Shown piece after piece: positions 1 to 64,000 of a stretch of 64,000 bases of DNA. Each line of letters starts with the position of its first letter. Position 1 is the first letter of the stretch. Source of the DNA: Paenirhodobacter populi (GTDB lineage Bacteria; Pseudomonadota; Alphaproteobacteria; Rhodobacterales; Rhodobacteraceae). Below the pieces are notes generated by a model that saw nothing but the letters and a program-made list of their open reading frames with translations, made no database searches and had not been told where the DNA came from. The position numbers were made by a program, and so were the translations under genes. The stretch lies in NCBI RefSeq assembly GCF_004022215.1, contig NZ_SAUZ01000013.1, forward strand, positions 62,001 through 126,000. The letters are read 5' to 3'.

Positions 1-831
1 GATGCGGCGATGGCCGACCTGCTGGCCCATGCGGCGCGGCTGGCGCCGGGGCGGCTGCCCCTGCTGATCGAGGGGGAAACCGGCACCGGCAAGCTGACGC
101 TCGCCCGCGCGATCCATGCGGCGGGGCGTGTCGGCCCCTGTGTCAGCGTGCCCTGCGCCGAACTGGCCGAGGGGGACGAGGCCCTGCTGTTCGGCCGCGT
201 CGCCGGGCGGCGGCACGAGCCCGGCCTGATCGACGGGGCGCGGGGCGGGACGCTGATCCTCGACAAGGTGGGGGAGCTGCCCGCCCGGATGCAGGGGCGG
301 CTGCTGCGCCTGCTGGGGGAGGGCGCGTGGCTGCCGATCGGCGCCACCCGGCCGGAACGCGCGGATCTGCGGCTGATCGCCACGCATCAGGGCGACCTGC
401 TGGAGGCGGCGTCGGCCGGGCTGTTCCGCCGCGATCTGGCGCATCGGCTGGCGGGGGCGGTGCTGCGCCTGCCGCCCCTGCGGGCGCGGCGCGACCTGCT
501 GTGGCTGGCGGAACGGCTGCTGAAGGCGGCGGGCGGGGCCGGGCGGCTGTCCCCCGCCGCATGGGCAAGCCTTGCGTCACATGACTGGCCGGGCAACCTG
601 CATGAGCTGCACCACCTGATGGCGCAACTGTCGGCGGGGCTGCCGCGGGTCGTCGGCCCGGCGGATCTGCCGGCCCCGTTCGCGGAAAACGCCCCCGCCG
701 CCGCCCGCGGCGATGCCGCGCTGCTGCGCCGGATCCTTGCCGAAACGGGCGGCAACGTGTCCGAGGCGGCGCGCCGTCTGGGCGTCGACCGGACCACGGT
801 TCACCGGCGAATCCGGCGCTACGGCCTCTGA
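1..831 (+). CDS. AcoR-type AAA+ transcriptional regulator, 3' part
   Basis: The frame is open from the first base, so the 5' end, which in this family carries a sensory GAF-type region, lies outside. Counting from the first in-frame Met at base 10: Walker A GETGTGK at residues 22-28, an AAA+ core to about residue 200, and a Fis-type helix-turn-helix at the C terminus (NVSEAARRLGVDRTTVHRR). Two family hallmarks are altered. The sigma-54-contacting GAFTGA loop is absent (FGRVAGRRHEPG stands there), and the Walker B DE is DK (TLILDK, Lys86). The DNA-binding end looks intact. By analogy with loop-less NtrC of Rhodobacter, it probably acts without sigma-54. It lies upstream of an efflux operon on the same strand, but control of that operon is only a guess. 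Confidence 0.85.
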   Translation, partial: DAAMADLLAHAARLAPGRLPLLIEGETGTGKLTLARAIHAAGRVGPCVSVPCAELAEGDEALLFGRVAGRRHEPGLIDGARGGTLILDKVGELPARMQGRLLRLLGEGAWLPIGATRPERADLRLIATHQGDLLEAASAGLFRRDLAHRLAGAVLRLPPLRARRDLLWLAERLLKAAGGAGRLSPAAWASLASHDWPGNLHELHHLMAQLSAGLPRVVGPADLPAPFAENAPAAARGDAALLRRILAETGGNVSEAARRLGVDRTTVHRRIRRYGL

Positions 832-865
832 CCCATGCGGCGAATTCGGAGAAGGAAAGCATTTT

Positions 866-907
866 CAATAATGCGGGGCATTGGTATTGGGGTAGGGAGG
901 CACTACC
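866..907. promoter_or_regulatory. two adjacent dyads upstream of the RND operon
   Basis: The 127-base gap before the adaptor gene holds an imperfect dyad at 866-889 (CAATA-ATGC ... GCAT ... TATTG) followed by GGTAG-N7-CTACC at 891-907. They lie about 50-90 bases before the start codon, where operators or activator sites are expected. Function is inferred from position and symmetry only. I could not place a convincing -35/-10 pair. Confidence 0.35.
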
Positions 908-958
908 TGACACCCGTGCCACCACCCGCCAATCCCCTCGGAGCGACCGGTTTCTGAC

Positions 959-2086
959 ATGATAAAACGTTTGATTATTGCGATCGTCCTGCTGACTCTC
1001 GTCATCGGTGGCATTGTCGGGTTCAATCAGTTCCGCGCGAAGATGATCGCGCAGTATCTGGATTCGATGAAGAACGTCACCGTGCCGGTCACCGTGACCG
1101 AGGCGCAATCCGGCACCTGGACCCCCGGCATCGATGCGATCGGCACCGCCAATGCGCGGCAGGGCGCGGATCTGTCGACCGAGGCCTCGGGCGTGGTGCG
1201 CGAGATCCTGTTCCAGTCGAACGACACGGTGACCAGCAGCCAGCTGCTGGTGCAGATCGACGACCGGCAGGAACGCGCGGATCTGGAGGCGGCGAAAGCC
1301 TCGCTCAATCTGGCGCAGATCACGCTGAACCGGGCGCGCAACCTTCAGGAACGCGGCGTGACGGCGACCAGCACGCTCGACAGCGCGCAGGCCGAAGAGG
1401 TGTCCGCGCAGGCGCAGGTCGCGAAGCTCGAAGCCGTGTTGCAGACGAAACAGCTTCTGGCGCCCTTTGACGGCACCATCGGCATTCCGCGCATCGAGGT
1501 GGGGCAGTTCGTCGCCGCCGGCACCGTCTTTGCGACGTTGCAGGACCGCAGCCAGATGCGTGTCGATTTCGCTTTGACCGAACAACAGGCGGCGCAGGTG
1601 CGGCAGGGATTTTCCGTCACCGCCATCGACGAGGAAGGCGGCACCAGCTTTGAAGGCGAGATCACCGGCATCGACCCGAAGATCGACGCGAATTCGCGGC
1701 TGGTGACGGTGCGCGCGCTGCTGGACGAGGCCTCGGGCGAGGCGCTGACCCCGGGGCAGTTCCTGCGCGTGCGGGTCAACCTGCCGGCGGTGGAAAACGT
1801 CATCTCGCTGCCGCAGACGGTGGTGACGACCTCGCTGTATGGCGATTCCGTCTTTGTCGTGCGCGAGGAAACGCCCGAGGGCGCGGATGCGCCGCAGACC
1901 ATCGCCCGCGAGGTTTTCGTCAGGATCGGCCGGCGGCATGGAAACTCGGTCGAGATCCTCGAAGGTCTGAAGGCGGGCGACAGGGTGGTCGATGCGGGGC
2001 AGAACCGGCTGAGTTCTGGCGCGGTCGTCCGCATCGTGACCGATCCGGCGGAAACCGGCGACGCGCCGCCCGTCATCGGCAACTGA
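959..2086 (+). CDS. RND efflux periplasmic adaptor (MFP)
   Basis: A 375-residue membrane fusion protein that would link an inner-membrane RND pump to an outer-membrane channel. Residues 1-23 form an N-terminal membrane anchor or signal. Next come the split lipoyl half (around ASGVVREILFQSNDTV), a short helical hairpin around residues 100-150, the second lipoyl half (LLAPFDGTIGIPRIEVGQFV), then beta-barrel and membrane-proximal domains. The pump gene follows after 10 bases, so they form one operon. No strong Shine-Dalgarno precedes the ATG. The N-terminal hydrophobic stretch and the fit to the family support this start. No TolC-like gene is nearby, so the channel must be encoded elsewhere. Confidence 0.9.
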   Translation: MIKRLIIAIVLLTLVIGGIVGFNQFRAKMIAQYLDSMKNVTVPVTVTEAQSGTWTPGIDAIGTANARQGADLSTEASGVVREILFQSNDTVTSSQLLVQIDDRQERADLEAAKASLNLAQITLNRARNLQERGVTATSTLDSAQAEEVSAQAQVAKLEAVLQTKQLLAPFDGTIGIPRIEVGQFVAAGTVFATLQDRSQMRVDFALTEQQAAQVRQGFSVTAIDEEGGTSFEGEITGIDPKIDANSRLVTVRALLDEASGEALTPGQFLRVRVNLPAVENVISLPQTVVTTSLYGDSVFVVREETPEGADAPQTIAREVFVRIGRRHGNSVEILEGLKAGDRVVDAGQNRLSSGAVVRIVTDPAETGDAPPVIGN

Positions 2087-2096
2087 GGAAGGCGCG

Positions 2097-5000
2097 ATGC
2101 ATTTCACCGAAATCTTCATCCGCCGCCCCGTCCTGTCGATCGTCGTGGGCGCGTTCATGCTGCTTCTGGGGATCGCGGCCTATTTCAACCTTCAGGTCCG
2201 GCAATATCCCGAGGTCGAGGAAACCGTGGTCACGGTGACGACCACCTATCCCGGCGCCTCGCCCGACCTGATCCAGGGCTTCATCACCGCGCCGATCACC
2301 GAGGCGGTGGCGACGACGGAGAACATCGACTACGTGACCTCGACGTCGAGCCCGTCGGCCTCGGTCGTGTCGGTGCACATGAAGCTCGGCTCCAATTCCG
2401 ATGCGGCTCTGACGGACGTTCTGGCAAAGGTGCAGCAGGTGCGGTCCTCGCTGCCGTCGGAATCCGAGGATCCGGTGATCGTCAAGGGCACCGGGGACAC
2501 CTTTGCGCTGATGTATATCGCGGCGCTGAACCCCAACATGTCGCCCGAGCAGCTGACCGAATATATCGAGCGGGTGATCCGCCCGCGGATGTCCACCATT
2601 CCGGGCGTCGCGCAGATCGAGGTGATCGGCGCGTCGAAATATTCGATGCGGATCTGGATCGACCCGGACAAGCTGGCGGCGCGGAACATCACCGCCGCCG
2701 AGGTGCTGGCGGCGGTCAATGCGTCGAACTACCTCGCGGCGGCGGGCAAGACGGAAAACGACCTTTACGCCCATGCGATCACCTTGCAGACCACGCTGCA
2801 GGACCCCGACGCCTTCGGGATGATGCCGCTGCGGTCCGAGGGGGATCAGGTCGTCCGGCTGCGCGACGTGGCGCAGGTCGAGCTTGCCTCGGACGAATCG
2901 GGTGAGATCGTCACCTTCGAGGGCAAGGCCGGCACGTTCATCGGCATCCATCCGACGCCCGCGGCCAACCCGCTCGACACCGCGGCGGCGGTGGTCAAGG
3001 ACCTGCCCGCCATCAACGCCGGCCTGCCCGAGGGGATGCGGCTGGAACTCGTCTACGATTCGACCGAGACGATTTCCGCCTCGATCCGCGAGGTGTTCAA
3101 GACCATCGCCGAGGCGGTGGCGATCGTGGTGGTGGTGATCCTGCTGTTCCTTGGATCGTTCCGGTCGGTGCTGATGCCGGTCGTCACCATCCCGCTGTCG
3201 CTGGTGGGGGTGCTGGCGGTGCTGCTGGCGCTTGGCTATTCGATCAACTTGCTGACATTGCTGGCGATGGTTCTGGCGATCGGGCTGGTGGTCGATGACG
3301 CGATCGTGGTGGTGGAAAACATCCACCGCCATATCGAGGACGGCATGAAACCCATCCCCGCCGCCGTGCAGGGGATGAAGGAGATCACCGGTCCCGTGGT
3401 CGCGATGACCATCACGCTGGCCGCGGTGCTGTCGCCGCTTGGCTTCACCGGCGGGCTGACGGGGGCGCTGTTCCGCGAATTCGCCTTTACGCTGGCGGGA
3501 TCGGTGATCCTGTCCGGGGTGATCGCGCTGACCATCACGCCGATGATGTCGGGGCGGCTGCTGAAATCGGGTGAGGGGTCGCGCTTTCAGGTCTTTGTCG
3601 ACCGGACGTTCGAGCGGCTGGCCAACTGGTATGAGCGGCGGGTGAACAACTCGCTGGATTACCGGCCGGTGACGATCCTGATCGTCCTTGGGCTGGTGTC
3701 GGTGACGGGCTACATGATGCTCAACACCCAGTCGGAGCTGGCGCCCGAGGAGGATCAGGGCGCCGTCATCGCCATCGCCAACGGGCCGCGCTACGCGACC
3801 GACGATTACACCGCGAAATACATCGACCAGATCAGCAAGGCGACCGCCGGGATGGACGAGGTGCGGACCGACTTTTCCATCGCCGGTTTCGGCGGGGACG
3901 ATACGCAGGGCATCCTGATCTGGGCACTGAAGGACTGGGCCGAGCGGTCTCGCTCGCAATCGCAGGTGCAGCAGGACATTCAGGCGCAGCTTGACGCGAA
4001 TACCGGGTTGCAGGGCTTTGCCTTCGCGCCGCCGACCCTGCCGGGCACCGGGGGCGGGCTGCCCGTGTCGGTCGTGATCCAGTCGATCCACGAACCCTCC
4101 CGCGTCGCCGAGGTGGCCGAGGAAATCCGCCAGCGCGCGCTGGCCTCGGGCAATTTCATCGCGGTGCAGAATTCGCTGAACTTCGACGCGCCCGAGGCGC
4201 GGGTCATCATCGACCGCGAACGGGCCGCGTCGCTGAACGTGGCGGTGTCCGACATCGGATCGACGCTTGGCCTGCTGGTCGGCGGCTACAAGGTCGCGCA
4301 GTTCGACCGCGATTCGAACAGCTACGACATCATCCCGCAGGTGCCGCAGCGCTTCCGCGACAATCCCGAGCTGCTGGGGTCGTATTTCGTGCGCTCGGGG
4401 TCCGGCGCGCTGGTGCCGCTGTCCGCCGTGGTCCGGGTCGAGACGGATGCGATGCCCTCCTCCATCCAGCAGTTCAACCAGCTCAATTCGGCGACGATCA
4501 CCGCCCTGCCGATGATCGGCACATCGAGCGCAAGCGGCGTGGCGACGATCGTTTCCATCGCCAACGAGGTGCTGACCGAGGGGTTCTTCATCGACTATGC
4601 CGACCAGTCGCGGCTGGAACAGACGCAGGGCAACACCATCGCCATCGCCTTCGGGGTGGCGGTGCTGGTGATCTATCTGGTGCTGGCGGCGCAGTTCGAA
4701 AGCTTCCGCGATCCGTTCATCATCCTGATGTCGGTGCCGCTGACGCTGTTCGGGGCGATCCTGCCGCTGAACCTCGGGCTTGGCACGCTGAACATCTACA
4801 GTCAGGTGGGGCTGATCACGCTGGTCGGGCTGATTACCAAACACGGCATCCTGATGGTGGAATTCGCCAATCAGCAGCGTGAGGAACACGGCCTGACCCG
4901 GCGCGAGGCGATTGTCGCCGCGGCGCGGACCCGTCTGCGCCCGATCCTGATGACCACGGCGGCGATGGCGCTGGCGGTGGTGCCGCTGGTCTTCGCCGAG

Positions 5001-5165
5001 GGCGCCGGCGCCGCCGCGCGCGAGGCGATGGGCATCGTGATCTTCTTCGGGCTGATGATCGGCACGACCTTCACGCTGTTCGTCGTGCCGATGTTCTACA
5101 GCTTCATCGCGCCCTCGGACAAGGCGATGCAGGTGGCGCGGGAAAGACGGCTGGCCGCCGGCTGA
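2097..5165 (+). CDS. RND efflux pump inner-membrane subunit (HAE1 family)
   Basis: At 1022 residues this is the usual length for AcrB/MexB-type proton-driven multidrug pumps. TM1 lies at residues 10-28, followed by a large periplasmic porter domain. The proton-relay aspartate pair in TM4 is present (IGLVVDDAIVVVENI), as are a second large periplasmic loop and a C-terminal TM bundle ending near residue 1007. The start has GAGGAAGG eight bases upstream. It is cotranscribed with the adaptor just upstream. Substrate cannot be deduced; the short HFTEIFIRRPVLSIVV start resembles the MdtB/MexF-like branch often seen in Rhodobacterales. Confidence 0.94.
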   Translation: MHFTEIFIRRPVLSIVVGAFMLLLGIAAYFNLQVRQYPEVEETVVTVTTTYPGASPDLIQGFITAPITEAVATTENIDYVTSTSSPSASVVSVHMKLGSNSDAALTDVLAKVQQVRSSLPSESEDPVIVKGTGDTFALMYIAALNPNMSPEQLTEYIERVIRPRMSTIPGVAQIEVIGASKYSMRIWIDPDKLAARNITAAEVLAAVNASNYLAAAGKTENDLYAHAITLQTTLQDPDAFGMMPLRSEGDQVVRLRDVAQVELASDESGEIVTFEGKAGTFIGIHPTPAANPLDTAAAVVKDLPAINAGLPEGMRLELVYDSTETISASIREVFKTIAEAVAIVVVVILLFLGSFRSVLMPVVTIPLSLVGVLAVLLALGYSINLLTLLAMVLAIGLVVDDAIVVVENIHRHIEDGMKPIPAAVQGMKEITGPVVAMTITLAAVLSPLGFTGGLTGALFREFAFTLAGSVILSGVIALTITPMMSGRLLKSGEGSRFQVFVDRTFERLANWYERRVNNSLDYRPVTILIVLGLVSVTGYMMLNTQSELAPEEDQGAVIAIANGPRYATDDYTAKYIDQISKATAGMDEVRTDFSIAGFGGDDTQGILIWALKDWAERSRSQSQVQQDIQAQLDANTGLQGFAFAPPTLPGTGGGLPVSVVIQSIHEPSRVAEVAEEIRQRALASGNFIAVQNSLNFDAPEARVIIDRERAASLNVAVSDIGSTLGLLVGGYKVAQFDRDSNSYDIIPQVPQRFRDNPELLGSYFVRSGSGALVPLSAVVRVETDAMPSSIQQFNQLNSATITALPMIGTSSASGVATIVSIANEVLTEGFFIDYADQSRLEQTQGNTIAIAFGVAVLVIYLVLAAQFESFRDPFIILMSVPLTLFGAILPLNLGLGTLNIYSQVGLITLVGLITKHGILMVEFANQQREEHGLTRREAIVAAARTRLRPILMTTAAMALAVVPLVFAEGAGAAAREAMGIVIFFGLMIGTTFTLFVVPMFYSFIAPSDKAMQVARERRLAAG

Positions 5166-6116
5166 TCAGGCGTTGACCTGATCGGCGGGCTGCTTGCCGG
5201 CAAGGAAGGCGCCGATATTGGCCAGCGCCCGGCGGCCCATCGCCTCGCGCGTTTCGATCGTGGCGCTGCCCATATGCGGCATCAGGAAGGCGCGGGGCTG
5301 GTCGCGCAGGCGCAGGTCGTAGGCGGGTTCGTTGCGGAACACGTCAAGCCCCGCCCCCGCCAGCCGGCCCGAGGCCAGCGCCTCGACAAGCGCATCTTCA
5401 TCGACGAGCGAGCCGCGCGCCGAATTGACGAAGACCGCCCCCGGCTTCATCAGCGCGAAACGTTCGGCGGTCATCACCACCTCGCCCGAGCCGGGCAGGT
5501 TCAGGCTCAGCACATCGGCCCGCGCGACCAGCGCATCGGTATCGGCCACGAATTCCGCGCCCGCTTCCTGTTCCGGCGGCAGGCGGTGGCGGTTGTGATA
5601 GGCGATGGTCATGCCGAAGGCGCGCGCGCGATGCGCGACGGCGCGGCCGATGCGGCCCATGCCGACGATGCCCAGCAGCTTGCCCGACAGGTCGGTGCCC
5701 AGCATCTCGTTCATCGCGAAGCTGCGCCGCCAGCCTTCATCCATGATCGCCGCATATTCCCGCGCCCGGCGTGCAGCGCCCAGCATCAGCAGCATGGTCA
5801 TGTCGGCGGTCGCGGCGGTCAGCACATCGGGCGTGTTCGTCACCGCGATGCCGCGCGCAGCCGCCGCCTTCACGTCGAGATGATCGTAGCCGACGCTGCA
5901 GGTGGCGATCAGCCGCACGCTGTCGGGCAGCTGGGCGATGCCCTCGGCCGCAAGCTTCTGGCGGCCGGAGAGCAGGATCGCCTCCGGCTTTTCGCGCGTG
6001 GCAAGGGCGATCATCGCCTCGGGCGTCAGGTTGTCGGTGGCGGGGGCGGCGCCAAAGGCGTCGCGCGCCTCGGCCTCGACGGCGGCGGGCAGGGGAGTGG
6101 CAATAAGCAGGCGCAT
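5166..6116 (-). CDS. D-2-hydroxyacid dehydrogenase (glyoxylate/hydroxypyruvate reductase type)
   Basis: Cytosolic NAD(P)H-dependent enzyme of the D-isomer 2-hydroxyacid dehydrogenase family, 316 residues from this start. The Rossmann motif is GMGRIG at residues 152-157. The catalytic triad is Arg234 (NSARGSLVDE), Glu263 (DVFRNEP) and His281 (LMPHMGSAT). I chose the ATG at 6116 because GAGGT lies about six bases upstream and the homology begins there. In-frame Met codons farther upstream (6134, 6203) have no ribosome binding site. The likely substrate is glyoxylate or hydroxypyruvate; specificity is not resolved from sequence. Confidence 0.92.
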   Translation of the reverse strand: MRLLIATPLPAAVEAEARDAFGAAPATDNLTPEAMIALATREKPEAILLSGRQKLAAEGIAQLPDSVRLIATCSVGYDHLDVKAAAARGIAVTNTPDVLTAATADMTMLLMLGAARRAREYAAIMDEGWRRSFAMNEMLGTDLSGKLLGIVGMGRIGRAVAHRARAFGMTIAYHNRHRLPPEQEAGAEFVADTDALVARADVLSLNLPGSGEVVMTAERFALMKPGAVFVNSARGSLVDEDALVEALASGRLAGAGLDVFRNEPAYDLRLRDQPRAFLMPHMGSATIETREAMGRRALANIGAFLAGKQPADQVNA

Positions 6117-6199
6117 GGCGACCTCGTGATTCATCGGGAAGGTGGCGCGATGAAACACCTTTGCGGCCCGCCATGCAAATTCTGGCGGGCCGCGGCCGT

Positions 6200-7315
6200 T
6201 CACTCAACCCCGTGCGTGTGCCCGTGCCGCCGGTTCCAGCGGATCGAGGACCAGAGCGCGATCCCGATCAGCAGCGCCCCGGCAAGGCCGGTGATGACCT
6301 CGGGGATATGGAACAGGGTCTGCACATACATCACCACCGCCAGCGCGGTGATCGCGTAAAAGGCCCCGTGTTCCAGAAAGCGGTATTCCGACAGCGTGCC
6401 TTTCTCGACCAGCATGATGGTCATCGAGCGCACATACATCGCCCCGATGCCCAGCCCGATGGCGATGACGAACAGGTTCTGCGTCAGCGCGAAGGCCCCG
6501 ATCACCCCGTCGAAGCTGAACGAGGCATCCAGCACCTCAAGGTAAAGGAACGCGCCGATCCCGCCCTTGGCCGCGGTGGACAGCGTATCCTGCTGCACCC
6601 GGTCCAGAAGCCCGCCCAGCACCTCGACCAGCAGGAAGGTCAGCAGGCCCCAGATCGCCGAATTGACAAAGACCTGCGCCGCCGCCCCGTCGTGAAGCTG
6701 CGAGAAGCCGAGGATCATCAGCAGCACCACCGCCACCTCGACCCCGCGGATCGAGGCGTAGCGCGCCATGTGGCTTTCCAGCCAGCGCACCCAATGGACC
6801 TCTTTTTCATGGTCGAAGAAGAAGCTCAGCCCCACCATCATCAGGAAGGTGCCGCCGAAGGCCGCGATCGGCAAGTGGGCGTCGTGCATGATCCGGGCGT
6901 ATTCGTCGGGCTGCGAGGCGGCCATGACCAGCGCTTGCCACGGGCCGATCTTGGCCGCGATCACCACGATCAGCAGCGGGAAGACGATCCGCATCCCGAA
7001 GACGGCGATGATGATCCCCCAGGTCAGGAAACGGCGCTGCCATTTCGGCGTCATCGTCTTGAGCTTGTTGGCATTGACGATGGCATTGTCGAACGACAGC
7101 GAGATTTCCAGCACCGCCAGAACGCAGCAGATGAAGAAGATCGTCGCCGTGCCGCCCGCCGTGCCGGTGGTCTGCCAGCCGAGCCATGCGCCAAGCGCGA
7201 GCCCGAGGATGGTGATGATGAAGGCCCAACGGAAATAGCTCAGCACGGAGGCCGAGGCTCCGGACGCGGACTTTGCCCCGCCGGAGAGGTTGGTCGGATT
7301 GGTCATGAAAGACAT
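6200..7315 (-). CDS. DUF475/TerC-like integral membrane protein
   Basis: About 371 residues with eight or nine predicted membrane spans. Two internal motifs, ISLSFDNAIVNANKL and DASFSFDGVIGAF, carry the acidic residues buried in the membrane that are typical of the TerC/DUF475 superfamily, members of which are linked to metal (for example manganese) export or metal-loaded exoenzyme quality control. The C terminus is His-rich (RRHGHTHGVE). The start is uncertain between Met codons at 7315 and 7306, and neither has a strong Shine-Dalgarno. It lies downstream of the cobalt-uptake genes on the same strand but 176 bases away, so a link is speculative. Confidence 0.85.
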   Translation of the reverse strand: MSFMTNPTNLSGGAKSASGASASVLSYFRWAFIITILGLALGAWLGWQTTGTAGGTATIFFICCVLAVLEISLSFDNAIVNANKLKTMTPKWQRRFLTWGIIIAVFGMRIVFPLLIVVIAAKIGPWQALVMAASQPDEYARIMHDAHLPIAAFGGTFLMMVGLSFFFDHEKEVHWVRWLESHMARYASIRGVEVAVVLLMILGFSQLHDGAAAQVFVNSAIWGLLTFLLVEVLGGLLDRVQQDTLSTAAKGGIGAFLYLEVLDASFSFDGVIGAFALTQNLFVIAIGLGIGAMYVRSMTIMLVEKGTLSEYRFLEHGAFYAITALAVVMYVQTLFHIPEVITGLAGALLIGIALWSSIRWNRRHGHTHGVE

Positions 7316-7491
7316 TCCAGGCGGCTGGAGCGCGTATGATGCCGACATCGCGAAAGCGCCGCCACTTCCGCCAGAGGGGCCCGGTCATCGAACGGAATCC
7401 TGTGTCGGGGCCGGTTCCGGGCACCTGCCGGGGCATCACGGTCTGACACAGCAGCGTGATCCTATCGCGCCGCGCGCGCGCGGGCAACAGG

Positions 7492-8109
7492 TTACGCGCG
7501 CAGGGTCCGCCGGGGGCGACGCAATGCCGCCATCGCGGCGATGGCGGCCAGCGGCAGGGCCAGAACCGCCAGCAGGCTGGGCCAGTGGCCGGGCAGCGCG
7601 CCCCAGTCCGGCCCGACGATCCGCCCGGTGCCGAATTCCTCGCCGCTGTGCTGGCACAGCTCGAGGTCGCGGCCGTTCGCCAGCATGTCGGCGTCGATGC
7701 GCTGGCGCAGGCGGTCGACCGCGGGGCTTTTGCCGGGCAGGGATTCGAGGCGCAGCAGCGCCTCGCGCGCGGTGGCCAGATAGGCGTGGGCGCAGCCGTT
7801 GAAGGGGCTGGCCGCATCGGTGACGGTGCCGGGCATCAGCCCCCAGAGGCAATAGGCGAACTGGATTTCGGCATGGTTCGTCAGCCGGCGCAGGGTCTCG
7901 TCCACTGGATAGTGGCGGGCGGCAAGGGCAAGGATCTCGCCCCGGTGGCGGGCCAGAACGGCCATCTGCCCGTGTTCGAGGCTGGCGATCGGCACCCCGC
8001 CCGGATGGTCCTCGGGCGCGCGGGCGCCATGCGGCTGCGCGGCGGATGCCAGCAGGCATCCCGCGAGCGCGAGGAAGAGGCCACGAAAGCGGGGGCGCAA
8101 AGCTGCCAT
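7492..8109 (-). CDS. hypothetical exported protein of the cbtBA block
   Basis: I do not recognise a named family in this 205-residue protein. It starts with a signal peptide (residues 1-25, ending near ASAAQP), has a His/Asp-containing N terminus (PHGARAPEDHPGG), a mostly helical middle with three or four cysteines, and a C-terminal hydrophobic stretch (WPSLLAVLALPLAAIAAMAAL) followed by arginines, like a tail anchor. Such a protein would sit in the periplasm tethered to the inner membrane. It begins 45 bases after cbtA and reads the same way, so it is probably under the same cobalamin riboswitch and may help deliver or sense cobalt. Gene reality is well supported; function is inference. Confidence 0.75.
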   Translation of the reverse strand: MAALRPRFRGLFLALAGCLLASAAQPHGARAPEDHPGGVPIASLEHGQMAVLARHRGEILALAARHYPVDETLRRLTNHAEIQFAYCLWGLMPGTVTDAASPFNGCAHAYLATAREALLRLESLPGKSPAVDRLRQRIDADMLANGRDLELCQHSGEEFGTGRIVGPDWGALPGHWPSLLAVLALPLAAIAAMAALRRPRRTLRA

Positions 8110-8154
8110 TGCCGTAGTCCCGGGAAAGGGATGCCGCCCGTGGGCGGCATCGGT

Positions 8155-8883
8155 TCAGGCCAGCGCGTGACGGCGGCGGGGTTCCAGCCGCGCCTCGGCC
8201 AGGGCGCCGAAGGTCAGGCCGATCACCGTCCACAGGATCGCGTGGATGCCGATCGTCACCGCGCGGAAGGCCCAGAGGCGTTCGGCGGCGAAATCCGCGG
8301 GCACCTCGTTCACCGGGGGCAGGGCGAACAGCACGACCGCGATCACCGCCAGATAGGCTACGCCGGCGATGATCCCCGCCGTCCACGCCCCGCGTTCCGC
8401 GCACAGCCGCCGCGCCAGCGCCACCGCAAGCACCATCGCCGCGATGGAGACGACGAGCAGGATGAAGAACAAGGATGTCCGGCTGCCGATCGTTTCCGCG
8501 CTGCCCACGGCGGGCGGGTTCGCCGGATATTTGATCTGCGGCACCAGCGCCACGGAAACGAAGGCCGCAAGCGCCAGCAGCGCCGAGGTGGCGCGCGCGC
8601 CAAGCGCCGTCACCCGGCCATAGGCCCAGGCGAAGACCAGCGCGAAGATGCCGCCGATCGCCGCACCATAGACCAAGAGGCCGGTGGCAAGACCGATGGT
8701 GGATTGCGTGGCGCGGCTGACGATCTCGGGCTCTTCCGGCTCGCCCGCGGCGGCGGCCTTCTGTTCTTCAAGCCCGATGGCATAGTCGACCTCGGGCTCG
8801 CCGAAGGCATAGGCGAAGCCGAAGGCAAGCACGGCGGCGATCAGCCCGGCGATCATGCCGCGCAGCAAAAGGGAACCGACCAT
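8155..8883 (-). CDS. cbtA: cobalt transporter subunit CbtA
   Basis: A 242-residue membrane protein with five or six predicted spans and the typical N-terminal segment LLRGMIAGLIAAVLAFGFA followed by GEPEVDYAIGLEE. CbtA/CbtB form a predicted cobalt transporter found by its cobalamin-riboswitch control. The start at 8883 is preferred over earlier in-frame Met codons because GAGGAG lies seven bases upstream and the family homology begins there. cbtB ends 10 bases before it. Confidence 0.9.
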   Translation of the reverse strand: MVGSLLLRGMIAGLIAAVLAFGFAYAFGEPEVDYAIGLEEQKAAAAGEPEEPEIVSRATQSTIGLATGLLVYGAAIGGIFALVFAWAYGRVTALGARATSALLALAAFVSVALVPQIKYPANPPAVGSAETIGSRTSLFFILLVVSIAAMVLAVALARRLCAERGAWTAGIIAGVAYLAVIAVVLFALPPVNEVPADFAAERLWAFRAVTIGIHAILWTVIGLTFGALAEARLEPRRRHALA

Positions 8884-8893
8884 GTGCGTCTCC

Positions 8894-9100
8894 TCAGTGG
8901 CAGGGGAAGCCAAGAAGATGGCGGCCGTCATGCACGAATTCATGCACATACATGCCGTTGAAGAGCGCGATGGCGCCTTCCTCGGCGCTGATGAAATAGA
9001 TCGCCAGCACAAGGATCAGCCCGGCGAAGACCGCCCAGGGAAGCAGCTCGCCAATCGGGACGGGAACGGGGCGCGCAGGCGCAAAGGTGGTGTCAGTCAT
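8894..9100 (-). CDS. cbtB: cobalt transporter subunit CbtB
   Basis: A small 68-residue protein with one transmembrane helix (about residues 19-39) and a histidine-rich tail, VHEFVHDGRHLLGFPCH. This is the CbtB pattern, in which the C-terminal histidines are thought to bind the metal. It is the first gene after the cobalamin riboswitch, with AGGAGAGCC upstream of the ATG, and it is followed within 10 bases by cbtA. Cobalt is inferred from the riboswitch and family, not from the protein alone. Confidence 0.92.
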   Translation of the reverse strand: MTDTTFAPARPVPVPIGELLPWAVFAGLILVLAIYFISAEEGAIALFNGMYVHEFVHDGRHLLGFPCH

Positions 9101-9114
9101 GAGGCTCTCCTGGG

Positions 9115-9240
9115 ATTTCGCGTCCCGTTGAGGTTTCCGGCGACCGCCCGAGGTCTGACTTCCGAAGTTTCGGTTACAGTGGCGCGACCGCGCCGGAATT
9201 GCACCGGCTTCCCGTGCGGTGCCGCCCTTCCATGGTTAGT
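9115..9240 (-). promoter_or_regulatory. cobalamin (B12) riboswitch
   Basis: Read on the minus strand this leader has the conserved order of the adenosylcobalamin riboswitch: GGGAAGCCGGTGCAATTCC, then GGCGCGGTCGCGCCACTGT (base-complement region 9178-9200), and then the GAAGTCAGACCT box at 9151-9162, followed by a GC-rich stem just before cbtB. Binding of the cofactor would reduce expression of the cobalt transporter. Ends are approximate. The element starts about 18 bases after the stop of the gene at 9258, on the same strand. Confidence 0.92.
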
Positions 9241-9257
9241 CGGATGGGGGCGGGCTG

Positions 9258-10160
9258 TCAATTCTTGGTGATTCCGGTCTTGGCGATCCCGGCGCAGGCG
9301 CGAAGCAGGGGCCGGTCGTAGCGCGCCATCCAGTCCTGCGGCGGCGGCGCGCCGGTCAGGAACAGATGCTGGCGCAGCGCGACGCGGATGGTGGCGGTGC
9401 CGTGGCGGTCGGCGGCGATCTCCTCGAACCGGCCTTCGCGCAAAAGGGCAAGGACCCGCTGTTTCAGCAGCCACAGATCCGCCCGCCCGTGGGCGGCGAG
9501 CAGCGCCTGAAAGGCGCGGTGGCGCGCCGGTCCGTCTTCGGCCATCGGATGCGGCGGGAAGACATGCGCGACCGGCGTTTCACCCGGGCGGAGCGGCGTC
9601 GCCCGCGACGGCCCCGCCGTGCCGAGGATCAGCACCGGCACCGGGCCGGGCGGCTGCCACCGCTCGATCCGCGCGATGCCGGCGTCGGTGATCCATGTGC
9701 CGGAAAGGGCGGTCAGCGCGGCCTCGGCCCAGTGCCGCCCGCATAGTGCCAGTATCGCGGGCAGGGAATCGGGATCGGGGCGGAACAGCACCCGGACCAT
9801 GCCGTCGCCTTGCCCCATGTCGAAAACCGGGGCCTCGCGGTCCTCGTCGCGGATCGCGTGGGGGTCGGAGGTCAGGCGGCGGATCGGTTGCGGCTTTGCC
9901 TTCGGGGCGGGGGGCGCGCAGATGGCGATGCCCTGCGTCCAGCCCTGCGGGGTGGAGCTGATCGTCTCGAACGCCAGAAGGGGGGCATCCGCCGCGATGC
10001 GCAGGCGGGCGGGGCCTGCCTCGGCGATCAGGTCCCGCCCCGCGCGCGTCACCGGCCCGGCGGGGGTGAAGCCCATGACGGCGGCGGGGGTGCCGACGCT
10101 CCAGACATGTCCCGGCGCGGCAAGCAGCCCGGCCAGCGTTCCTTCCCTGTCATCCGTCAT
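9258..10160 (-). CDS. conserved hypothetical protein
   Basis: A 300-residue soluble protein with no signal peptide or membrane span and no family I can name with confidence. It has a Pro/Lys linker near residues 82-93 (APPAPKAKPQPIRR) separating an N-terminal part from a larger C-terminal part rich in Trp and Arg. Codon use looks native. It lies directly upstream of the cobalamin riboswitch on the same strand, so read-through could join it to cbtBA. It diverges from the Ldh-family gene with a palindrome between them. Confidence 0.65.
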   Translation of the reverse strand: MTDDREGTLAGLLAAPGHVWSVGTPAAVMGFTPAGPVTRAGRDLIAEAGPARLRIAADAPLLAFETISSTPQGWTQGIAICAPPAPKAKPQPIRRLTSDPHAIRDEDREAPVFDMGQGDGMVRVLFRPDPDSLPAILALCGRHWAEAALTALSGTWITDAGIARIERWQPPGPVPVLILGTAGPSRATPLRPGETPVAHVFPPHPMAEDGPARHRAFQALLAAHGRADLWLLKQRVLALLREGRFEEIAADRHGTATIRVALRQHLFLTGAPPPQDWMARYDRPLLRACAGIAKTGITKN

Positions 10161-10209
10161 CCGCGCCCCCGATCCATCCCGCAGCTATCGCCCGGGCGGG
10201 CGGGCCCGG

Positions 10210-10225
10210 TCAACGCCGGCGTTGA
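10210..10225. promoter_or_regulatory. 16-base perfect palindrome, candidate operator
   Basis: TCAACGCCGGCGTTGA is fully self-complementary. It lies in the 114-base gap between two divergent genes, 50 bases before the Ldh-family start. A TTGACA overlaps its 3' end (10222-10227) and could be a -35 element for the plus-strand gene, although the matching -10 is weak. A repressor site is inferred from symmetry and position. Confidence 0.4.
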
Positions 10226-10274
10226 CATCGGCGGGCCTGCACCGTTCCTTGCGCCAGACAGGAAAGGGAATCGC

Positions 10275-11309
10275 ATGGGCAACCCATCGGCGGAAGACAC
10301 CGCGATCATCAGCGAAACGGAACTGCGTGGCATCGTCGCGCGGATCCTTGAACGGAACGGCTGCCGGTCCGAAGTGGCCGGGATCCTCGCCGCCAATTGC
10401 GTGGGGGCGGAGCGCGACGGATCGGTCAGCCACGGCCTCTTCCGGGTCGAGGGGTATATCGCCTCGCTCCGCTCCGGCTGGGTCGATGGCACGGCGGTGC
10501 CGGTGCTGGAGGACAAGGCCCCCGGCTGCCTTGCCGTCGATGCGAAGAACGGTTTCACCCAGATCGCGCTGGATCTGGCGCGCGGGGAGTTCACCGCCCG
10601 CATCCGGCAGAACGGCATCGCGCTGCTGCTGATCCGCAACTCGCACCACCTCGCGGCGCTGTGGCCGGATGTCGAGCCTTTCGCCGAAGAGGGGCTGATT
10701 GCGCTGTCGATGATCAATTCGATGACCTGTTCGGTGCCGCAGGGCGCGAAAAAGCCGGTCTTCGGCACCAATCCCTTTGCGCTGGCCGCGCCTGCGGGGA
10801 AGGAAGGGATGCTGGTCTTCGACATGGCCACCACCACCACCGCGCATGGCGATGTGCAGGTCGCCCGGCGCGAGGGCCACATGCTGCCCCCCGGCACCGG
10901 CGTCGACCGCGACGGCAATCCGACGGGCGATCCGGCGAAGATCCTCGACGGCGGGGCGCTGGTGCCGTTCGGGGGGCACAAGGGCTCGCTCATCTCGCTG
11001 ATGGTGGAACTGCTGTGCGCGGGGCTCGGTGGCGGGCATTTCTCGTGGGAATTCGACTGGTCCGGCCATCCCGGCGCGGCGACGCCGCATACCGGGCAGA
11101 TCTTCATCGGCATCGATCCGTCAAAGGCGGGCGGGTTGCCCTTTGGCATGCGGGCGGAAACGCTGGTCGAAAAGCTGCGCGAGGCGGGGCTGAGCCATCT
11201 GCCGGGGCGCCGCCGTCACGATCTGCGCGCCGCCCGCGCCGGGCAGGTGCCGGTCGCCGCGGCGCGTCTGGCGCATCTGCGCGATCTGGCCGAGGGACGC
11301 GCGGGCTGA
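10275..11309 (+). CDS. Ldh-family NAD(P)H-dependent oxidoreductase
   Basis: A 344-residue member of the malate/L-lactate dehydrogenase (LDH2/MDHG/YlbC/DpkA) family, whose members reduce 2-oxo acids or cyclic imino acids such as delta1-piperidine-2-carboxylate. The N-terminal SHGLFRVEGYI block and the catalytic-region NSHHLAALW are present, as are the glycine-rich PFGGHKGSLISLMVE near residue 240. The start has GGAAAGGGAA just upstream. The gene is monocistronic, closed by a hairpin terminator. The family covers ureidoglycolate, sulfolactate and proline-analogue substrates, so the true substrate is open. Confidence 0.88.
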   Translation: MGNPSAEDTAIISETELRGIVARILERNGCRSEVAGILAANCVGAERDGSVSHGLFRVEGYIASLRSGWVDGTAVPVLEDKAPGCLAVDAKNGFTQIALDLARGEFTARIRQNGIALLLIRNSHHLAALWPDVEPFAEEGLIALSMINSMTCSVPQGAKKPVFGTNPFALAAPAGKEGMLVFDMATTTTAHGDVQVARREGHMLPPGTGVDRDGNPTGDPAKILDGGALVPFGGHKGSLISLMVELLCAGLGGGHFSWEFDWSGHPGAATPHTGQIFIGIDPSKAGGLPFGMRAETLVEKLREAGLSHLPGRRRHDLRAARAGQVPVAAARLAHLRDLAEGRAG

Positions 11310-11314
11310 AACGA

Positions 11315-11340
11315 AAACGCCGCCCCGAGGGGCGGCGTTT
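11315..11340. terminator. bidirectional intrinsic terminator
   Basis: Perfect 12-base arms (AAACGCCGCCCC / GGGGCGGCGTTT) with almost no loop lie between two convergent genes. There are T-rich flanks on both strands, so it can serve the Ldh-family gene on plus and the acetoin reductase on minus. Confidence 0.8.
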
Positions 11341-11358
11341 CCTGTCATGCGGAACGGA

Positions 11359-12138
11359 TCAGCGGTAGACGATGCCGCCATCGGTCAGGATCGCCTGACC
11401 GGTGATGTAGTCGGAATCGTCGCTGGCAAGGAACTGCACCAGCGCCGCCACGTCGTCCGGGGTCTGCACCCGGCCAAGGGCGATGCCCTCGACATATTTC
11501 TTGTAGGTCGCCCCGATCGGCGCGCCGGTGATTTCCGAAAAGCGCTTGTCGATGTCCACCCACATGTCGGTGCCAACGATGCCGGGGCAATAGGCGTTCA
11601 CGGTGATGCCCGAGCTGGCGAGTTCCTTCGCCGCCGCCTGGGTCAACGCGCGCACCGCGAATTTGGTCGACGAATAGACACCCAGCAGCGCAAAGCCGTC
11701 ATGACCGGCGATCGACGAGGCGTTGATGATCTTGCCCTTGTGGCCGAGCGCCTTGAACTTCGCGGCGGCGGCCTGAATGCCCCACACGACGCCGTTCACG
11801 TTGATCTTGTAGATCAGGTCGAGGTCGGCCGGGCGCACGTCCTCAAGCGGTTTCACCTGCGCGATACCGGCGTTGTTGACGATGACGTCGAAGCCACCCA
11901 GTTCCTTCGCCACATGTTCGACGGCGGCGAAGACCTGATCGCGGTCGCTGACATCGGCGGTGAAGGTGGTGGCCTTGCGGCCAAGCGCCTCGATCTCGCC
12001 CTTCACGGATTCGATCTTGTCGGACTTCAGGTCGACCAGACCCACATCCGCGCCTTCCTTGGCCAGACGCAGGGCGATGCCGCGGCCGATCCCCTGGCCA
12101 GCCCCGGTCACCAGAGCAACTTTTCCGTTCAAAGACAT
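11359..12138 (-). CDS. budC: (S)-acetoin-forming diacetyl reductase / 2,3-butanediol dehydrogenase (SDR)
   Basis: A 259-residue classical short-chain dehydrogenase. The cofactor motif is TGAGQGIG at residues 11-18, with NNAG near residue 88. The catalytic Ser is in [10 protein letters not shown] and the Tyr-x3-Lys is YSSTK. The blocks around [16 protein letters not shown] and [14 protein letters not shown] are characteristic of the acetoin reductase/butanediol dehydrogenase branch. It follows the aldehyde dehydrogenase by 54 bases on the same strand, so both probably share the FnrL-like promoter. It would recycle NADH under low oxygen. Other polyols remain possible substrates. Confidence 0.88.
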
Positions 12139-12192
12139 GGTATTTCCTTTCAGGGAGGTGCCGCGCGACCCCGGGGCCGCGCGGCGGTCGTC

Positions 12193-13584
12193 TTAGAAAT
12201 GCGCGTCGATGTCGACGACATCGATCAGCTTGTGGTTGACGAATTCCTTGAGCCCGAGGCCCAGAAGTTCGCGCCCGTAGCCCGAGCGGCGGATACCGCC
12301 GAAGGGCAGGTCGGCCTCGACCTTGGTCGGGTGGTTGACGAAGACCATGCCCGTCGAGATTTTCTTGGCGACCTCGAAGCCGTGCTTTTCGTCCTTGGTG
12401 AAGACCGAGCCGCCAAGCCCGAAGGGCGAGTCATTGGCGATGCGGACCGCATCGGCCTCGTCCTTCGCGCGGAACAGCATCGAGACCGGACCGAAGAATT
12501 CCCAGTAGCGGGCCGGGTTGTCCTCGGCCAGTTCGGTCAGGATGGTGGGCTGCACGAAGGCACCCTTGTTCGGCACGGCGGGGCCGACTTCCTCGGCCTT
12601 GGCGCCATGTTCGATCGCCTTGCGGATCTGCGCCTTCACGTCATCGGCGGCCTTTTGCGACGACAGCGGCGCCAGCGTGGTCGCCGGATCCATCGGGTCG
12701 CCGGCGACGAGCTTGGCCACGCCCTTGCGGTAGCCGTCGAGGAATTCGTCATAGACGTCATCCACGACGATCATCCGCTTGGACGACACGCAGACCTGCC
12801 CGCCGTTCCAGTGACGGCCGAACACCGCCCAGTCGATGGTCTTCTTCAGATCGGCGTCCTTGAGCACGACGAAGGCATCGGCGCCGCCAAGCTCCATCGT
12901 CGATTTCTTCAGCGCCTTGCCCGCCTCGGCCGCGACGATCGCGCCCGCCGCTTCGGATCCGGTCAGCGCCACGCCATGCACGCGCGGATCGTTGATGATG
13001 GTGTTGATCTGCTCGCGGGTCGGATAGAGGTTGGTGAACCCGCCCTCAAGCAGCCCGGCCTTGTGCATCAGCTTTTCAAACGCGGCGGCACTTTGCGGCA
13101 CGTTCGAGGCATGCTTCAGGATCAGCACGTTCCCCGCCGAGAGCTGCGGCGCAAGGATGCGCGCGATCTGATAGTAGGGGAAGTTCCACGGCTCGATCGC
13201 CAGCAGGATGCCAAGCGGTTCATGCACCAGCACCGCATCGCCTTCGGCCGGGTCAAGCACCGGCAGCTTTTCCGGGGCCAGCAGCTTTTCGGCGTTGCGG
13301 ACGTAATATTCGAAGATCTTGGCGGACAGTTCGACCTCGGCCTTTGCCTCGGCGAAGAGCTTGCCCATTTCGAGGGTCAGCAGTTTCGCATAGCCATCGG
13401 CATCGGCGCGCAGCAGGTCCGCCGCCTTTTGCAGGACCTTCACGCGCTCGGCGATGGGCGTGTCACGCCATTTCGCGAACGCGGCATCGGCCTTGTCGAG
13501 TGCCTTGCTCACCTCGGCATCCGTCGCATCCGGGAAAGAGGCGACAAGCTCGCCGCTGTATGGATTGATCGTTGCGTAGGACAT
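12193..13584 (-). CDS. NAD(P)-dependent succinate-semialdehyde/aldehyde dehydrogenase
   Basis: A 463-residue aldehyde dehydrogenase superfamily enzyme of the Sad/GabD-like branch that starts NPYSGE. The general base is Glu231 (MELGGADA) and the nucleophile is Cys265 (GGQVCVSSKR). The substrate-loop PWNFPYYQ is at residues 132-139. ATG 13584 has a perfect AAGGAG ten bases upstream and matches the family start; an upstream in-frame extension has no support. The natural substrate is probably succinate semialdehyde or a related short aldehyde. It is the first gene of a two-gene unit with the acetoin reductase, behind an FNR-type site. Confidence 0.9.
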   Translation of the reverse strand: MSYATINPYSGELVASFPDATDAEVSKALDKADAAFAKWRDTPIAERVKVLQKAADLLRADADGYAKLLTLEMGKLFAEAKAEVELSAKIFEYYVRNAEKLLAPEKLPVLDPAEGDAVLVHEPLGILLAIEPWNFPYYQIARILAPQLSAGNVLILKHASNVPQSAAAFEKLMHKAGLLEGGFTNLYPTREQINTIINDPRVHGVALTGSEAAGAIVAAEAGKALKKSTMELGGADAFVVLKDADLKKTIDWAVFGRHWNGGQVCVSSKRMIVVDDVYDEFLDGYRKGVAKLVAGDPMDPATTLAPLSSQKAADDVKAQIRKAIEHGAKAEEVGPAVPNKGAFVQPTILTELAEDNPARYWEFFGPVSMLFRAKDEADAVRIANDSPFGLGGSVFTKDEKHGFEVAKKISTGMVFVNHPTKVEADLPFGGIRRSGYGRELLGLGLKEFVNHKLIDVVDIDAHF

Positions 13585-13785
13585 TTCATTCTCCTTGTCG
13601 CAGCCGGGAGCACGCTCACGAAGGCGGGTTCCCGCGGGATTTTCAGGCCAGCGTGGTTTACCGCGCGGTCCGGTCGTGACGATTACAATAGCTCTCTGAT
13701 TTCGGAAGGGTAGCTGCCTTTGTCGCCGTTGCGATGTGCAATTCCGCACAGGTCATTTGCTCGTCCCTCCTTCGGATGGCTGCAG

Positions 13786-13832
13786 ATGGGATATTCTATC
13801 GAAACGCTAGGGTTTTCCTTGATCGAAGTCAA
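13786..13832 (-). promoter_or_regulatory. FNR/FnrL-type class II promoter for the aldehyde dehydrogenase gene
   Basis: TTGATCGAAGTCAA at 13819-13832 differs from the FNR consensus TTGAT-N4-ATCAA at one base. On the minus strand a TAGAAT -10 lies at 13798-13793, giving a start near 13786 and placing the site at about -40, the position at which FNR activates from a class II promoter. Rhodobacterales use FnrL for low-oxygen control. The site and spacing are seen; regulation is inferred. Confidence 0.6.
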
Positions 13833-13910
13833 AGTGGAGCCCGCCGCGCCATCTTTTGCACAAAGTCCCGACGCGGGGCGGGGTTCCCCCGCTCACGCGC
13901 TTGTGCCCAG

Positions 13911-13939
13911 AAAAAACGCGGCCCCCGAAGGCGCCGCGT
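13911..13939 (-). terminator. intrinsic terminator
   Basis: On the minus strand ACGCGGC and GCCGCGT pair around a UUCG-capped inner stem and are followed by TTTTTT. It lies 56 bases after the stop of the carboxyspermidine dehydrogenase gene and closes that operon. Confidence 0.85.
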
Positions 13940-13994
13940 CCATTGCGTGAAATTTTCATGACGGCGGGGATTTCCGTGTCGGATCGCTCGGTTT

Positions 13995-15230
13995 TCAGAT
14001 CGGTTTGTCTTCGCCCTCGGGCGTGACGACCCGCGACGGCAGCCCGATCCGGCCGAGAAGTTCGAGGAAGGGCCTTGCGGGCAGTTCCTCGACATTGGCC
14101 ATCTTCTTCACGTCCCAGGTGCCTTGGGCGATCAGCAGCGCGGCGGCGACGGGCGGCACGCCGGCGGTGTAGGAAATCCCCTGCGAGCCGACCTCTTCAT
14201 AGGCTTCCTTGTGGTCGGCGACGTTGTAGACGAAGACCTCGGCGTCCTTGCCGTCCTTCGTGCCCTTCACGAAATCGCCGATGCAGGTCTTGCCGGTGTA
14301 TTTGGGCGCGAGGGATGCGGGATCGGGCAGCACCGCCTTGACGACCTTGAGCGGGATGACCTCCTGCCCCTCGGCGGTCTTGACCGGCTGTTCGGACAGC
14401 AGGCCGAGGTTCTTCAGCACGGTGAAGACGTTGATGTAATGGTCGCCGAAGCCCATCCAGAAGCGGATATCGGCATCGGGATAGTTGGCGGACAGGCTGT
14501 GCACCTCGTCATGGCCCGACAGATAGGCCTTCTGCTTGCCGACGACGGGCAGATCCCATTCGCGGCCGACCTCGAACATCTTGTTTTCCTGCCACTTGCC
14601 GCCCTGCCAGGAATAGACCGTGCCGGTGAATTCGCGGAAGTTGATTTCCGGGTCGAAGTTGGTGGCGAAATACTTGCCGTGCGAGCCGGCGTTGATGTCG
14701 ACGATATCGACCGAGGTGACGGAATCCAGATATTCATCCGCCGCGAAGCGCACATAGGCGTTTACCACGCCCGGATCGAAGCCCGCGCCCAGAATCGCCG
14801 TCACGCCCTTTTCGGCGCACAGATCGCGCTTCTTCCATTCGTAGTTGCCATACCACGGCGGCGCCTCGCAGATGCGGTCCGGCTCTTCGTGGATGGCGGT
14901 GTCGATATAGGCGACGCCGGTTTCGATGCAGGCGTCCAGAACGTATTTGTTCACGAAGGCGGAGCCCACGTTGATGACGATCTGCGCCCCGGTTTGGCGG
15001 ATCAGTTCGGCCACCGCCGCCGTATCCATCGCGTTCACCGCGTGGGCCTGGAACGTGCCCGGCACTTTCATCGCGCCCTTTTCATGGACCGAGGCGATGA
15101 TGGCATCGCATTTCGCGCGGGTGCGCGAGGCGATATGCAGGTCACCGAGGATGTCGTTGTGCTGGGCGCATTTGTGGGCAACCACTTGCGCGACACCGCC
15201 GGCACCAATGATGAGCACGTTCTTTTTCAC
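13995..15230 (-). CDS. carboxy(nor)spermidine dehydrogenase (saccharopine-dehydrogenase-like)
   Basis: A 411-residue enzyme that condenses aspartate beta-semialdehyde with putrescine (or diaminopropane) and reduces the imine with NADPH to carboxyspermidine or carboxynorspermidine. The Rossmann motif VLIIGAGGVAQVVAHKCAQ is at residues 5-23. The segments AIHEEPDRICEAPPWYGNYE and GFGDHYINVFTVLKN match this family rather than lysine-forming saccharopine dehydrogenases. It follows the decarboxylase gene by 48 bases and acts just before it in the pathway. In alphaproteobacteria the usual product is spermidine. Confidence 0.9.
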   Translation of the reverse strand: MKKNVLIIGAGGVAQVVAHKCAQHNDILGDLHIASRTRAKCDAIIASVHEKGAMKVPGTFQAHAVNAMDTAAVAELIRQTGAQIVINVGSAFVNKYVLDACIETGVAYIDTAIHEEPDRICEAPPWYGNYEWKKRDLCAEKGVTAILGAGFDPGVVNAYVRFAADEYLDSVTSVDIVDINAGSHGKYFATNFDPEINFREFTGTVYSWQGGKWQENKMFEVGREWDLPVVGKQKAYLSGHDEVHSLSANYPDADIRFWMGFGDHYINVFTVLKNLGLLSEQPVKTAEGQEVIPLKVVKAVLPDPASLAPKYTGKTCIGDFVKGTKDGKDAEVFVYNVADHKEAYEEVGSQGISYTAGVPPVAAALLIAQGTWDVKKMANVEELPARPFLELLGRIGLPSRVVTPEGEDKPI

Positions 15231-15278
15231 TTCAGCTTGCTCCTTTCACGAGCGAGGGGAAGGGGGGCGATCAGCCCC

Positions 15279-16373
15279 TCAGGACAGCGAGGATGCGTAA
15301 TCCTCATAGGAAAATTCGCGGATCAGGTCGATGGTTCCGTCCTGCCTCCGGATGGCGATCGAAGGCATCTTCACGCCGTTGAACCAGTTCTTCTTGACCA
15401 TCGTGTAGCCCGCCGCGTCGCGCACCGAAATCCGGTCGCCGACGTTCAGCGGTGCGGCAAAGCGCGCATCGCCGAAGATGTCGCCCGCCAGACAGGACTT
15501 GCCCGCGATCTGGTAGGCGTGCTCGCCGTCCTGCGGGAGCTTGGCGGATTCGCGGTAGATCAGCAGGTCGAGCATATGCGCCTCGATGCTGCTGTCGACG
15601 ATGGCGATCTTCTTGCCGTTGTCGAGGATGTCGAGCACCGACACCTCAAGCGTCGTCGACTGGGTGATCGAGGCCTCGCCCGGTTCCAGATAGACCTGCA
15701 CGCCGAAGCGTTCGGAAAACAGCCGCAGCCGCGCGGCCAGCTTCTCGATCGGGTAGTCGTCGCCGGTGAAATGGATGCCGCCGCCAAGCGAAACCCAGTC
15801 GAGCCGTTCCAGCAGCGGGGCGAATTCCTCCTCGATCCGGGTCAGTTGCTGGTCGAACAGGGCGAAATCGCGGTTCTCGCAATTGTAGTGGATCATCACG
15901 CCGGAAATCAGCTCGCCCACCGCCAGCAGTTTCGACAGATCCCATTCGCCAAGCCGCGAGAAGGGCCGCGCCGGATCGGCAAGGTCGAAGCCCGAGGTGG
16001 AAAACCGCGGGTTCAGCCGCACGCCACGCTTGATATGGGCCGACTGCGCCTCGAACCGCTGCAACTGCGCGACGGTGTTGAAGATGATCTTGTCGGCGTA
16101 GCCGCAGGCCTCGTCGATCTCGCCATCCGCCCAGGCGACGGAATAGGCATGCGTCTCCTTGCCGAATTTCTCATGCCCGAGCCGCAGTTCGTAAAGCGAG
16201 CTGGAGGTCGTGCCATCCATATAGGGCCGCATGATGTCGAAGGCCGACCATGTGGCAAAGCATTTCAGCGCCAAGAGCGCCCGCGCACCCGAGGCTTCGC
16301 GCAGGAAGGCGATCTTGCGCATGTTGTCCAGAAGCCGGGCTTCGTCGATCAGGTAGAAGGGTGTCGGAAGCAT
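15279..16373 (-). CDS. nspC: carboxy(nor)spermidine decarboxylase
   Basis: A 364-residue PLP enzyme of the alanine racemase-fold group that decarboxylates carboxyspermidine to spermidine (or carboxynorspermidine to norspermidine). The PLP lysine is in LLALKCFATWSAF. The phosphate-binding block LDWVSLGGGIHF and the pyridine-contacting EPGEA follow, and SCLAGDIFGD holds the active-site Cys and Asp. ATG 16373 has a run of G as Shine-Dalgarno and starts the homology; an earlier Met at 16391 is not needed. It is the first gene of the two-gene polyamine operon. Confidence 0.92.
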   Translation of the reverse strand: MLPTPFYLIDEARLLDNMRKIAFLREASGARALLALKCFATWSAFDIMRPYMDGTTSSSLYELRLGHEKFGKETHAYSVAWADGEIDEACGYADKIIFNTVAQLQRFEAQSAHIKRGVRLNPRFSTSGFDLADPARPFSRLGEWDLSKLLAVGELISGVMIHYNCENRDFALFDQQLTRIEEEFAPLLERLDWVSLGGGIHFTGDDYPIEKLAARLRLFSERFGVQVYLEPGEASITQSTTLEVSVLDILDNGKKIAIVDSSIEAHMLDLLIYRESAKLPQDGEHAYQIAGKSCLAGDIFGDARFAAPLNVGDRISVRDAAGYTMVKKNWFNGVKMPSIAIRRQDGTIDLIREFSYEDYASSLS

Positions 16374-16396
16374 GGTCCCCCCAGGCGGCAAAGTGA

Positions 16397-16432
16397 AGCC
16401 GCGATATAGGACCCCCGCCCCCCCAAGCGCAA
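16397..16432 (-). promoter_or_regulatory. candidate sigma-70 promoter of the polyamine operon
   Basis: On the minus strand TTGCGC (16432-16427) and TATATC (16408-16403) are separated by 18 bases, predicting a transcript start near 16397, 24 bases before the nspC ATG. The match is partial and the call rests on position. Confidence 0.4.
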
Positions 16433-16439
16433 GAGGCGG

Positions 16440-17144
16440 TCAATCGACCCGCAGCGCATCCTTGGCTACGGCCAGAGTGTAACCCTTGCGTGAAATGTTC
16501 CTGACAAGCAGCTCGGACACCAGCGCATTGCCCATCGCGTCGCGCAGCCGCTTGATGCGGGTGGCGCCGGCGGCTTCCTCGCATTCCGCCTCGGGCTTGC
16601 CGGAGATCATCGATTCGATCTGCGCGCCGGTCAGGGTGTCGTCGTCCATCCGCGCCTCGGCCAGAACGGCAAGCGTTTCGATCGCCGCGGGGGTCAGGGT
16701 GAACACCATGTCGTTCAGCATCACCGCGTTTTCGGCGCGCAGGATGCGCAGGGACTGCACCTCGATCCCCGCGCGGCGGATTTCCGTCATCCGCCGGTTC
16801 TGGCTGACCACCGTCAGCAGCAGCACCAGCGCCGCGATCATCAGTGCCGAGGCAAAGACCAGCAGGATGAAGATGATCATCCGGTAGGAGGTCAGCACCT
16901 CGGTGAATGCGGTGCCGGATTGGGCCAGAACCTCCAGCAGGCGCAGCTGCGTCGGATTGGTCAGCGCGTCGTTCGCGACGAAGATCTGTTCGACCTGCCG
17001 GTTGAACGCATCGGCATCGGGCAGCGTGACGAACAGCAACGCCCCCGCCAGCGCCAGAATCACCCCGATCGCCGCCACGCCCCAGACGAGCGCGCGCGAG
17101 CCGGTGCGCAGCCCCTCAGTAACGGAGGAAATATGATCCGGCAC
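16440..17144 (-). CDS. membrane-anchored winged-helix protein
   Basis: From the GTG at 17144 (AAAGGA upstream) this is 234 residues. There are two transmembrane helices, about 19-40 and 89-112, around a periplasmic loop of roughly 48 residues. The cytosolic C-terminal domain, about 140-226, resembles the OmpR/PhoB effector fold: FTLTPAAIETLAVLAEAR, then RIKRLRDAMGN, and RNISRKGYTL. The DNA-binding end is therefore C-terminal behind two membrane helices, the reverse of CadC/ToxR, where it is N-terminal. It overlaps the exported-protein gene upstream by 29 bases. A role as a membrane-bound regulator sensing something in the periplasm, perhaps that protein, is inference. Confidence 0.7.
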   Translation of the reverse strand: MPDHISSVTEGLRTGSRALVWGVAAIGVILALAGALLFVTLPDADAFNRQVEQIFVANDALTNPTQLRLLEVLAQSGTAFTEVLTSYRMIIFILLVFASALMIAALVLLLTVVSQNRRMTEIRRAGIEVQSLRILRAENAVMLNDMVFTLTPAAIETLAVLAEARMDDDTLTGAQIESMISGKPEAECEEAAGATRIKRLRDAMGNALVSELLVRNISRKGYTLAVAKDALRVD

Positions 17145-17409
17145 TGTCTTTCCTTTGATCGAGCCCTTCCGGCCCGAAAATGGAGACGATGTTGAGAAGC
17201 GTCCAGCCGTCCCGTGCCAGACGCGGCGCCAATGCGCGGGCCGCCGCCTGCCGGTCGCAGGCATTGTCGGGCAGTTGCGCGACGCCGTAATGCAGCCGCA
17301 GGGGGGCGTCGCGCTTGGCCTTGTAATCGGCATAGCAATCCGCCGCCGCAGGGCTTGCGGCACAGAGCGCGAGGGTCACGGCAAGGCAGGCGAGGGCGGA
17401 TCTGGTCAT
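17116..17409 (-). CDS. small exported hypothetical protein
   Basis: A 97-residue protein with a clear signal peptide (residues 1-23, cut after SPAAA). The mature part of about 74 residues carries two cysteines (ADCYADYKAKRD and DNACDRQAAA), which could form one disulfide. No family is recognised. Its 3' end overlaps the start of the membrane winged-helix gene, which suggests translational coupling and a shared function, for example as its periplasmic ligand or partner. Confidence 0.65.
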   Translation of the reverse strand: MTRSALACLAVTLALCAASPAAADCYADYKAKRDAPLRLHYGVAQLPDNACDRQAAARALAPRLARDGWTLLNIVSIFGPEGLDQRKDSAGSYFLRY

Positions 17410-17569
17410 GGCCCGAGGCTGCTATGCGGCCGCCCGTCATGCAATAGCCAAAAGGGGTTATGGCTTTGTTATCGGATAACGGAGCCCTGATATTGCGTGA
17501 CGGACCTGTCCCGAACCAGCCTGCGTTCACCCTGCGGGCCATCATGACCCGCCTGAGAAAGGACAGACC

Positions 17570-17914
17570 ATGATGAACGGACTTTTCCGCAATCCGCTTG
17601 CGACCGTGGCGACGGTGATCGCCGTCGGATTCGGCGCGATGACGGTGACGGCGCATCCCGCGGCGGCGCTGACCGATCGACAGGCCCTTGGCCTTGCTCT
17701 GGGCATCGGCACGGCCGCCGTGGTGCTGCATCAGATCGACAAGAACAGCGGCAAGTCGCACCGGCCTCGCCATGCGCCGCCGCCGCCTCCGCCGCGCTAC
17801 AGCCAGCACGGGCCGAAACATGCCCAGTGGAATCACCGTCCCGCCCCGCATCGGCATGATTTCCGCGGCCCGCAGCACGGTCCGCAGCATGGCCCGCAAC
17901 GCGGCTGGCGCTGA
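17570..17914 (+). CDS. His/Pro-rich exported protein
   Basis: 114 residues. A long hydrophobic leader (about 1-34) is followed by a second hydrophobic patch (ALGLALGIGTAAVVLHQI). The tail is made of proline and histidine, with a PPPPPP run and repeated HGPQ units near the C terminus. GAGAAAGGACAGACC precedes the ATG. The tail suggests metal binding or a cell-envelope location, but the function is unknown. It is a single gene with its own terminator. Confidence 0.65.
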   Translation: MMNGLFRNPLATVATVIAVGFGAMTVTAHPAAALTDRQALGLALGIGTAAVVLHQIDKNSGKSHRPRHAPPPPPPRYSQHGPKHAQWNHRPAPHRHDFRGPQHGPQHGPQRGWR

Positions 17915-17958
17915 GCAATTCACAGGCCGGATCAACCGGCATCGGGCAGTCGAGGCTG

Positions 17959-17985
17959 AAAGGGGCGGGTTTTCCGCCCCTTTTT
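17959..17985 (+). terminator. intrinsic terminator
   Basis: AAGGGGCGG and CCGCCCCTT form a nine-base stem around a T-rich loop and run into TTTTT. It ends the His/Pro-rich gene 45 bases after its stop and just before rnhB. Confidence 0.85.
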
Positions 17986-18022
17986 CCTTGCCTCGCGGCC
18001 TGTCTCGCGGCACAGCCGGGGC

Positions 18023-18658
18023 ATGATGGAACTGCCCGATTATTCCTTTGAGCTGGCGGCGCGGGCGCTTGGCTTTCGCGCCGTCGCCGGTGTCGATGAG
18101 GTCGGCCGCGGCCCGCTCTGCGGTCCCGTCGTCGCGGCGGCGGTGATTCTGGACCCCGCGCGCATCCCCGAGGGGCTGAACGATTCGAAGAAGCTCAGCC
18201 ACAAGCGGCGGATGGCGCTGGAAGCGGCGATCAAGACCGATGCGGTCTGGTGCGTGGCCGAGGCCTCGGTCGCCGAGATCGACCGGATCAACATCGTGCA
18301 GGCCAGCCATCTGGCGATGTGCCGCGCGCTGGCGGGCCTTGCGCGCAAGGCGGATCACGTTCTGGTCGATGGCAACCTGCTGCCCAAGACTCTGGCGATT
18401 CCCGCGCAGGCCATCGTGCGGGGCGATGCGCGGTCGGTGACGATCGCGGCGGCCTCGATCCTCGCCAAGGAAGCGCGCGACCGGATGATGGTGGATTTGG
18501 CGCAACAATATCCGGGCTACGGCTGGGAACGGAACGCGGGCTATCCGACGAAGGATCATCTTCAGGCGCTTCTAGATCTGGGGCCGACCCCCGTGCATAG
18601 GCGTTCGTTCCGCCCCGTCCACAATATCTTGTGCCAAGACATTTCCTTAAGCCGTTGA
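18023..18658 (+). CDS. rnhB: ribonuclease HII
   Basis: A 211-residue type 2 RNase H that cleaves RNA in RNA-DNA hybrids and at single ribonucleotides. The first catalytic aspartate and glutamate are in [16 protein letters not shown] (residues about 21-36). DSKKLS follows near residue 55, and the third aspartate is in VLVDGN. The length is normal. Two adjacent ATGs (18023, 18026) are possible starts. It precedes ccrM on the same strand, an arrangement common in alphaproteobacteria. Confidence 0.95.
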
Positions 18659-18671
18659 ATTAAAAAAGAAT

Positions 18672-18684
18672 TTGACGGCGAGTC
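18672..18684 (+). promoter_or_regulatory. possible ccrM promoter region with a GANTC site
   Basis: TTGACG at 18672-18677 resembles a -35 element, and GAGTC at 18680-18684 is a CcrM recognition site (GANTC) just downstream of it. In Caulobacter, methylation at such sites affects cell-cycle promoters including ccrM. The -10 is weak, so this is suggestive only. Confidence 0.35.
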
Positions 18685-18770
18685 CGGCTTCTCGCATCTT
18701 GGGCCCACGAAGACCGGCACAAGCCGGCGCGTAATCGAGCAGACAGATGAACAGGCGCAACCCGAGCTAA

Positions 18771-19913
<1,143 letters not shown>

Positions 19914-19985
19914 TTTCCGACTTGCGCGCGGGTGACCGCGCCGATGTTCCGCCAGTGTCCGGGGCTGCCCCCGCGACACCACTCG

Positions 19986-20014
19986 CCCCGCCGTGTCTCA
20001 CGGCGGGGCTTTTT
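19986..20014 (+). terminator. intrinsic terminator of ccrM
   Basis: CCCCGCCGT and ACGGCGGGG form a nine-base stem with a five-base loop, followed by CTTTTTT. The tail abuts the stop codon of the convergent marR-family gene. The minus strand has no T-tract, so it acts one way. Confidence 0.88.
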
Positions 20015-20455
20015 TCAGCCCGCGTCCAACCGATGGCGCAGGGCGCGCAGCACCGGCAGGGCGGCGCGGACCTTGTCCGTCCCGATCGAGCGCACGACAT
20101 CCGCGATCACCGGCATGAAGGCCGCCAGCGCCGCATCCCGCGCCTGCCGCCCGGCGGGCGAGATCGAGACGAACTTGCGCCGCGCATCGTCCCAGTCGGG
20201 GCGGATATGCACATGCCCCGCCCAGACCAGTTTCGACAGCGTGTTGGTCATCGCGCCGCGCGTGACGTGGAAGGTCGCGGCAAGCTGCGCCGGGGTGCGT
20301 TCCTCGGCCACATGCGCCAGATGGTTCAGCACCGAGAAATGCGAGATCTCCATGCCGCGCGGCAACACCCGGCTGACCATGTTGCGGGCCAGCTGGTCGA
20401 CCATGAACACCTCGGCAAAGAGGGTCGCGGCAAGGGGATCGGACCCGTCATCCAT
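20015..20455 (-). CDS. MarR-family transcriptional regulator
   Basis: 146 residues with the MarR winged-helix layout: an N-terminal dimer helix, then HFSVLNHLAHVAEERTPAQLAATFHVTRGAMTNTLSKLVWAGHV as the helix-turn-helix, the wing (DDARRKFVSISPAGR), and C-terminal helices. Its ATG overlaps the stop of the nitrilase-like gene by one base (TGATG), so translation is coupled. It is last of a comF-grxC-nitrilase-marR run. The ligand and target are unknown. Confidence 0.88.
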   Translation of the reverse strand: MDDGSDPLAATLFAEVFMVDQLARNMVSRVLPRGMEISHFSVLNHLAHVAEERTPAQLAATFHVTRGAMTNTLSKLVWAGHVHIRPDWDDARRKFVSISPAGRQARDAALAAFMPVIADVVRSIGTDKVRAALPVLRALRHRLDAG

Positions 20456-21312
20456 CACGGGCCGTCGAAGTCGCGGTCGTGGGTGAGCGAGGGCACCCGG
20501 CCCCGCGCCTGCGCCAGCCGGGCGAGGTCGATATCGACCAGCGTCGCGCCCGGCTCGGCTCCGCCATCGGCCAGCACCTCGCCCCAGGGGGCGACCGCGA
20601 GGCTGTGGCCCCAGGTGCGGCGCTGCCGCGCGGGGGCATTGGGGCTGTGCGCCACATGGGCCCCGCATTGCGCAGGCGCAAGGACAAAGGCCGTGTTCTC
20701 GATCGCCCGCGCCCGGATCAGCGTTTCCCAATGCGCGGCGCCCGTGGTGTCGTTGAACGCCGCGGGCAGCGTCAGGATCTGCGCCCCGCCCTTCGCCAGA
20801 CGGCGGAACAGATGCGGGAATCGCAGGTCGTAGCAGACCGCCAGCCCCACCTTGCCGAAATCCGTGTCCGCGACCACGGCGCGGGTGCCGGGGCGATAGC
20901 CTTCGGATTCGCGATATTTCTCGGTCTCCGACACGTTCACGTCGAACATGTGAATCTTGTCGTATTTCGCGACGATCTGCCCCTTCGGCCCGATCAGGAA
21001 GGAGCGGTTGGCGAAACGCCCGTCGGGATCATGCGTTTTCAGCCCGAGAGAGCCGATCAGCAGCCAGATACCCAGATCCTCGGCCAGGGCGCGCAGTTCG
21101 GCCAGCGTCGGGTCGTCTTCCTCGTGATACAGCGCCTCTTTCTGCCAGGCGCGGTCCGAGGACAGCAGGTTGGTGCATTCCGGCGTCAGCACGAAGCGCG
21201 CGCCACCGGCGGCCGCTTCGCGGATGAAGGCCTCGGTCACCGGCAGGTTCCGGGCGGGATCGTCCGAGACGTTCAGCTGGACAAGGCCCGCTTTGATGGT
21301 GCCCGCGTTCAT
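20455..21312 (-). CDS. carbon-nitrogen hydrolase (Nit/omega-amidase type)
   Basis: A 285-residue nitrilase-superfamily amidase. The Glu-Lys-Cys triad is visible: Glu in LTPECTNLL, Lys in YDKIHMFDV, Cys in AVCYDLRFP. The YDKIHMFDVNVSE block places it in the Nit1/Nit2-like branch, whose members hydrolyse deaminated glutathione or alpha-ketoglutaramate. Being directly next to glutaredoxin (two-base gap) fits a glutathione repair role, but this is inference. Confidence 0.9.
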   Translation of the reverse strand: MNAGTIKAGLVQLNVSDDPARNLPVTEAFIREAAAGGARFVLTPECTNLLSSDRAWQKEALYHEEDDPTLAELRALAEDLGIWLLIGSLGLKTHDPDGRFANRSFLIGPKGQIVAKYDKIHMFDVNVSETEKYRESEGYRPGTRAVVADTDFGKVGLAVCYDLRFPHLFRRLAKGGAQILTLPAAFNDTTGAAHWETLIRARAIENTAFVLAPAQCGAHVAHSPNAPARQRRTWGHSLAVAPWGEVLADGGAEPGATLVDIDLARLAQARGRVPSLTHDRDFDGP

Positions 21313-21314
21313 GG

Positions 21315-21563
21315 TCAGCCCACCAGCATCGCGTCGAGCTTGCCCGCCGCGTCCAGCGCGTGCAGATCGTCGCAGCCGCCGATATGGGCGCCGCCGATGA
21401 AGATCTGCGGCACGGTGCGCCGTCCGCCCGCGCGTTCCGTCATCGCGGCGCGATCGAGGGAAACGTCGGTTTCCTCATAGCTGATGCCCTTGCGCGTCAA
21501 GAGCGCCTTGGCCGCGATGCAATAGGGGCAGGTGGGCGTGGTGTAGATTTCGACGTGTTTCAT
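21315..21563 (-). CDS. grxC: glutaredoxin 3
   Basis: An 82-residue dithiol glutaredoxin with the CPYC active site at residues 12-15, the TVPQIFIGG cis-proline block and the GGCDDL glutathione-binding end. It reduces protein disulfides and glutathione mixed disulfides in the cytosol. It lies two bases upstream of the nitrilase-like gene and 33 bases after comF on the same strand. Confidence 0.95.
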   Translation of the reverse strand: MKHVEIYTTPTCPYCIAAKALLTRKGISYEETDVSLDRAAMTERAGGRRTVPQIFIGGAHIGGCDDLHALDAAGKLDAMLVG

Positions 21564-21596
21564 GAGATCCCCCTTGGGTCAGTCGACTATAGGGAT

Positions 21597-22370
21597 TTAG
21601 GCATCCTTCGCAACGCGCGCCAGTGCCACGACATGCACCTTCGTTGCCCCGGCGGAAAGCGCCGCTTCGGTCGCCGCGCCGAAGGTCGCGCCCGAGGTCA
21701 TCACGTCATCCACGATCAGCACCGCCCGCCCCTTCAGAGCCGCCGCCCGCCGGGGCATGACGCGCAGCGCATCGGCAAGGTTTTCATGGCGTTCCGTGCG
21801 CGAACGTCCCTCCTGCGAGGGGGTGGCGCGCAGCCTCTGGAACAGATCGGGGACATGGCGCAGCCCATGCGTGTGCGCGACGACGCGCGACAGCAGCGCC
21901 GATTGATTGTATTGCCGTTTCAGCAGGCGCAGCCGGTGCAGCGGGATCGGTGCGACGATCATCCCCGGCTCGATCAGCGGTGCCGCCGCCCGCGCGACCC
22001 AGCCGCCGAGCGGGCGGGCAAGGTCCAGCCGGTCGCCGTGTTTCAGCGCCAGCACCATCCGCCGCCCCGCGCCGTCGTAACGGATCGCCGCCGCGCCCCG
22101 GTCCCACGGCCGGGGATGCGTCAGGCATTCGTCGCATAGCGTTGCCTCCCCGGCCTCACCGGGCAACGGCGCGCCGCAGGCATCGCAGGCCAGTCCGGCG
22201 ATGAAGGCCGTTTCGCGCCAGCAATCCCCGCACAGCCCGAAGTCCGAGGCGACGGCCCCGCCGCAGCAGATGCAGCGCGGCGGAAAGACGCTGTGCAGCC
22301 CGCCAAGCGCCAGCCCGCGCAGCAGTGCTGGAATCCGCGCCCGAAGCGCCGTAATCTCTGTTCCCATCAT
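21597..22370 (-). CDS. ComF-family double zinc-ribbon phosphoribosyltransferase-like protein
   Basis: 257 residues. The N-terminal zinc ribbons (CICCGG ... CGDC and CDACGAPLPGE ... CDEC) are followed by a PRTase-like domain with the PRPP loop VLIVDDVMTSGATF. ComF proteins assist DNA uptake and recombination in some bacteria; the role here is unproven. Two tandem ATGs at 22370 and 22367 are possible starts. The first shares two bases with the start codon of the divergent methyltransferase, so no intergenic DNA separates these genes. Confidence 0.9.
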   Translation of the reverse strand: MMGTEITALRARIPALLRGLALGGLHSVFPPRCICCGGAVASDFGLCGDCWRETAFIAGLACDACGAPLPGEAGEATLCDECLTHPRPWDRGAAAIRYDGAGRRMVLALKHGDRLDLARPLGGWVARAAAPLIEPGMIVAPIPLHRLRLLKRQYNQSALLSRVVAHTHGLRHVPDLFQRLRATPSQEGRSRTERHENLADALRVMPRRAAALKGRAVLIVDDVMTSGATFGAATEAALSAGATKVHVVALARVAKDA

Positions 22371-23202
22371 GACCACGCAGCCCCTTCTGACCGACCGAAC
22401 CGCCCTGATCCGCCAGCGGACCCGCGCGGCCCGCGCGCCCACGCTGTTCCTGCACGAGGATGCGGCGGATGAACTTCAGGAAAGGCTGCTTGAGGTTAAC
22501 AGAACCTTTACGGCGCCGGCTCTGGTGACGAATTTTCCCGCGCCCTTCGCCGCCGTGATGCCCGGCGCCAAGGTCGTGGCGGATGACGAGGTGCTGGACC
22601 TGACCCCGGGCGGGCACGATCTGGTTGTCCATGCGATGTGCCTGCACTGGGCGAACGATCCGGTCGGGCAGGTCATCCAATGCGCCCGCGCGCTTCGCCC
22701 CGACGGGCTGTTCATCGCGGTGCTGTTCGGGGGCCAGACGCTGCATGAACTCCGCGCCGCGCTGGCCGAGGCCGAGGCCGCGGTGACCGGCGGCCTGTCC
22801 CCTCGCGTCCTGCCGATGGGGGAGATCCGCGAACTGGGCGCGCTGCCCGGGCGCGCCGGGCTCGCCCTGCCCGTCGCCGATTCCTTTCCGCGCAAGGTCA
22901 CCTATGCCGATCCGCTGCGGCTGATGGCCGATCTGCGCGCGATGGGCGAAACCAACGCCCTCGCCGCCCGGCCCCGGCATTTCACCCGCCGCGCCGTGCT
23001 GGCCGAGGCCCTGCGCCGCTATGCCGCGGACTTCGCCGAACCGGGCGGACGCATCCGCGCCACCTTCGACATGGTCTGGCTGACCGGCTGGAAACCGCAT
23101 GAAAGCCAGCAAAAGCCGCTGCGTCCCGGTTCCGCCGCGCAACGTCTGGCCGAGGCGCTGAACACCGCGGAAATCTCAACCGGCGAAAAGCCCGGCGCCT
23201 GA
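22369..23202 (+). CDS. BioC/NDUFAF5-like SAM-dependent methyltransferase
   Basis: 277 residues. The Rossmann methyltransferase fold is recognisable from the DLVVHAMCLHWANDPVGQVIQCARALRPDG-type segment, typical of BioC and of the mitochondrial complex I factor NDUFAF5, which alphaproteobacteria share. The usual glycine-rich motif I is poorly conserved. The ATG at 22369 is used because the homology starts near LTDRTALIRQRTRAARAP. It is head-to-head with comF with overlapping start codons. Either a hydroxylase/methylase role toward complex I or an uncharacterised methylation is possible. Confidence 0.85.
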   Translation: MTTQPLLTDRTALIRQRTRAARAPTLFLHEDAADELQERLLEVNRTFTAPALVTNFPAPFAAVMPGAKVVADDEVLDLTPGGHDLVVHAMCLHWANDPVGQVIQCARALRPDGLFIAVLFGGQTLHELRAALAEAEAAVTGGLSPRVLPMGEIRELGALPGRAGLALPVADSFPRKVTYADPLRLMADLRAMGETNALAARPRHFTRRAVLAEALRRYAADFAEPGGRIRATFDMVWLTGWKPHESQQKPLRPGSAAQRLAEALNTAEISTGEKPGA

Positions 23203-23278
23203 GCCTCCCATCGCCTGAGCCCCATTGACCCCGCCGCGTAACGCGATACCTCCGGGGGAAGCCAGAACAGGACAGATC

Positions 23279-24322
23279 ATGACCTACCGCCCGACCCACG
23301 CCCCCGCCGACCATCCGCTGTTGCCGGAACCGAAGATCGGGGTGCTGGTCGCCAATCTCGGCACGCCGGACGGCACCGATTACTGGTCGATGCGGCGCTA
23401 CCTGAACGAATTCCTGTCGGACAAGCGGGTGATCGACTATCCGTCGTGGAAATGGCAGCCGATCCTGCAACTGATGGTGCTGACGAAACGGCCGTTCACC
23501 TCGGGCGCCAACTACCGCACGATCTGGAACACCGAAAAGAACGAAAGCCCGCTGATGACGATCACCAAGCAGCAGGTGGCGGCATTGCGCACGGCGGCGG
23601 CCGCGCGCTACGGCGAGGGCGTGATCGTCGATTTCTGCATGCGCTACGGCAATCCCTCGACCTTCGAGGTGGTGGACCGGATGGTGCGGCAGGGCTGCGA
23701 GCGGATCCTGTTCGTGCCGCTTTACCCGCAATATGCGGGGGCGACGGTGGCCACCGCGAACGACCAGTTCTTCCGCGCGCTGATGCGGCAAAAGCGCCAG
23801 CCCGCCTCGCGCACCGCGCCCGAATATTTCGCCCGCCCCTCCTATATCGACGCGCTGGCGCAGTCGGTCGAACGGGTCTACGCGACGCTCGACCGCCGCC
23901 CGGATGTGCTCGTCGCCTCCTACCACGGGATGCCGAAACGCTATCTGGCCGAGGGCGACCCCTACCATTGCCAGTGCCAGAAGACATCGCGTCTGCTGCG
24001 CGAACGGCTGGGCTGGGAACCGGGCGGGATCGACACCACCTTCCAGTCGGTCTTCGGGCCCGAGGAATGGCTCAAGCCCTATACCGTCGAACATGTGGCC
24101 GAACTGGCGAAGGCCGGGAAGAAGAACATCGCCGTCATGTCGCCCGCCTTTTCCGCCGATTGCATCGAGACGCTGGAAGAGGTCAACGGCGAGATCCGCG
24201 AGGCCTTCATGCACGCGGGCGGCGAGACCTTCACCTATATCCCCTGCCTGAACGACGATCCGGCGCATATCGCCGCGCTGATGGAACTGATCGGCGAAAA
24301 TCTGGAGGGCTGGGCCGACTGA
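23279..24322 (+). CDS. hemH: ferrochelatase
   Basis: 347 residues; inserts Fe2+ into protoporphyrin IX, the last step of heme synthesis. The family hallmarks are VLVANLGTPDGTD near the N terminus, the metal-binding His in SYHGMPKRYL, the CQCQKTSRLLRERLG segment, and the conserved Glu in SPAFSADCIETLEE. The ATG has AGGACAG upstream. The gene is 76 bases downstream of the methyltransferase and may be cotranscribed. Confidence 0.96.
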   Translation: MTYRPTHAPADHPLLPEPKIGVLVANLGTPDGTDYWSMRRYLNEFLSDKRVIDYPSWKWQPILQLMVLTKRPFTSGANYRTIWNTEKNESPLMTITKQQVAALRTAAAARYGEGVIVDFCMRYGNPSTFEVVDRMVRQGCERILFVPLYPQYAGATVATANDQFFRALMRQKRQPASRTAPEYFARPSYIDALAQSVERVYATLDRRPDVLVASYHGMPKRYLAEGDPYHCQCQKTSRLLRERLGWEPGGIDTTFQSVFGPEEWLKPYTVEHVAELAKAGKKNIAVMSPAFSADCIETLEEVNGEIREAFMHAGGETFTYIPCLNDDPAHIAALMELIGENLEGWAD

Positions 24323-24490
24323 CCCGGCCCCGCGCCCTCCGCATTCCGCCGCGCAAAGTGGCCTTCCGGGCCACAGATAGTGCGCGAAAGCCGCGGTTCC
24401 GCCGTCAATCCCCGCCTCACGCAACTGTGGGTTTGCGCCCGGTCATCCGGCGTTGTATGGCACAGCCTGAATTTCCGGGGGTACGTGAAA

Positions 24491-25003
24491 ATGAGCCGCG
24501 TCAAGGCGTTGATATTGTTTGCTGTCATGGGTCTGGCCGCGTGTCAGCCGTCCACGCCTCAACTCGGGCCGGACGGGCAGCCGCTGCCGCAGCTCTACAG
24601 GATCTCGAACAAGGACGCGGCAGAGATCCCCGGCCGCGTGACCGAGGCGATCAACTCCCTGCGCGCCGTCCGTGGCACCGCGCCGCTGACGCTGGAACCC
24701 ACGCTCACGCAGGCGGCCGAGGTCCATTCGCGCGACATGGCGCGGCAGAACCGCGCGTGGCACTGGGGCTCGGATGGATCCTCGCCCTTCGACCGCGCGT
24801 CGCGGGCGGGCTTCCCGGGCAAGGTCGCGGGGGAAAACATCTCCGAAACCTATGAAAACGAAACCCAGACCCTGTCCACCTGGATGGCCGATCCGGAAAC
24901 GCGCGACGTGATCCTGAACCCGGCGGCGACGATGATGGGCTTCGGCTGGTATCAGGAACCCTCGGGCAAGATCTGGTGGACGCTGGTCACCGGCCACTAC
25001 TGA
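24491..25003 (+). CDS. CAP/SCP-domain lipoprotein
   Basis: 170 residues. The lipobox is LAAC with the acylated Cys near residue 19, so it is an envelope lipoprotein. The mature part is a CAP (SCP/PR1-like) domain: TLTQAAEVHSRDMARQNR, then HWGSDGSSPFDRASRAGF, the GENI block and WMADPETRDVILNP, ending in WWTLVTGHY. Bacterial CAP proteins have been linked to envelope or ligand binding; the function is unknown here. The final codons lie in a perfect stem-loop. Confidence 0.88.
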   Translation: MSRVKALILFAVMGLAACQPSTPQLGPDGQPLPQLYRISNKDAAEIPGRVTEAINSLRAVRGTAPLTLEPTLTQAAEVHSRDMARQNRAWHWGSDGSSPFDRASRAGFPGKVAGENISETYENETQTLSTWMADPETRDVILNPAATMMGFGWYQEPSGKIWWTLVTGHY

Positions 25004-25025
25004 TACGGCTCCGGCGTATCAGTAG
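24997..25025 (+). repeat. perfect stem-loop spanning the stop codon of the CAP lipoprotein gene
   Basis: CTACTGATACG at 24997-25007 pairs perfectly with CGTATCAGTAG at 25015-25025 around a seven-base loop. The left arm contains the last codon and TGA. No T-tract follows, so it is not a standard intrinsic terminator. It may protect the mRNA 3' end. Confidence 0.7.
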
Positions 25026-25205
25026 GTTGCACCAAAGCCCGCCTTCGTGACCGCGGCGCGGAATGTAATTCCATCTGCGAGCGGTCGCGAGCCCGTTTCC
25101 GCGGGCTGATGCTGACACGAAGATCGTCATGAGGAATGGCATTCCCCGATGCGTTTCCCGAACCGGGCTCGGCCCCTCGGCCCCTCGGCCCTTCTGCCTT
25201 TCATC

Positions 25206-25265
25206 TTTCCAAAAATATCCCGGGGGTGAATTTGCGCGTCAGCGCAAAGAGGGGGCTGGCCCCCT
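25206..25265 (-). repeat. 3'-end hairpin repeat, copy A
   Basis: Read on minus: AGGGGGC-CA-GCCCCCT hairpin, then TTTGCGC-N4-GCGCAAA, then CCCCCGGGATATTT and GGAAAG. It follows the class III aminotransferase gene (stop 25357) with the same polarity, beyond that gene's own terminator. The rest of the 353-base gap (25026-25200) contains only small hairpins and no gene I can support. Confidence 0.85.
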
Positions 25266-25308
25266 GCCTCCCCCTCCGTTCTCCCGGCGCTCAAATCCTG
25301 ATGCCATG

Positions 25309-25336
25309 AAAAAGGCCGGCGATTCCGCCGGCCTTT
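25309..25336 (-). terminator. intrinsic terminator of the aminotransferase gene
   Basis: AAAGGCCGGCG and CGCCGGCCTTT pair around a four-base loop, followed on the minus strand by TTTTTC. It lies 20 bases after the stop at 25357. Confidence 0.88.
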
Positions 25337-25356
25337 CACTGTCTGTCCGCGCCGTT

Positions 25357-26736
25357 TCAGGCGATGCCCTGTTCCGCCACTTCCTTCGCCGTGCGGTCGA
25401 GCACCACGCCCATGATGCGCAGGATCTCGGCCACGTCGGCTTCGGTCACGATCAGCGGCGGGCACAGCGCCAGCGTGTCGCCGATGGCGCGCAGGATCAG
25501 GCCCTCTTCATGGGCGATCCGGTTGGCGATCTGGCCGACCTGACCGGATTTCGGGAACTTCGCCTTGGTCGCTTTGTCGGCCACCAGCTCGACCGCCGCC
25601 ATCAGGCCGACGCCGCGCACCTCGCCCACCAAGGGCTTGTCGGCAAAGGCGCGCATGCCGCTCTGGAACGGCGCCTCCAGACGCGCGGCATTGCCGACCA
25701 GATCGCGTTCCTCGATGATCGCGATGTTTTCCAGCGCGACGGCGGTGGCGACGGGGTGGCCTGCGGCGGTGAAGCCATGCGCGAAGGCGCCGATCCGGTG
25801 GCTGTTGTCGGCCACGGCCTCATAGATCGCGTCGGAAAAGACGATGGCGGCCAGCGGCATGTAGCTTGAGGTGATCTGCTTCGAGACGGTCATGATGTCG
25901 GGGGTGAAGCCCATCTTCGCCGCGCCGAAGGTGGTGCCAAGGCGGCCGAAGCCGTTGATGACCTCATCCGCGACGATCAGGATGTCGTTCTTGCGGCAGA
26001 TCGCCTCGACGCCTTCCCAATAGCCCTTCGGCGGCACCAGAACGCCGCCCGCACCCATCACCGGCTCGCCGATGAAGGCGGCGATCGTGTCGGCACCCTC
26101 GCGGGCGATGGTGTCTTCCAGCTCCGCCAGCAGACGGGCGGTGAACTGTTCCTCGGTCTCGCCCGCCGTGCCTTCGCGGTAGAAATGCGGGCAGGTGAGG
26201 TGGATCACCGGCAGGATCGGCAGGTCGAAATCCTTGTGGTCGACGGCGATGCCCGTCAGGCTGCCCGAGGCCATGGTGATGCCGTGATAGGCATTGGTGC
26301 GGGCAAGGAACTTCTTCTTTTCGCGGCGGCCAAGCGCGTTGTTGTAGTACCAGACCAGCTTGACGACCGTATCATTGCCTTCGGACCCCGAGGAGCAATA
26401 CAGCACGTGGTTCAGCCCCTCGGGCGCCATTTCGGCCAGCTTTTCCGATAGCTTGATCGAGGGTTCATGCGATTTCGCGCTGAAGGTGTGGTAGTAGGGC
26501 AGCTTCTGGAACTGCTTGTAGGCGGCTTCAGCCAGACGCGGCTCGTTGAAGCCGACGGCCACGGACCACAGCCCGGCCATGCCCTCGATGTATTTCTTGC
26601 CGGTGGAATCGAAGACATGGATCCCCTGACCGTGATCGATGATCAGCGGGCCGTTCTGCTCGAACGCGCGGGCATCGGTGAAGGGATGCAGCTGATGCGC
26701 CACATCCGCGTGGGCCAGAGAATTGGATAGCGTCAT
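25357..26736 (-). CDS. class III PLP aminotransferase (omega-amine:pyruvate/polyamine type)
   Basis: 459 residues, fold-type I. The cofactor-phosphate segment YCSSGSEGNDTVVKLV, the Asp in ADEVINGFGR, and the Schiff-base lysine in TVSKQITSSYMPLAA are all visible. The N-terminal part (HVFDSTGKKYIEGMAGLWSV) resembles putrescine- or omega-amino-acid:pyruvate transaminases such as SpuC. ATG 26736 has GAGGACG upstream and begins the homology; earlier in-frame codons are rejected. The preferred amine is unknown. Confidence 0.9.
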   Translation of the reverse strand: MTLSNSLAHADVAHQLHPFTDARAFEQNGPLIIDHGQGIHVFDSTGKKYIEGMAGLWSVAVGFNEPRLAEAAYKQFQKLPYYHTFSAKSHEPSIKLSEKLAEMAPEGLNHVLYCSSGSEGNDTVVKLVWYYNNALGRREKKKFLARTNAYHGITMASGSLTGIAVDHKDFDLPILPVIHLTCPHFYREGTAGETEEQFTARLLAELEDTIAREGADTIAAFIGEPVMGAGGVLVPPKGYWEGVEAICRKNDILIVADEVINGFGRLGTTFGAAKMGFTPDIMTVSKQITSSYMPLAAIVFSDAIYEAVADNSHRIGAFAHGFTAAGHPVATAVALENIAIIEERDLVGNAARLEAPFQSGMRAFADKPLVGEVRGVGLMAAVELVADKATKAKFPKSGQVGQIANRIAHEEGLILRAIGDTLALCPPLIVTEADVAEILRIMGVVLDRTAKEVAEQGIA

Positions 26737-26926
26737 GATCGTCCTCATGTCAGTGTCGGGGCAGGCGGTCGCCGGGATCGGGATGCGTTCAAACCGCAGC
26801 ATAGACAAGATCGCGCCGCGATGTTTCCCGATTCTTCGCGTCACTTGCTGAAAATAGATGCAGTTTCTTGCGTCGTGGATGACATGGGCGAAAGGATATT
26901 CACCGATCCCCCGTCCGCGGCGAAGA

Positions 26927-27859
26927 TCAGGGCAGCAATCCCGCCAGCGCCAGCAACAACGCCACCCCCCCCATCGCCCGCGCATAAAGAGCCAACGCCC
27001 GCCGCATGTCGGCGGCGTCCGGGTCCGGCGCGCCCTCGTTCACCCAAGGCTCCTGCGCGATCCGGTCGCCATAGACGCGCGGCCCGGACAGGCGCAGGTG
27101 CAGCGCACCCGCCATCGCCGCCTCGGGCCAGCCGGCGTTGGGCGAACGGTGATGCCCCGCGTCGCGCGCCATGCAGCGGATCGCCGCCGAGGGCGCGCGC
27201 GACACCAGCGCGAAGATCAGCCCCGACAGCCGCGCCGGGATCAGGTTCACCAGATCGTCGATCCGCGCCGAGGCCCAGCCGAAGGCCTCGTGCCGCGGCG
27301 TCCGGTGCCCGATCATCGAATCGAGCGTGTTGATCGCCTTGTAGGCGGCGATCCCCGGCAGGCCCAGAACCGCGCCCCAGAAGATCGGCGCCACGACCCC
27401 GTCCGAGGTATTCTCGGCCAGACTTTCCAGCGCGGCGCGCGCAACGCCCGCCGCATCCAGCGCCTCGGGATCGCGCCCGACGATCATCGACACCGCCCGC
27501 CGCGCCCCCGCCAGATCGCCCGCCGCCAGCGGTCGCGCCACCGCCGCCACGTGGTCATGCAGGGACCGCATCGCCACCAGCGGCCATGCCAGCAGCCCAC
27601 CGATCACGATGCCCGGCCAGCCATCGGGCAGGACGGCTTGTAGAACCGCCGCCACCCCACCCGCGAGGCCGATCACCAGCACCGCCGCCAGAGCCCCCGC
27701 CAGCCTGCGCCGGGGCAACCGCCGGTCTAGGCCCGCGATCAGCCCGCCGACCCATGTCACCGGATGGCCGATGCGACGAAACAGCGGCGCGGGCCAGCCG
27801 ATCGCCAGATCAATGGCCATCGCGACCAGCATCATCAGGGCGAAATCCGGGATAGTCAT
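26927..27859 (-). CDS. cobD: adenosylcobinamide-phosphate synthase CobD/CbiB
   Basis: 310 residues with four or five membrane spans. CobD joins aminopropanol (or its phosphate) to adenosylcobyric acid at the membrane. The diagnostic ESLAENTSDGVVAPIFW and YKAINTLDSMIGHR blocks are present. Its ATG overlaps the stop of the phosphatase gene by four bases (ATGA), so these two are coupled. Together with the divergent cobU-cobT-cobS it makes the late B12 steps. Confidence 0.94.
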   Translation of the reverse strand: MTIPDFALMMLVAMAIDLAIGWPAPLFRRIGHPVTWVGGLIAGLDRRLPRRRLAGALAAVLVIGLAGGVAAVLQAVLPDGWPGIVIGGLLAWPLVAMRSLHDHVAAVARPLAAGDLAGARRAVSMIVGRDPEALDAAGVARAALESLAENTSDGVVAPIFWGAVLGLPGIAAYKAINTLDSMIGHRTPRHEAFGWASARIDDLVNLIPARLSGLIFALVSRAPSAAIRCMARDAGHHRSPNAGWPEAAMAGALHLRLSGPRVYGDRIAQEPWVNEGAPDPDAADMRRALALYARAMGGVALLLALAGLLP

Positions 27860-28416
27860 GCGAAACTCCGGTTCACGAAGCCGACGGACCAGCCCGCGCC
27901 GGTCCGGGTGAGTTGGGTCAGCGACAGCGGCGCGATCTGAAAGGCCAGCGCCCCCGGCACCGATCCCGTCGCCGCCGCCAGCGCCGCGCGCACCGTTCCC
28001 GCGTGGACGACAAGGCAATGCGTGCCCGGCGCCAGATCGTCCAGCGCCGCGCCGACCCGGGCGCACATGGCGTCGAAACTCTCGCCCTCCGGTGGGGCAT
28101 GAGCGGCAAGATCGGCGGTGCACAGCGGACCTAGATCGGGCAGATCGGCGAAGGCCAGCCCCTCCCACGCGCCGAAATCCTGCTCCCACAGGCGCGGATC
28201 GCTGGCGGGTTCCGCGCCGGGCCAGATCGCCTGCGCTGTCTGCACGCAACGCCGCGCGGGCGAGGACCATATCCGCGCCTCCCCCACCGCCGCCCGCAAC
28301 GCGCGGGCCGCAGGGGCGCCGAACGGCTCCGCATCCACATCCCGGTGCCCGGCAAGGCGGCCGTCATGCCGGGCGGGCGCATGGCGGATCAGCCATATCC
28401 GGGTCTCATCGCGCAT
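27856..28416 (-). CDS. histidine phosphatase, alpha-ribazole phosphatase-like (CobC)
   Basis: A 186-residue member of the phosphoglycerate-mutase-like superfamily. The catalytic motif is IRHAP at residues 10-14 (RHA rather than RHG, as in many CobC proteins). The second arginine is in SSPARRC, Glu is in WEQDFGAWEG, and the second histidine is in LVVHAGTVRAAL. Placed ahead of cobD and divergent from cobU, it probably removes the phosphate from alpha-ribazole-5'-phosphate or the B12 5'-phosphate. Sequence alone cannot exclude another phosphoester. Confidence 0.85.
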   Translation of the reverse strand: MRDETRIWLIRHAPARHDGRLAGHRDVDAEPFGAPAARALRAAVGEARIWSSPARRCVQTAQAIWPGAEPASDPRLWEQDFGAWEGLAFADLPDLGPLCTADLAAHAPPEGESFDAMCARVGAALDDLAPGTHCLVVHAGTVRAALAAATGSVPGALAFQIAPLSLTQLTRTGAGWSVGFVNRSFA

Positions 28417-28488
28417 GGATTTTCCTTTATCCCCGCTGCCGTTTCTGCTTTGAACCCCGCACGGGAACAAAAGTCCATCGGGGGGCGC

Positions 28489-28992
28489 ATGGCACGGATC
28501 ATCCTTGTCACCGGCGGGGCACGCTCGGGCAAGAGCGCGATCGCCGAAAGCCGCACGCTCGGCCTTGGGCCGGAGGCGGTCTATATCGCCACCGCGCAGG
28601 CGTTCGACGCCGAGATGGAGACCCGGATCGCCGCCCATCAGGCCCGCCGCGGGCCGGAATGGGTGACGCATCAGGAACCGCTCGATCTTGTGCCGGCGCT
28701 GGATGCGACGGATGGCAAGCCGCGCCTTGTCGATTGCCTGACGCTCTGGCTGACGAACCTGATGCTGGCCGGGCGCGACTGGCAGGCGGCGGGGCGGGAT
28801 CTGGTCGCGGCGCTGCCCCGGCAATCCGCCCCGGTGGTTCTGGTGACGAATGAGGTCGGCGCCGGGATCGTGCCCGACAACCGCCTCGCCCGCGATTTCC
28901 GCGATGCGGCGGGGGTTTTGAATCAATGGGTGGCGCAGGCGGCGGATGAGGTGATCCTTGCCGTCGCGGGCCTGCCGCTGAAGGTGAAATGA
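28489..28992 (+). CDS. cobU: adenosylcobinamide kinase/guanylyltransferase
   Basis: A 167-residue bifunctional enzyme (CobP in Pseudomonas naming) that phosphorylates adenosylcobinamide and adds GMP. The P-loop GGARSGKS is at residues 8-15. The guanylylated histidine is in RIAAHQARRG, and VTNEVGAGIVPDNRLARDFRD is diagnostic. The ATG has a run of G upstream. Its stop overlaps the cobT start. Confidence 0.95.
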   Translation: MARIILVTGGARSGKSAIAESRTLGLGPEAVYIATAQAFDAEMETRIAAHQARRGPEWVTHQEPLDLVPALDATDGKPRLVDCLTLWLTNLMLAGRDWQAAGRDLVAALPRQSAPVVLVTNEVGAGIVPDNRLARDFRDAAGVLNQWVAQAADEVILAVAGLPLKVK

Positions 28993-29996
28993 TGACATTC
29001 GACGATCTTGCCGCGATCCCTTTCCTTGCCGAAACCCTGCCCGTCGCGGATGAAGCGGCGCGGGCCGCTGCGCTCGACCGGCAGAACAGCCTGACGAAAC
29101 CGCCCGGATCTTTGGGGCGGCTCGAGGATCTGGCGCTGTTCATGGCCGGATGGCGGGCGACGCCGCGTCCCCGGATCGGGTTGGCGCAGGCGCTGGTCTT
29201 TGCCGGCAATCACGGGGTCTGCGCGCAGGGGGTGAACCCCTATCCGCAGGCGGTCACGGCGCAGATGGTGGCGAATTTTCAGGCGGGTGGCGCCTCGATC
29301 AATCAGCTCTGCCGGGTGAACGGCGCGGATCTGTCGGTCGTGGCGCTGGATCTGGACCGGCCGACGGCGGATTTCACCGCTACCGCCGCGATGACCGGGG
29401 CTGAGACGCTCGCCGCCATGAACCGCGGCGCGGCGGCGGTGAATCGGGATGCGGATGTCCTGATTCTGGGCGAGATGGGCATCGGCAATTCGACCATCGC
29501 CGCCGCGCTGGCAGCGGCGCTGTTCGGCGGGAATGTCGCGGATTGGGTCGGCCCCGGCACCGGCTCGGACGCCGAGGGGCTGCGGCGCAAGATCTCGGCG
29601 ATCGAGCGCGGGTTGGCCCGGCACCGGGGGCTGACGCCGATGGAAACCCTTGCGGCATTGGGCGGACGCGAACAGGCGGCGATCTGCGGCGCGGTTCTGG
29701 CGGCGCGGGCGGCGCGGATCCCGGTCATCCTCGACGGGTTCATCTGCACCGCTGCCGCCGCGCCGCTGCATGCGGCCGATCCGCGCCTGCTCGACCATTG
29801 CCTGATCGGCCATGTCTCGGCCGAGCCGGGGCATCGGCGGCTGCTGGCGGCGATGGGCAGGACGGCGGTGCTGGATTTCGACATGCGGCTGGGTGAGGGG
29901 TCCGGCGCGGCACTGGCGCTTGGCATCCTGCGCGCGGCGCTGGAATGCCACAACGGCATGGCCACCTTCGGCGAGGCCGGGGTGAGCGAGGGATGA
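28989..29996 (+). CDS. cobT: nicotinate-nucleotide:dimethylbenzimidazole phosphoribosyltransferase
   Basis: 335 residues; makes alpha-ribazole phosphate, the lower ligand precursor of B12. The substrate loop FAGNHGV, the GEMGIGNSTIAAAL block and the C-terminal catalytic Glu in MRLGEGSGAALAL are present. Start ATGATG overlaps the cobU stop by four bases; the second ATG at 28992 is an alternative. The gene is called cobU in the Pseudomonas denitrificans scheme. Confidence 0.95.
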   Translation: MMTFDDLAAIPFLAETLPVADEAARAAALDRQNSLTKPPGSLGRLEDLALFMAGWRATPRPRIGLAQALVFAGNHGVCAQGVNPYPQAVTAQMVANFQAGGASINQLCRVNGADLSVVALDLDRPTADFTATAAMTGAETLAAMNRGAAAVNRDADVLILGEMGIGNSTIAAALAAALFGGNVADWVGPGTGSDAEGLRRKISAIERGLARHRGLTPMETLAALGGREQAAICGAVLAARAARIPVILDGFICTAAAAPLHAADPRLLDHCLIGHVSAEPGHRRLLAAMGRTAVLDFDMRLGEGSGAALALGILRAALECHNGMATFGEAGVSEG

Positions 29997-30718
29997 TCCG
30001 CACCCGGCTGGCAGAGCTGCAACTGGCGGTGATGCTGCTGACGCGGCTGCCGGCGGGGCGCCTGCCCGAGCCGGTGCCCGGCATCGGGCGCGCCGCCTGG
30101 GCCTTTCCGCTGGCCGGGCTCGTGCCCGGGCTGATCGGCGCGGGCGTTCTGGCGCTGGCGCTTTGGGCGGGGCTGGCGCCGGTTCTGGCGGCGGGGTTGG
30201 CGCTGGCCGCGCAGATCGCCGCCACCGGCGCGCTGCACGAAGACGGACTTGCCGATTGCGCCGACGGCTTCTGGGGCGCGCGAGACCGGGCGCGGCGGCT
30301 GGAGATCATGCGCGATTCGCGGATCGGATCCTTCGGGGCGGTGGCGCTGATCCTTGGCATCGGGCTCAGATGGCAGGCGCTGGCGCTGCTGGCCGATCCG
30401 GCGGCGATGATCGTCGTCGCGATGGCCAGCCGCGCCGCCCCCGCCGCGCTGATGACGCTGCTGCCGCCCGCGCGGGCGGACGGCCTCGGCCATGCGGCGC
30501 AGGCGCGCAGCCTGCCGGCGCTCGCCGTGGCGCTGATCCTCGGCAGCGCGCCGCTGGCCTTCGTTCCCGGCGGCGCCGTGGCGCTTGCGGCCGCGATGCT
30601 GGCGGTGACCGGGCTCGGCCTTATGGCGCGGGCGCGGCTTGGCGGACAGACGGGCGACGTTCTGGGCGCGGGCCAGCAGATCGCCGAGATCGCCCTGCTG
30701 CTCGCCCTCTCGCGCTGA
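29993..30718 (+). CDS. cobS: adenosylcobinamide-GDP ribazoletransferase
   Basis: A 241-residue integral membrane enzyme (cobalamin-5-phosphate synthase, CobV in the alternative scheme) with six or so spans. The EDGLADCADGFWGARDRARRLEIMRD-like segment holds the metal-binding acidic residues typical of the family. Its ATG overlaps the cobT stop by four bases. It is the last gene of the operon. Confidence 0.94.
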   Translation: MIRTRLAELQLAVMLLTRLPAGRLPEPVPGIGRAAWAFPLAGLVPGLIGAGVLALALWAGLAPVLAAGLALAAQIAATGALHEDGLADCADGFWGARDRARRLEIMRDSRIGSFGAVALILGIGLRWQALALLADPAAMIVVAMASRAAPAALMTLLPPARADGLGHAAQARSLPALAVALILGSAPLAFVPGGAVALAAAMLAVTGLGLMARARLGGQTGDVLGAGQQIAEIALLLALSR

Positions 30719-30735
30719 CCCGCCTTCCCCCTTCA

Positions 30736-30792
30736 TTCTTCCATAAATATCCCGGGGGGTGAGCGCGGCACGCGCGAGGGGGCTGGCCCCCT
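30736..30792 (-). repeat. 3'-end hairpin repeat, copy B
   Basis: Read on minus: AGGGGGC-CA-GCCCCCT, a GCGCG...CGCGC-type stem, then CCCCCCGGGATATTTATGGAAG. It lies 17 bases after the cobS stop, but its polarity is opposite to cobS, which makes it the one exception in the family of eight. The remainder of the 229-base gap before 30948 shows no gene. Confidence 0.85.
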
Positions 30793-30947
30793 TGACCCGC
30801 CTGCCGATATAAACCCGCCAAACCGTATGGCGCAGGAAACCGGACCGGGATTCGCGCGTTATGACCGTGGGGAAGCTGAAAACCTGTGGATTCGTCCACG
30901 TTCCGGCGCATGATATCCCCGGGCGCAATGTGAGAATGGAGAGAACG

Positions 30948-31325
30948 ATGGGTCTCAAGGATGAAATCCGCCAGCTTCGCGGTGAACTCGACGACAAGCT
31001 TGACGAAACGGGTGTCAGGGACGGCGTCAAGGACGCCGGGGAAAACGTCGCCGACACGGTGAAAAAGGGCGCCGCACATGCGCAGGCCAAGGTCGAGGAA
31101 GGCCTCGACGCCGTGCAGCGCACGGTGCGCAGCGCGCGGGCCAAGGTCGACGAAGTGACCGATCCGGACTATATCGCGGGCGTTCGCAGTTCGCTGAGCC
31201 AGTCGCTCGCGCAGGTCGGCGAGGAACTCGAACGTGTTCCGGCGCGCTATCCGACGCTGACGGCGCTGACCGCGCTTGGCGTGGGGATCGCCCTCGGCCT
31301 GTCGCTGAGCCGGAAGAATCGCTGA
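30948..31325 (+). CDS. YqjD/ElaB-like (DUF883-type) membrane-anchored helical protein
   Basis: 125 residues. A long charged amphipathic helix region (KDEIRQLRGELDDKLDE onward, with repeated Ala-Lys-Val-Glu) is followed by a single C-terminal hydrophobic segment (TALTALGVGIALGLSLS) and basic end. This is the layout of the ElaB/YqjD/YgaM tail-anchored proteins, which in E. coli bind ribosomes at the membrane. Start ATG 30948 has GGAGAG upstream. A holin-like gene follows after 24 bases, mirroring yqjD-yqjE. Confidence 0.8.
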   Translation: MGLKDEIRQLRGELDDKLDETGVRDGVKDAGENVADTVKKGAAHAQAKVEEGLDAVQRTVRSARAKVDEVTDPDYIAGVRSSLSQSLAQVGEELERVPARYPTLTALTALGVGIALGLSLSRKNR

Positions 31326-31349
31326 GGCCGCGCGCGGCAGGAGGACGGA

Positions 31350-31790
31350 ATGTCGACGACACTTGATGCCGCGCGTGTCTATGCACGGATCGCGGTCCTG
31401 CGCCGCAAGCTGCTGTTGCAGCAGGCGGCGCAGCGCGTTGTGGCCGGGATCGTGGCGCTGGTCGCGCTGCTGATCGCGATGGGGTTCGGAACGCGGGCGC
31501 TGTATCTGGCGCTGGTGCCGGAGTTGGGCGAACTGGGCGCGACGGCGGTGATCGGCGGCTTCTGGCTGGTGATCGCGGTGGCGCTTGGCATTTACGCGGC
31601 CAGCACGCCCCGGTCTCAGGAATTGGCCGAGCTGGAACAGATGGAGCGGCAGGCGCGGGTGCGCACCGAAAACGCCATAGGCGCAATGCGGGCGGCGGGC
31701 ATGCAGGCGGAAACGATCACCGGCCGGGCGATCATGCTGTTCGGCGTCGTCAATGCGCTGCGGCGGATGCTGCGGCGGCGAAAACGCTAA
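31350..31790 (+). CDS. YqjE/phage-holin-like membrane protein
   Basis: 146 residues. A charged N-terminal helix is followed by two adjacent transmembrane segments (residues about 31-52 and 65-84), then a long cytosolic helix rich in Glu/Gln/Arg and a basic tail. This resembles the phage-holin superfamily III group that includes YqjE. It is probably a structural membrane partner of the upstream YqjD-like protein. Its stop codon shares bases with the stop of the convergent permease gene (CTAA). Confidence 0.78.
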   Translation: MSTTLDAARVYARIAVLRRKLLLQQAAQRVVAGIVALVALLIAMGFGTRALYLALVPELGELGATAVIGGFWLVIAVALGIYAASTPRSQELAELEQMERQARVRTENAIGAMRAAGMQAETITGRAIMLFGVVNALRRMLRRRKR

Positions 31791-32869
31791 CCGGGAAGGT
31801 TGTTCTGCCGGGCGGTGCGGTCGTTGATGTAGAGCTTCCACACCGCAAAGAACAGCGCAGCGATCAGCGGCCCCAGAACGAAGCCGTTCACCCCCAGGAT
31901 CGACAGCCCGCCGAGGGTCGAGATCAGCACGACGTAATCCGGCAGGCGGGTGCTCTTGCCCACCAGCGTCGGCCGCAGGAGGTTGTCGATCAGGCTGATG
32001 ACGCCAAAGCCGATGACCATCAGGATGATCCCGCGCATGAAATCTCCCGTCACCAGCATGTAGATGGCGACGGGCAGCCAGACCAGCGCCGCGCCCACCG
32101 CCGGCAGCAGCGACAGCACCGTCATCAGCACCCCCCAGAACAGCGAGGCCTTTACCCCAAGCGCCCAGAACGTCAGCCCGCCGATGCCACCCTGAATGAC
32201 CGCGATGATGAGGTTGCCCTTCACCGTCGCCTTCACCACGGCGACGAAGGCGCGCAGCAGCCGGTCGGTGTGGTGATCGCTCAGCGGGCTCGCGCGGCGG
32301 ATCGTCGCCGCCACGGCCGGCCCGTCGCGGAACAGGAAGAACAGCAGATACAGCATCACCCCCGTCGCCACGGCGAATTGCGCCGTGCCCTGACCCACGG
32401 AATAGGCGCGCCGCGCGATCGTCTGCGTCGCGGTCTCTAGGAAAGACGTCAGCCGCGACTGGAGGTCGGAGAACTGGGTGAAATCCAGCGACGACAGCCA
32501 TTGGTCCAGCCGCACCGGCAGCGCCGAACGCAACTGTGCCAGCAGCGTGGCCGGGTCGAACTCGCGCCGGTTGATGGTGTTATACAGATCCGTCGCCTGC
32601 TGCGCCAACGCCGCCAGCAGCGCCGATCCGGGCAGCACCACGATGCAGATGCAGGCCAGAACGCTGACGATCGCCGCGATCGAGCGGTGCCCGCGGAACA
32701 GCACGGTCAGCCGCACCTGCAACGGATGGAACAGGATCGCAAGGATCGTCGCCCACAGGATCGCGCCGTAATAGGGCACGATCAGCCAGATGAACGCCAG
32801 ACTGACCACCACGATCAGCACGTTGAAACTGGTGGTCTGTTCCCGTTTCTCTTCGGTATCTTTCGCCAT
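31787..32869 (-). CDS. AI-2E family transporter (PerM-like)
   Basis: 360 residues with about seven membrane spans. The N-terminal pair is near residues 17-55, and a large middle loop includes LDFTQFSDLQSRLTSFLE. The characteristic IQGGIGGLTFWALGVKASLFWG segment and the C-terminal STLGGLSILGVNGFVLGPL block follow. The family carries varied small solutes and ions; the AI-2 label does not prove that substrate. ATG 32869 has CAGGAG upstream. Confidence 0.9.
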   Translation of the reverse strand: MAKDTEEKREQTTSFNVLIVVVSLAFIWLIVPYYGAILWATILAILFHPLQVRLTVLFRGHRSIAAIVSVLACICIVVLPGSALLAALAQQATDLYNTINRREFDPATLLAQLRSALPVRLDQWLSSLDFTQFSDLQSRLTSFLETATQTIARRAYSVGQGTAQFAVATGVMLYLLFFLFRDGPAVAATIRRASPLSDHHTDRLLRAFVAVVKATVKGNLIIAVIQGGIGGLTFWALGVKASLFWGVLMTVLSLLPAVGAALVWLPVAIYMLVTGDFMRGIILMVIGFGVISLIDNLLRPTLVGKSTRLPDYVVLISTLGGLSILGVNGFVLGPLIAALFFAVWKLYINDRTARQNNLPG

Positions 32870-32942
32870 CTGGCACTCCTGGACGGGCACGTGACCCCGT
32901 TGCAACCTTATCGCATCGGTCCGGGCGCGTCATTCCATCTCG

Positions 32943-32992
32943 TTGACAACCGGCTGGATTCGTCTCAGTCTTTACTGAACTGGTCAGTTCAG
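32943..32992 (+). promoter_or_regulatory. promoter with a palindromic operator for the efflux operon
   Basis: TTGACA at 32943-32948 is a perfect -35; the -10 about 17 bases later is weak. At 32975-32992 lies CTGAACTG-GT-CAGTTCAG, a perfect eight-base inverted repeat that would overlap the transcript start. This is typical of a TetR-family repressor site for an inducible efflux operon. No TetR gene is present in the window, so the regulator is encoded elsewhere. The palindrome is certain; the role is inferred. Confidence 0.6.
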
Positions 32993-33000
32993 GGGGCGTC

Positions 33001-34011
33001 ATGCGCCGCGCATTTCCAACATTCGTTTTTCTGTCGGTTCTTGTCGGATTAGGGGCCGCGCCCCCGGTGCAGGCGGCTGGATTTCTGGACAGCGTGCTTA
33101 TCACGCTTGGCCTGCGCAGCGCGGAAACGGATATTTCCAGCTCGAATGGCCGGATCGAGGCGCAAAGCGTCGATGTTGCGGCGAAATATGCGGGCCGGGT
33201 GTCCGCGGTGCTGGTGTCCGAAGGGCAGGTGGTCGAGGCGGGTCAGGTGATCGCGCAGCTCGACGACCGGGAAATGCAGGCGAAACTTCTGGGCGCCGAG
33301 GCGCAGGTGTTGCAGGCGCAGGCGACGAAGGCGCAGGCCGAGGCCGCGGTGATGCAGGCGCAAAGCGCCGTCACCGTCGCGCAGACGACCTATGACCGGA
33401 CGGAAAAGCTGCAGGCGCAGGCCATCGCCTCGCAGGGCAGTCTGGACGACGCGCGCAACGCGCTGGAATCGGCCAAGGCGTCGCTCGCCTCCGCGCAGGC
33501 GGCGGTATCGAATGGCGACGCGCTGATCGCCGCCTCGAACGCCGCGGTCGAAGAGGTGAAGGTCGCCATCGACGATCTGACCGTCAAGGCGCCGATCCGC
33601 GGCCGGGTGCAGTTCCGCCTGCACGAACCGGGCGAGGTGATCGCGGCCGGAACGCCGGTGGTGACGCTGCTCGACCTGACCGATGTCTACATGAACCTCT
33701 ATCTGCCCGCCGATGCGGTGGGCACGCTTTCGGCGGATGACGAGGCGCGGCTGATCCTCGACCCGATCCCGCAATATGTCGTGCCGGCGAAGGTCACCTT
33801 CATCTCGCCGCAGGCGCAGTTCACGCCCAAAAGCGTGGAAACCCAGTCCGAGCGCGAACAGCTCGTCTTTCGCGTCAAGCTGTCGATCCCGCGCGATCTC
33901 TTGGAGAAATTCGAGGATTACGTGAAGGTCGGCGTGCGTGGCGTGGGCTATGTGCGCAAGGATCCCGCCGTCGACTGGCCCGCGAACCTGCAAGTGAAGC
34001 TGCCGCAATAG
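33001..34011 (+). CDS. HlyD-family adaptor of an ABC efflux system (YhiI-like)
   Basis: 336 residues. A signal peptide or anchor (1-25) is followed by the first lipoyl half (AAKYAGRVSAVLVSEGQVVEAG), a long Ala/Gln-rich helical hairpin (about residues 95-190), the second lipoyl half (VKAPIRGRVQFRLHEPGEVI) and a beta-barrel domain. It is the adaptor of the YhiI-RbbA-YhhJ-type tripartite exporter, with the ATPase gene starting four bases after its stop. Confidence 0.9.
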   Translation: MRRAFPTFVFLSVLVGLGAAPPVQAAGFLDSVLITLGLRSAETDISSSNGRIEAQSVDVAAKYAGRVSAVLVSEGQVVEAGQVIAQLDDREMQAKLLGAEAQVLQAQATKAQAEAAVMQAQSAVTVAQTTYDRTEKLQAQAIASQGSLDDARNALESAKASLASAQAAVSNGDALIAASNAAVEEVKVAIDDLTVKAPIRGRVQFRLHEPGEVIAAGTPVVTLLDLTDVYMNLYLPADAVGTLSADDEARLILDPIPQYVVPAKVTFISPQAQFTPKSVETQSEREQLVFRVKLSIPRDLLEKFEDYVKVGVRGVGYVRKDPAVDWPANLQVKLPQ

Positions 34012-34015
34012 GTGC

Positions 34016-36727
34016 ATGATGGCCTTCGCGGCGGAACTTGAAGGCGTCGGCCACCGCTACGGCAAGACCGTGGCGCTGGACGGCGTGACATTGCGGGTTC
34101 CGGCGGGCTGCATGGCGGGCCTGATCGGGCCGGACGGGGTGGGGAAATCCACGCTGCTTGGCCTGATCTCGGGTGTGCGCAAGGTGCAGTCGGGCAAGGT
34201 CGTGGCGCTCGGCGCGGATATGAGCGACCGGGCGGCGCGCGCGGGGATGCAACCGCGCATCGCCTATATGCCGCAGGGGCTGGGGCGGAACCTCTATCCG
34301 ACGCTGACGGTGCGCGAGAACCTCGATTTCTTCGGCCGGCTGTTCGGGCAGAAGGCCGGGGAGCGCGACCAGCGTATCCACATGCTGCTGGACGCGACCG
34401 GCCTTGCGCCGTTTCCGGACCGGCCGGCGGGCAAGCTGTCGGGCGGGATGAAGCAGAAGCTCAGCCTGTGCTGCTCGCTCATCCATGACCCCGACCTGCT
34501 GATCCTCGACGAACCGACCACGGGCGTCGATCCGCTGTCGCGGCGGCAGTTCTGGGACCTGATCGACAGCATCCGCGAACGTATGCCGGATATGAGCGTG
34601 ATCGTCGCCACCGCCTATATGGACGAGGCGGAACGCTTCGACTGGCTCGCCGCGATGGACGGCGGCAAGGTGATCGCCGAGGGCGCGCCGAAGGAGCTGA
34701 TGGAACGCGCCGGGGCCAGGACGCTGGACGACGCCTTCATCGCCCTTCTGCCCGAGGCGGAGCGGGCCGAGCACAAGCCCGTCGAACTGCGCCCCCGCGT
34801 GCCCTCCGCCGACAAGGCCCCGGCGATCGAGGCGCATAACCTCACCATGCGCTTTGGTGATTTCACCGCCGTCGATGATGTCAGCTTTGAAATCCCCGAG
34901 GGCGAGATCTTCGGCTTTCTCGGCTCGAATGGTTGCGGCAAATCGACGACGATGAAGATGCTTACGGGTCTGCTGACGCCGACCGAGGGCACGACGAAGC
35001 TGTTCGGCGAACCTCTTGGCCGGTCGGACATGCAGGCGCGGCTGCGCATCGGCTACATGTCGCAGAGCTTTTCGCTCTACAGCGAGTTGTCGGTGCGGCA
35101 GAACCTCGACCTGCATGCGAAACTCTATGGCGTGCCGCGCGCGGACCGTGCAGGGCGGGTGGCGGCGAGCCTGACGGATTACGAACTCGACACCGTGGCC
35201 GATCAGATGCCCGACGATCTGCCGCTTGGCATCCGGCAGCGGTTGCAGCTTGCCGTCGCCACGATCCACGAACCGCGGATCCTGATCCTTGATGAACCAA
35301 CCTCGGGCGTCGATCCGGTGGCGCGGGACGGGTTCTGGCGCAAGCTGATCTCGCTGTCCCGAGACAAGGGCGTGACGATCTTCATCTCCACCCATTTCAT
35401 GAACGAGGCGGCGCGCTGCGACCGCATTTCGCTGATGCACGCGGGCAAGGTGCTGGCCGTCGGCACCCCCGCCGAGTTGACGGAAAAGCGTGGGGCCAAG
35501 ACGCTGGAAGAGGCGTTCATCGCCTATCTGGAGGATGAGATCGCGGCCGATCCCGCACCCGAGGGCGTGCTGCGCGTCGAAAAGGCCCCGGCCCCCTCGG
35601 CCCCGCGCGCGGCGCTGACCCGGCTCTGGGCCTATGCCACGCGCGAGACGATGGAGCTGTTGCGCGATCCGATCCGGCTGTTCTTCGCGCTGCTTGGGCC
35701 GGTAATCCTGATGATCACCGTGGGCTTCGGGATTTCCTTCGACGTGAACCGGCTGAGCTTTGCCGTCGAGGATCAGGACCAGACCGCCGAAAGCCGCCGT
35801 CTGGCCGAACAGTTCAGCGCCATCCGCCAGTTCGGCACGCAAGATCCGCTGAGCGGCACGCAGGACATGATGCAGCGCATGGGGCGGGGGGATCTGGCCA
35901 TCGCGCTGGAAATCCCCGACGGCTTCGGCAAGGCGCTGCGGCAGGGCAAGGTGCCCGAGGTCTCGGTCTGGCTCGACGGGTCGCTGCCGTTCCGGGCGGA
36001 AACCTCGCGCGCCTATGCGCTTGGGGTGATGAACCATTTCGCCGATCTGACGGCGCAGGAACAGGGCGGCGCGGCGGCCTCGCAGGTCGATATCGAAACG
36101 CGGTTCCTGTTCAATCAGGCCTTCCGCAGCGCCAATGCGATGGTGCCTTCGGTCATCATGCTGATCCTGTTCCTGATCCCCGCGATCATGGCCGCCATCG
36201 GCGTCGTGCGCGAGGTGGAAACCGGCACCATCGCCAATTTCCGCTCCACCCCGGTCACCCGGCTGGAATTCCTGCTGGGCAAGCAGCTGCCCTATCTGGT
36301 GATCTCGGTGGTGAATTTCGTCGTGCTGTTCGTGCTCGGCCTGCTGATCTTTCAGGTGCCCTTCACCGGCAGTTTCTGGACCCTCGCCGGGCTGAGCGTG
36401 ATCTATGTCGCCGCGACGACGGGGTTCGGGCTGCTGATCTCGACCTTCACGAAAACGCAGGTGGCGGCGGTCTTCGCCACGGCGGTGCTGTCGATCCTGC
36501 CCACGGTGAACTTCTCGGGGCTGATCGTGCCGGTATCCTCGCTGCAACCCGCGAGCCGGATGATCGGCTTCGGCTTTCCGGGGTCGTGGTATCAGCAGGT
36601 GACGCAGGGCACCTTCGTCAAGGGCTTCGGCTGGAGCGATCTGGGGCTGAACGCGCTGGTCCTGACGGGGTTCGCGCTGGCCTATCTGGCGCTTGCGGTG
36701 CTTGCCCTGCGCAAGCAGGAGGCCTGA
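34016..36727 (+). CDS. rbbA: RbbA-like fusion: two ABC ATPases plus ABC-2 permease
   Basis: 903 residues. The first ATPase has Walker A GPDGVGKST (38-46), signature LSGGMKQK and Walker B LLILDEPTTGVDP. The second has GSNGCGKSTT, a degenerate signature (LGIRQRLQLA) and ILILDEPTSGVDP. From about residue 535 an ABC-2 membrane domain with six spans follows. This is the E. coli RbbA layout (about 911 residues). Small-molecule export is the parsimonious role. Two tandem ATGs (34016, 34019) are possible starts. Confidence 0.9.
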   Translation: MMAFAAELEGVGHRYGKTVALDGVTLRVPAGCMAGLIGPDGVGKSTLLGLISGVRKVQSGKVVALGADMSDRAARAGMQPRIAYMPQGLGRNLYPTLTVRENLDFFGRLFGQKAGERDQRIHMLLDATGLAPFPDRPAGKLSGGMKQKLSLCCSLIHDPDLLILDEPTTGVDPLSRRQFWDLIDSIRERMPDMSVIVATAYMDEAERFDWLAAMDGGKVIAEGAPKELMERAGARTLDDAFIALLPEAERAEHKPVELRPRVPSADKAPAIEAHNLTMRFGDFTAVDDVSFEIPEGEIFGFLGSNGCGKSTTMKMLTGLLTPTEGTTKLFGEPLGRSDMQARLRIGYMSQSFSLYSELSVRQNLDLHAKLYGVPRADRAGRVAASLTDYELDTVADQMPDDLPLGIRQRLQLAVATIHEPRILILDEPTSGVDPVARDGFWRKLISLSRDKGVTIFISTHFMNEAARCDRISLMHAGKVLAVGTPAELTEKRGAKTLEEAFIAYLEDEIAADPAPEGVLRVEKAPAPSAPRAALTRLWAYATRETMELLRDPIRLFFALLGPVILMITVGFGISFDVNRLSFAVEDQDQTAESRRLAEQFSAIRQFGTQDPLSGTQDMMQRMGRGDLAIALEIPDGFGKALRQGKVPEVSVWLDGSLPFRAETSRAYALGVMNHFADLTAQEQGGAAASQVDIETRFLFNQAFRSANAMVPSVIMLILFLIPAIMAAIGVVREVETGTIANFRSTPVTRLEFLLGKQLPYLVISVVNFVVLFVLGLLIFQVPFTGSFWTLAGLSVIYVAATTGFGLLISTFTKTQVAAVFATAVLSILPTVNFSGLIVPVSSLQPASRMIGFGFPGSWYQQVTQGTFVKGFGWSDLGLNALVLTGFALAYLALAVLALRKQEA

Positions 36728-36728
36728 G

Positions 36729-37847
36729 ATGCAGCGGATCCTCAACACCCTGCGCCTGACGGCCAAGGAATTGCGCGCCATCGCCCGCGACGTGGTGATG
36801 CTGGTGCTGATCGCCTATGTCTTCACCGTGTCGACCTACATGGTCGCGGATGCGATCTCGACCGAGGTGGATCATCTGGCCGTCGCCGTCATCGACGAGG
36901 ATCAGAGCATCCTGTCCGCCCGCCTGACCGATTCGATCCAGCCGCCGCTGTTCAAATCCCCCGACATGATCGCCGCGGATCAGGCCCTGCAGGCGCAGAA
37001 GGACGGGAAATACATCCTCGTCGTCGATTTCCCGCCCGACATGGAGCGCGACCTGAAGGCCGGGCGGTCGGTGACGATCAACATCGACGTGGATGCGACC
37101 GCCGTGGCCCATGCCGGCAATGGCGCCGCCTTCATGAGCCAGATGCTCGGGCAGGAGATCACCCGCTATTTCAGCCCCTCGGCGGTGGATGGTTCGCAGA
37201 TCGACGTGGTGTTCCGCAGCTTCTACAACCCGAACCTGACCTCGAAATGGTTCACCTCGGTGATGCAGCTGATGAACTCGATCACCATCCTGACGCTGAT
37301 CCTAGCCGGGGCCTCGCTGATCCGGGAACGGGAACACGGCACGATCGAGCATGTGCTGGTCATGCCGGTGCGGCCGCCCGAGATCGTCGTGTCGAAGATC
37401 CTTGCGAACGGGCTGGTGATCCTGATCGCGGCGGTGTTCAGCCTGATCGTGGTGGTGGAATGGCTGCTGGCGGTGCCGGTGAGCGGCTCGGTCCTGCTGT
37501 TCGTTCTGGGCACGGCGCTTTACGTGATCGCGCTGGCGAGCCTCGGGCTTCTGCTGGCGACGTTCACGAAGAACATGGGGCAATACGGGTTGCTGGTGAT
37601 CCCGGTGATCGTGGTGATGATCCTGTTGTCGGGGGGGATCACGCCGCTGGAATCGATGCCCGGCTTCCTGCAGGTCGCGATCCGCATCCTCAGCCCGGCA
37701 CCGCATTTCGTCGCCTTCGCGCAATCCGTGCTATATCGCGGCAGTGGCATCGGGCTGGTCTGGCCGGAAATGGCGACGATGGCGGCGATGGCGGTGTTCA
37801 CCTTTTCCGTCACGCTCATGCGGTTCCGCAAGGTTCTTTCCGGATAG
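36729..37847 (+). CDS. ABC-2 type permease (YhhJ-like)
   Basis: 372 residues with an N-terminal span, a large extracytoplasmic domain (about 45-175), then five or six C-terminal spans and the ABC-2 motif LAGASLIREREHGTIEHVLVMPV. It pairs with the permease half of the RbbA-like protein. AGGAGG precedes the ATG, which starts one base after the RbbA stop. Third gene of the HlyD/RbbA/YhhJ operon. Confidence 0.92.
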   Translation: MQRILNTLRLTAKELRAIARDVVMLVLIAYVFTVSTYMVADAISTEVDHLAVAVIDEDQSILSARLTDSIQPPLFKSPDMIAADQALQAQKDGKYILVVDFPPDMERDLKAGRSVTINIDVDATAVAHAGNGAAFMSQMLGQEITRYFSPSAVDGSQIDVVFRSFYNPNLTSKWFTSVMQLMNSITILTLILAGASLIREREHGTIEHVLVMPVRPPEIVVSKILANGLVILIAAVFSLIVVVEWLLAVPVSGSVLLFVLGTALYVIALASLGLLLATFTKNMGQYGLLVIPVIVVMILLSGGITPLESMPGFLQVAIRILSPAPHFVAFAQSVLYRGSGIGLVWPEMATMAAMAVFTFSVTLMRFRKVLSG

Positions 37848-37852
37848 GGCGC

Positions 37853-37913
37853 AGGGGGCCAGCCCCCTCTTTGCGCATCCGCGCAAATTCACCCCCGGGA
37901 TATTTGGGGAAAG
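37853..37913 (+). repeat. 3'-end hairpin repeat, copy C
   Basis: AGGGGGC-CA-GCCCCCT starts only five bases after the permease stop. TTTGCGC-N4-GCGCAAA follows, then CACCCCCGGGATATTTGG and GGAAAG. It has the same polarity as the gene it follows and faces copy D across an 80-base gap. Confidence 0.88.
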
Positions 37914-37993
37914 ATGAAAGGATCTACCCGTTCGGGGCAAAATGGGTCACGGCGTCGCCCGCGCGGGCCTTTCACGATATTTCCTGTTTCGGC

Positions 37994-38043
37994 TTTCCCC
38001 AAATATCCCGGGGGAGCGCGGAATGCGCGGGGGCAGCGCCCCC
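37994..38043 (-). repeat. 3'-end hairpin repeat, copy D
   Basis: Read on minus: GGGGGC-GCT-GCCCCC, then GCGC-ATTCC-GCGC, then CTCCCCCGGGATATTTGG and GGAAAG. The first base of the hairpin is the last base of the pepT stop codon, so the structure begins exactly where translation ends. Confidence 0.88.
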
Positions 38044-39272
38044 TACGCCCGTGCCGCCAGTCCGACGAGCCTCAGGCAGACCCGCGTTGCCGCCGCCATG
38101 TCCTGCACCGAGATCCATTCGAGCGGCCCGTGGATGTCCTGCATGCCGGTGAAGACATTGGGGCAGGGCACGCCCATTTCCGTCAGTCGCGAGCCGTCGG
38201 TGCCGCCACGGATCGGGTTGGAGACGGGCTCGATCCCCTCGGCGCGGCAGGCGTCGTGGGCAAGCGTCACCGGCGTCATGTCCTTTTCCAGCCAGTAGCG
38301 CATGTTGCGGTATTGGGGGCGGATCTCGCAGGTCACGGTGGCGCGGGGTTCGGTGGCGGCCACCGCCGCGCAGACCTGTTTCAGCATCTCGCCCCGCGCG
38401 GCGAGGCCGTCGAGTTCGAAATCGCGCAGGATGATCGACATATCGACCTCCGCCGCCGTGCCCTTCATCGCGTGGATGTGCCAGAAGCCGTCGCGGCCGC
38501 CGGTGACCTCGGGCGTCTGGGTGGCCTGCGGCAGGGTGTCGATGATCTTCGCCGCCAGATGCAGGGCGTTGACCATCTTGCCCTGCGCCGTGCCGGTATG
38601 GGTGGAAACGCCGGAGACCCGCACCTTGGCCCCGTCGGCGGAAAAGGTTTCGTATTCCACCTCGCCCACCGCGCCGCCGTCGAAGGTATAGGCGAAATCG
38701 ACGCCGAGATCGGCGGGCAGGCGCGGATCGACGCCACGGCCGATTTCCTCGTCAGGTGTGAAGGCGATGCGCAGTTTCGGGCGCGGCGCGCCGGAGGCGA
38801 TCAGCTCCCGCACCGCGGTCATGATGACCGCCACGCCCGCCTTGTCATCCGCGCCCAGCAGTGTTGTGCCCGAGGCGGTGATGATGTCATGCCCCACCTT
38901 CGTCGCCAGATAGGGCGAATGTTCCGGCGTCAGCACCAGCACGCTGTCGGGATAGGTGATCGCGCCGCCGTTGTAGCCCCGGATCACGCGCGGCTTCACC
39001 CCCGTGGCATTATAGGCGGGTGCCGTGTCCATATGCGCCAGAAGCCCGATCACCGGACCCTCCGCCGTGCCCGGCACCGTCGCCAGAACCGCCCCGTAAT
39101 CGGTGATCGTCACATCCCCGGCCCCCGCCGCGCGCAGCTCATCGGCCAGCATCTTTGTAAGGTTCAGCTGGATCTCGGTCGAAGGCTGGCTCGCCGATCC
39201 CTCGTCGCTTTGCGTATCCACGGAACAATAGCGGACAAGGCGGTCTTCAAGCTCGCGGTCGAATTGGGTCAT
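38043..39272 (-). CDS. pepT: peptidase T (tripeptide aminopeptidase)
   Basis: A 409-residue M20-family zinc aminopeptidase that releases the N-terminal residue of tripeptides. The zinc ligands sit in LAHMDTAPAYN (His-x-Asp), GADDKAGVAVIM (Asp) and TPDEEIGRGVD (Glu pair), with HTGTAQGKMVNALHLA in the dimer/lid region. AGGAGG lies upstream of the ATG at 39272. The gene ends against repeat D. Confidence 0.95.
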   Translation of the reverse strand: MTQFDRELEDRLVRYCSVDTQSDEGSASQPSTEIQLNLTKMLADELRAAGAGDVTITDYGAVLATVPGTAEGPVIGLLAHMDTAPAYNATGVKPRVIRGYNGGAITYPDSVLVLTPEHSPYLATKVGHDIITASGTTLLGADDKAGVAVIMTAVRELIASGAPRPKLRIAFTPDEEIGRGVDPRLPADLGVDFAYTFDGGAVGEVEYETFSADGAKVRVSGVSTHTGTAQGKMVNALHLAAKIIDTLPQATQTPEVTGGRDGFWHIHAMKGTAAEVDMSIILRDFELDGLAARGEMLKQVCAAVAATEPRATVTCEIRPQYRNMRYWLEKDMTPVTLAHDACRAEGIEPVSNPIRGGTDGSRLTEMGVPCPNVFTGMQDIHGPLEWISVQDMAAATRVCLRLVGLAARA

Positions 39273-39381
39273 CGGGGGCCTCCTGTTTCGGGGATGAGGC
39301 GCGCGGAGCGGCGCGGTGTCAAGACCTTGGCGCGGGCGCGGTGGCGGGCTACAACGTCCCCTCGACCCGAAGGGAGACACC

Positions 39382-41694
39382 ATGGATACCGCCACCCGCA
39401 TCGCCCGCACCATCGCCGCCGAAATCGGCGCGCGCCCGGATCAGGTCTCGGCCGCCGTGGGGCTGCTGGACGAGGGGGCGACGGTGCCCTTTGTCGCGCG
39501 CTACCGCAAGGAGGCGACCGGGGGCCTTGACGATACGCAGCTGCGCAAGCTGGCCGACCGTCTGGTCTATCTGCGGGAGATGGAGGCGCGGCGGGCCGCG
39601 ATCCTCGACAGCATCCGGGGGCAGGACAAGCTGACCGACGATCTGGCCGCGCAGATCGCGCGGGCGGAGACCAAGGCCGAGCTTGAGGACATCTACCTGC
39701 CTTACAAGCCGAAACGCCGCACCAAGGCGATGATCGCGCGGGAAAATGGCCTCGCCCCGCTGGCCGAGGGGATCCTGGCTGACCGCCGCGCCGAACCCGA
39801 GGCTCTGGCCGCCGGGTTCGTCACCGAGGCGGTGCCGACGGTGAAGGATGCGCTGACCGGCGCGCGCGACATTCTGGCCGAGGGGCTGACGGAAAACGCG
39901 GCACTTCTGGGCGATCTGCGTGCCTTCCTGCACCGCACGGCGAAGGTGACGGCCAAGGTCGTCGCCGGGCAGGAGGAGAAGGGGGCGAAATTCTCGGACT
40001 ATTTCGAGCATAGCGAGGATTGGGCGACGATCCCCAGTCACCGGGCGCTGGCGCTGCTGCGCGCCTCGAACGAGGGGGTGGTGACGCTGGACATCCAGCC
40101 CGATGAGGCGGGGGCCGAGCGCGCCGTCGCCATGGTCGCCGCCGTCTTCGACGCCCGCACGCAGGCGCCGGGCGATGTCTGGCTGCGCGGGGTGGCGGGC
40201 TGGACATGGCGGGTGAAGCTGAGCCTGTCGATGATGCTCGACCTGATGGGCGAGATGCGGGCGAAGGCGCAGGAAGAGGCGATTGCCGTCTTTTCGCGCA
40301 ACCTCAAGGATCTGCTGCTGGCCGCGCCTGCCGGGGCCAAGGCGACGCTGGGGCTCGATCCCGGCATCCGCACCGGGGTCAAGGCGGCGGTGGTCGATGC
40401 GACGGGGAAACTGCTGGCGACCGACACGCTCTATCCGTTCCAGCCGAAGAACGACCTGCGCGGGGCGCAGGCGGCGATCATCCGGCTGATCGCGGCGCAT
40501 GGGGTGGACCTGATCGCCATCGGCAATGGCACGGCGAGCCGCGAGACGGAAAAGCTGGTGGCTGAGACGCTAAAGCTGCTGCCCGCGGGCGTCAGGGCGC
40601 CGGTGAAGGTGGTGGTGTCCGAGGCCGGGGCCTCGGTCTATTCCGCATCCGAACTGGCGGCGCGGGAGTTCCCGGATCTGGACGTCTCCCTGCGCGGCGC
40701 GGTGTCCATCGCGCGGCGGTTGCAGGACCCCTTGGCCGAACTGGTGAAGATCGAGCCGAAATCCATCGGCGTCGGCCAGTATCAGCATGACGTGGACCAG
40801 TCGAAGCTCGGCCGCGCACTCGAAGGCGTGGTCGAGGATGCGGTGAACGCGGTGGGAGTGGATCTGAACACGGCCTCAGCGCCGCTCTTGGCGCATGTCT
40901 CGGGCCTCGGGCCGGGGTTGGCCGAGGCGATCGTGGCGCATCGCGATGCCAACGGCGCCTTCCGGTCGCGCAAGGCTTTGCTGAAGGTCGCGCGTCTGGG
41001 GCCGCGCGCGTTCGAGCAATGCGCGGGCTTCCTGCGCATCCGCGACGGGGATGAGCCGCTGGATGCCTCGTCCGTCCACCCCGAGGCCTATGACGTCGCA
41101 CGGCGCATCGTGAAGGCCTGCGGGCGCGACATCCGGGCGCTGATGGGCGACGGCGCGGCGCTGAAACGGCTCAACCCGGCCGATTTCGTCGATGCGAGCT
41201 TCGGCCTGCCCACGGTGCGCGACATTCTGGCGGAACTGGAAAAGCCCGGACGCGACCCGCGCCCGAGCTTCGTGACGGCGAGCTTTGCGGACGGGATCGA
41301 GGACATCAAGGACCTCCGCCCCGGCATGCAGCTCGAAGGCACGGTGACGAATGTGGCGGCCTTCGGCGCCTTCGTCGATATCGGCGTGCATCAGGACGGG
41401 CTCGTCCATGTCAGCCAGCTGGCAGACCGTTTCGTGAAAGACCCGCATGAGGTGGTGAAGGCCGGCGACGTAGTGAAGGTCCGCGTGACCGAGGTGGACA
41501 TTCCGCGAAAGCGCATCGGCCTGACCATGCGCAAGGACGGCGGCACTTCGGCGCGCGAGGATCGCGCCGCGAAGGGTCCTCAGGCTGGGCCGAAGCCGAA
41601 GGGGCCGATGTCGTCTGCGCCGAAATCCGCGCCGAAGGGCGGGGATACCGGCTCTTTCGGCGCGGCCCTGCTTGACGCGATGAAGCGGCGCTGA
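39382..41694 (+). CDS. tex: Tex-family S1 RNA-binding protein
   Basis: 770 residues. The N-terminal Tex domain contains [15 protein letters not shown]. The YqgF-like RNase H-fold domain ([17 protein letters not shown]) follows, then helix-hairpin-helix motifs ([19 protein letters not shown]), and a C-terminal S1 domain ([20 protein letters not shown]) with a basic disordered tail. Tex binds nucleic acid and affects transcription. AGGGAGA precedes the ATG. Confidence 0.95.
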
Positions 41695-41718
41695 TTGGCT
41701 GGCCGAAAGGGGCGCAAG

Positions 41719-42153
41719 ATGAAGACGATCCACATCCTGAACGGGCCGAACCTGAACCTGCTGGGCCAGCGGCAACCGGAAATCTACGGCGCCGATACGC
41801 TCGCGGATGTCGAGCGCGACTGCGCCGCCGTCGCCGCCGCGGCGGGCTTCGCGGTGAAGCTCCTTCAGACCAACTGGGAAGGCCAGATGATCGACTGGAT
41901 CCACGAGGCGCGCCAGACCGCCTGCGGGGTCGTGATCAATCCGGGCGCGTGGACGCATACCTCGGTGGCGATTCTCGATGCGCTGAACACCTTCGAGGGG
42001 CCGGTGATCGAATGCCACATCTCGAACGTCCACAAGCGCGAGCCGTTCCGGCACCATTCCTATGTCTCGCTGCGGGCGGACGGGGTGATCGCCGGGCTGG
42101 GGATCGAGGGCTATGCGCTGGCCGTGCGGCGGATCTGTTCGCTGTTGGGCTAG
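41719..42153 (+). CDS. aroQ: type II 3-dehydroquinate dehydratase
   Basis: A 144-residue shikimate-pathway enzyme. The N-terminal [17 protein letters not shown] holds the catalytic Arg/Tyr region, [10 protein letters not shown] the substrate-binding segment, and [14 protein letters not shown] the active-site histidine. The ATG is 24 bases after the tex stop, so the two may share a transcript. Confidence 0.95.
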
Positions 42154-42174
42154 GCGCTTGCGGCTGGCGGGGCT

Positions 42175-42239
42175 GGGGGGCGCTGCCCCCCGTCTTCATT
42201 TCATGAAGACTCCCCCCGGGATATTTATGGAAAAACGAC
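42175..42239 (+). repeat. 3'-end hairpin repeat, copy E
   Basis: GGGGGG-CGCTG-CCCCCC begins 21 bases after the aroQ stop. It is followed by GTCTTCAT-TTC-ATGAAGAC and then CCCCCCGGGATATTTATGGA with a run of A. These 65 bases are identical, inverted, to copy H at 59122-59186. Confidence 0.92.
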
Positions 42240-42375
42240 GGCCATTAAGGATTTAGTCACCACGTCGGGCAATTCTGGAGATGCGGAACAGGCGGGGACG
42301 CCGATGACCGTGAAAGACGACGGTTCCGGCCCGGCTTCGCCTGGCGTCCCGGGTCGGGCCATTCCTGCTTTCGTG

Positions 42376-42420
42376 TTTCCATAAATATCCCACGGGGGTG
42401 CGGGGGTGTGAAACCCCCGC
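42376..42420 (-). repeat. 3'-end hairpin repeat, copy F (degenerate)
   Basis: On minus, one hairpin (GCGGGGGTTTCACACCCCCG) replaces the usual two, followed by CACCCCCGTGGGATATTTATGG. It starts 18 bases after the stop of the glutamine synthetase-like gene. The inserted T in CCCGTGGG and loss of a stem suggest decay or a short variant. Confidence 0.75.
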
Positions 42421-42437
42421 CGCCGACCCCGCCGCAA

Positions 42438-43817
42438 TCATGCGTTGTGCAGGTAGAGCGCGTAATCCACATCGGCGATCCAGCGCGCCACCCGCTGATA
42501 TTCCGCCGCCTTGATCGCGGTGAAGGTGCGGTGCATGTCCGGGCCGAGCGCCTCTTTCAGGAAGGCCGAGCCTTGTGCCGCGCGGATCGCCTCGCGCCAG
42601 TCGCCCGGCATCGGCAGGTCATCGCCGCCCTCATAGCCGTTGCCCTGCGTTTCCGGCCCCGGATCGATGCGGTGCGCCAGCCCGTGCCGGATCCCGGCAA
42701 GGATCGTCGCCCCCACCAGATAGGGGTTGGCATCGACGCCCGAGGGCCGGTGCTCGATCCGGCGCGCCTTCACCTCGCCCGCCGGGATGCGCAGCGCGAC
42801 GGAGCGGTTGTTCACCCCCCAACTGGGCGAGACGGGCGCATAGCTCTGATTGGCGAACCGCCGCCATGAATTGGCATGCGGCGCGAAGACCAGCATCGAT
42901 TCGCCCATCGTTGCCCGCAGGCCGCCGATGGCGTGGCGGATCGTGTCGGTCCAGTGGCCCTCGACCTCTTCGGCAAAGACATTGCGTCCCCGGTCGTCGC
43001 ACAGGCTGACGTGGAAATGCATCCCCGATCCGGCATATTTCTCGATCGGCTTGGCCATGAAACAGGCAAGGACCCCGTGCCGGCGCGCCTGCATCCGCAC
43101 GATCCGCTTCAGCCGGATCAGGTCGTCCGCCGCCTGCATCACATCGGTGCGGTAATGCAGCGTCAGTTCGTATTGCCCCGGCGCATATTCCGAGATCACC
43201 GTTTCAGCGTTGATCCCCATCGCCTCGGCGGCGCGGTAGATATCGGTGAACAGCGGTTCCATCCCGTGCAGGTGATCGACGGAATAGACCTCGGTCCAGT
43301 CCGAGCGCCGCCCGTCCAGCACCGCCGCCGCGGGGCGCACACCCTGCGACCGGTCGGGATCGAGGAGGAAGAATTCCAGCTCGAACGCCCCCGCCGGATG
43401 CAGCCCTTCGGCCGCCATCGCCGCCACCTGCCGCTTCAGCGCGTGGCGCGGGTCCGAGGTCATCTCCGCCCCGTCCAGATGATACATGCTCATCAGCAGT
43501 TCGCCGCGCGGCGGATTGGTGCCGTGCAGCGCCTTCAGCGTGCCGGGGATCGGCCAGGCGCGCAGGTCGCCGTCGCCCTGATCCCAGATCAGCCCGGTTT
43601 CATGCACATCCTCGCCCACGATATCCAGCCCGAGGATCGAGATCGGCAGATGCCGCCCGCCCTTGTAGAGGCCGGCCAGTTCGTGGCGCCGGATGATCTT
43701 GCCCCGGCCGATGCCGTTCGCATCGTGCAGAACGATGTCGAACGCCTCGATCTCGGGATGGGCGGCGAGGAAGTCTTCGGCCTCGGCGATGTCGGAGCCG
43801 GAAGGGGATTGCGTCAT
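42438..43817 (-). CDS. glutamine synthetase-like ligase (PuuA type)
   Basis: 459 residues. ATP and metal motifs of the glutamine synthetase fold are visible: GAFELEFFLLD (metal Glu), EYAPGQYELTLHY, GSGMHFHVSL and the C-terminal NPYLVGATILAG. The sequence is closest in feel to gamma-glutamylputrescine synthetase (PuuA/SpuI) rather than nitrogen-assimilating GlnA, because the adenylylation tyrosine loop is not evident and the N terminus (FDIVLHDANGIGRGK) is of the PuuA type. Substrate assignment is tentative. Confidence 0.88.
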   Translation of the reverse strand: MTQSPSGSDIAEAEDFLAAHPEIEAFDIVLHDANGIGRGKIIRRHELAGLYKGGRHLPISILGLDIVGEDVHETGLIWDQGDGDLRAWPIPGTLKALHGTNPPRGELLMSMYHLDGAEMTSDPRHALKRQVAAMAAEGLHPAGAFELEFFLLDPDRSQGVRPAAAVLDGRRSDWTEVYSVDHLHGMEPLFTDIYRAAEAMGINAETVISEYAPGQYELTLHYRTDVMQAADDLIRLKRIVRMQARRHGVLACFMAKPIEKYAGSGMHFHVSLCDDRGRNVFAEEVEGHWTDTIRHAIGGLRATMGESMLVFAPHANSWRRFANQSYAPVSPSWGVNNRSVALRIPAGEVKARRIEHRPSGVDANPYLVGATILAGIRHGLAHRIDPGPETQGNGYEGGDDLPMPGDWREAIRAAQGSAFLKEALGPDMHRTFTAIKAAEYQRVARWIADVDYALYLHNA

Positions 43818-44255
43818 GTCAGGTCCCGGTCAGATGGCCCGGCGCATCGGCGAAGGCAGCGACCGGCAGGTCGATCTGCGCCCGCGACATCACCGGCGAT
43901 GCGGTATCATATTGCGGAACGGCGCGGTCAGACAGCCTCGATTGAGCGGTCGGGGATCGCCGTTTGCACGGGGACGATCCCGGCGTTCAAGGTCCGTTTT
44001 CCCCCGTCAGCGCGGTTCGACTCACCCGGACAGGGACGGCGATAGCGGCGGCGCGACAGGTTCCGGCCCGCGCCCTGCGGGACACGGTTGCGCGACATCA
44101 CGCCGCTTCGGGTCATGCCTTTGGCAACAATGCGCTGCAACAGTGCCGCAACGACAAGTTTGATATCGCGTGACATAAAGCTCTCTTGCAAGTTCACAGG
44201 CACTATGCCTAAGGATTTGGCAAAGAGGCTGCTATTTGGCGGCCTGAGGAACTAT
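43818..44255. other. 438-base gap between the ligase and opgG
   Basis: No gene I can assert. A weak minus-strand reading frame (44176 down to 43928, 82 residues, starting MSRDIKLVVAALLQRIV) has a purine-rich ribosome-binding site but codon use less GC-rich at third positions than its neighbours. A possible opgG promoter is TTGCAA (44186-44191) with an 18-base spacer to TAAGGA (44210-44215). Confidence 0.4.
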
Positions 44256-45920
44256 ATGACATCGCTTGGAAAATACATGTCCCCACGCAATGCCCTTTTG
44301 CCGTTTTCGCTGACCCGCCGGAACCTTCTGGGCACCCTCTCGGCGGGTGCGGTCCTGGCCTGTGCGGGAACGGCGGTGCGCGCGCAGGAAGCCCCGCCGC
44401 CCGAGCCCGACCAGACCCCGCCCGAGGCGGAGCCCGCGCCCGCGACGACGGGCCAGCAGCCGTTCAGCTTTGACACGCTGTCCGCCACCATGCGCGACAC
44501 CGCCAGCAAGCAGCCGCAGACCTCGACCCTGCCGGACAGCTTCCTGACCCGGCTGAACTACGACGACTACCGGCTGATCCGTTTCAACCCGGACCGGGCG
44601 CGTTTCGCCGATACCGAACATTCGCGGTTCCGGCTGCAGGCCTTTCACATGGGCTGGCTGTTCAAGGAACCCGTCCTGCTGTACGAGGTGGCGAACGGTC
44701 AGGCCTGGCTTCTGGGCTTCGACACCGACGATTTCATCTATGAGCGACAGGCGCGTGACATCGTGCCGGAGCACGAGGCCCTGCCGGGCGTCGCGGGCTT
44801 CCGGCTGCACACGCCGCTGAACCGCCCCGATGTGTTCGACGAACTGGTGGCCTTTCAGGGCGCGTCCTATTTCCGTGCGCTCGGCCGCAATTCGACCTAT
44901 GGCCTTTCGGCGCGCGGGCTGGCGATCAACACCGGCCTGCCGGTGGCCGAGGAATTCCCCCGCTTCACCAAGTTCTGGATCCAGCGGCCCGAGCCCGGCT
45001 CGCAGACGCTGGTGGTCTGGGCGGCGATGGAAAGCACCTCGCTGACCGGCGCCTATCAGTTCGTCATCACGCCGGGTCAGGAAACGATCATGGACGTGAC
45101 GGCGCGGCTGTATTTCCGCGCCGACGTGCAGCAGCTGGGCATCGCGCCGCTGACCTCGATGTTCCTTTATGGCGACCGCAACCGCGCGCGGTTCGACGAT
45201 TTCCGCCCGAAGGTGCATGACAGCGACGGCCTTGGCATCCTGCGCGACGACGGCGAGCGGCTCTGGCGGCCGTTGTCGAACCCGACCCGGCTGGCGTCGA
45301 GCTATCTGGTCGAGGAAAATCCCCGCGCCTTCGGCCTGTATCAGCGCGACCGCGATTTCGACCATTATCAGGATGCCTCGGCGGTCTACGAACGCCGCCC
45401 GTCCTGCGTGGTCGAGCCTCTGGGCGACTGGGGCAAGGGCACCGTGCGGCTGGTGGAAATTCCCTCGGACCTTGAGGTGAACGACAATATCGTCGCCTTC
45501 TGGGTGCCGGACACACAGGCCAAGGCGGGCACCGACATGGAATTCCGCTACCGCCTGCGGTGGGGCGACCTGATGCCCGATCCCAATGCGAACCGCGCCC
45601 ATATCGTCGCCTCGCGCGCCGGGCTGGGCGGCGTGTCCGGCACGCCGAACACCGACGGGTCGCGCAAGTTCGTCATCGACTTCGCGGGGGGCATGATCGG
45701 GCGGCTGCCGGCCTCTGCCGCCGATCAGCTCTCGATCGTCGCCACCGCATCGCAGGGTGAAATTTCGACGCAAGTGTTGCATTATGTTCCCGAGAGCAAG
45801 GTCTGGCGCCTGATCCTGGACGTCAGACCCACAGGCAATGTCGTGGAACTTTCGGCCCATATCGCTGGTTACGATCAGAAGCTGACCGAAACCTGGCTCT
45901 ATCAATGGATCAACGCATGA
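44256..45920 (+). CDS. opgG: osmoregulated periplasmic glucan biosynthesis protein OpgG
   Basis: 554 residues, periplasmic. The leader has a twin-arginine signal (TRRNLLGTLSAGAVLACAGT), so export is probably by Tat. The mature MdoG domain runs from about residue 60, with LNYDDYRLIRFNPDRARF and the C-terminal Ig-like part ending ETWLYQWINA. OpgG is thought to branch or release the glucan backbone. The ATG at 44256 has TGAGGA upstream; farther in-frame codons exist but would bury the signal. First gene of opgGIHC. Confidence 0.92.
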   Translation: MTSLGKYMSPRNALLPFSLTRRNLLGTLSAGAVLACAGTAVRAQEAPPPEPDQTPPEAEPAPATTGQQPFSFDTLSATMRDTASKQPQTSTLPDSFLTRLNYDDYRLIRFNPDRARFADTEHSRFRLQAFHMGWLFKEPVLLYEVANGQAWLLGFDTDDFIYERQARDIVPEHEALPGVAGFRLHTPLNRPDVFDELVAFQGASYFRALGRNSTYGLSARGLAINTGLPVAEEFPRFTKFWIQRPEPGSQTLVVWAAMESTSLTGAYQFVITPGQETIMDVTARLYFRADVQQLGIAPLTSMFLYGDRNRARFDDFRPKVHDSDGLGILRDDGERLWRPLSNPTRLASSYLVEENPRAFGLYQRDRDFDHYQDASAVYERRPSCVVEPLGDWGKGTVRLVEIPSDLEVNDNIVAFWVPDTQAKAGTDMEFRYRLRWGDLMPDPNANRAHIVASRAGLGGVSGTPNTDGSRKFVIDFAGGMIGRLPASAADQLSIVATASQGEISTQVLHYVPESKVWRLILDVRPTGNVVELSAHIAGYDQKLTETWLYQWINA

Positions 45921-46204
45921 CCGCACAGAGCAAGCCATCAGCGTCCCGGCCCCCCAGGTCCCGGTCCGGTGAAAGCCGCGCCCGGGGTCCGGCAAAGGCC
46001 ACGGCCGCGAAGGCGACGGCCAAGGATGCCGCCGCGATGTCGCCCGCCGATCTGGTCGCAGGTCCCTGTGCGCTGCCCGATGCGCCGCTGGCCATGCCCC
46101 AGCAGGTGATCGAGCCCGCGCGCGGCCTGTTCCGGCGTCTGGCCGACGCGGCCGGTCTTGCCCCGCAATCTCCCGCCGCGCCTCCGGCGGGTGCCGACCG
46201 ATAA
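45917..46204 (+). CDS. opgI: OpgI, small protein of the opg operon
   Basis: 95 residues; ATGA overlap with opgG and only three bases before opgH. The first half is basic, Ala/Lys/Ser/Pro-rich and probably disordered (RPPRSRSGESRARGPAKATA). The second half has a compact AMPQQVIEPARGLFRRLADAA. The Rhodobacter sphaeroides opgGIH operon has a small gene of unknown function at this position. The AMP-x-Q-type motif loosely recalls the cytosolic N-terminal tail of E. coli OpgH, so it may supply the part missing from the short OpgH here; this last point is inference. Confidence 0.8.
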   Translation: MTAQSKPSASRPPRSRSGESRARGPAKATAAKATAKDAAAMSPADLVAGPCALPDAPLAMPQQVIEPARGLFRRLADAAGLAPQSPAAPPAGADR

Positions 46205-46207
46205 GAG

Positions 46208-48016
46208 ATGATCCCCCTTCCCATATCGCGCGCAGGGCTTTTCGCGCTGCGCTTTGTGGCCATGGCGCTTGCGCTTGTGGCGGGGCTTGGCGCGTTCGTG
46301 CTGTTCCTGCAATTCGGCGATGCCGACGGGCTGGATGCGCTCGACGTGATCCGGGCCATGCTGATCCTGATCTCGACGCTGTGGCTCGCGTGGGGGGCGG
46401 TGCAGGCGCTGATCGGGCTGACCTCGCACGCCAAACCCCCGGCCTATGACCCGAAGGCGCCGATCCTTGGCCGGACGGCGGTGCTGATGCCGGTCTACAA
46501 CGAAGACCCGCTGGCCACCTTTTCCCGCGTCGCGGCGATGGAGGAATCCTTGCGCCGCACCGGCGATCCGGCGGTGGTGCATTTCGCCATCCTCTCCGAC
46601 ACGCGCAACGAGACCATCGCCCGGCGCGAGTTGGTGATGTTCAAGCATCTGGTGCTGGACCGCAACGGGCTCGGCCGGTTCTTCTACCGCCGGCGCGAGA
46701 ACAACACCGGCAAGAAGGCCGGCAATATCGAGGATTTCGTTACCCGCTCGGGCGGCGCCTATGACTATGCGGTGATCCTCGACGCCGACAGCCTGATGGA
46801 AGGCGAAACGATCCTGCAACTGATCCGCCGGATGGAGGCTGAGCCGCGTCTCGGCCTGTTGCAGACCCTGCCCAAGGTGATCCGCGCGCGGTCGCGCTTC
46901 GGCCGGGCGATGCAGTTCTCGGCCGCTTTCTTCTCGCCGGTCTTCGCGCGCGGTCTGGCGATGATGCAGGGCGAGACGGGGCCGTTCTGGGGGCACAACG
47001 CCATCGTCCGGGTCCGGGCCTTTGCCGAATCCTGCGGGCTGCCGCCGCTGCGCGGCAAGCCCCCCTTCGGCGGCCATGTGATGAGCCACGATTACGTCGA
47101 GGCGGCGCTGCTGGCCCGCGCGGGCTGGGTGGTGCGGCTCGATGACGATCTGGAAGGATCGTTCGAGGAAGGCCCCGAAAACATCGTCGATCACGCCAAG
47201 CGCGACCGGCGCTGGTGTCAGGGCAACCTGCAACATTCGCGTATCATCGGTGCGCCCGGCCTGCGGGCGTGGTCGCGGTTCGTCTTTGCGCAGGGCATCA
47301 TGGCCTATATCTCGCCGCTGTTCTGGCTGGGATTCATCATCGCCTCGATCATCGCGCCGCTGACGGCGCCGCCGCCGGACTATTTCCCCGAACCCAACTG
47401 GCCCTTCCCCTATTTCCCGCCGTCCGAGGCGTCGAAGGCCATCGGCCTGTTCATCGGCATCTTCGTGCTTCTGCTGGCGCCCAAGATCCTGATCGCCGCC
47501 AAGGCCGCCATCACCGGGCGGGCGAAGCAGTTCGGGGGGGCGGGGCTTGCCTTCCTGTCGTCGCTGGCGGAACTGCTGCTGTCGTCGCTGACGGCGCCGG
47601 TGCTGCTGATGTATTCGACGCGCTCGGTGATTCAGGTGCTGCTCGGGCGCGACGGCGGCTGGCCGACGAACAACCGCGGCGACGGTTCGCTTGGCTGGCG
47701 CGACGCCTTTGCGGCCTCTTGGTGGATCGTGGCGATCGGCGTGATCGGCCTTGCGGCGACATGGTATCTGGCGCCCGGGCTGCTTCTGTGGCTGTCGCCG
47801 GTCGGCGTGCCGATGGTCTGCGCGCCCGCGCTGCTGCGCTGGACCTCGCTGCCGTCACACGGAAAACTGATGGGCGTGCCGACGGAATATGCGCCCGCCG
47901 CCGTTATGCAGATTCATGACGCAATTCTGGACCGCTGGACCGACGCCCTTGACCGGGGACGCGGTGTCCCGGCGGAAAACGCCACGCCGTCCGCACCTGC
48001 CGTGCCTGCCCGCTGA
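46208..48016 (+). CDS. opgH: glucans biosynthesis glucosyltransferase OpgH
   Basis: A 602-residue family 2 membrane glycosyltransferase that polymerises UDP-glucose into periplasmic glucan. Two N-terminal spans are followed by the GT domain with VLMPVYNEDP, the DxD-type ILDADSLME, and the Q/RxxRW-like KRDRRWCQGN. Four to six C-terminal spans end near residue 560. It is much shorter at the N terminus than E. coli OpgH (about 850 residues), lacking the long cytosolic tail. Confidence 0.94.
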   Translation: MIPLPISRAGLFALRFVAMALALVAGLGAFVLFLQFGDADGLDALDVIRAMLILISTLWLAWGAVQALIGLTSHAKPPAYDPKAPILGRTAVLMPVYNEDPLATFSRVAAMEESLRRTGDPAVVHFAILSDTRNETIARRELVMFKHLVLDRNGLGRFFYRRRENNTGKKAGNIEDFVTRSGGAYDYAVILDADSLMEGETILQLIRRMEAEPRLGLLQTLPKVIRARSRFGRAMQFSAAFFSPVFARGLAMMQGETGPFWGHNAIVRVRAFAESCGLPPLRGKPPFGGHVMSHDYVEAALLARAGWVVRLDDDLEGSFEEGPENIVDHAKRDRRWCQGNLQHSRIIGAPGLRAWSRFVFAQGIMAYISPLFWLGFIIASIIAPLTAPPPDYFPEPNWPFPYFPPSEASKAIGLFIGIFVLLLAPKILIAAKAAITGRAKQFGGAGLAFLSSLAELLLSSLTAPVLLMYSTRSVIQVLLGRDGGWPTNNRGDGSLGWRDAFAASWWIVAIGVIGLAATWYLAPGLLLWLSPVGVPMVCAPALLRWTSLPSHGKLMGVPTEYAPAAVMQIHDAILDRWTDALDRGRGVPAENATPSAPAVPAR

Positions 48017-48057
48017 GGGCGATCGACCACCGGTAAGCCACCAAGGGAGGCCGCAAC

Positions 48058-49296
48058 ATGACCGGAACCACGCCGACGACCCATCCGGAGATGCCGGGCC
48101 TTGCCCCCGGTCAGCGCGACCCGCGGCTCGATTTCTTCCGCGGGCTGAGCCTGATCATGATCTTCATGAACCATGTGCCGGGCACGTTCTTCGAAAACCT
48201 GACCTCGCGCAATTTCGGCCTGTCGGATGCGGCCGAGGGCTTCGTGTTCATGTCGGGCTGCGCCGTGGCGCTGGCCTACGGGCCGAAGATGAAGAACGGC
48301 CTTGGCGTCGACGTGGTGCGCAAGGGCTGGGGCCGCGCGTGGCAGCTTTACCTCGTCCACATGATGACCACGGTCTGGGCCATGGCGCTGGTCGCCGGCG
48401 GGGTGCTGTGGCTCGGCGCGGATGAGGTGTTGCTGAACAATTCCTTCAACCTGCTGTGGAAGCAGCCGGTCGAGGTGATCCTGGGCGTCGCGACGCTTGG
48501 CCATCAGTTCGGCTATGTGAACATCCTGCCGATGTATGCGGTGCTGATGCTGGGGGCGCCGTTCCTCGTGCGGCTCGGCCAGCGCAGTCCGATGGCGTTG
48601 CTGGCGTTTTCGGTGGGCTTCTGGATCCTGACCTTCGCGCTCTCGCTCGATCTGCCGAACTATCCGCAGCCGGGTGGCTGGTTCTTCAACCCCTTCGCGT
48701 GGCAGCTGATCTTTACGCTTGGCATCCTGACCGGGCTTGCGCTGCGCGAGGGTCGGCGGTTCGTGCCGGTGAAGCCCTGGCTCGTCTGGATCGCGGCGAT
48801 CTGGCTGGTGTTCTGCTTTGCCTGGGTGCAGGACGTGGACCTGAAGGAATGGATGAACCAGACGCTGAACGCGCTCAGGGCGCAGGGCGTGCCGGGGCTG
48901 GTCGCCGGGTTCGACAAGACCTTCGTCTCGATGCCGCGTCTGACCCATTTCATCGCGCTGGCCTATATCCTGTCGATGCCGCTGGGGATCCCGAAATTCG
49001 CCGCCTCGCAGGCGATGGAGCCGGTCCGGCTGATCGGGCGGCACAGCCTGCCGGTCTTTGCCACGGGCACGGTGATCGCCATCTTTGCGCAGGTGGTGAA
49101 GGACGTGCATCCCGCCGGGATCGAACAGGACATGCTGCTGGTTCTGGGTGGGCTGTTCGCGCAATGGTGTCTGGCCTATGCGCTGGAATGGAGCCGGCAA
49201 AGGGACGGCCGCACCAAGCCCCCGGTCGTGCGCGAGACCGAGCCCGAGGTCGCCCCGCACCGGCTGCCCGTCGCGCCCAGCACCAGCCTGCGCTGA
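48058..49296 (+). CDS. opgC: OpgC, glucan succinyltransferase
   Basis: A 412-residue OpgC-domain acyltransferase with ten or so spans. The N-terminal DPRLDFFRGLSLIMIFMNH segment and FVFMSGCAVALAYG match the family, which transfers succinyl groups to periplasmic glucans in Rhodobacter. GGGAGG precedes the ATG. It completes the opgGIHC operon, 42 bases after opgH. Confidence 0.93.
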   Translation: MTGTTPTTHPEMPGLAPGQRDPRLDFFRGLSLIMIFMNHVPGTFFENLTSRNFGLSDAAEGFVFMSGCAVALAYGPKMKNGLGVDVVRKGWGRAWQLYLVHMMTTVWAMALVAGGVLWLGADEVLLNNSFNLLWKQPVEVILGVATLGHQFGYVNILPMYAVLMLGAPFLVRLGQRSPMALLAFSVGFWILTFALSLDLPNYPQPGGWFFNPFAWQLIFTLGILTGLALREGRRFVPVKPWLVWIAAIWLVFCFAWVQDVDLKEWMNQTLNALRAQGVPGLVAGFDKTFVSMPRLTHFIALAYILSMPLGIPKFAASQAMEPVRLIGRHSLPVFATGTVIAIFAQVVKDVHPAGIEQDMLLVLGGLFAQWCLAYALEWSRQRDGRTKPPVVRETEPEVAPHRLPVAPSTSLR

Positions 49297-49311
49297 TCCG
49301 GCCGGCGCCGG

Positions 49312-50217
49312 TCAGGCGCCGCCCTCGGCCGCCAGCGCGCCGCATTCCTGCGCCACGCCCTTCAGCGCGGCCAGCGCCGCCTGAACCTTCGGCGTGCGGT
49401 GCAGATCGACATGGGTCACCAGCCAGATCGCCGAATCCCATTCGGGGATCGGCGCGATCACCTCGATCAGGCGCGGATCGTTTTGCGCCTGCAACACCGG
49501 CAGGAAGCCGAGCCCGATCCCCGAATGGATCGCCGCCTCCGTGCTTTCGGGTTCGTTGGCGCGGAAGACCACCGCCTCGGCGGGCTGCGTCTCCGCCAGC
49601 CAGCGATAGAACGGCGCGCGCGATTCCCGCGTGTCGGCACCGATGAACCGATGCCCGTCCAGATCCCCGATCCCCGCGGGCCGGCCCATCCGGTCCAGAT
49701 AGTCCGCGCTCGCATAGAGCGCCATGTGGTTGGTGCCCAGAGGCTGCACCACATTGTCCGGCTCGGTCGGGCGGGCGCCGGCGCGGATCGCCACATGCGC
49801 CTCGCCGTATTCCAGACGGAACACCCGCTGATCGGTCAGATAGCGCAGCTTCAGCGCCGGGTGTTCGATCATCAGCCGCGCCAGCGCCGGGACCACCAGC
49901 CCCGACATCGTCGGCAATGAGGTGATGATCAGCTCGCCCGAGATTTCCGCCCCCGCCCCGGCGATCCGGGCCGCAAGCTGGCTGAACTGATCCTCGGTCG
50001 CCTGTCCGACGGCCAGAAGCTGCAACCCCGCCTCGGTCGGCGTGTAGCCGCGCGGATGGCGCTGGAACAGCCGGGTGCCCAGCCGTTCCTCCAGCGCGTC
50101 GACATGGCGGATCACCGTGGCATGGTGGACGCCCAGAACCTCCGCCGCGCCGGAGACCGTTCCCACCCGCGCGACCTGATAGGCGGTGCGGATTTCATCC
50201 CAGTTTTCAAAGCTCAT
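49312..50217 (-). CDS. LysR-family regulator
   Basis: 301 residues. The N-terminal helix-turn-helix is VARVGTVSGAAEVLGVHHATVIRHVDALEERLG (about residues 13-45), followed by the linker and a co-inducer domain (GELIITSLPTMSGLVVPAL). It diverges from the azoreductase gene with 102 bases between, the standard layout for a LysR regulator and its target. Quinone or azo/nitro compounds may be the signal, which is inferred from the neighbour. Confidence 0.9.
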   Translation of the reverse strand: MSFENWDEIRTAYQVARVGTVSGAAEVLGVHHATVIRHVDALEERLGTRLFQRHPRGYTPTEAGLQLLAVGQATEDQFSQLAARIAGAGAEISGELIITSLPTMSGLVVPALARLMIEHPALKLRYLTDQRVFRLEYGEAHVAIRAGARPTEPDNVVQPLGTNHMALYASADYLDRMGRPAGIGDLDGHRFIGADTRESRAPFYRWLAETQPAEAVVFRANEPESTEAAIHSGIGLGFLPVLQAQNDPRLIEVIAPIPEWDSAIWLVTHVDLHRTPKVQAALAALKGVAQECGALAAEGGA

Positions 50218-50252
50218 TTGTGCGCCTGTAAACATCCATTGCGCGATCATTA

Positions 50253-50295
50253 CACTTGTGTTCGGCAAGGCAAAGCCCGAATTTTTCTGCAAGTG
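50253..50295. promoter_or_regulatory. inverted repeat between the LysR and azoreductase genes
   Basis: CACTTG (50253-50258) and CAAGTG (50290-50295) form arms 31 bases apart in the divergent gap. This spacing suits two turns of tetramer contact by a LysR regulator. Arms are only six bases, so support is modest. Confidence 0.3.
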
Positions 50296-50319
50296 CAAAC
50301 CCCTGTTGGAGACCCTCCC

Positions 50320-50892
50320 ATGACCAAGATCCTGCGGATCGATACCTCGATCAAAGGCCCATATTCGGTGTCGAAGAAACTGGCCGAAAAGATCACCGCG
50401 AAGATCGGCGGCGATGTCACCGTGCGCGACGCGACCGCCCTGCCGGTGATCGACGGCGCGTGGATCGCCGCGGCCTATACGCCCGCCGCCGACCGCACCC
50501 CGGAACAGAAGGCCGCGCTGGCGCTGTCCGACGAACTGATCGCCGAACTGAAGGCCGCCGATGTGGTCGTGCTTGGCAGCGGCGTCTACAACTTCGGCGT
50601 CACCGGCCCGCTCAAGACCTGGATCGACCAGATCTGCCGCGTCGGCGAAACCTTCAAATATGGCGAAAACGGCCCGGTCGGGCTGGTCGGCAACAAGCGC
50701 GTGATCGTCGCCTATGCCTCGGGCGGCGTGCCGGTTGGCTCGGCCTATGACCTTGCCACGCCCTATATCCGGCAGGTGCTGGGCTTCATCGGCATCACCG
50801 ATATCACCGTCGTCGCCACGCAGGGCGTGAACGTCGACGAAGCGGCGGCGCTGGCCAATGCCGATGCGCAGATCGCGGCGCTGGCGGCCTGA
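50320..50892 (+). CDS. FMN-dependent NADH-azoreductase (AzoR type)
   Basis: A 190-residue flavodoxin-like quinone/azo reductase. The FMN-binding N terminus is LRIDTSIKGPYSVSKKLAE, the GSGVYNFGVTGPLKTWIDQI block contacts the flavin, and YASGGVPVG follows. It detoxifies quinones in relatives. Start ATG 50320 lies after GGAGACCCTCCC. Likely controlled by the divergent LysR protein. Confidence 0.92.
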   Translation: MTKILRIDTSIKGPYSVSKKLAEKITAKIGGDVTVRDATALPVIDGAWIAAAYTPAADRTPEQKAALALSDELIAELKAADVVVLGSGVYNFGVTGPLKTWIDQICRVGETFKYGENGPVGLVGNKRVIVAYASGGVPVGSAYDLATPYIRQVLGFIGITDITVVATQGVNVDEAAALANADAQIAALAA

Positions 50893-50915
50893 ACGCCCCC
50901 TTGCCGATGACGGAT

Positions 50916-50945
50916 GGCCCCTCGGTTGACTCCGGGGGGCTTTTT
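50916..50945 (+). terminator. intrinsic terminator of the azoreductase gene
   Basis: GCCCCTCGG pairs with CCGGGGGGC with one mismatch around TTGACT, followed by TTTTT. The loop TTGACT could double as a -35 for the ffh leader, with TAGTCA 17 bases later. Confidence 0.75.
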
Positions 50946-50966
50946 CTGTAGTCAGGCCACGATTCC

Positions 50967-51077
50967 CCGGAGGTATGCCCCTCCGGTCCCTGTTCTGTGA
51001 CGGGGATCGCCACCAGTCAGCGCGTCGCGCCCACTGGTGCGCTTGTCGTTTGCCGCGCGGGCTTTCGCCCCCGCATG
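50967..51077 (+). other. structured leader upstream of ffh
   Basis: Three successive hairpins: CCGGAGG-N6-CCTCCGG (50967-50986); CACCAGT ... ACTGGTG with an inner GCGCG/CGCGC stem (51011-51039); and a GCGC-GGGC/GCCC-CCGC stem with one mismatch (about 51056-51074). They end just before the ffh ribosome-binding site. I see no 4.5S SRP RNA core here. Role unknown; it could control ffh or be an untranslated small RNA. Confidence 0.5.
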
Positions 51078-51113
51078 TCGTAGCCCGCCGCATCGCGGCA
51101 CATGGAGGTGACC

Positions 51114-52622
51114 ATGTTCGAGAATCTCTCCGAACGCCTTGGCGGCGTGTTCGAGCGTCTCACGAAGCAGGGCGCGCTTTCCGCCGACGACGTGCGCACC
51201 GCGCTGCGCGAAGTGCGCACCGCTCTGCTTGAGGCTGACGTCTCGCTGCCCGTGGTGCGCGAATTCGTGAAGAAGGTCGAGGCCGAGGCGACCGGCGCGC
51301 GGGTGACGAAATCGGTCACGCCGGGCCAGCAGGTCGTCAAGATCGTCCATGACGAACTGGTCAAGATGCTGGCGGGCGACGACGATGCCGGCGCGCTGAA
51401 GATCGACAATCCGCCCGCGCCGATCCTGATGGTCGGGTTGCAGGGCTCGGGCAAGACCACCACCACCGCGAAGCTCGCCCGCCGTTTGAAAGAGCGGGAA
51501 AAGAAGCGTGTGCTGATGGCCTCGCTCGACATCTACCGCCCGGCGGCGATGGAGCAGTTGCAGATCCTCGGCCATCAGGTCGGCGTCGACACGCTGCCGA
51601 TCGTGGCGGGCGAAACCGCGGTGCAGATCGCGAAACGCGCCAAACAGGCGGCGACGCTTGGCGGCTATGACGTCTACATGCTCGACACCGCGGGCCGTCT
51701 GCACATCGATCAGGTGCTGATGGACGAGGTGCAACAGGTTCGCGACGCGGTTTCCCCGCGCGAAACGCTGCTGGTCGTCGATGGCCTGACGGGTCAGGTC
51801 GCGGTCGAGGTCGCGCAGGAATTCGAGGACAAGGTCGGCATCTCGGGCGTCGTGCTGACCCGGATGGACGGCGACGGGCGCGGCGGCGCGGCGCTGTCGA
51901 TGCGCGCGACGACGGGCAAGCCGATCCGCTTCGTCGGTCTGGGCGAAAAGATGGATGCGCTGGAGACCTTCGAGGCCTCGCGCATCGCCGGGCGCATCCT
52001 TGGCATGGGCGACATCGTCGCGCTGGTCGAGAAGGCGCAGGAGGTCTTCGAGGCCGAACAGGCCGAGCGCATGATGAAGCGGTTCCAGAAGGGCCTCTTC
52101 AACATGAACGACATGAAGGGCCAGCTCGACCAGATGCTCAAGATGGGCGGGATGCAGGGCGTCATGTCGATGATGCCGGGCATGGGCAAGATGGCCAAGG
52201 CGGCGGAAACGGCCGGCTTTTCGGATGTCATGATCCGGCGGCAGATCGCGCTGATCAATTCGATGACCAAGAAGGAACGGGCGAACCCCGATATCCTTCA
52301 GGCCAGCCGCAAGAAGCGGATCGCGGCGGGCGCCGGGCTTGAGGTCGCTGAACTGAACAAGCTTTTGAAGATGCACCGGCAGATGTCGGACACGATGAAG
52401 AAGCTGGGCAAGATGGGCAAGGGCGGCATGCTGAAGCAGGCGATGGCCGCGATGCAGGGCAAGGGGGGCGGCCTGCCCTCGCCGGGTGAAATGGACCCCG
52501 CGAAGATGGAAGAGGCCGCCAAGGCCATCGGCCAGATGAAGGGCCTGCCGGGTGTGCCCGGAATGGGCGGAATGAAGCTGCCGGGCGGGCTGTCCGGTCT
52601 TGGGTTCGGCAAAAAGAAATGA
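51114..52622 (+). CDS. ffh: signal recognition particle protein Ffh
   Basis: A 502-residue SRP54 GTPase. Helical N domain, then G1 GLQGSGKTTTTAKLA (residues 106-120), G3 DTAGRLHIDQ, G4 TRMDGDGRGG, and the methionine-rich M domain (MNDMKGQLDQMLKMGGMQ) ending in a flexible Gly/Met tail. It delivers nascent membrane proteins. GGAGGTGACC precedes the ATG. First gene of the rpsP-rplS superoperon, a common alphaproteobacterial layout. Confidence 0.96.
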   Translation: MFENLSERLGGVFERLTKQGALSADDVRTALREVRTALLEADVSLPVVREFVKKVEAEATGARVTKSVTPGQQVVKIVHDELVKMLAGDDDAGALKIDNPPAPILMVGLQGSGKTTTTAKLARRLKEREKKRVLMASLDIYRPAAMEQLQILGHQVGVDTLPIVAGETAVQIAKRAKQAATLGGYDVYMLDTAGRLHIDQVLMDEVQQVRDAVSPRETLLVVDGLTGQVAVEVAQEFEDKVGISGVVLTRMDGDGRGGAALSMRATTGKPIRFVGLGEKMDALETFEASRIAGRILGMGDIVALVEKAQEVFEAEQAERMMKRFQKGLFNMNDMKGQLDQMLKMGGMQGVMSMMPGMGKMAKAAETAGFSDVMIRRQIALINSMTKKERANPDILQASRKKRIAAGAGLEVAELNKLLKMHRQMSDTMKKLGKMGKGGMLKQAMAAMQGKGGGLPSPGEMDPAKMEEAAKAIGQMKGLPGVPGMGGMKLPGGLSGLGFGKKK

Positions 52623-53149
52623 CCGCTGTTCCGACCCTCGAAACCGACCGTCTGGTCCTGCGTGCCCCCGGCCCGCAGGATCTGCCTGCGATCTATGATT
52701 TCTACGATTCCGACCGCTCGCGCTTCGTCGGCGGGCCGTGCTCGCATGAACAGGCTTGGCGGTTTCTGGCGATGGAGATCGGCCATTGGGCGCTGCGCGG
52801 CTACGGCCGCTGGACCGTCGAGGAGCGGGCCACCGGCGCGGTGGCCGGCATGGTCGGGCTGTTCAACCCCGAGGGCTGGCCCGAACCCGAAATCGGCTGG
52901 GACCTGTTCAACGGCTACGAGGGCCGCGGCTATGCGACCGAGGCGGCCCGCGCCGCCCGTGCCTATGCCTATGACACGCTCGGGCTGGACACCGTCATCA
53001 GCCTGACGCGGATCGCCAACACGCAATCGGCGGCGGTGGCGCAGCGGCTTGGCGCGACGCTCGAAGGCACGTTCCACCACGAACGCCACGGCATGATGAA
53101 TGTCTGGCGTCACCTGTCGCCCGCGCAGCTGAAGGAGCAGGCCGCATGA
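52619..53149 (+). CDS. GNAT-family N-acetyltransferase (RimJ/RimL type)
   Basis: 176 residues with the GNAT start LETDRLVLRAPGPQDLPAI and the acetyl-CoA loop-like YEGRGYATEAARAARAYAYD, then ANTQSAAVAQRLGATLEG. It overlaps the ffh stop by four bases (ATGA). A ribosomal-protein target is possible given its location but is not shown. Confidence 0.9.
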   Translation: MTAVPTLETDRLVLRAPGPQDLPAIYDFYDSDRSRFVGGPCSHEQAWRFLAMEIGHWALRGYGRWTVEERATGAVAGMVGLFNPEGWPEPEIGWDLFNGYEGRGYATEAARAARAYAYDTLGLDTVISLTRIANTQSAAVAQRLGATLEGTFHHERHGMMNVWRHLSPAQLKEQAA

Positions 53150-53442
53150 CCGATGACGTGACCCGCGCCGCCGCGCTGCTGAAGGAACACCGCGATTCCA
53201 TCGACCGGCTCGATGCGATTCTCGTCTACACGCTGGCCGAAAGGTTCAAGCACACCCAGTCCGTGGGGCGGCTGAAGGCCGAACATCATCTGCCCCCCGC
53301 CGATCCGGCGCGTGAAGCCACGCAGATCGCCCGGCTCGAAACGCTGGCGAAGGAAGCGGATCTCGATCCCGACTTCGCCCGTAAATTCCTCAACTTCGTG
53401 ATTTCGGAAGTGATCCGGAACCACGAAACCTTTCAGAAATAA
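53146..53442 (+). CDS. chorismate mutase (AroQ class)
   Basis: 98 residues forming three helices. The first (LLKEHRDSIDRLDAILVYTLAERF) carries the IDxLD core, Lys/Arg residues in SVGRLKAEHHLPPADPAREA surround the active site, and the C-terminal helix is FARKFLNFVISEVIRNHE. It converts chorismate to prephenate for Phe/Tyr. Start overlaps the acetyltransferase stop by four bases. Confidence 0.92.
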   Translation: MTDDVTRAAALLKEHRDSIDRLDAILVYTLAERFKHTQSVGRLKAEHHLPPADPAREATQIARLETLAKEADLDPDFARKFLNFVISEVIRNHETFQK

Positions 53443-53481
53443 GGGCCTCGGCCCCCACCAGCCATCACAGGAGACAACACC

Positions 53482-53835
53482 ATGGCTATGAAGATCCGGC
53501 TCGCCCGCGGCGGCTCCAAGAAACGTCCCCATTACGCGATCGTCGCGACGGATTCGCGCATGCCGCGCGACGGCCGCTTCCTTGAGAAGCTGGGCACCTA
53601 CAACCCGCTGCTGGCGAAGGATTCCGAGGATCGCGTGAAGCTCAACGTCGAGCGCGTGCAGCACTGGCTGGGTCAGGGCGCGCAGCCGACCGACCGCGTG
53701 GCCCGCTTCCTCGAAGCCGCCGGCCTCAAGGCGAAGACCGAGCGCAAGAACCTGAAGAAGGCCGAGCCGGGCGACAAGGCGAAGAAGCGCGCCGAGGAAA
53801 AGGCCGCGAAGGCCGCCGCCCCCGCCGAGGAATGA
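53482..53835 (+). CDS. rpsP: 30S ribosomal protein S16
   Basis: 117 residues. The N-terminal [16 protein letters not shown] and [14 protein letters not shown] are canonical. The C-terminal tail is an Ala/Lys/Glu-rich extension ([16 protein letters not shown]) typical of alphaproteobacteria. AGGAGACAACACC lies before the ATG. Confidence 0.97.
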
Positions 53836-53864
53836 TCCCGGGGAATGATCCGGTCAACGACCTG

Positions 53865-53905
53865 ATCTTCGGCTGAAGATATGGGCCGGGCAGCGATGCC
53901 CGGCC
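53865..53905 (+). repeat. tandem hairpins after rpsP
   Basis: ATCTTC-GGCT-GAAGAT (53865-53880) is followed by GGCCGGGCA-GCGA-TGCCCGGCC (53884-53905), a nine-base stem with a GNRA-type tetraloop. No T-tract follows. Together with repeat G they form a structured 190-base zone between rpsP and rimM that may cut or attenuate the superoperon. Confidence 0.65.
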
Positions 53906-53967
53906 TGTTGCCAAATGGCCCGGAGCGTGGTCCAAGACCGGGATCGGGTCGCGTGCGGATCGGTCGC

Positions 53968-54020
53968 AGGGGGCCAGCCCCCTCGCGCATTCTGCGCTCA
54001 CCCCCGGGATATTTATGGAA
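53968..54020 (+). repeat. 3'-end hairpin repeat, copy G
   Basis: AGGGGGC-CA-GCCCCCT, then GCGC-ATTCT-GCGC, then CACCCCCGGGATATTTATGG and AAGAATG. It follows rpsP, in the same direction, in the 247-base gap before rimM. Confidence 0.88.
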
Positions 54021-54082
54021 GAATGAAGACAGGCCGTTTATCCGGGCGGTTCTGAAATACGCTCCTGATGCAGGGGGAGAGA

Positions 54083-54592
54083 ATGGCGAACAACGATCGG
54101 GTCTGCGTGGGCGCCATCGCCGGAGCCTTCGGCGTGAAGGGCGAGGTGCGGCTGAAGAGTTTCTGCTCCACCCCCGCGGATATCGCCGCCTATGGCCCGC
54201 TCTGGACCGAGGATGGCGCCCGCCAGTTCACCGTGAAGCTGACCCGCCCCGTCACCGGCGGGCTGGGCGCGCGGCTGTCGGGCGTGGCGACGAAGGAAGA
54301 GGGCGATGCGCTGAAGGGCGTGACGCTGTGGGCGGACCGGGACCGGCTGCCCGCGCTGCCCGACGATGAATTCTACCATGCCGACCTGATCGGGCTGGAT
54401 GTCTTTGACACCGGCGGGGCGGCTTTGGGCAAGGTGCGGGCGATCCAGAATTTCGGTGCCTCGGACATACTGGAGATCTACGCGCCGGGGCGGAAGAGCA
54501 CGCTGATGCTGCCCTTCACCCGCGCGGTGGTGCCGACGGTCGACCTGAAGGCGCGGCGCATCGTCGCCGATCCGCCGGAGGAGCTGGAGTGA
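54083..54592 (+). CDS. rimM: ribosome maturation factor RimM
   Basis: 169 residues. The N-terminal [19 protein letters not shown] is diagnostic. A PRC-barrel C-terminal domain follows with [13 protein letters not shown] and [21 protein letters not shown]. It assists 16S rRNA/30S head assembly. GGGGGAGAGA precedes the ATG. Its stop overlaps the next ATG by one base. Confidence 0.96.
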
Positions 54593-55353
54593 TGCGCGTC
54601 CTGCTGCATCCGGGCTTCCACAAGACCGCCACGACCACGGCGCAGGATTTCCTGCATGAAAACCGCAAGCTGATCTGGCCGCATGCGGCGCTGGTGCTGC
54701 CGGCGCGGATCCGTCCGGTGACGGAGGCCGTCTTTGCCGGGGCGGGGATCACGGCGGCGATGACGGCCTTTTTGCGCGGGCTTGACCTGACGCCGCGGCG
54801 CACGATCCTGATCAGCGGCGAGAACCTGCTTGGCCGGATGCCGCGCGGTTTGACCGGGGCGCCCTATCCCGATGCCGTGGCGAACCTGCGCGCGCTGCTG
54901 GCGGCCTTCGAGGGGCTTGGCTGGCCGTGCGAGGTGACGCTGTATCTCTCCACCCGCGATCAGGCGGGGTGGGAGGAAAGCCTCTGGGCGCATCACGCGC
55001 GCAAGGACCGGGACGAGCCCTTCATCGACGATCTGGCCACTTTCCGCGCCCGCGTCGGAGGGGTGAGCCTTGCCGAACAGCTGGACCGCATCCGCGCGGG
55101 TCTGCCGGGGCTGCGTGTCCTGAGCCACGACATCGCGGAATTCGCGGCGATGCCGTTGGGGCCCGGCCAGCCCTTCGTCGACTTTCTGGCGCTGCCCGAG
55201 GCGCAGCTGCGGGCGTTCCGCCCCGTCGCGGCGCGGAACGCCTCGCTCCCACGCGAGATGACCGAACGGTTTCTGGCGCTGAACCGCGACTGGAACACCG
55301 ACACCCCGGCCGCCAAACGCGCGCTGCGGCAGGCGGAGGGGGACGCCCGATGA
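54592..55353 (+). CDS. sulfotransferase-like P-loop protein
   Basis: 253 residues. The N-terminal [18 protein letters not shown] fits the 5'-phosphosulfate-binding loop of PAPS-dependent sulfotransferases, and [18 protein letters not shown] recalls the 3'-phosphate segment with Arg and Ser. No membrane span. Start is ATG 54592 or GTG 54589. It is inserted between rimM and trmD with overlapping stops and starts on both sides, so it is translated with ribosome genes. The acceptor molecule is unknown. Confidence 0.75.
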
Positions 55354-56297
55354 GCACCGAAGACGACCTGCCGAAGCCGATCGCCACCTACAAGGGGGCG
55401 CAGAAATTCTCGCTCGGCGATTTCGCCGAGGCGGCGGCCTCGGACAGCGCGCCCGCGTCAACGGGCGGGCGCTCCATCGGGCGGCGGCATGTGGTGACCT
55501 CGCTTGCCGGACCGCTGAAGCCGCGCGACCTGATGGAGGAGAGCGCCGAAAAGCAGGGCGTCTGGCGGGCAAAGATCGTGACCCTGTTCCCCGAGGCCTT
55601 CCCCGGCGTGCTGGGGCTGAGTCTGACCGGCAAGGCGCTGCATGACGGGATCTGGGCGCTCGACACCATCGACCTGCGCCCCTTCGGCATCGGGCGGCAC
55701 AGGAACGTCGACGACACCCCCGCGGGCGGCGGCGCGGGCATGGTGCTGCGCCCCGATGTGGTGGCCGCTGCGCTGGACCGCGCGGCCGAGGGCACGCCCG
55801 AAGACCGCGCGAAATGGCCGGTGATCTACCTCTCGCCGCGCGGGCGCCCCTTCACCCAGGCGATGGCGCGCCGATTCGCCGGGGCCGAGGGGATGACCCT
55901 GCTGTGCGGCCGGTTCGAGGGGGTGGACGAGCGCGTTCTGGAAGAATACGCTGTCGAGGAAGTGTCGATCGGCGATTTCGTCCTGACCGGCGGCGAACTG
56001 GCCGCACAGGTCTTGATCGACGCGACGGTTCGCCTTATACCGCGCGTGCTTGGGAATCAGGCTTCCACCGAGGAGGAGTCCTTTTCGGATGGTCTGCTTG
56101 AGCACCCGCAATACACCCGCCCCGCGCTTTGGCAAGGTCGCGCGATACCGGAAATTCTTCAGTCCGGGCATCATGCGAAGATAGAGGCGTGGAAACGGGT
56201 GCAGGCCGAAAGGCTGACGAAGGAACGACGACCTGACCTCTGGCGGGCTTGGTGTGCGCAGCACAACAGGGACCCGGATGAAGACCGAGAGCTCTGA
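55350..56297 (+). CDS. trmD: tRNA (guanine37-N1)-methyltransferase TrmD with N-terminal extension
   Basis: 315 residues, compared with about 240-255 for typical TrmD. The SPOUT enzyme starts near residue 73 ([14 protein letters not shown]). The knot and tRNA/SAM motifs follow: [40 protein letters not shown]. The first 72 residues are hydrophilic and look mostly disordered. ATGA overlap with the sulfotransferase-like gene supports the long start. A shorter start inside is possible, but no ATG exists near residue 73. Confidence 0.93.
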
Positions 56298-56347
56298 GGA
56301 CGCGAGAAACCATTGCGGAACCACCGCAAGCAACCAAAGGAACAGCG

Positions 56348-56725
56348 ATGAACCTGATCGCACAACTCGAGGCGGAACAGATCGCCGCCCTCGGCAAGAC
56401 GATCCCGGATTTCAAGGCCGGTGATACCGTGAAAGTCGGCTACAAAGTGACCGAAGGCACCCGTTCGCGCGTGCAGATGTACGAAGGCGTCGTCATCGCG
56501 CGCAAGGGCGGCTCGACCCTCGCGGCCTCGTTCACCGTCCGCAAGATCTCGTTCGGCGAAGGCGTCGAGCGTGTCTTCCCGCTCTATTCGACCAACATCG
56601 ATTCGATCGAGGTCGTCCGTCGCGGCCGCGTCCGCCGTGCGAAGCTGTATTACCTGCGCACCCGTCGCGGTAAATCGGCCCGCATCGCCGAGGACACGAC
56701 CTACAAGCCCAAAGCCCAAGCCTGA
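56348..56725 (+). CDS. rplS: 50S ribosomal protein L19
   Basis: 125 residues with the L19 signature [22 protein letters not shown] and [20 protein letters not shown]. It lies 50 bases after trmD. Normal length. Confidence 0.97.
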
Positions 56726-56736
56726 GGAGTGGACCG

Positions 56737-56958
56737 ATGAAAGCCGAAACCCATCCCGACTACCACTTCATCACCGTCAAGATGACCGACGGCACCGAAT
56801 ACCAGACCAAGTCGACCTGGGGCAAGGAAGGCGATGTGATGTCGCTGGACATCGACCCGACCTCGCACCCGGCCTGGACCGGCGGCAACGCCCGCCTGAT
56901 GGACACCGGTGGCCGCGTGTCGAAGTTCAAGAACAAATACGCTGGTCTCGGCTTCTGA
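56737..56958 (+). CDS. rpmE: 50S ribosomal protein L31, zinc-free type
   Basis: 73 residues; [21 protein letters not shown] and [11 protein letters not shown] define L31. No CxxC zinc ribbon is present, so this is the C-minus form usual in Rhodobacterales. Eleven bases after rplS with GAGGAG upstream; last gene of the superoperon. Confidence 0.95.
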
Positions 56959-56978
56959 TAGCCGCCAACGGACCCGAA

Positions 56979-57006
56979 GAAGGGCGCGCCACCGGCGCGC
57001 CCTTTT
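56979..57006 (+). terminator. intrinsic terminator of the ribosome superoperon
   Basis: GGGCGCGCC and GGCGCGCCC form a nine-base stem around ACC, followed by TTTTGCTTT, just before the stop of the convergent oxygenase gene. Confidence 0.88.
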
Positions 57007-57012
57007 GCTTTG

Positions 57013-58098
57013 TCAGCCCGGTCCCAGATATTGCGCGTTGCGCGCCCGGATACGGGCTGCGGCCTCGTCATACAGGAACGGCAGGAAGGCGAACCTTTGC
57101 CCCCGTGTCACCCGTGACACCTGATGCAGAAGCGCGCAGGAAAACACCACCGCGCCGCCGACAGGCGCTTTGAAGCCGCGCGGGCCGTATTCGGGAAAGC
57201 TGACCTCGCCGCCCTCGAAATCCGCGTTCAGGTTGATCGAGACGGCAAAGCGCCGATGCGCCGTCGCCGCGGTGGTATTGTCCCGATGCGCGGCGAAATG
57301 GCCGCCGTCCTCGGCGGCGTAGCGGGCGACGATATAGCGTTCCATCCGGGTGGCGTGGAAGTGGAAGGCCTTGGCGATCTCGGGCAGGACGCGGCGCTTG
57401 AACCGGGCGCGCAGTTCCTCGATCAGGTCTTCATCCGCGATCACATGATCCTGCCGCCGCTTGAACCGCGGATCGGACACCGCGAGGGGCCGGCCCCCCT
57501 CTTCGCGCATGAAGCCGCTGTCGACCCCGCCCCGGCTTTCGTAGAGCGCGATCAGATGGGCGCAAAGCTCCGGCTCGAACACCCGCGGCAGGATCAGCAC
57601 CGGCGCCTGGATCACCTCGCCGATATGCGCCTCGGGCGGTGGCAGGCCGTCCAGCAGCGCCAGCAGCCGCCCGACATCCGCGCCATCTTCCGCGAGGGGG
57701 ATCGAGGCGATCACCCGCATCCCCGGATCGGCCACGATCCATCCGGGCCGGAACCCCGTCCCGTCGGCAAGGCGATATAGCTGCGCCAGCCGCAGGTCGG
57801 GATCGTGAAAGAACCGGTAGCCCGGTTCCCCCTCATGCGGCACGGCATCGGTCGTGATCCCGAAGAAGCTGGCGCGACGATCGTCGAACAGATCCCGCCG
57901 GGCCAGCACCGCGCGCAGCGCGCCCTGCGCCGCCGCCGCATCCGACCGGCCGAGGAAGCCCAGCACCAGATAGCGCCCGGCCATCGCGCCGATGCTGAAC
58001 GGCCGCCCTGAGCCGATAGGCCAGCTGAACATCGGCGCCGGTTCCCCGGGCGTCAGGGCGGGGCCGATCCGGGGGAAAATCTGTGTTTGCACGGTCAT
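57013..58098 (-). CDS. peroxiredoxin-like/2-oxoglutarate Fe(II) oxygenase fusion
   Basis: 361 residues. Residues about 13-150 follow the AhpC/TSA thioredoxin-like fold (GEPAPMFSWPIGSG, then GRYLVLGFLGRSDAAAA), but the position of the peroxidatic cysteine holds Ala. Residues about 165-345 are a prolyl-hydroxylase-type oxygenase with iron ligands His271-x-Asp273 (HRD) and His325, and 2-oxoglutarate Arg335. ATG 58098 starts the homology. The redox half is probably a binding module; substrate unknown. Confidence 0.88.
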   Translation of the reverse strand: MTVQTQIFPRIGPALTPGEPAPMFSWPIGSGRPFSIGAMAGRYLVLGFLGRSDAAAAQGALRAVLARRDLFDDRRASFFGITTDAVPHEGEPGYRFFHDPDLRLAQLYRLADGTGFRPGWIVADPGMRVIASIPLAEDGADVGRLLALLDGLPPPEAHIGEVIQAPVLILPRVFEPELCAHLIALYESRGGVDSGFMREEGGRPLAVSDPRFKRRQDHVIADEDLIEELRARFKRRVLPEIAKAFHFHATRMERYIVARYAAEDGGHFAAHRDNTTAATAHRRFAVSINLNADFEGGEVSFPEYGPRGFKAPVGGAVVFSCALLHQVSRVTRGQRFAFLPFLYDEAAARIRARNAQYLGPG

Positions 58099-58292
58099 CG
58101 GAACCCATCCTTCGCTGCCTGCGCCGCAGGATAGCGGGGCAGACTTAACAACAGGTTCGCCACTTTCCCCGGCGAATCGTCCCGCGCCTCCCCCGATGCC
58201 GATCACAGACTCTTGCGCGCGGCGGCAACCTTCGTTAGCCCGTCTGAGATGCTCCGCGCCCTGCCAGGCGCTTAATGATCCGGGGGTGCCAC

Positions 58293-59099
58293 TTGGCGCA
58301 TATCATCGTTTTCGGCAACGAAAAGGGCGGCTCGGGGAAGTCGACCACCTGCATGCATGTCGCGACCGCTCTGGTGCGGATGGGGTTCACCGTCGGTGGG
58401 CTCGACCTTGACCTGCGCCAGCGCAGCTTCGGCCGCTATGTCGAAAACCGCCGCGTCTTTCTGGGGCGCGAGGGGCTGGACCTGCCCGTCCCCGACTACC
58501 GCCCGCTGCCCGAGCTTCCGCCCGAGGCGATCCCCGAGGGCGAGAATGCGATGGACTACCGCATCTCTTCCCTCGTGGCGGAACTTTCGGGCCATGACTT
58601 CATCGTCATCGATTGCCCCGGCTCGCATACCCGCGGCGCGCAGGTCGCGCATTCGCTGGCCGATACGCTGGTCACGCCGCTGAACGACAGTTTCATCGAC
58701 TTCGACCTGCTCGCCCGGATCGACCCCGAAACGCTCAAGGTGCAGGGACCGTCGATCTATTCGGAAATGGTCTGGTCGGCGCGGCAGTTGCGCGCCCGCG
58801 CCGGGCTGAAGCCGATCGACTGGATCGTGCTGCGCAACCGGATGGGCGCCCAGCAGATGCACAACAAGCGCAAGGTGGGCGCGGCGCTCGAAGAACTCTC
58901 CCGCCGCATCGGCTTCCGCGTCGCGGCGGGCTTTTCCGAACGGGTGATCTTCCGCGAACTCTTTCCGCGCGGGCTGACGCTGCTCGACCTCAAGGACATC
59001 GGGATCGAGAACCTGAACATGTCGAACATCGCCGCCCGGCAGGAATTGCGCGAACTGGTCAAGGAACTGAACCTGCCCGGGGTCGAGGTCAATTTCTGA
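58293..59099 (+). CDS. mipZ: division-plane positioning ATPase MipZ
   Basis: 268 residues of the ParA/MinD superfamily. The deviant Walker A is GNEKGGSGKST (residues 8-18), Walker A' is VGGLDLDLRQRSFG and the switch is VIDCPGSHT. MipZ makes a gradient from the poles that keeps FtsZ at midcell in alphaproteobacteria. I prefer the TTG at 58293 (run of G upstream; family N terminus MAHIIVFGNEKGG). The ATG at 58275 has no ribosome-binding site. Confidence 0.92.
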   Translation: MAHIIVFGNEKGGSGKSTTCMHVATALVRMGFTVGGLDLDLRQRSFGRYVENRRVFLGREGLDLPVPDYRPLPELPPEAIPEGENAMDYRISSLVAELSGHDFIVIDCPGSHTRGAQVAHSLADTLVTPLNDSFIDFDLLARIDPETLKVQGPSIYSEMVWSARQLRARAGLKPIDWIVLRNRMGAQQMHNKRKVGAALEELSRRIGFRVAAGFSERVIFRELFPRGLTLLDLKDIGIENLNMSNIAARQELRELVKELNLPGVEVNF

Positions 59100-59121
59100 A
59101 CCGTCCCCGGGGCATCTGCCT

Positions 59122-59186
59122 GTCGTTTTTCCATAAATATCCCGGGGGGAGTCTTCATGAAATGAAGACGGGGGGCAGCGCCCCCC
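59122..59186 (-). repeat. 3'-end hairpin repeat, copy H
   Basis: Identical over 65 bases to copy E, inverted. Read on minus it follows the dapA stop by 29 bases: GGGGGG-CGCTG-CCCCCC, GTCTTCAT-TTC-ATGAAGAC, CCCCCCGGGATATTTATGGA and a run of A. Confidence 0.92.
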
Positions 59187-59215
59187 GCAACGATGGCCAC
59201 AGGCGGTCCGGCCCG

Positions 59216-60088
59216 TCAGATCAGCGCGGCATGTTTCAGCGCCGCGTCGATCTTGGCCTTGGTCGCATCCGAAAGCCCGGTCAGCGGCAGGCGCACTTCC
59301 GGGCTGCACAGGCCCAGCTTCGACATCGCGTATTTCGCCCCAGACACGCCGGGTTCAAGGAAGATCGCGATATGCAGCGGCATCAGGATATCCTGATATT
59401 CCAACGCTTTCGCATAATCCCCGGCCAGCGTCGCCGCCTGCATTTCCGCGCAGAGCTTCGGCGCGACATTCGCCGTGACCGAGATGCAGCCCACGCCGCC
59501 CATCGCATTGAAGCCGACCGCCGTCGCATCCTCGCCGGACAGCTGGATGAACTCCCCGCCGCAGGTGAGCCGCTGCTTCGCCACCCGCGCCAGATCGCCC
59601 GTCGCATCCTTCACGCCGACGATCCGCGGCAGCTTCGCCAGTTCGCCCATCGTTTCGGGCGTCATGTCGACGACGGACCGGCCGGGGATGTTGTAGATGA
59701 TGATCGGCAGGCCGCAGGCATCGTGGACGGCGGTGAAATGCGCCACCATGCCGCGCTGCGTCGGCTTGTTGTAATAGGGCGTCACCACCAGCGCGGCATC
59801 GGCGCCGGCGGCCTCGGCATGGCGGATCAGCTCGATCCCCTCGGCGGTGGCGTTCGAGCCGGCACCGGCGATCACCGGGATCCGGCCGGCCGCCGCCTTC
59901 ACCACCTCTTCGACCACAAGGTTGTGTTCCTCATGGCTCAGGGTCGGGCTTTCGCCCGTCGTGCCCACCGGGACGAGGCCGTTCGAGCCCTGTTCCACAT
60001 GCCAGTCGACCAGTTTTTTCAGCGTGTCCAGATCCAGCGCGCCGTCCTTGAACGGCGTGATGAGTGCGGGAAAGGACCCTTTGAACAT
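59216..60088 (-). CDS. dapA: 4-hydroxy-tetrahydrodipicolinate synthase
   Basis: 290-residue TIM-barrel enzyme that condenses pyruvate with aspartate semialdehyde for lysine and peptidoglycan. The Schiff-base lysine is Lys160 (IVGVKDATG), Tyr132 ([10 protein letters not shown]) and the TTGESPTL loop (43-50) complete the site, and YYNKPTQ follows in the barrel. A good sigma-70 promoter lies just upstream. Confidence 0.95.
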
Positions 60089-60128
60089 GACACGCTCCTG
60101 AAATTTGGCGGATTCGCCCGGTTGATTT

Positions 60129-60164
60129 CGCGCGGAACATAGGCGAGCGCCCGCGCCTTGCCAA
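60129..60164 (-). promoter_or_regulatory. sigma-70 promoter of dapA
   Basis: On minus TTGGCA (60164-60159) and TATGTT (60141-60136) are separated by 17 bases, giving a start near 60129 and a 40-base leader before the dapA ATG. Each hexamer matches consensus at four of six positions. Confidence 0.5.
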
Positions 60165-60222
60165 CTTGTGAATTGCGCTGGCGGGTGCTTCCCTGCAACA
60201 AGGGGAAAACAAGAGCAGAGCC

Positions 60223-62319
60223 ATGTTTCATCCGACCGCCCGCCTTCTTATCCGTGCGGCCCTCGTGGCCGCTGCCCTGTCCGCACCGGCCGCCGCGCAG
60301 CAGGGTCCGATGCCCGCGCCCGATACCATAACCGCCGACGAAGCGCACCGCGTCGCGATCGAGGCGCTGAAGCGCGCGCTGACCCTTGCGGGGCGCGAGG
60401 ACTGGGTCTTTGCCCGGGCCGAGGCCAAGGCCGCCGGTCCGGTGGCCGTGGACATCATCGAATGGCACCGGCTGCGGGCCGGCGCCGGCACGTTCGACGA
60501 CTACCGCGCCTTCGCCACCCGCCACGCCGACTGGCCGGGGATGGACCTTCTGCGCCGCCGCGCCGAAAGCACGCTGACCGAGGCTCCGGCCGCGAAGGTC
60601 GTGGCCTGGTTCGCCGGCGCGATGCCGCAGACCGGGCAGGGGGCGCTGACGCTGATCGCCGCGCTGCAATCCGAAGGCCGTCACGCCGAGGCGCGGCAGA
60701 CCGCGCGCAACGTCTGGCGGTCGCTGAAGCTGACCGAGGCCGAGGAAACCGCCTTCCTCGCCCGTTACGGCGATCTCGTGGCGCCTTATCATGCCGACCG
60801 GGCGCAGGCGATGCTGGACCGGGGCGAAACGGCGCAGGCGCAACGGCTGGTGCCGCTGCTGCAACCGGGGCCGCGGGCGCTGAGCTCGGCGCGGATCGCG
60901 CTTCAGCGCCGCATGGGCGGCGTCGACCGGCTGATCAACGAAATCCCCGAGGGGCTGCGCAATTCGGCTGGGCTGGACCGCGACCGCACCGTCTGGCGCT
61001 GGCGCAACAGCATGGAGGATGGCGCGGCGGATATCCTGCTCGACCGTTCGACGGATGCGCAGAACCTTGGCGATCCGGCGATCTGGGCCACGGTGCGCGG
61101 GCAGCTGGCGCGGTTCTACATGCGCAAGGGCGATCCGCGGCTGGCCTACAAGATCGCGGCGCGGCACCGGATGCAGCCGGGTGGCGGCGACTGGGCCGAT
61201 CTGGAATGGCTGGCGGGCTATGCGGCGCTGAAGCTGGGCGATGCGCCCGTCGCGCTGGAACATTTCACCCGCGTCGCCGATCACGTCCGCAGCCCGATCA
61301 GCACCGCCCGCGCCGCCTATTGGCAGGGCCGGGCGCTGGAGGTCATCGGCCGGGTGGGCGAGGCGCGCGAGGCCTTTCGTCAGGGCGCGCGCTGGCAGAC
61401 GGCCTACTACGGCCTCCTCAGCGCCGAACGGCTGGACCTGCCGCTCGACCCGGCGTTCAGCCAGCCGACCGTGCTGCCCGACTGGCACGACGCCGCCTTC
61501 ACGCTGAGCGACGTGCATCAGGCGGCGCTGATGCTGCACGAGGCCGGGGCGCAGGATCTGGCCCGCCGCTTCCTGCTGCATCTTGAGGAAAGCCAGCCCG
61601 CCGACCAGATCCCCCCGATGGCCGCGCTGGCCGAGGATTGGGACGATGCCTATCTGGCGCTGAGCCTTGCCAAGCGGGCGGCGAATGCCGGGGATGTGCT
61701 GGTGTCGGCCTATTATCCGATCCCGGCGCTGACCACCGACGATCTTGGCGTGCCCGAGGAGCTGGCCCTGTCGATCGCCCGGCGCGAAAGCGAATTCGAC
61801 CATACCGTCGTCAGCCACGCGGGCGCGCGCGGGCTGATGCAGCTGATGCCCGGCACCGCGCAGCTGATGGCGCCGGCGATCGGCGAACCCTATGAGCCCG
61901 CGCGCCTGACCTCGGATCCGACCTACAACGCGCGGCTCGGCGGGGCCTATCTGGCAAAGCTCAGGGCGGAGTTCGGCACCTCGCCGGTGCTGGTCGCGGC
62001 GGGCTACAACGCCGGGCCGGGGCGGTCGCGCCGCTGGATCGTGGAGCAGGGCGATCCGCGCCTGCCCGATGTCGATGTGGTCGACTGGGTCGAGATGATC
62101 CCCTTCACCGAAACCCGGAACTACGTGATGCGGGTGGCCGAAAGCCTGCCTGTCTATCGCGCGCGGCTGGGTGAGCCCGATCAGGGGCCGGTCCGCTTCA
62201 CCGAGGAACTGCGCGGCACGCCGCCCGCCATCGAGGCCGATACGCAACCCCCGCCCGAGACGGTGATCCCCACCGGCGCCCCGGCACCGCAGGCGCCGCT
62301 CAGTCCTTCTGCGCCATGA
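60223..62319 (+). CDS. soluble lytic murein transglycosylase (Slt family)
   Basis: 698 residues. Signal peptide 1-25 (cut near APAAAQ), a long helical superhelix domain (about 30-500), then the goose-lysozyme-like catalytic domain. The catalytic Glu is in [10 protein letters not shown], followed by [14 protein letters not shown] and [15 protein letters not shown]. It cleaves peptidoglycan in the periplasm. The 3' end overlaps the convergent transporter gene by 20 bases. Confidence 0.94.
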
Positions 62320-63193
62320 GGATCTGGCGGGCCTTCACCCGCGCCCGCCAGATGGTGAACAGCCCCGCGCCCACGGTGATCGCCGCGCCGATGGCGACAT
62401 GCAGATGCAGCACATCGCCAAAGGCCCACATGCCGAGGATCGAGCCCCAGACCAGTTGCAGATAGGCGATGGGTTGCAGGGCCGATGCCTCGGCCATCTC
62501 ATAGGCGCGGATCATCAGATAGTGGCCCGACGTCGCCGTCAGGCACAGAAGCGCCATCCAGCCCCAGTCGCCCAGGCTCATCGGTTCCCAGAAGAACATG
62601 CCGCCAAGCGTGGCAAAGACGACGCCCACGATCCCGGTCCAGAAGAACGAGACGATCCCGTCGTCGCTATGGCCGACATAGGCCGTCAGCAGCGCATAGG
62701 CGGCGAAGATCACCGCGCTCAGCAGCGGGATGACGGCGCCCATGGTGAACAGCCCCTTGCCGGGGTCGAGGATGATGATCACGCCGACGAACCCCACCGC
62801 GATCGCCGTCCAGCGCCGCCAGCCGACCTTTTCGCCCAGAACCGGCCCGGACAGAGCGGCGACGATCAGCGGATAGCAGATGAAGACCGAATGGGTGTTG
62901 ATCAGCCCGTTCTGCACGAAGGAAAAGATGATGACGTAGATCTGCACCACCAGCAGGATGCCGCGCAGCGCCTGCAGCCAAGGCCGCTTCGCCCGGATCG
63001 CATGGCGCAGCCCGCCCCGCGTCCGTGCCGCCATCGCGATGACGAACAGCGCAAAGAACCAGTAGCGGATCATCACGATCATGTAGGTATTGTAGGCCTC
63101 GGACAGATGGCGCGAGATCCCGTCCTGCATGGCAAAGATGAAGGTGACCGCCACCATCATCATCACGCCCTTGCGCGTATCCTGTTGGGTCAT
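62300..63193 (-). CDS. EamA/DMT-superfamily transporter
   Basis: 297 residues with ten predicted spans in two EamA repeats (5 + 5), the second starting near residue 150. Segments such as FAMQDGISRHLSE and PVLGEKVGWRRWTAI are typical of the drug/metabolite transporter family. Substrate unknown. Its ATG overlaps the mnmD stop by four bases, so the two are coupled. Confidence 0.9.
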   Translation of the reverse strand: MTQQDTRKGVMMMVAVTFIFAMQDGISRHLSEAYNTYMIVMIRYWFFALFVIAMAARTRGGLRHAIRAKRPWLQALRGILLVVQIYVIIFSFVQNGLINTHSVFICYPLIVAALSGPVLGEKVGWRRWTAIAVGFVGVIIILDPGKGLFTMGAVIPLLSAVIFAAYALLTAYVGHSDDGIVSFFWTGIVGVVFATLGGMFFWEPMSLGDWGWMALLCLTATSGHYLMIRAYEMAEASALQPIAYLQLVWGSILGMWAFGDVLHLHVAIGAAITVGAGLFTIWRARVKARQILMAQKD

Positions 63194-63858
63194 GCCAGAA
63201 CTCCCCGGCTCATGTGTCGTTTACCGGCGTATCCCGGCGCGCGCTCGACCGCAAACCCGGCGGCCGTCAGGGCGCGGCGCACGAAGCCCGCGGCGGTATA
63301 GGTGGCGAAGGTGCCGCCGGGCGCGGTATGGCGGGCGACCTCGGCCAGCAGATCCGCACCCCACAGCTCGGGGTTCTTCGCCGGGGAAAATCCGTCGAGG
63401 AACCATGCGTCCGCCCGGCCCGGCCAGAGGGGCAGGGTATCGCGCGCGTCGCCTTCGATGATCTCGGCGCTGACCGGCCCCAGCGTGAAGCGCCGTTCCC
63501 CCCGCGCCCATGCGGCGATCATCGGCGCGGCGAAGGCATGCGCCTCCGGAAAGGCGGAAAGCGCGCGGTCCATCTCATCCCCCGACATCGGGAAGGCCTC
63601 GAAAGAGGTGAACTGCACCGGCACATCCCCCGCCGCGATCGCCACGGCGATCAGATTCAGCCCGGTGCCGAAGCCCAGTTCCGCGATCCGAAAGCCGGGC
63701 CGGAACCGCGCGGGCAGCCCGTTGCCCTCCAGAAACACGTGCCGCGTTTCCGCAAGCCCGCCGGCAAGGCTGAAATACGGATCGTCGAAGCGCGTCGAAA
63801 CGGGCGTGATGCCATCGCGCCAGTCAAGCGCGGCGGGGCTCTGGTCAGGGCAGGTCAT
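63190..63858 (-). CDS. mnmD: tRNA 5-aminomethyl-2-thiouridine methyltransferase MnmD
   Basis: 222 residues, the MnmC N-terminal domain as a stand-alone enzyme. SAM motif I is ELGFGTGLN, and DAWFLDGFSPAKNPELW is the diagnostic block. It methylates wobble uridine 34 of some tRNAs. It diverges from an FAD oxidoreductase gene whose product resembles the other MnmC half. Confidence 0.94.
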   Translation of the reverse strand: MTCPDQSPAALDWRDGITPVSTRFDDPYFSLAGGLAETRHVFLEGNGLPARFRPGFRIAELGFGTGLNLIAVAIAAGDVPVQFTSFEAFPMSGDEMDRALSAFPEAHAFAAPMIAAWARGERRFTLGPVSAEIIEGDARDTLPLWPGRADAWFLDGFSPAKNPELWGADLLAEVARHTAPGGTFATYTAAGFVRRALTAAGFAVERAPGYAGKRHMSRGVLA

Positions 63859-63924
63859 CGGAGGTAGTCCGTGGGGGGCGGGCGGAATGTCCGTGACGGG
63901 CCGCTTAGTCGAAAGGACACGGAA

Positions 63925-64000
63925 TTGGCAAGGGCTGACAGGATCACGGTCCGGGGAGGCGGCATTTTCGGCCTTGCCTGTGCCTATTCCGGCGCGATCC
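63925..64000 (+). CDS. FAD-dependent oxidoreductase, first 25 codons
   Basis: From a TTG start (AAGGA upstream) the frame reads MARADRITVRGGGIFGLACA and continues off the window. GGGIFGLAC is the FAD-binding GxGxxG of DAO/MnmC C-terminal-like enzymes. Divergent from mnmD with 66 bases between. Confidence 0.7.
   Translation, partial: MARADRITVRGGGIFGLACAYSGAI

Follow-up and report, generated by a model that had tools for sequence, protein, structure and literature searches.

REP and BIME sequences of enterobacteria and pseudomonads are palindromes dispersed in hundreds of copies through intergenic DNA, where they form inverted pairs, avoid divergent gaps and can act at mRNA 3' ends. The REP hairpin has a conserved tetranucleotide of the GTAG/GGAG type at its foot, and for the BIMEs of E. 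coli a role as sites of gyrase- or nucleoid-type proteins has been proposed. The DNA uptake sequences of Neisseriaceae are very dense short words, recognised by the uptake machinery, that form terminators, differ as dialects between lineages and stand as inverted pairs at gene ends. MITEs are characterised by terminal inverted repeats, a target-site duplication and a transposase acting in trans.

The element described here has eight copies in a 64,000-nt stretch of the Paenirhodobacter populi genome (the window, meaning the whole stretch analysed). Like REP/BIME sequences, it occurs as hundreds of dispersed intergenic palindromic copies that form inverted pairs and are rare in divergent gaps; unlike them, it has two or three hairpins together with a 25-nt non-palindromic core and tail, is spread family-wide in dialects, shows no linkage between its second hairpin (hairpin 2) and its tail, and has no Y1/RAYT transposase match in P. 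populi. Because no cognate transposase was found, we do not file it as a REP. With Neisseriaceae uptake sequences it shares a short conserved word, hundreds of copies, inverted gene-end pairs and lineage dialects; here, however, the word is embedded in a multi-hairpin element and its density is lower (179 copies in 1.65 Mb). CcsR1 and other Rhodobacter RNAs in Rfam come from the same host family, and none matches any window copy at gathering score. With intrinsic terminators, including the 'hairpin cluster' type of Gupta and Pal 2021 (PMC8355165), the element has in common G-C hairpins, often paired, right behind stop codons; it differs from them in having a fixed downstream motif, in being nearly orientation-neutral and in lacking a U-tract, for which reason we do not class it as an intrinsic terminator.

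Altogether, we consider it about an even bet (probability roughly 0.5) that this is a REP/BIME-like chromosomal repeat, found throughout the Rhodobacteraceae, that serves, for the most part where genes converge, as an orientation-tolerant transcription-end element. Neither Rfam nor the literature matches listed, those found by sequence words included, held a description of it or a named element with another role; subscription journals lay mostly outside this search, and a name may exist.

Eight copies in the window and the anatomy of the element

A search of the window for the core GGGATATTTRKGG, allowing at most 2 mismatches, gave 10 matches against 1.67 expected, a number reached in none of 100 shuffles. 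Eight of them are the copies that an earlier note on this DNA had listed, each of which was recovered at its place, seven exactly and one at 25209 with 1 mismatch (GGGATATTTTTGG); the remaining two, at 14478 and 29105, have 2 mismatches each. The copies are as follows.

Copy A, 25197..25265 (-): hairpin 1, a 7-bp hairpin 2, C5, core GGGATATTTTTGG and tail; convergent gap between a dalA gene (+) and an aminotransferase gene (-)
Copy B, 30729..30792 (-): tandem gap after 30718; the sole window copy antisense to both flanking genes
Copy C, 37853..37921 (+): AGGGGGCCAGCCCCC hairpin 1, TTTGCGC/GCGCAAA hairpin 2, C5, GGGATATTTGGGG core and tail; begins 5 nt past the stop of an ABC-permease gene (RbbA-related)
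Copy D, 37985..38043 (-): faces copy C, beside pepT
Copy E, 42175..42242 (+): after aroQ; faces copy F
Copy F, 42367..42420 (-): after a glutamine-synthetase-like gene; a single larger hairpin
Copy G, 53968..54030 (+): tandem gap, sense; an ordinary G-C hairpin lies upstream
Copy H, 59119..59186 (-): convergent gap between a ParA-like gene (+) and the dapA gene (-)

The order of hairpin 1, hairpin 2, C-run and core given in the earlier note applies to seven of the eight copies and breaks down in copy F (42379(-)), with its one larger hairpin. In the window, hairpin 1 is mostly of the GGGGG-CCAG-CCCCC or GCGCTG type, and the C-run is followed by GGGATATTT, two variable bases, GGAA and a short purine-rich tail. 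Copies E and H, 17 kb apart, are identical in hairpin 1, hairpin 2, core and AAAAACGAC tail and make the window's strongest case for a copying or conversion event. Beside the gene end of copy F (the same end by its last codons), the congener G115 carries an inverted pair with its own tail, and copy G is missing at the orthologous gap in two congeners.

Copies C and D indeed stand face to face between two convergent genes, the RbbA-related permease gene and pepT, and copy D does start, as proposed, with the closing G of the pepT stop codon TAG, at 38043. The region 37848-38046 folds into one long hairpin (-119.1 kcal/mol, z -7.8, 0 of 200 shuffles). A terminator scan of 37600-38300 returned a single match, at 38264, and nothing at copies C or D, bearing out the claim that they have no U-tract. 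Above threshold, Rfam families in the window comprise an ffh sRNA at 50996-51047 (+), a terC RNA at 7334-7392 (-) and a cobalamin riboswitch at 9129-9269 (-), with no family at gathering score on any copy; within 37700-38200, where all matches to E 10 were inspected, the top sub-threshold one is Corio-PBP (E 3.8), and CcsR1 stands at E 9.8.

Read 5' to 3', the repeat consists of G-C hairpin 1, hairpin 2, the C-run, RRR-TATTT, about 10 nt and GAAR, over some 60-90 nt in all. Conservation extends from about 12 nt 5' of hairpin 1 to 30 nt past the core start and has sharp edges; no convincing conserved sequence was found upstream of the element, and the strongest downstream 7-mers are those of a facing copy. 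Hairpin 2 was parsed in 174 of 179 P. populi copies, 148 of which have 12-27 nt between hairpin 1 and the C-run. These 148 copies hold 63 distinct hairpin 2 sequences, with a stem of at least 4 bp in 62 and at least 5 bp in 53, as opposed to 63% and 40%, respectively, of chimeras of two copies (n = 284). Among 19 distinct versions of 18 nt, two-sided changes occur at all five pairs and pairing holds in 97.9% of cells; the covariation score reaches 0.360 versus 0.079 in shuffles (0 of 500 as high), and the bare count of five pairs with two-sided change was equalled in 63 of 500. Hairpin 2 is variable, with compensatory changes; the test kept hairpin 1 constant and is uninformative on it. Single copies fold no better than shuffles in this G+C-rich sequence (z -2.2 to +0.9 over five stretches, three of them cut inside hairpin 1). 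A sub-family of P. populi copies, alike among themselves, carries a long extra stem-loop (for example with a TTCCACTGGAA apex) between hairpin 1 and core (C1:127532, 285140, 320137 and 272137; C2:5940, 23026, 48249 and 121263).

The tail of the P. populi element comes in five discrete words (GAATGA 49, ACACGA 43, AGATGA 38, AAACGA 34, AGCCGA 7; other 4). Tail word and hairpin 2 are unlinked (mutual information 0.365 versus 0.346 +/- 0.061 in shuffles, for 92 copies with a hairpin 2 seen at least 3 times, out of 170 with a named tail). Hairpin 1 is weakly linked to the tail (0.347 versus 0.287; 45 of 2000 shuffles) and clearly linked to hairpin 2 (0.695 versus 0.449; 0 of 2000). Whole-element duplication does not account for the free combination of hairpin 2 with tails, which might instead arise by local conversion or independent selection. 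We tentatively entertain the possibility that the element is a modular gene-end signal with a dedicated candidate trans-acting factor, constituting a non-canonical bidirectional terminator class specific to Rhodobacteraceae; hairpin 2 and the tail word would then be two independent vocabularies that combine freely within about 80 nt.

Placement, polarity and U-tract terminators

Across the whole P. populi genome, the core 13-mer has 294 exact copies (150 on the + strand, 144 on the - strand), and the reversed pattern has none. We surveyed 1,653,424 bases in detail (35% of the genome; 1418 CDS by a Markov caller, 19 tRNAs), using a position matrix trained on 87 copies with exact GGGATATTT. It gave 182 matches above 8 bits, 179 of them above 25 bits and three at 8-25 bits: copies are either intact or absent, and decayed ones are almost nil. 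Since the matrix was trained on exact GGGATATTT, the conservation of the core is partly selected in; the score gap is not. Of the 179 copies, 175 lie in gaps between called genes and the other four near stretch ends, inside no called gene.

Placement relative to genes is far from random. Among gaps of at least 100 bp, those with a copy make up 78 of the 112 convergent gaps, 51 of the 331 tandem gaps and 9 of the 186 divergent gaps (convergent versus tandem, p 5e-26; tandem versus divergent, p 3e-4). Together with the absence of a U-tract directly after its hairpins, this supports the earlier view of a gene 3'-end element that is not an ordinary intrinsic terminator. The congener G024, surveyed over 994,588 bases with 914 genes including tRNAs, has 56 copies by a looser pattern, 54 of them intergenic, and the corresponding counts are 19 of 44, 18 of 179 and 0 of 129. 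In P. populi, 18 of 19 tRNA genes have no adjoining copy, and the other has a sense copy 183 nt downstream, inside a 3.2-kb stretch without called genes. Copies are absent from the 140 kb of contig C3, 60 kb of C14 and 20 kb of C6 that were covered, and 60 kb of C13 holds one. C14 has a RepA-like match, below the curated cut-off, and lacks copies, so plasmid-like contigs may be element-free; C3 and C6 gave no replicon evidence.

A shared polarity toward the gene, also claimed in the earlier note, does not survive. Seven of the eight window copies follow a gene in sense, and six of these seven owe this 'correct' polarity to sitting in convergent gaps, where a copy lies behind a gene whichever way it points. 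In the 1.65 Mb surveyed, copies in tandem gaps number 36 sense and 31 antisense (binomial p 0.63), those alone in a convergent gap 33 '+' and 34 '-', and polarity as a defining feature is ruled out on 175 copies. Whatever their orientation, most tandem copies lie closer to the stop before them than to the start after them (24 of 36 sense, 25 of 31 antisense). Orientation relative to replication, judged by GC skew (p 0.12), and differences in polarity between subfamilies were not significant. In two-copy gaps the arrangement is always inverted and never direct, in 26 of 26 P. populi pairs (16 face to face, 10 back to back, the latter with cores 153-182 nt apart in 9 of 10) and in 11 of 11 in G024, where all are face to face with cores 49-66 nt apart in 10 of 11. 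The ten back-to-back P. populi pairs share tail words more often than expected (6 versus 2.2). Pooled over both species, the excess of face-to-face pairs (27 versus 10, p 0.008) amounts to a mild sense preference; G024 tandem copies divide into 14 sense and 8 antisense, and sense copies follow the stop closely, with a median free room of 15.5 nt in P. populi and 0 nt in G024. What the element marks is thus the 3' end of genes, chiefly of convergent ones, almost irrespective of which way it points itself. The 36:31 tandem split, which is not expected of a sense-only terminator, counts against the orientation-tolerant terminator reading.

The same split bears on a role in RNA 3'-end processing or stabilisation, in which the hairpins would protect the 3' end of the mRNA and the RUAUUU core behind them would be a putative RNase E-type site. 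RNase E prefers to cleave at RN|WUU. The core fits this preference, the hairpins directly precede it, and TATTT or TACTT is kept in all dialects seen, partly through the search patterns; RNase E sites of R. sphaeroides are AU-rich according to PMC6238624, where a preference for U at +2 is cited. Such a role, however, needs the sense orientation, and with tandem copies at 36 sense to 31 antisense in P. populi and 14 to 8 in G024 we regard it as quite unlikely.

Random orientation would also follow if the repeat were merely tolerated, that is, if it were a REP-like repeat without host function at its sites, copied by some agent and accepted in gene 3' spaces only. The layout that the earlier note called REP-like (dispersed, intergenic, in inverted pairs) stands and would suit this explanation, as would the near-random tandem polarity, the exclusively inverted pairs (26/26 and 11/11), a roughly doubled copy density relative to the congener (179 in 1.65 Mb versus 56 in 0.99 Mb, by different patterns) and the five discrete tail words of P. 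populi. The transposase that had been suggested along with it did not turn up: the Y1/RAYT family PF01797 has 0 matches in the P. populi draft (91 contigs), as against control matches in 5 of 14 genomes. Copying of whole elements would, moreover, not be expected to leave hairpin 2 and tail unlinked, nor does the explanation sit well with the near-absence of decayed copies or with the retention described below, and we consider it rather unlikely.

Canonical U-tract terminators are moderately depleted at element-bearing gene ends, with 23 versus 39.0 +/- 5.3 expected in P. populi (z -3.0) and 3 versus 10.6 +/- 2.5 in G024 (z -3.1), in a test that matched ends on free length as well as on the cut left by excising the element (195 of 223 and 40 of 66 ends, respectively, could be matched). 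Under strict thresholds the figures are 16 versus 21.9 +/- 4.2 (z -1.4) and 1 versus 7.2 +/- 2.2 (z -2.8). Depletion occurs mainly in convergent gaps and extends to ends with an antisense copy only (P. populi convergent, 4 versus 11.3 expected); P. populi sense tandem ends show none (8 observed versus 6.2), nor does matching on the room before the element only (13 versus 10.7 in P. populi, 2 versus 3.4 in G024). A much stronger depletion from a masked test was set aside as biased by room, and mutual exclusion was rejected, the other tests being confounded by the elements' own hairpins or unmatched for cuts; at certain gene ends a U-tract terminator and an element occur together. Visual inspection of 14 one-sided orthologous gaps showed, in three of them, a G-C hairpin with a U-tract in the element-free species (P. 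populi at C1 307591 and C11 10437, with elements in G024; G024 opposite two elements at P. populi C11 39565). At window position 19913 the canonical terminator of the + gene is kept in both species, with an additional element for the - gene in G024, and the remaining 10 of the 14 gaps show no clear replacement.

Such moderate substitution of terminators is not predicted if the element, lying between convergent genes, is bound as DNA by a gyrase- or nucleoid-type protein that would relieve positive supercoils, by analogy to the BIME proposal. Orientation neutrality, the convergent preference, inverted pairs and a strict core with species dialects would all accord with a DNA site; yet the compensatory changes in hairpin 2 are simpler at the RNA level, though a DNA cruciform would give them too, and no such protein is known. 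We judge this quite unlikely as well.

Retention and tail dialects among relatives

Between the congeners G115 and G024, DNA identity around the copies is 94-98%. The flanks of all 12 copies found in 200 kb of G115 are present in G024 and 10 copies align unbroken, with no clean single-copy insertion among the 12 in this one direction of comparison (G115 to G024), which speaks against tolerated copying; set beside the hallmarks of MITEs, the element combines sharp conservation edges with no clean insertion difference at these copies. At a glutamine-synthetase gene end, G024 lacks about 69 bp of G115 that include two facing cores, probably through loss of the palindrome centre (G024:C49 at about 115.52 kb versus G115:C51 at 74.80-74.86 kb, with a junction overlap of about 10 nt).

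Over the longer distance between P. populi and G024, 159 orthologous gaps carry a copy in both species in 8 cases, in P. populi only in 11, in G024 only in 4 and in neither in 136 (Fisher p 3.4e-6). Retention holds for tandem gaps (3 both, 7 P. populi only, 1 G024 only, 93 neither; p 0.0025), again not as expected of a functionless repeat, and is not significant for convergent gaps alone (5, 3, 3 and 7, in the same order; p 0.34). Both species have the three shared tandem copies in sense, and the seven P. populi-only tandem gaps comprise 3 sense, 3 antisense and 1 with both, numbers too small to bear on polarity. At all eight shared gaps each species has its own tails; copies are best read as evolving in concert.

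A dialect-free signature, CCCCNRRRTATTTN10GAAR, which overlooks P. populi copies with a GAC tail, marks 151 of the 196 Rhodobacteraceae genomes, in 74 of 87 genera, and its control has 4 matches in all. Class-wide it occurs in 6 of 240 genomes, two of them Rhodobacteraceae; the single matches in 4 of the 237 class genomes outside the family are background; the control likewise gives three single matches. Two genomes of other families (G310:C247:556-582 and G434:C83:2639-2665) contain one identical 27-nt signature match, once each. At the level of the order, the window dialect in relaxed form, CCCCGGRRTATTT, is found in 240 of 292 genomes (103 of 112 genera), with at most 2 reversed-control matches per genome.

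Where match positions were listed, each genome keeps to an almost uniform tail that differs from those of other genomes: nnnCCAAGATGAAG in G023, nnnACCCAAAGAAG in G078, nnnCCAATAAGAAA in G174, nGGGCAAGATGAAA in G024 and ATGGAAnAnGA in P. populi. Some genomes have two or three tails, each tending to accompany its own RRR, and TATTT or TACTT is present in every dialect seen, in part because of the search patterns. A search with the relaxed window dialect finds 341 copies in P. populi versus 46 and 38 in two congeners; a lineage-specific explosion of copies was nevertheless dismissed as mostly a dialect artefact, for the congeners use CCCCCGAGGTATTT...CAAGATGAA and the dialect-free signature counts 212 versus 102 and 105. 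If a dedicated factor reads the tail, then the rewriting of the tail word genome-wide in each lineage, with the sites staying put, would mean that recognition and hundreds of sites co-evolve.

Among 80 loci with a pepT orthologue, a loose pattern marks 23 elements in 17 (reversed control 0 in 400 kb), of which L150 8381 looks spurious. At seven loci, from Cypionkella, Fuscibacter and relatives, an element lies 30-45 nt past the pepT end, antisense to pepT (L160 8275, L166 8253, L169 5483, L175 8275, L177 8253, L178 8275, L190 8287); L160 has GGGATACTT where the window has GGGATATTT. In 46 of the 80 (L111-L156), the patterns mark no core within 230 nt past the pepT stop, and L127 carries a related TATTTGGACCAAGATGAA word after pepT. 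The gene beyond pepT is unconserved among the relatives inspected.

Possible mode of action and significance

We infer that the element ends transcription, and that it may do so as follows, although the stabiliser and Rho-related roles raised in the earlier note would look the same as termination at the level of sequence. A transcript arriving from either direction would contain two very stable G-C hairpins, which could stall RNA polymerase and/or block 3'-to-5' exonucleases. Because such hairpins would act in either direction, one copy between convergent genes could end both transcripts, and two inverted copies would form one long hairpin. The strictly kept RRR-TATTT and the tail would be the recognised part, serving perhaps as a site for a protein or for RNase E-type cleavage, or as an A/T-only stretch that destabilises the RNA-DNA hybrid.

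The literature searched yielded no account of how most transcripts end in the high-G+C Rhodobacteraceae, a family that includes major marine bacteria and the photosynthesis model Rhodobacter. An abundant U-less element of this kind, present in 78 of the 112 longer convergent gaps of P. populi, would alter terminator annotation for the family. Finally, if the tail is read by a factor, the dialects would provide a natural test of joint change between one factor and its hundreds of sites.
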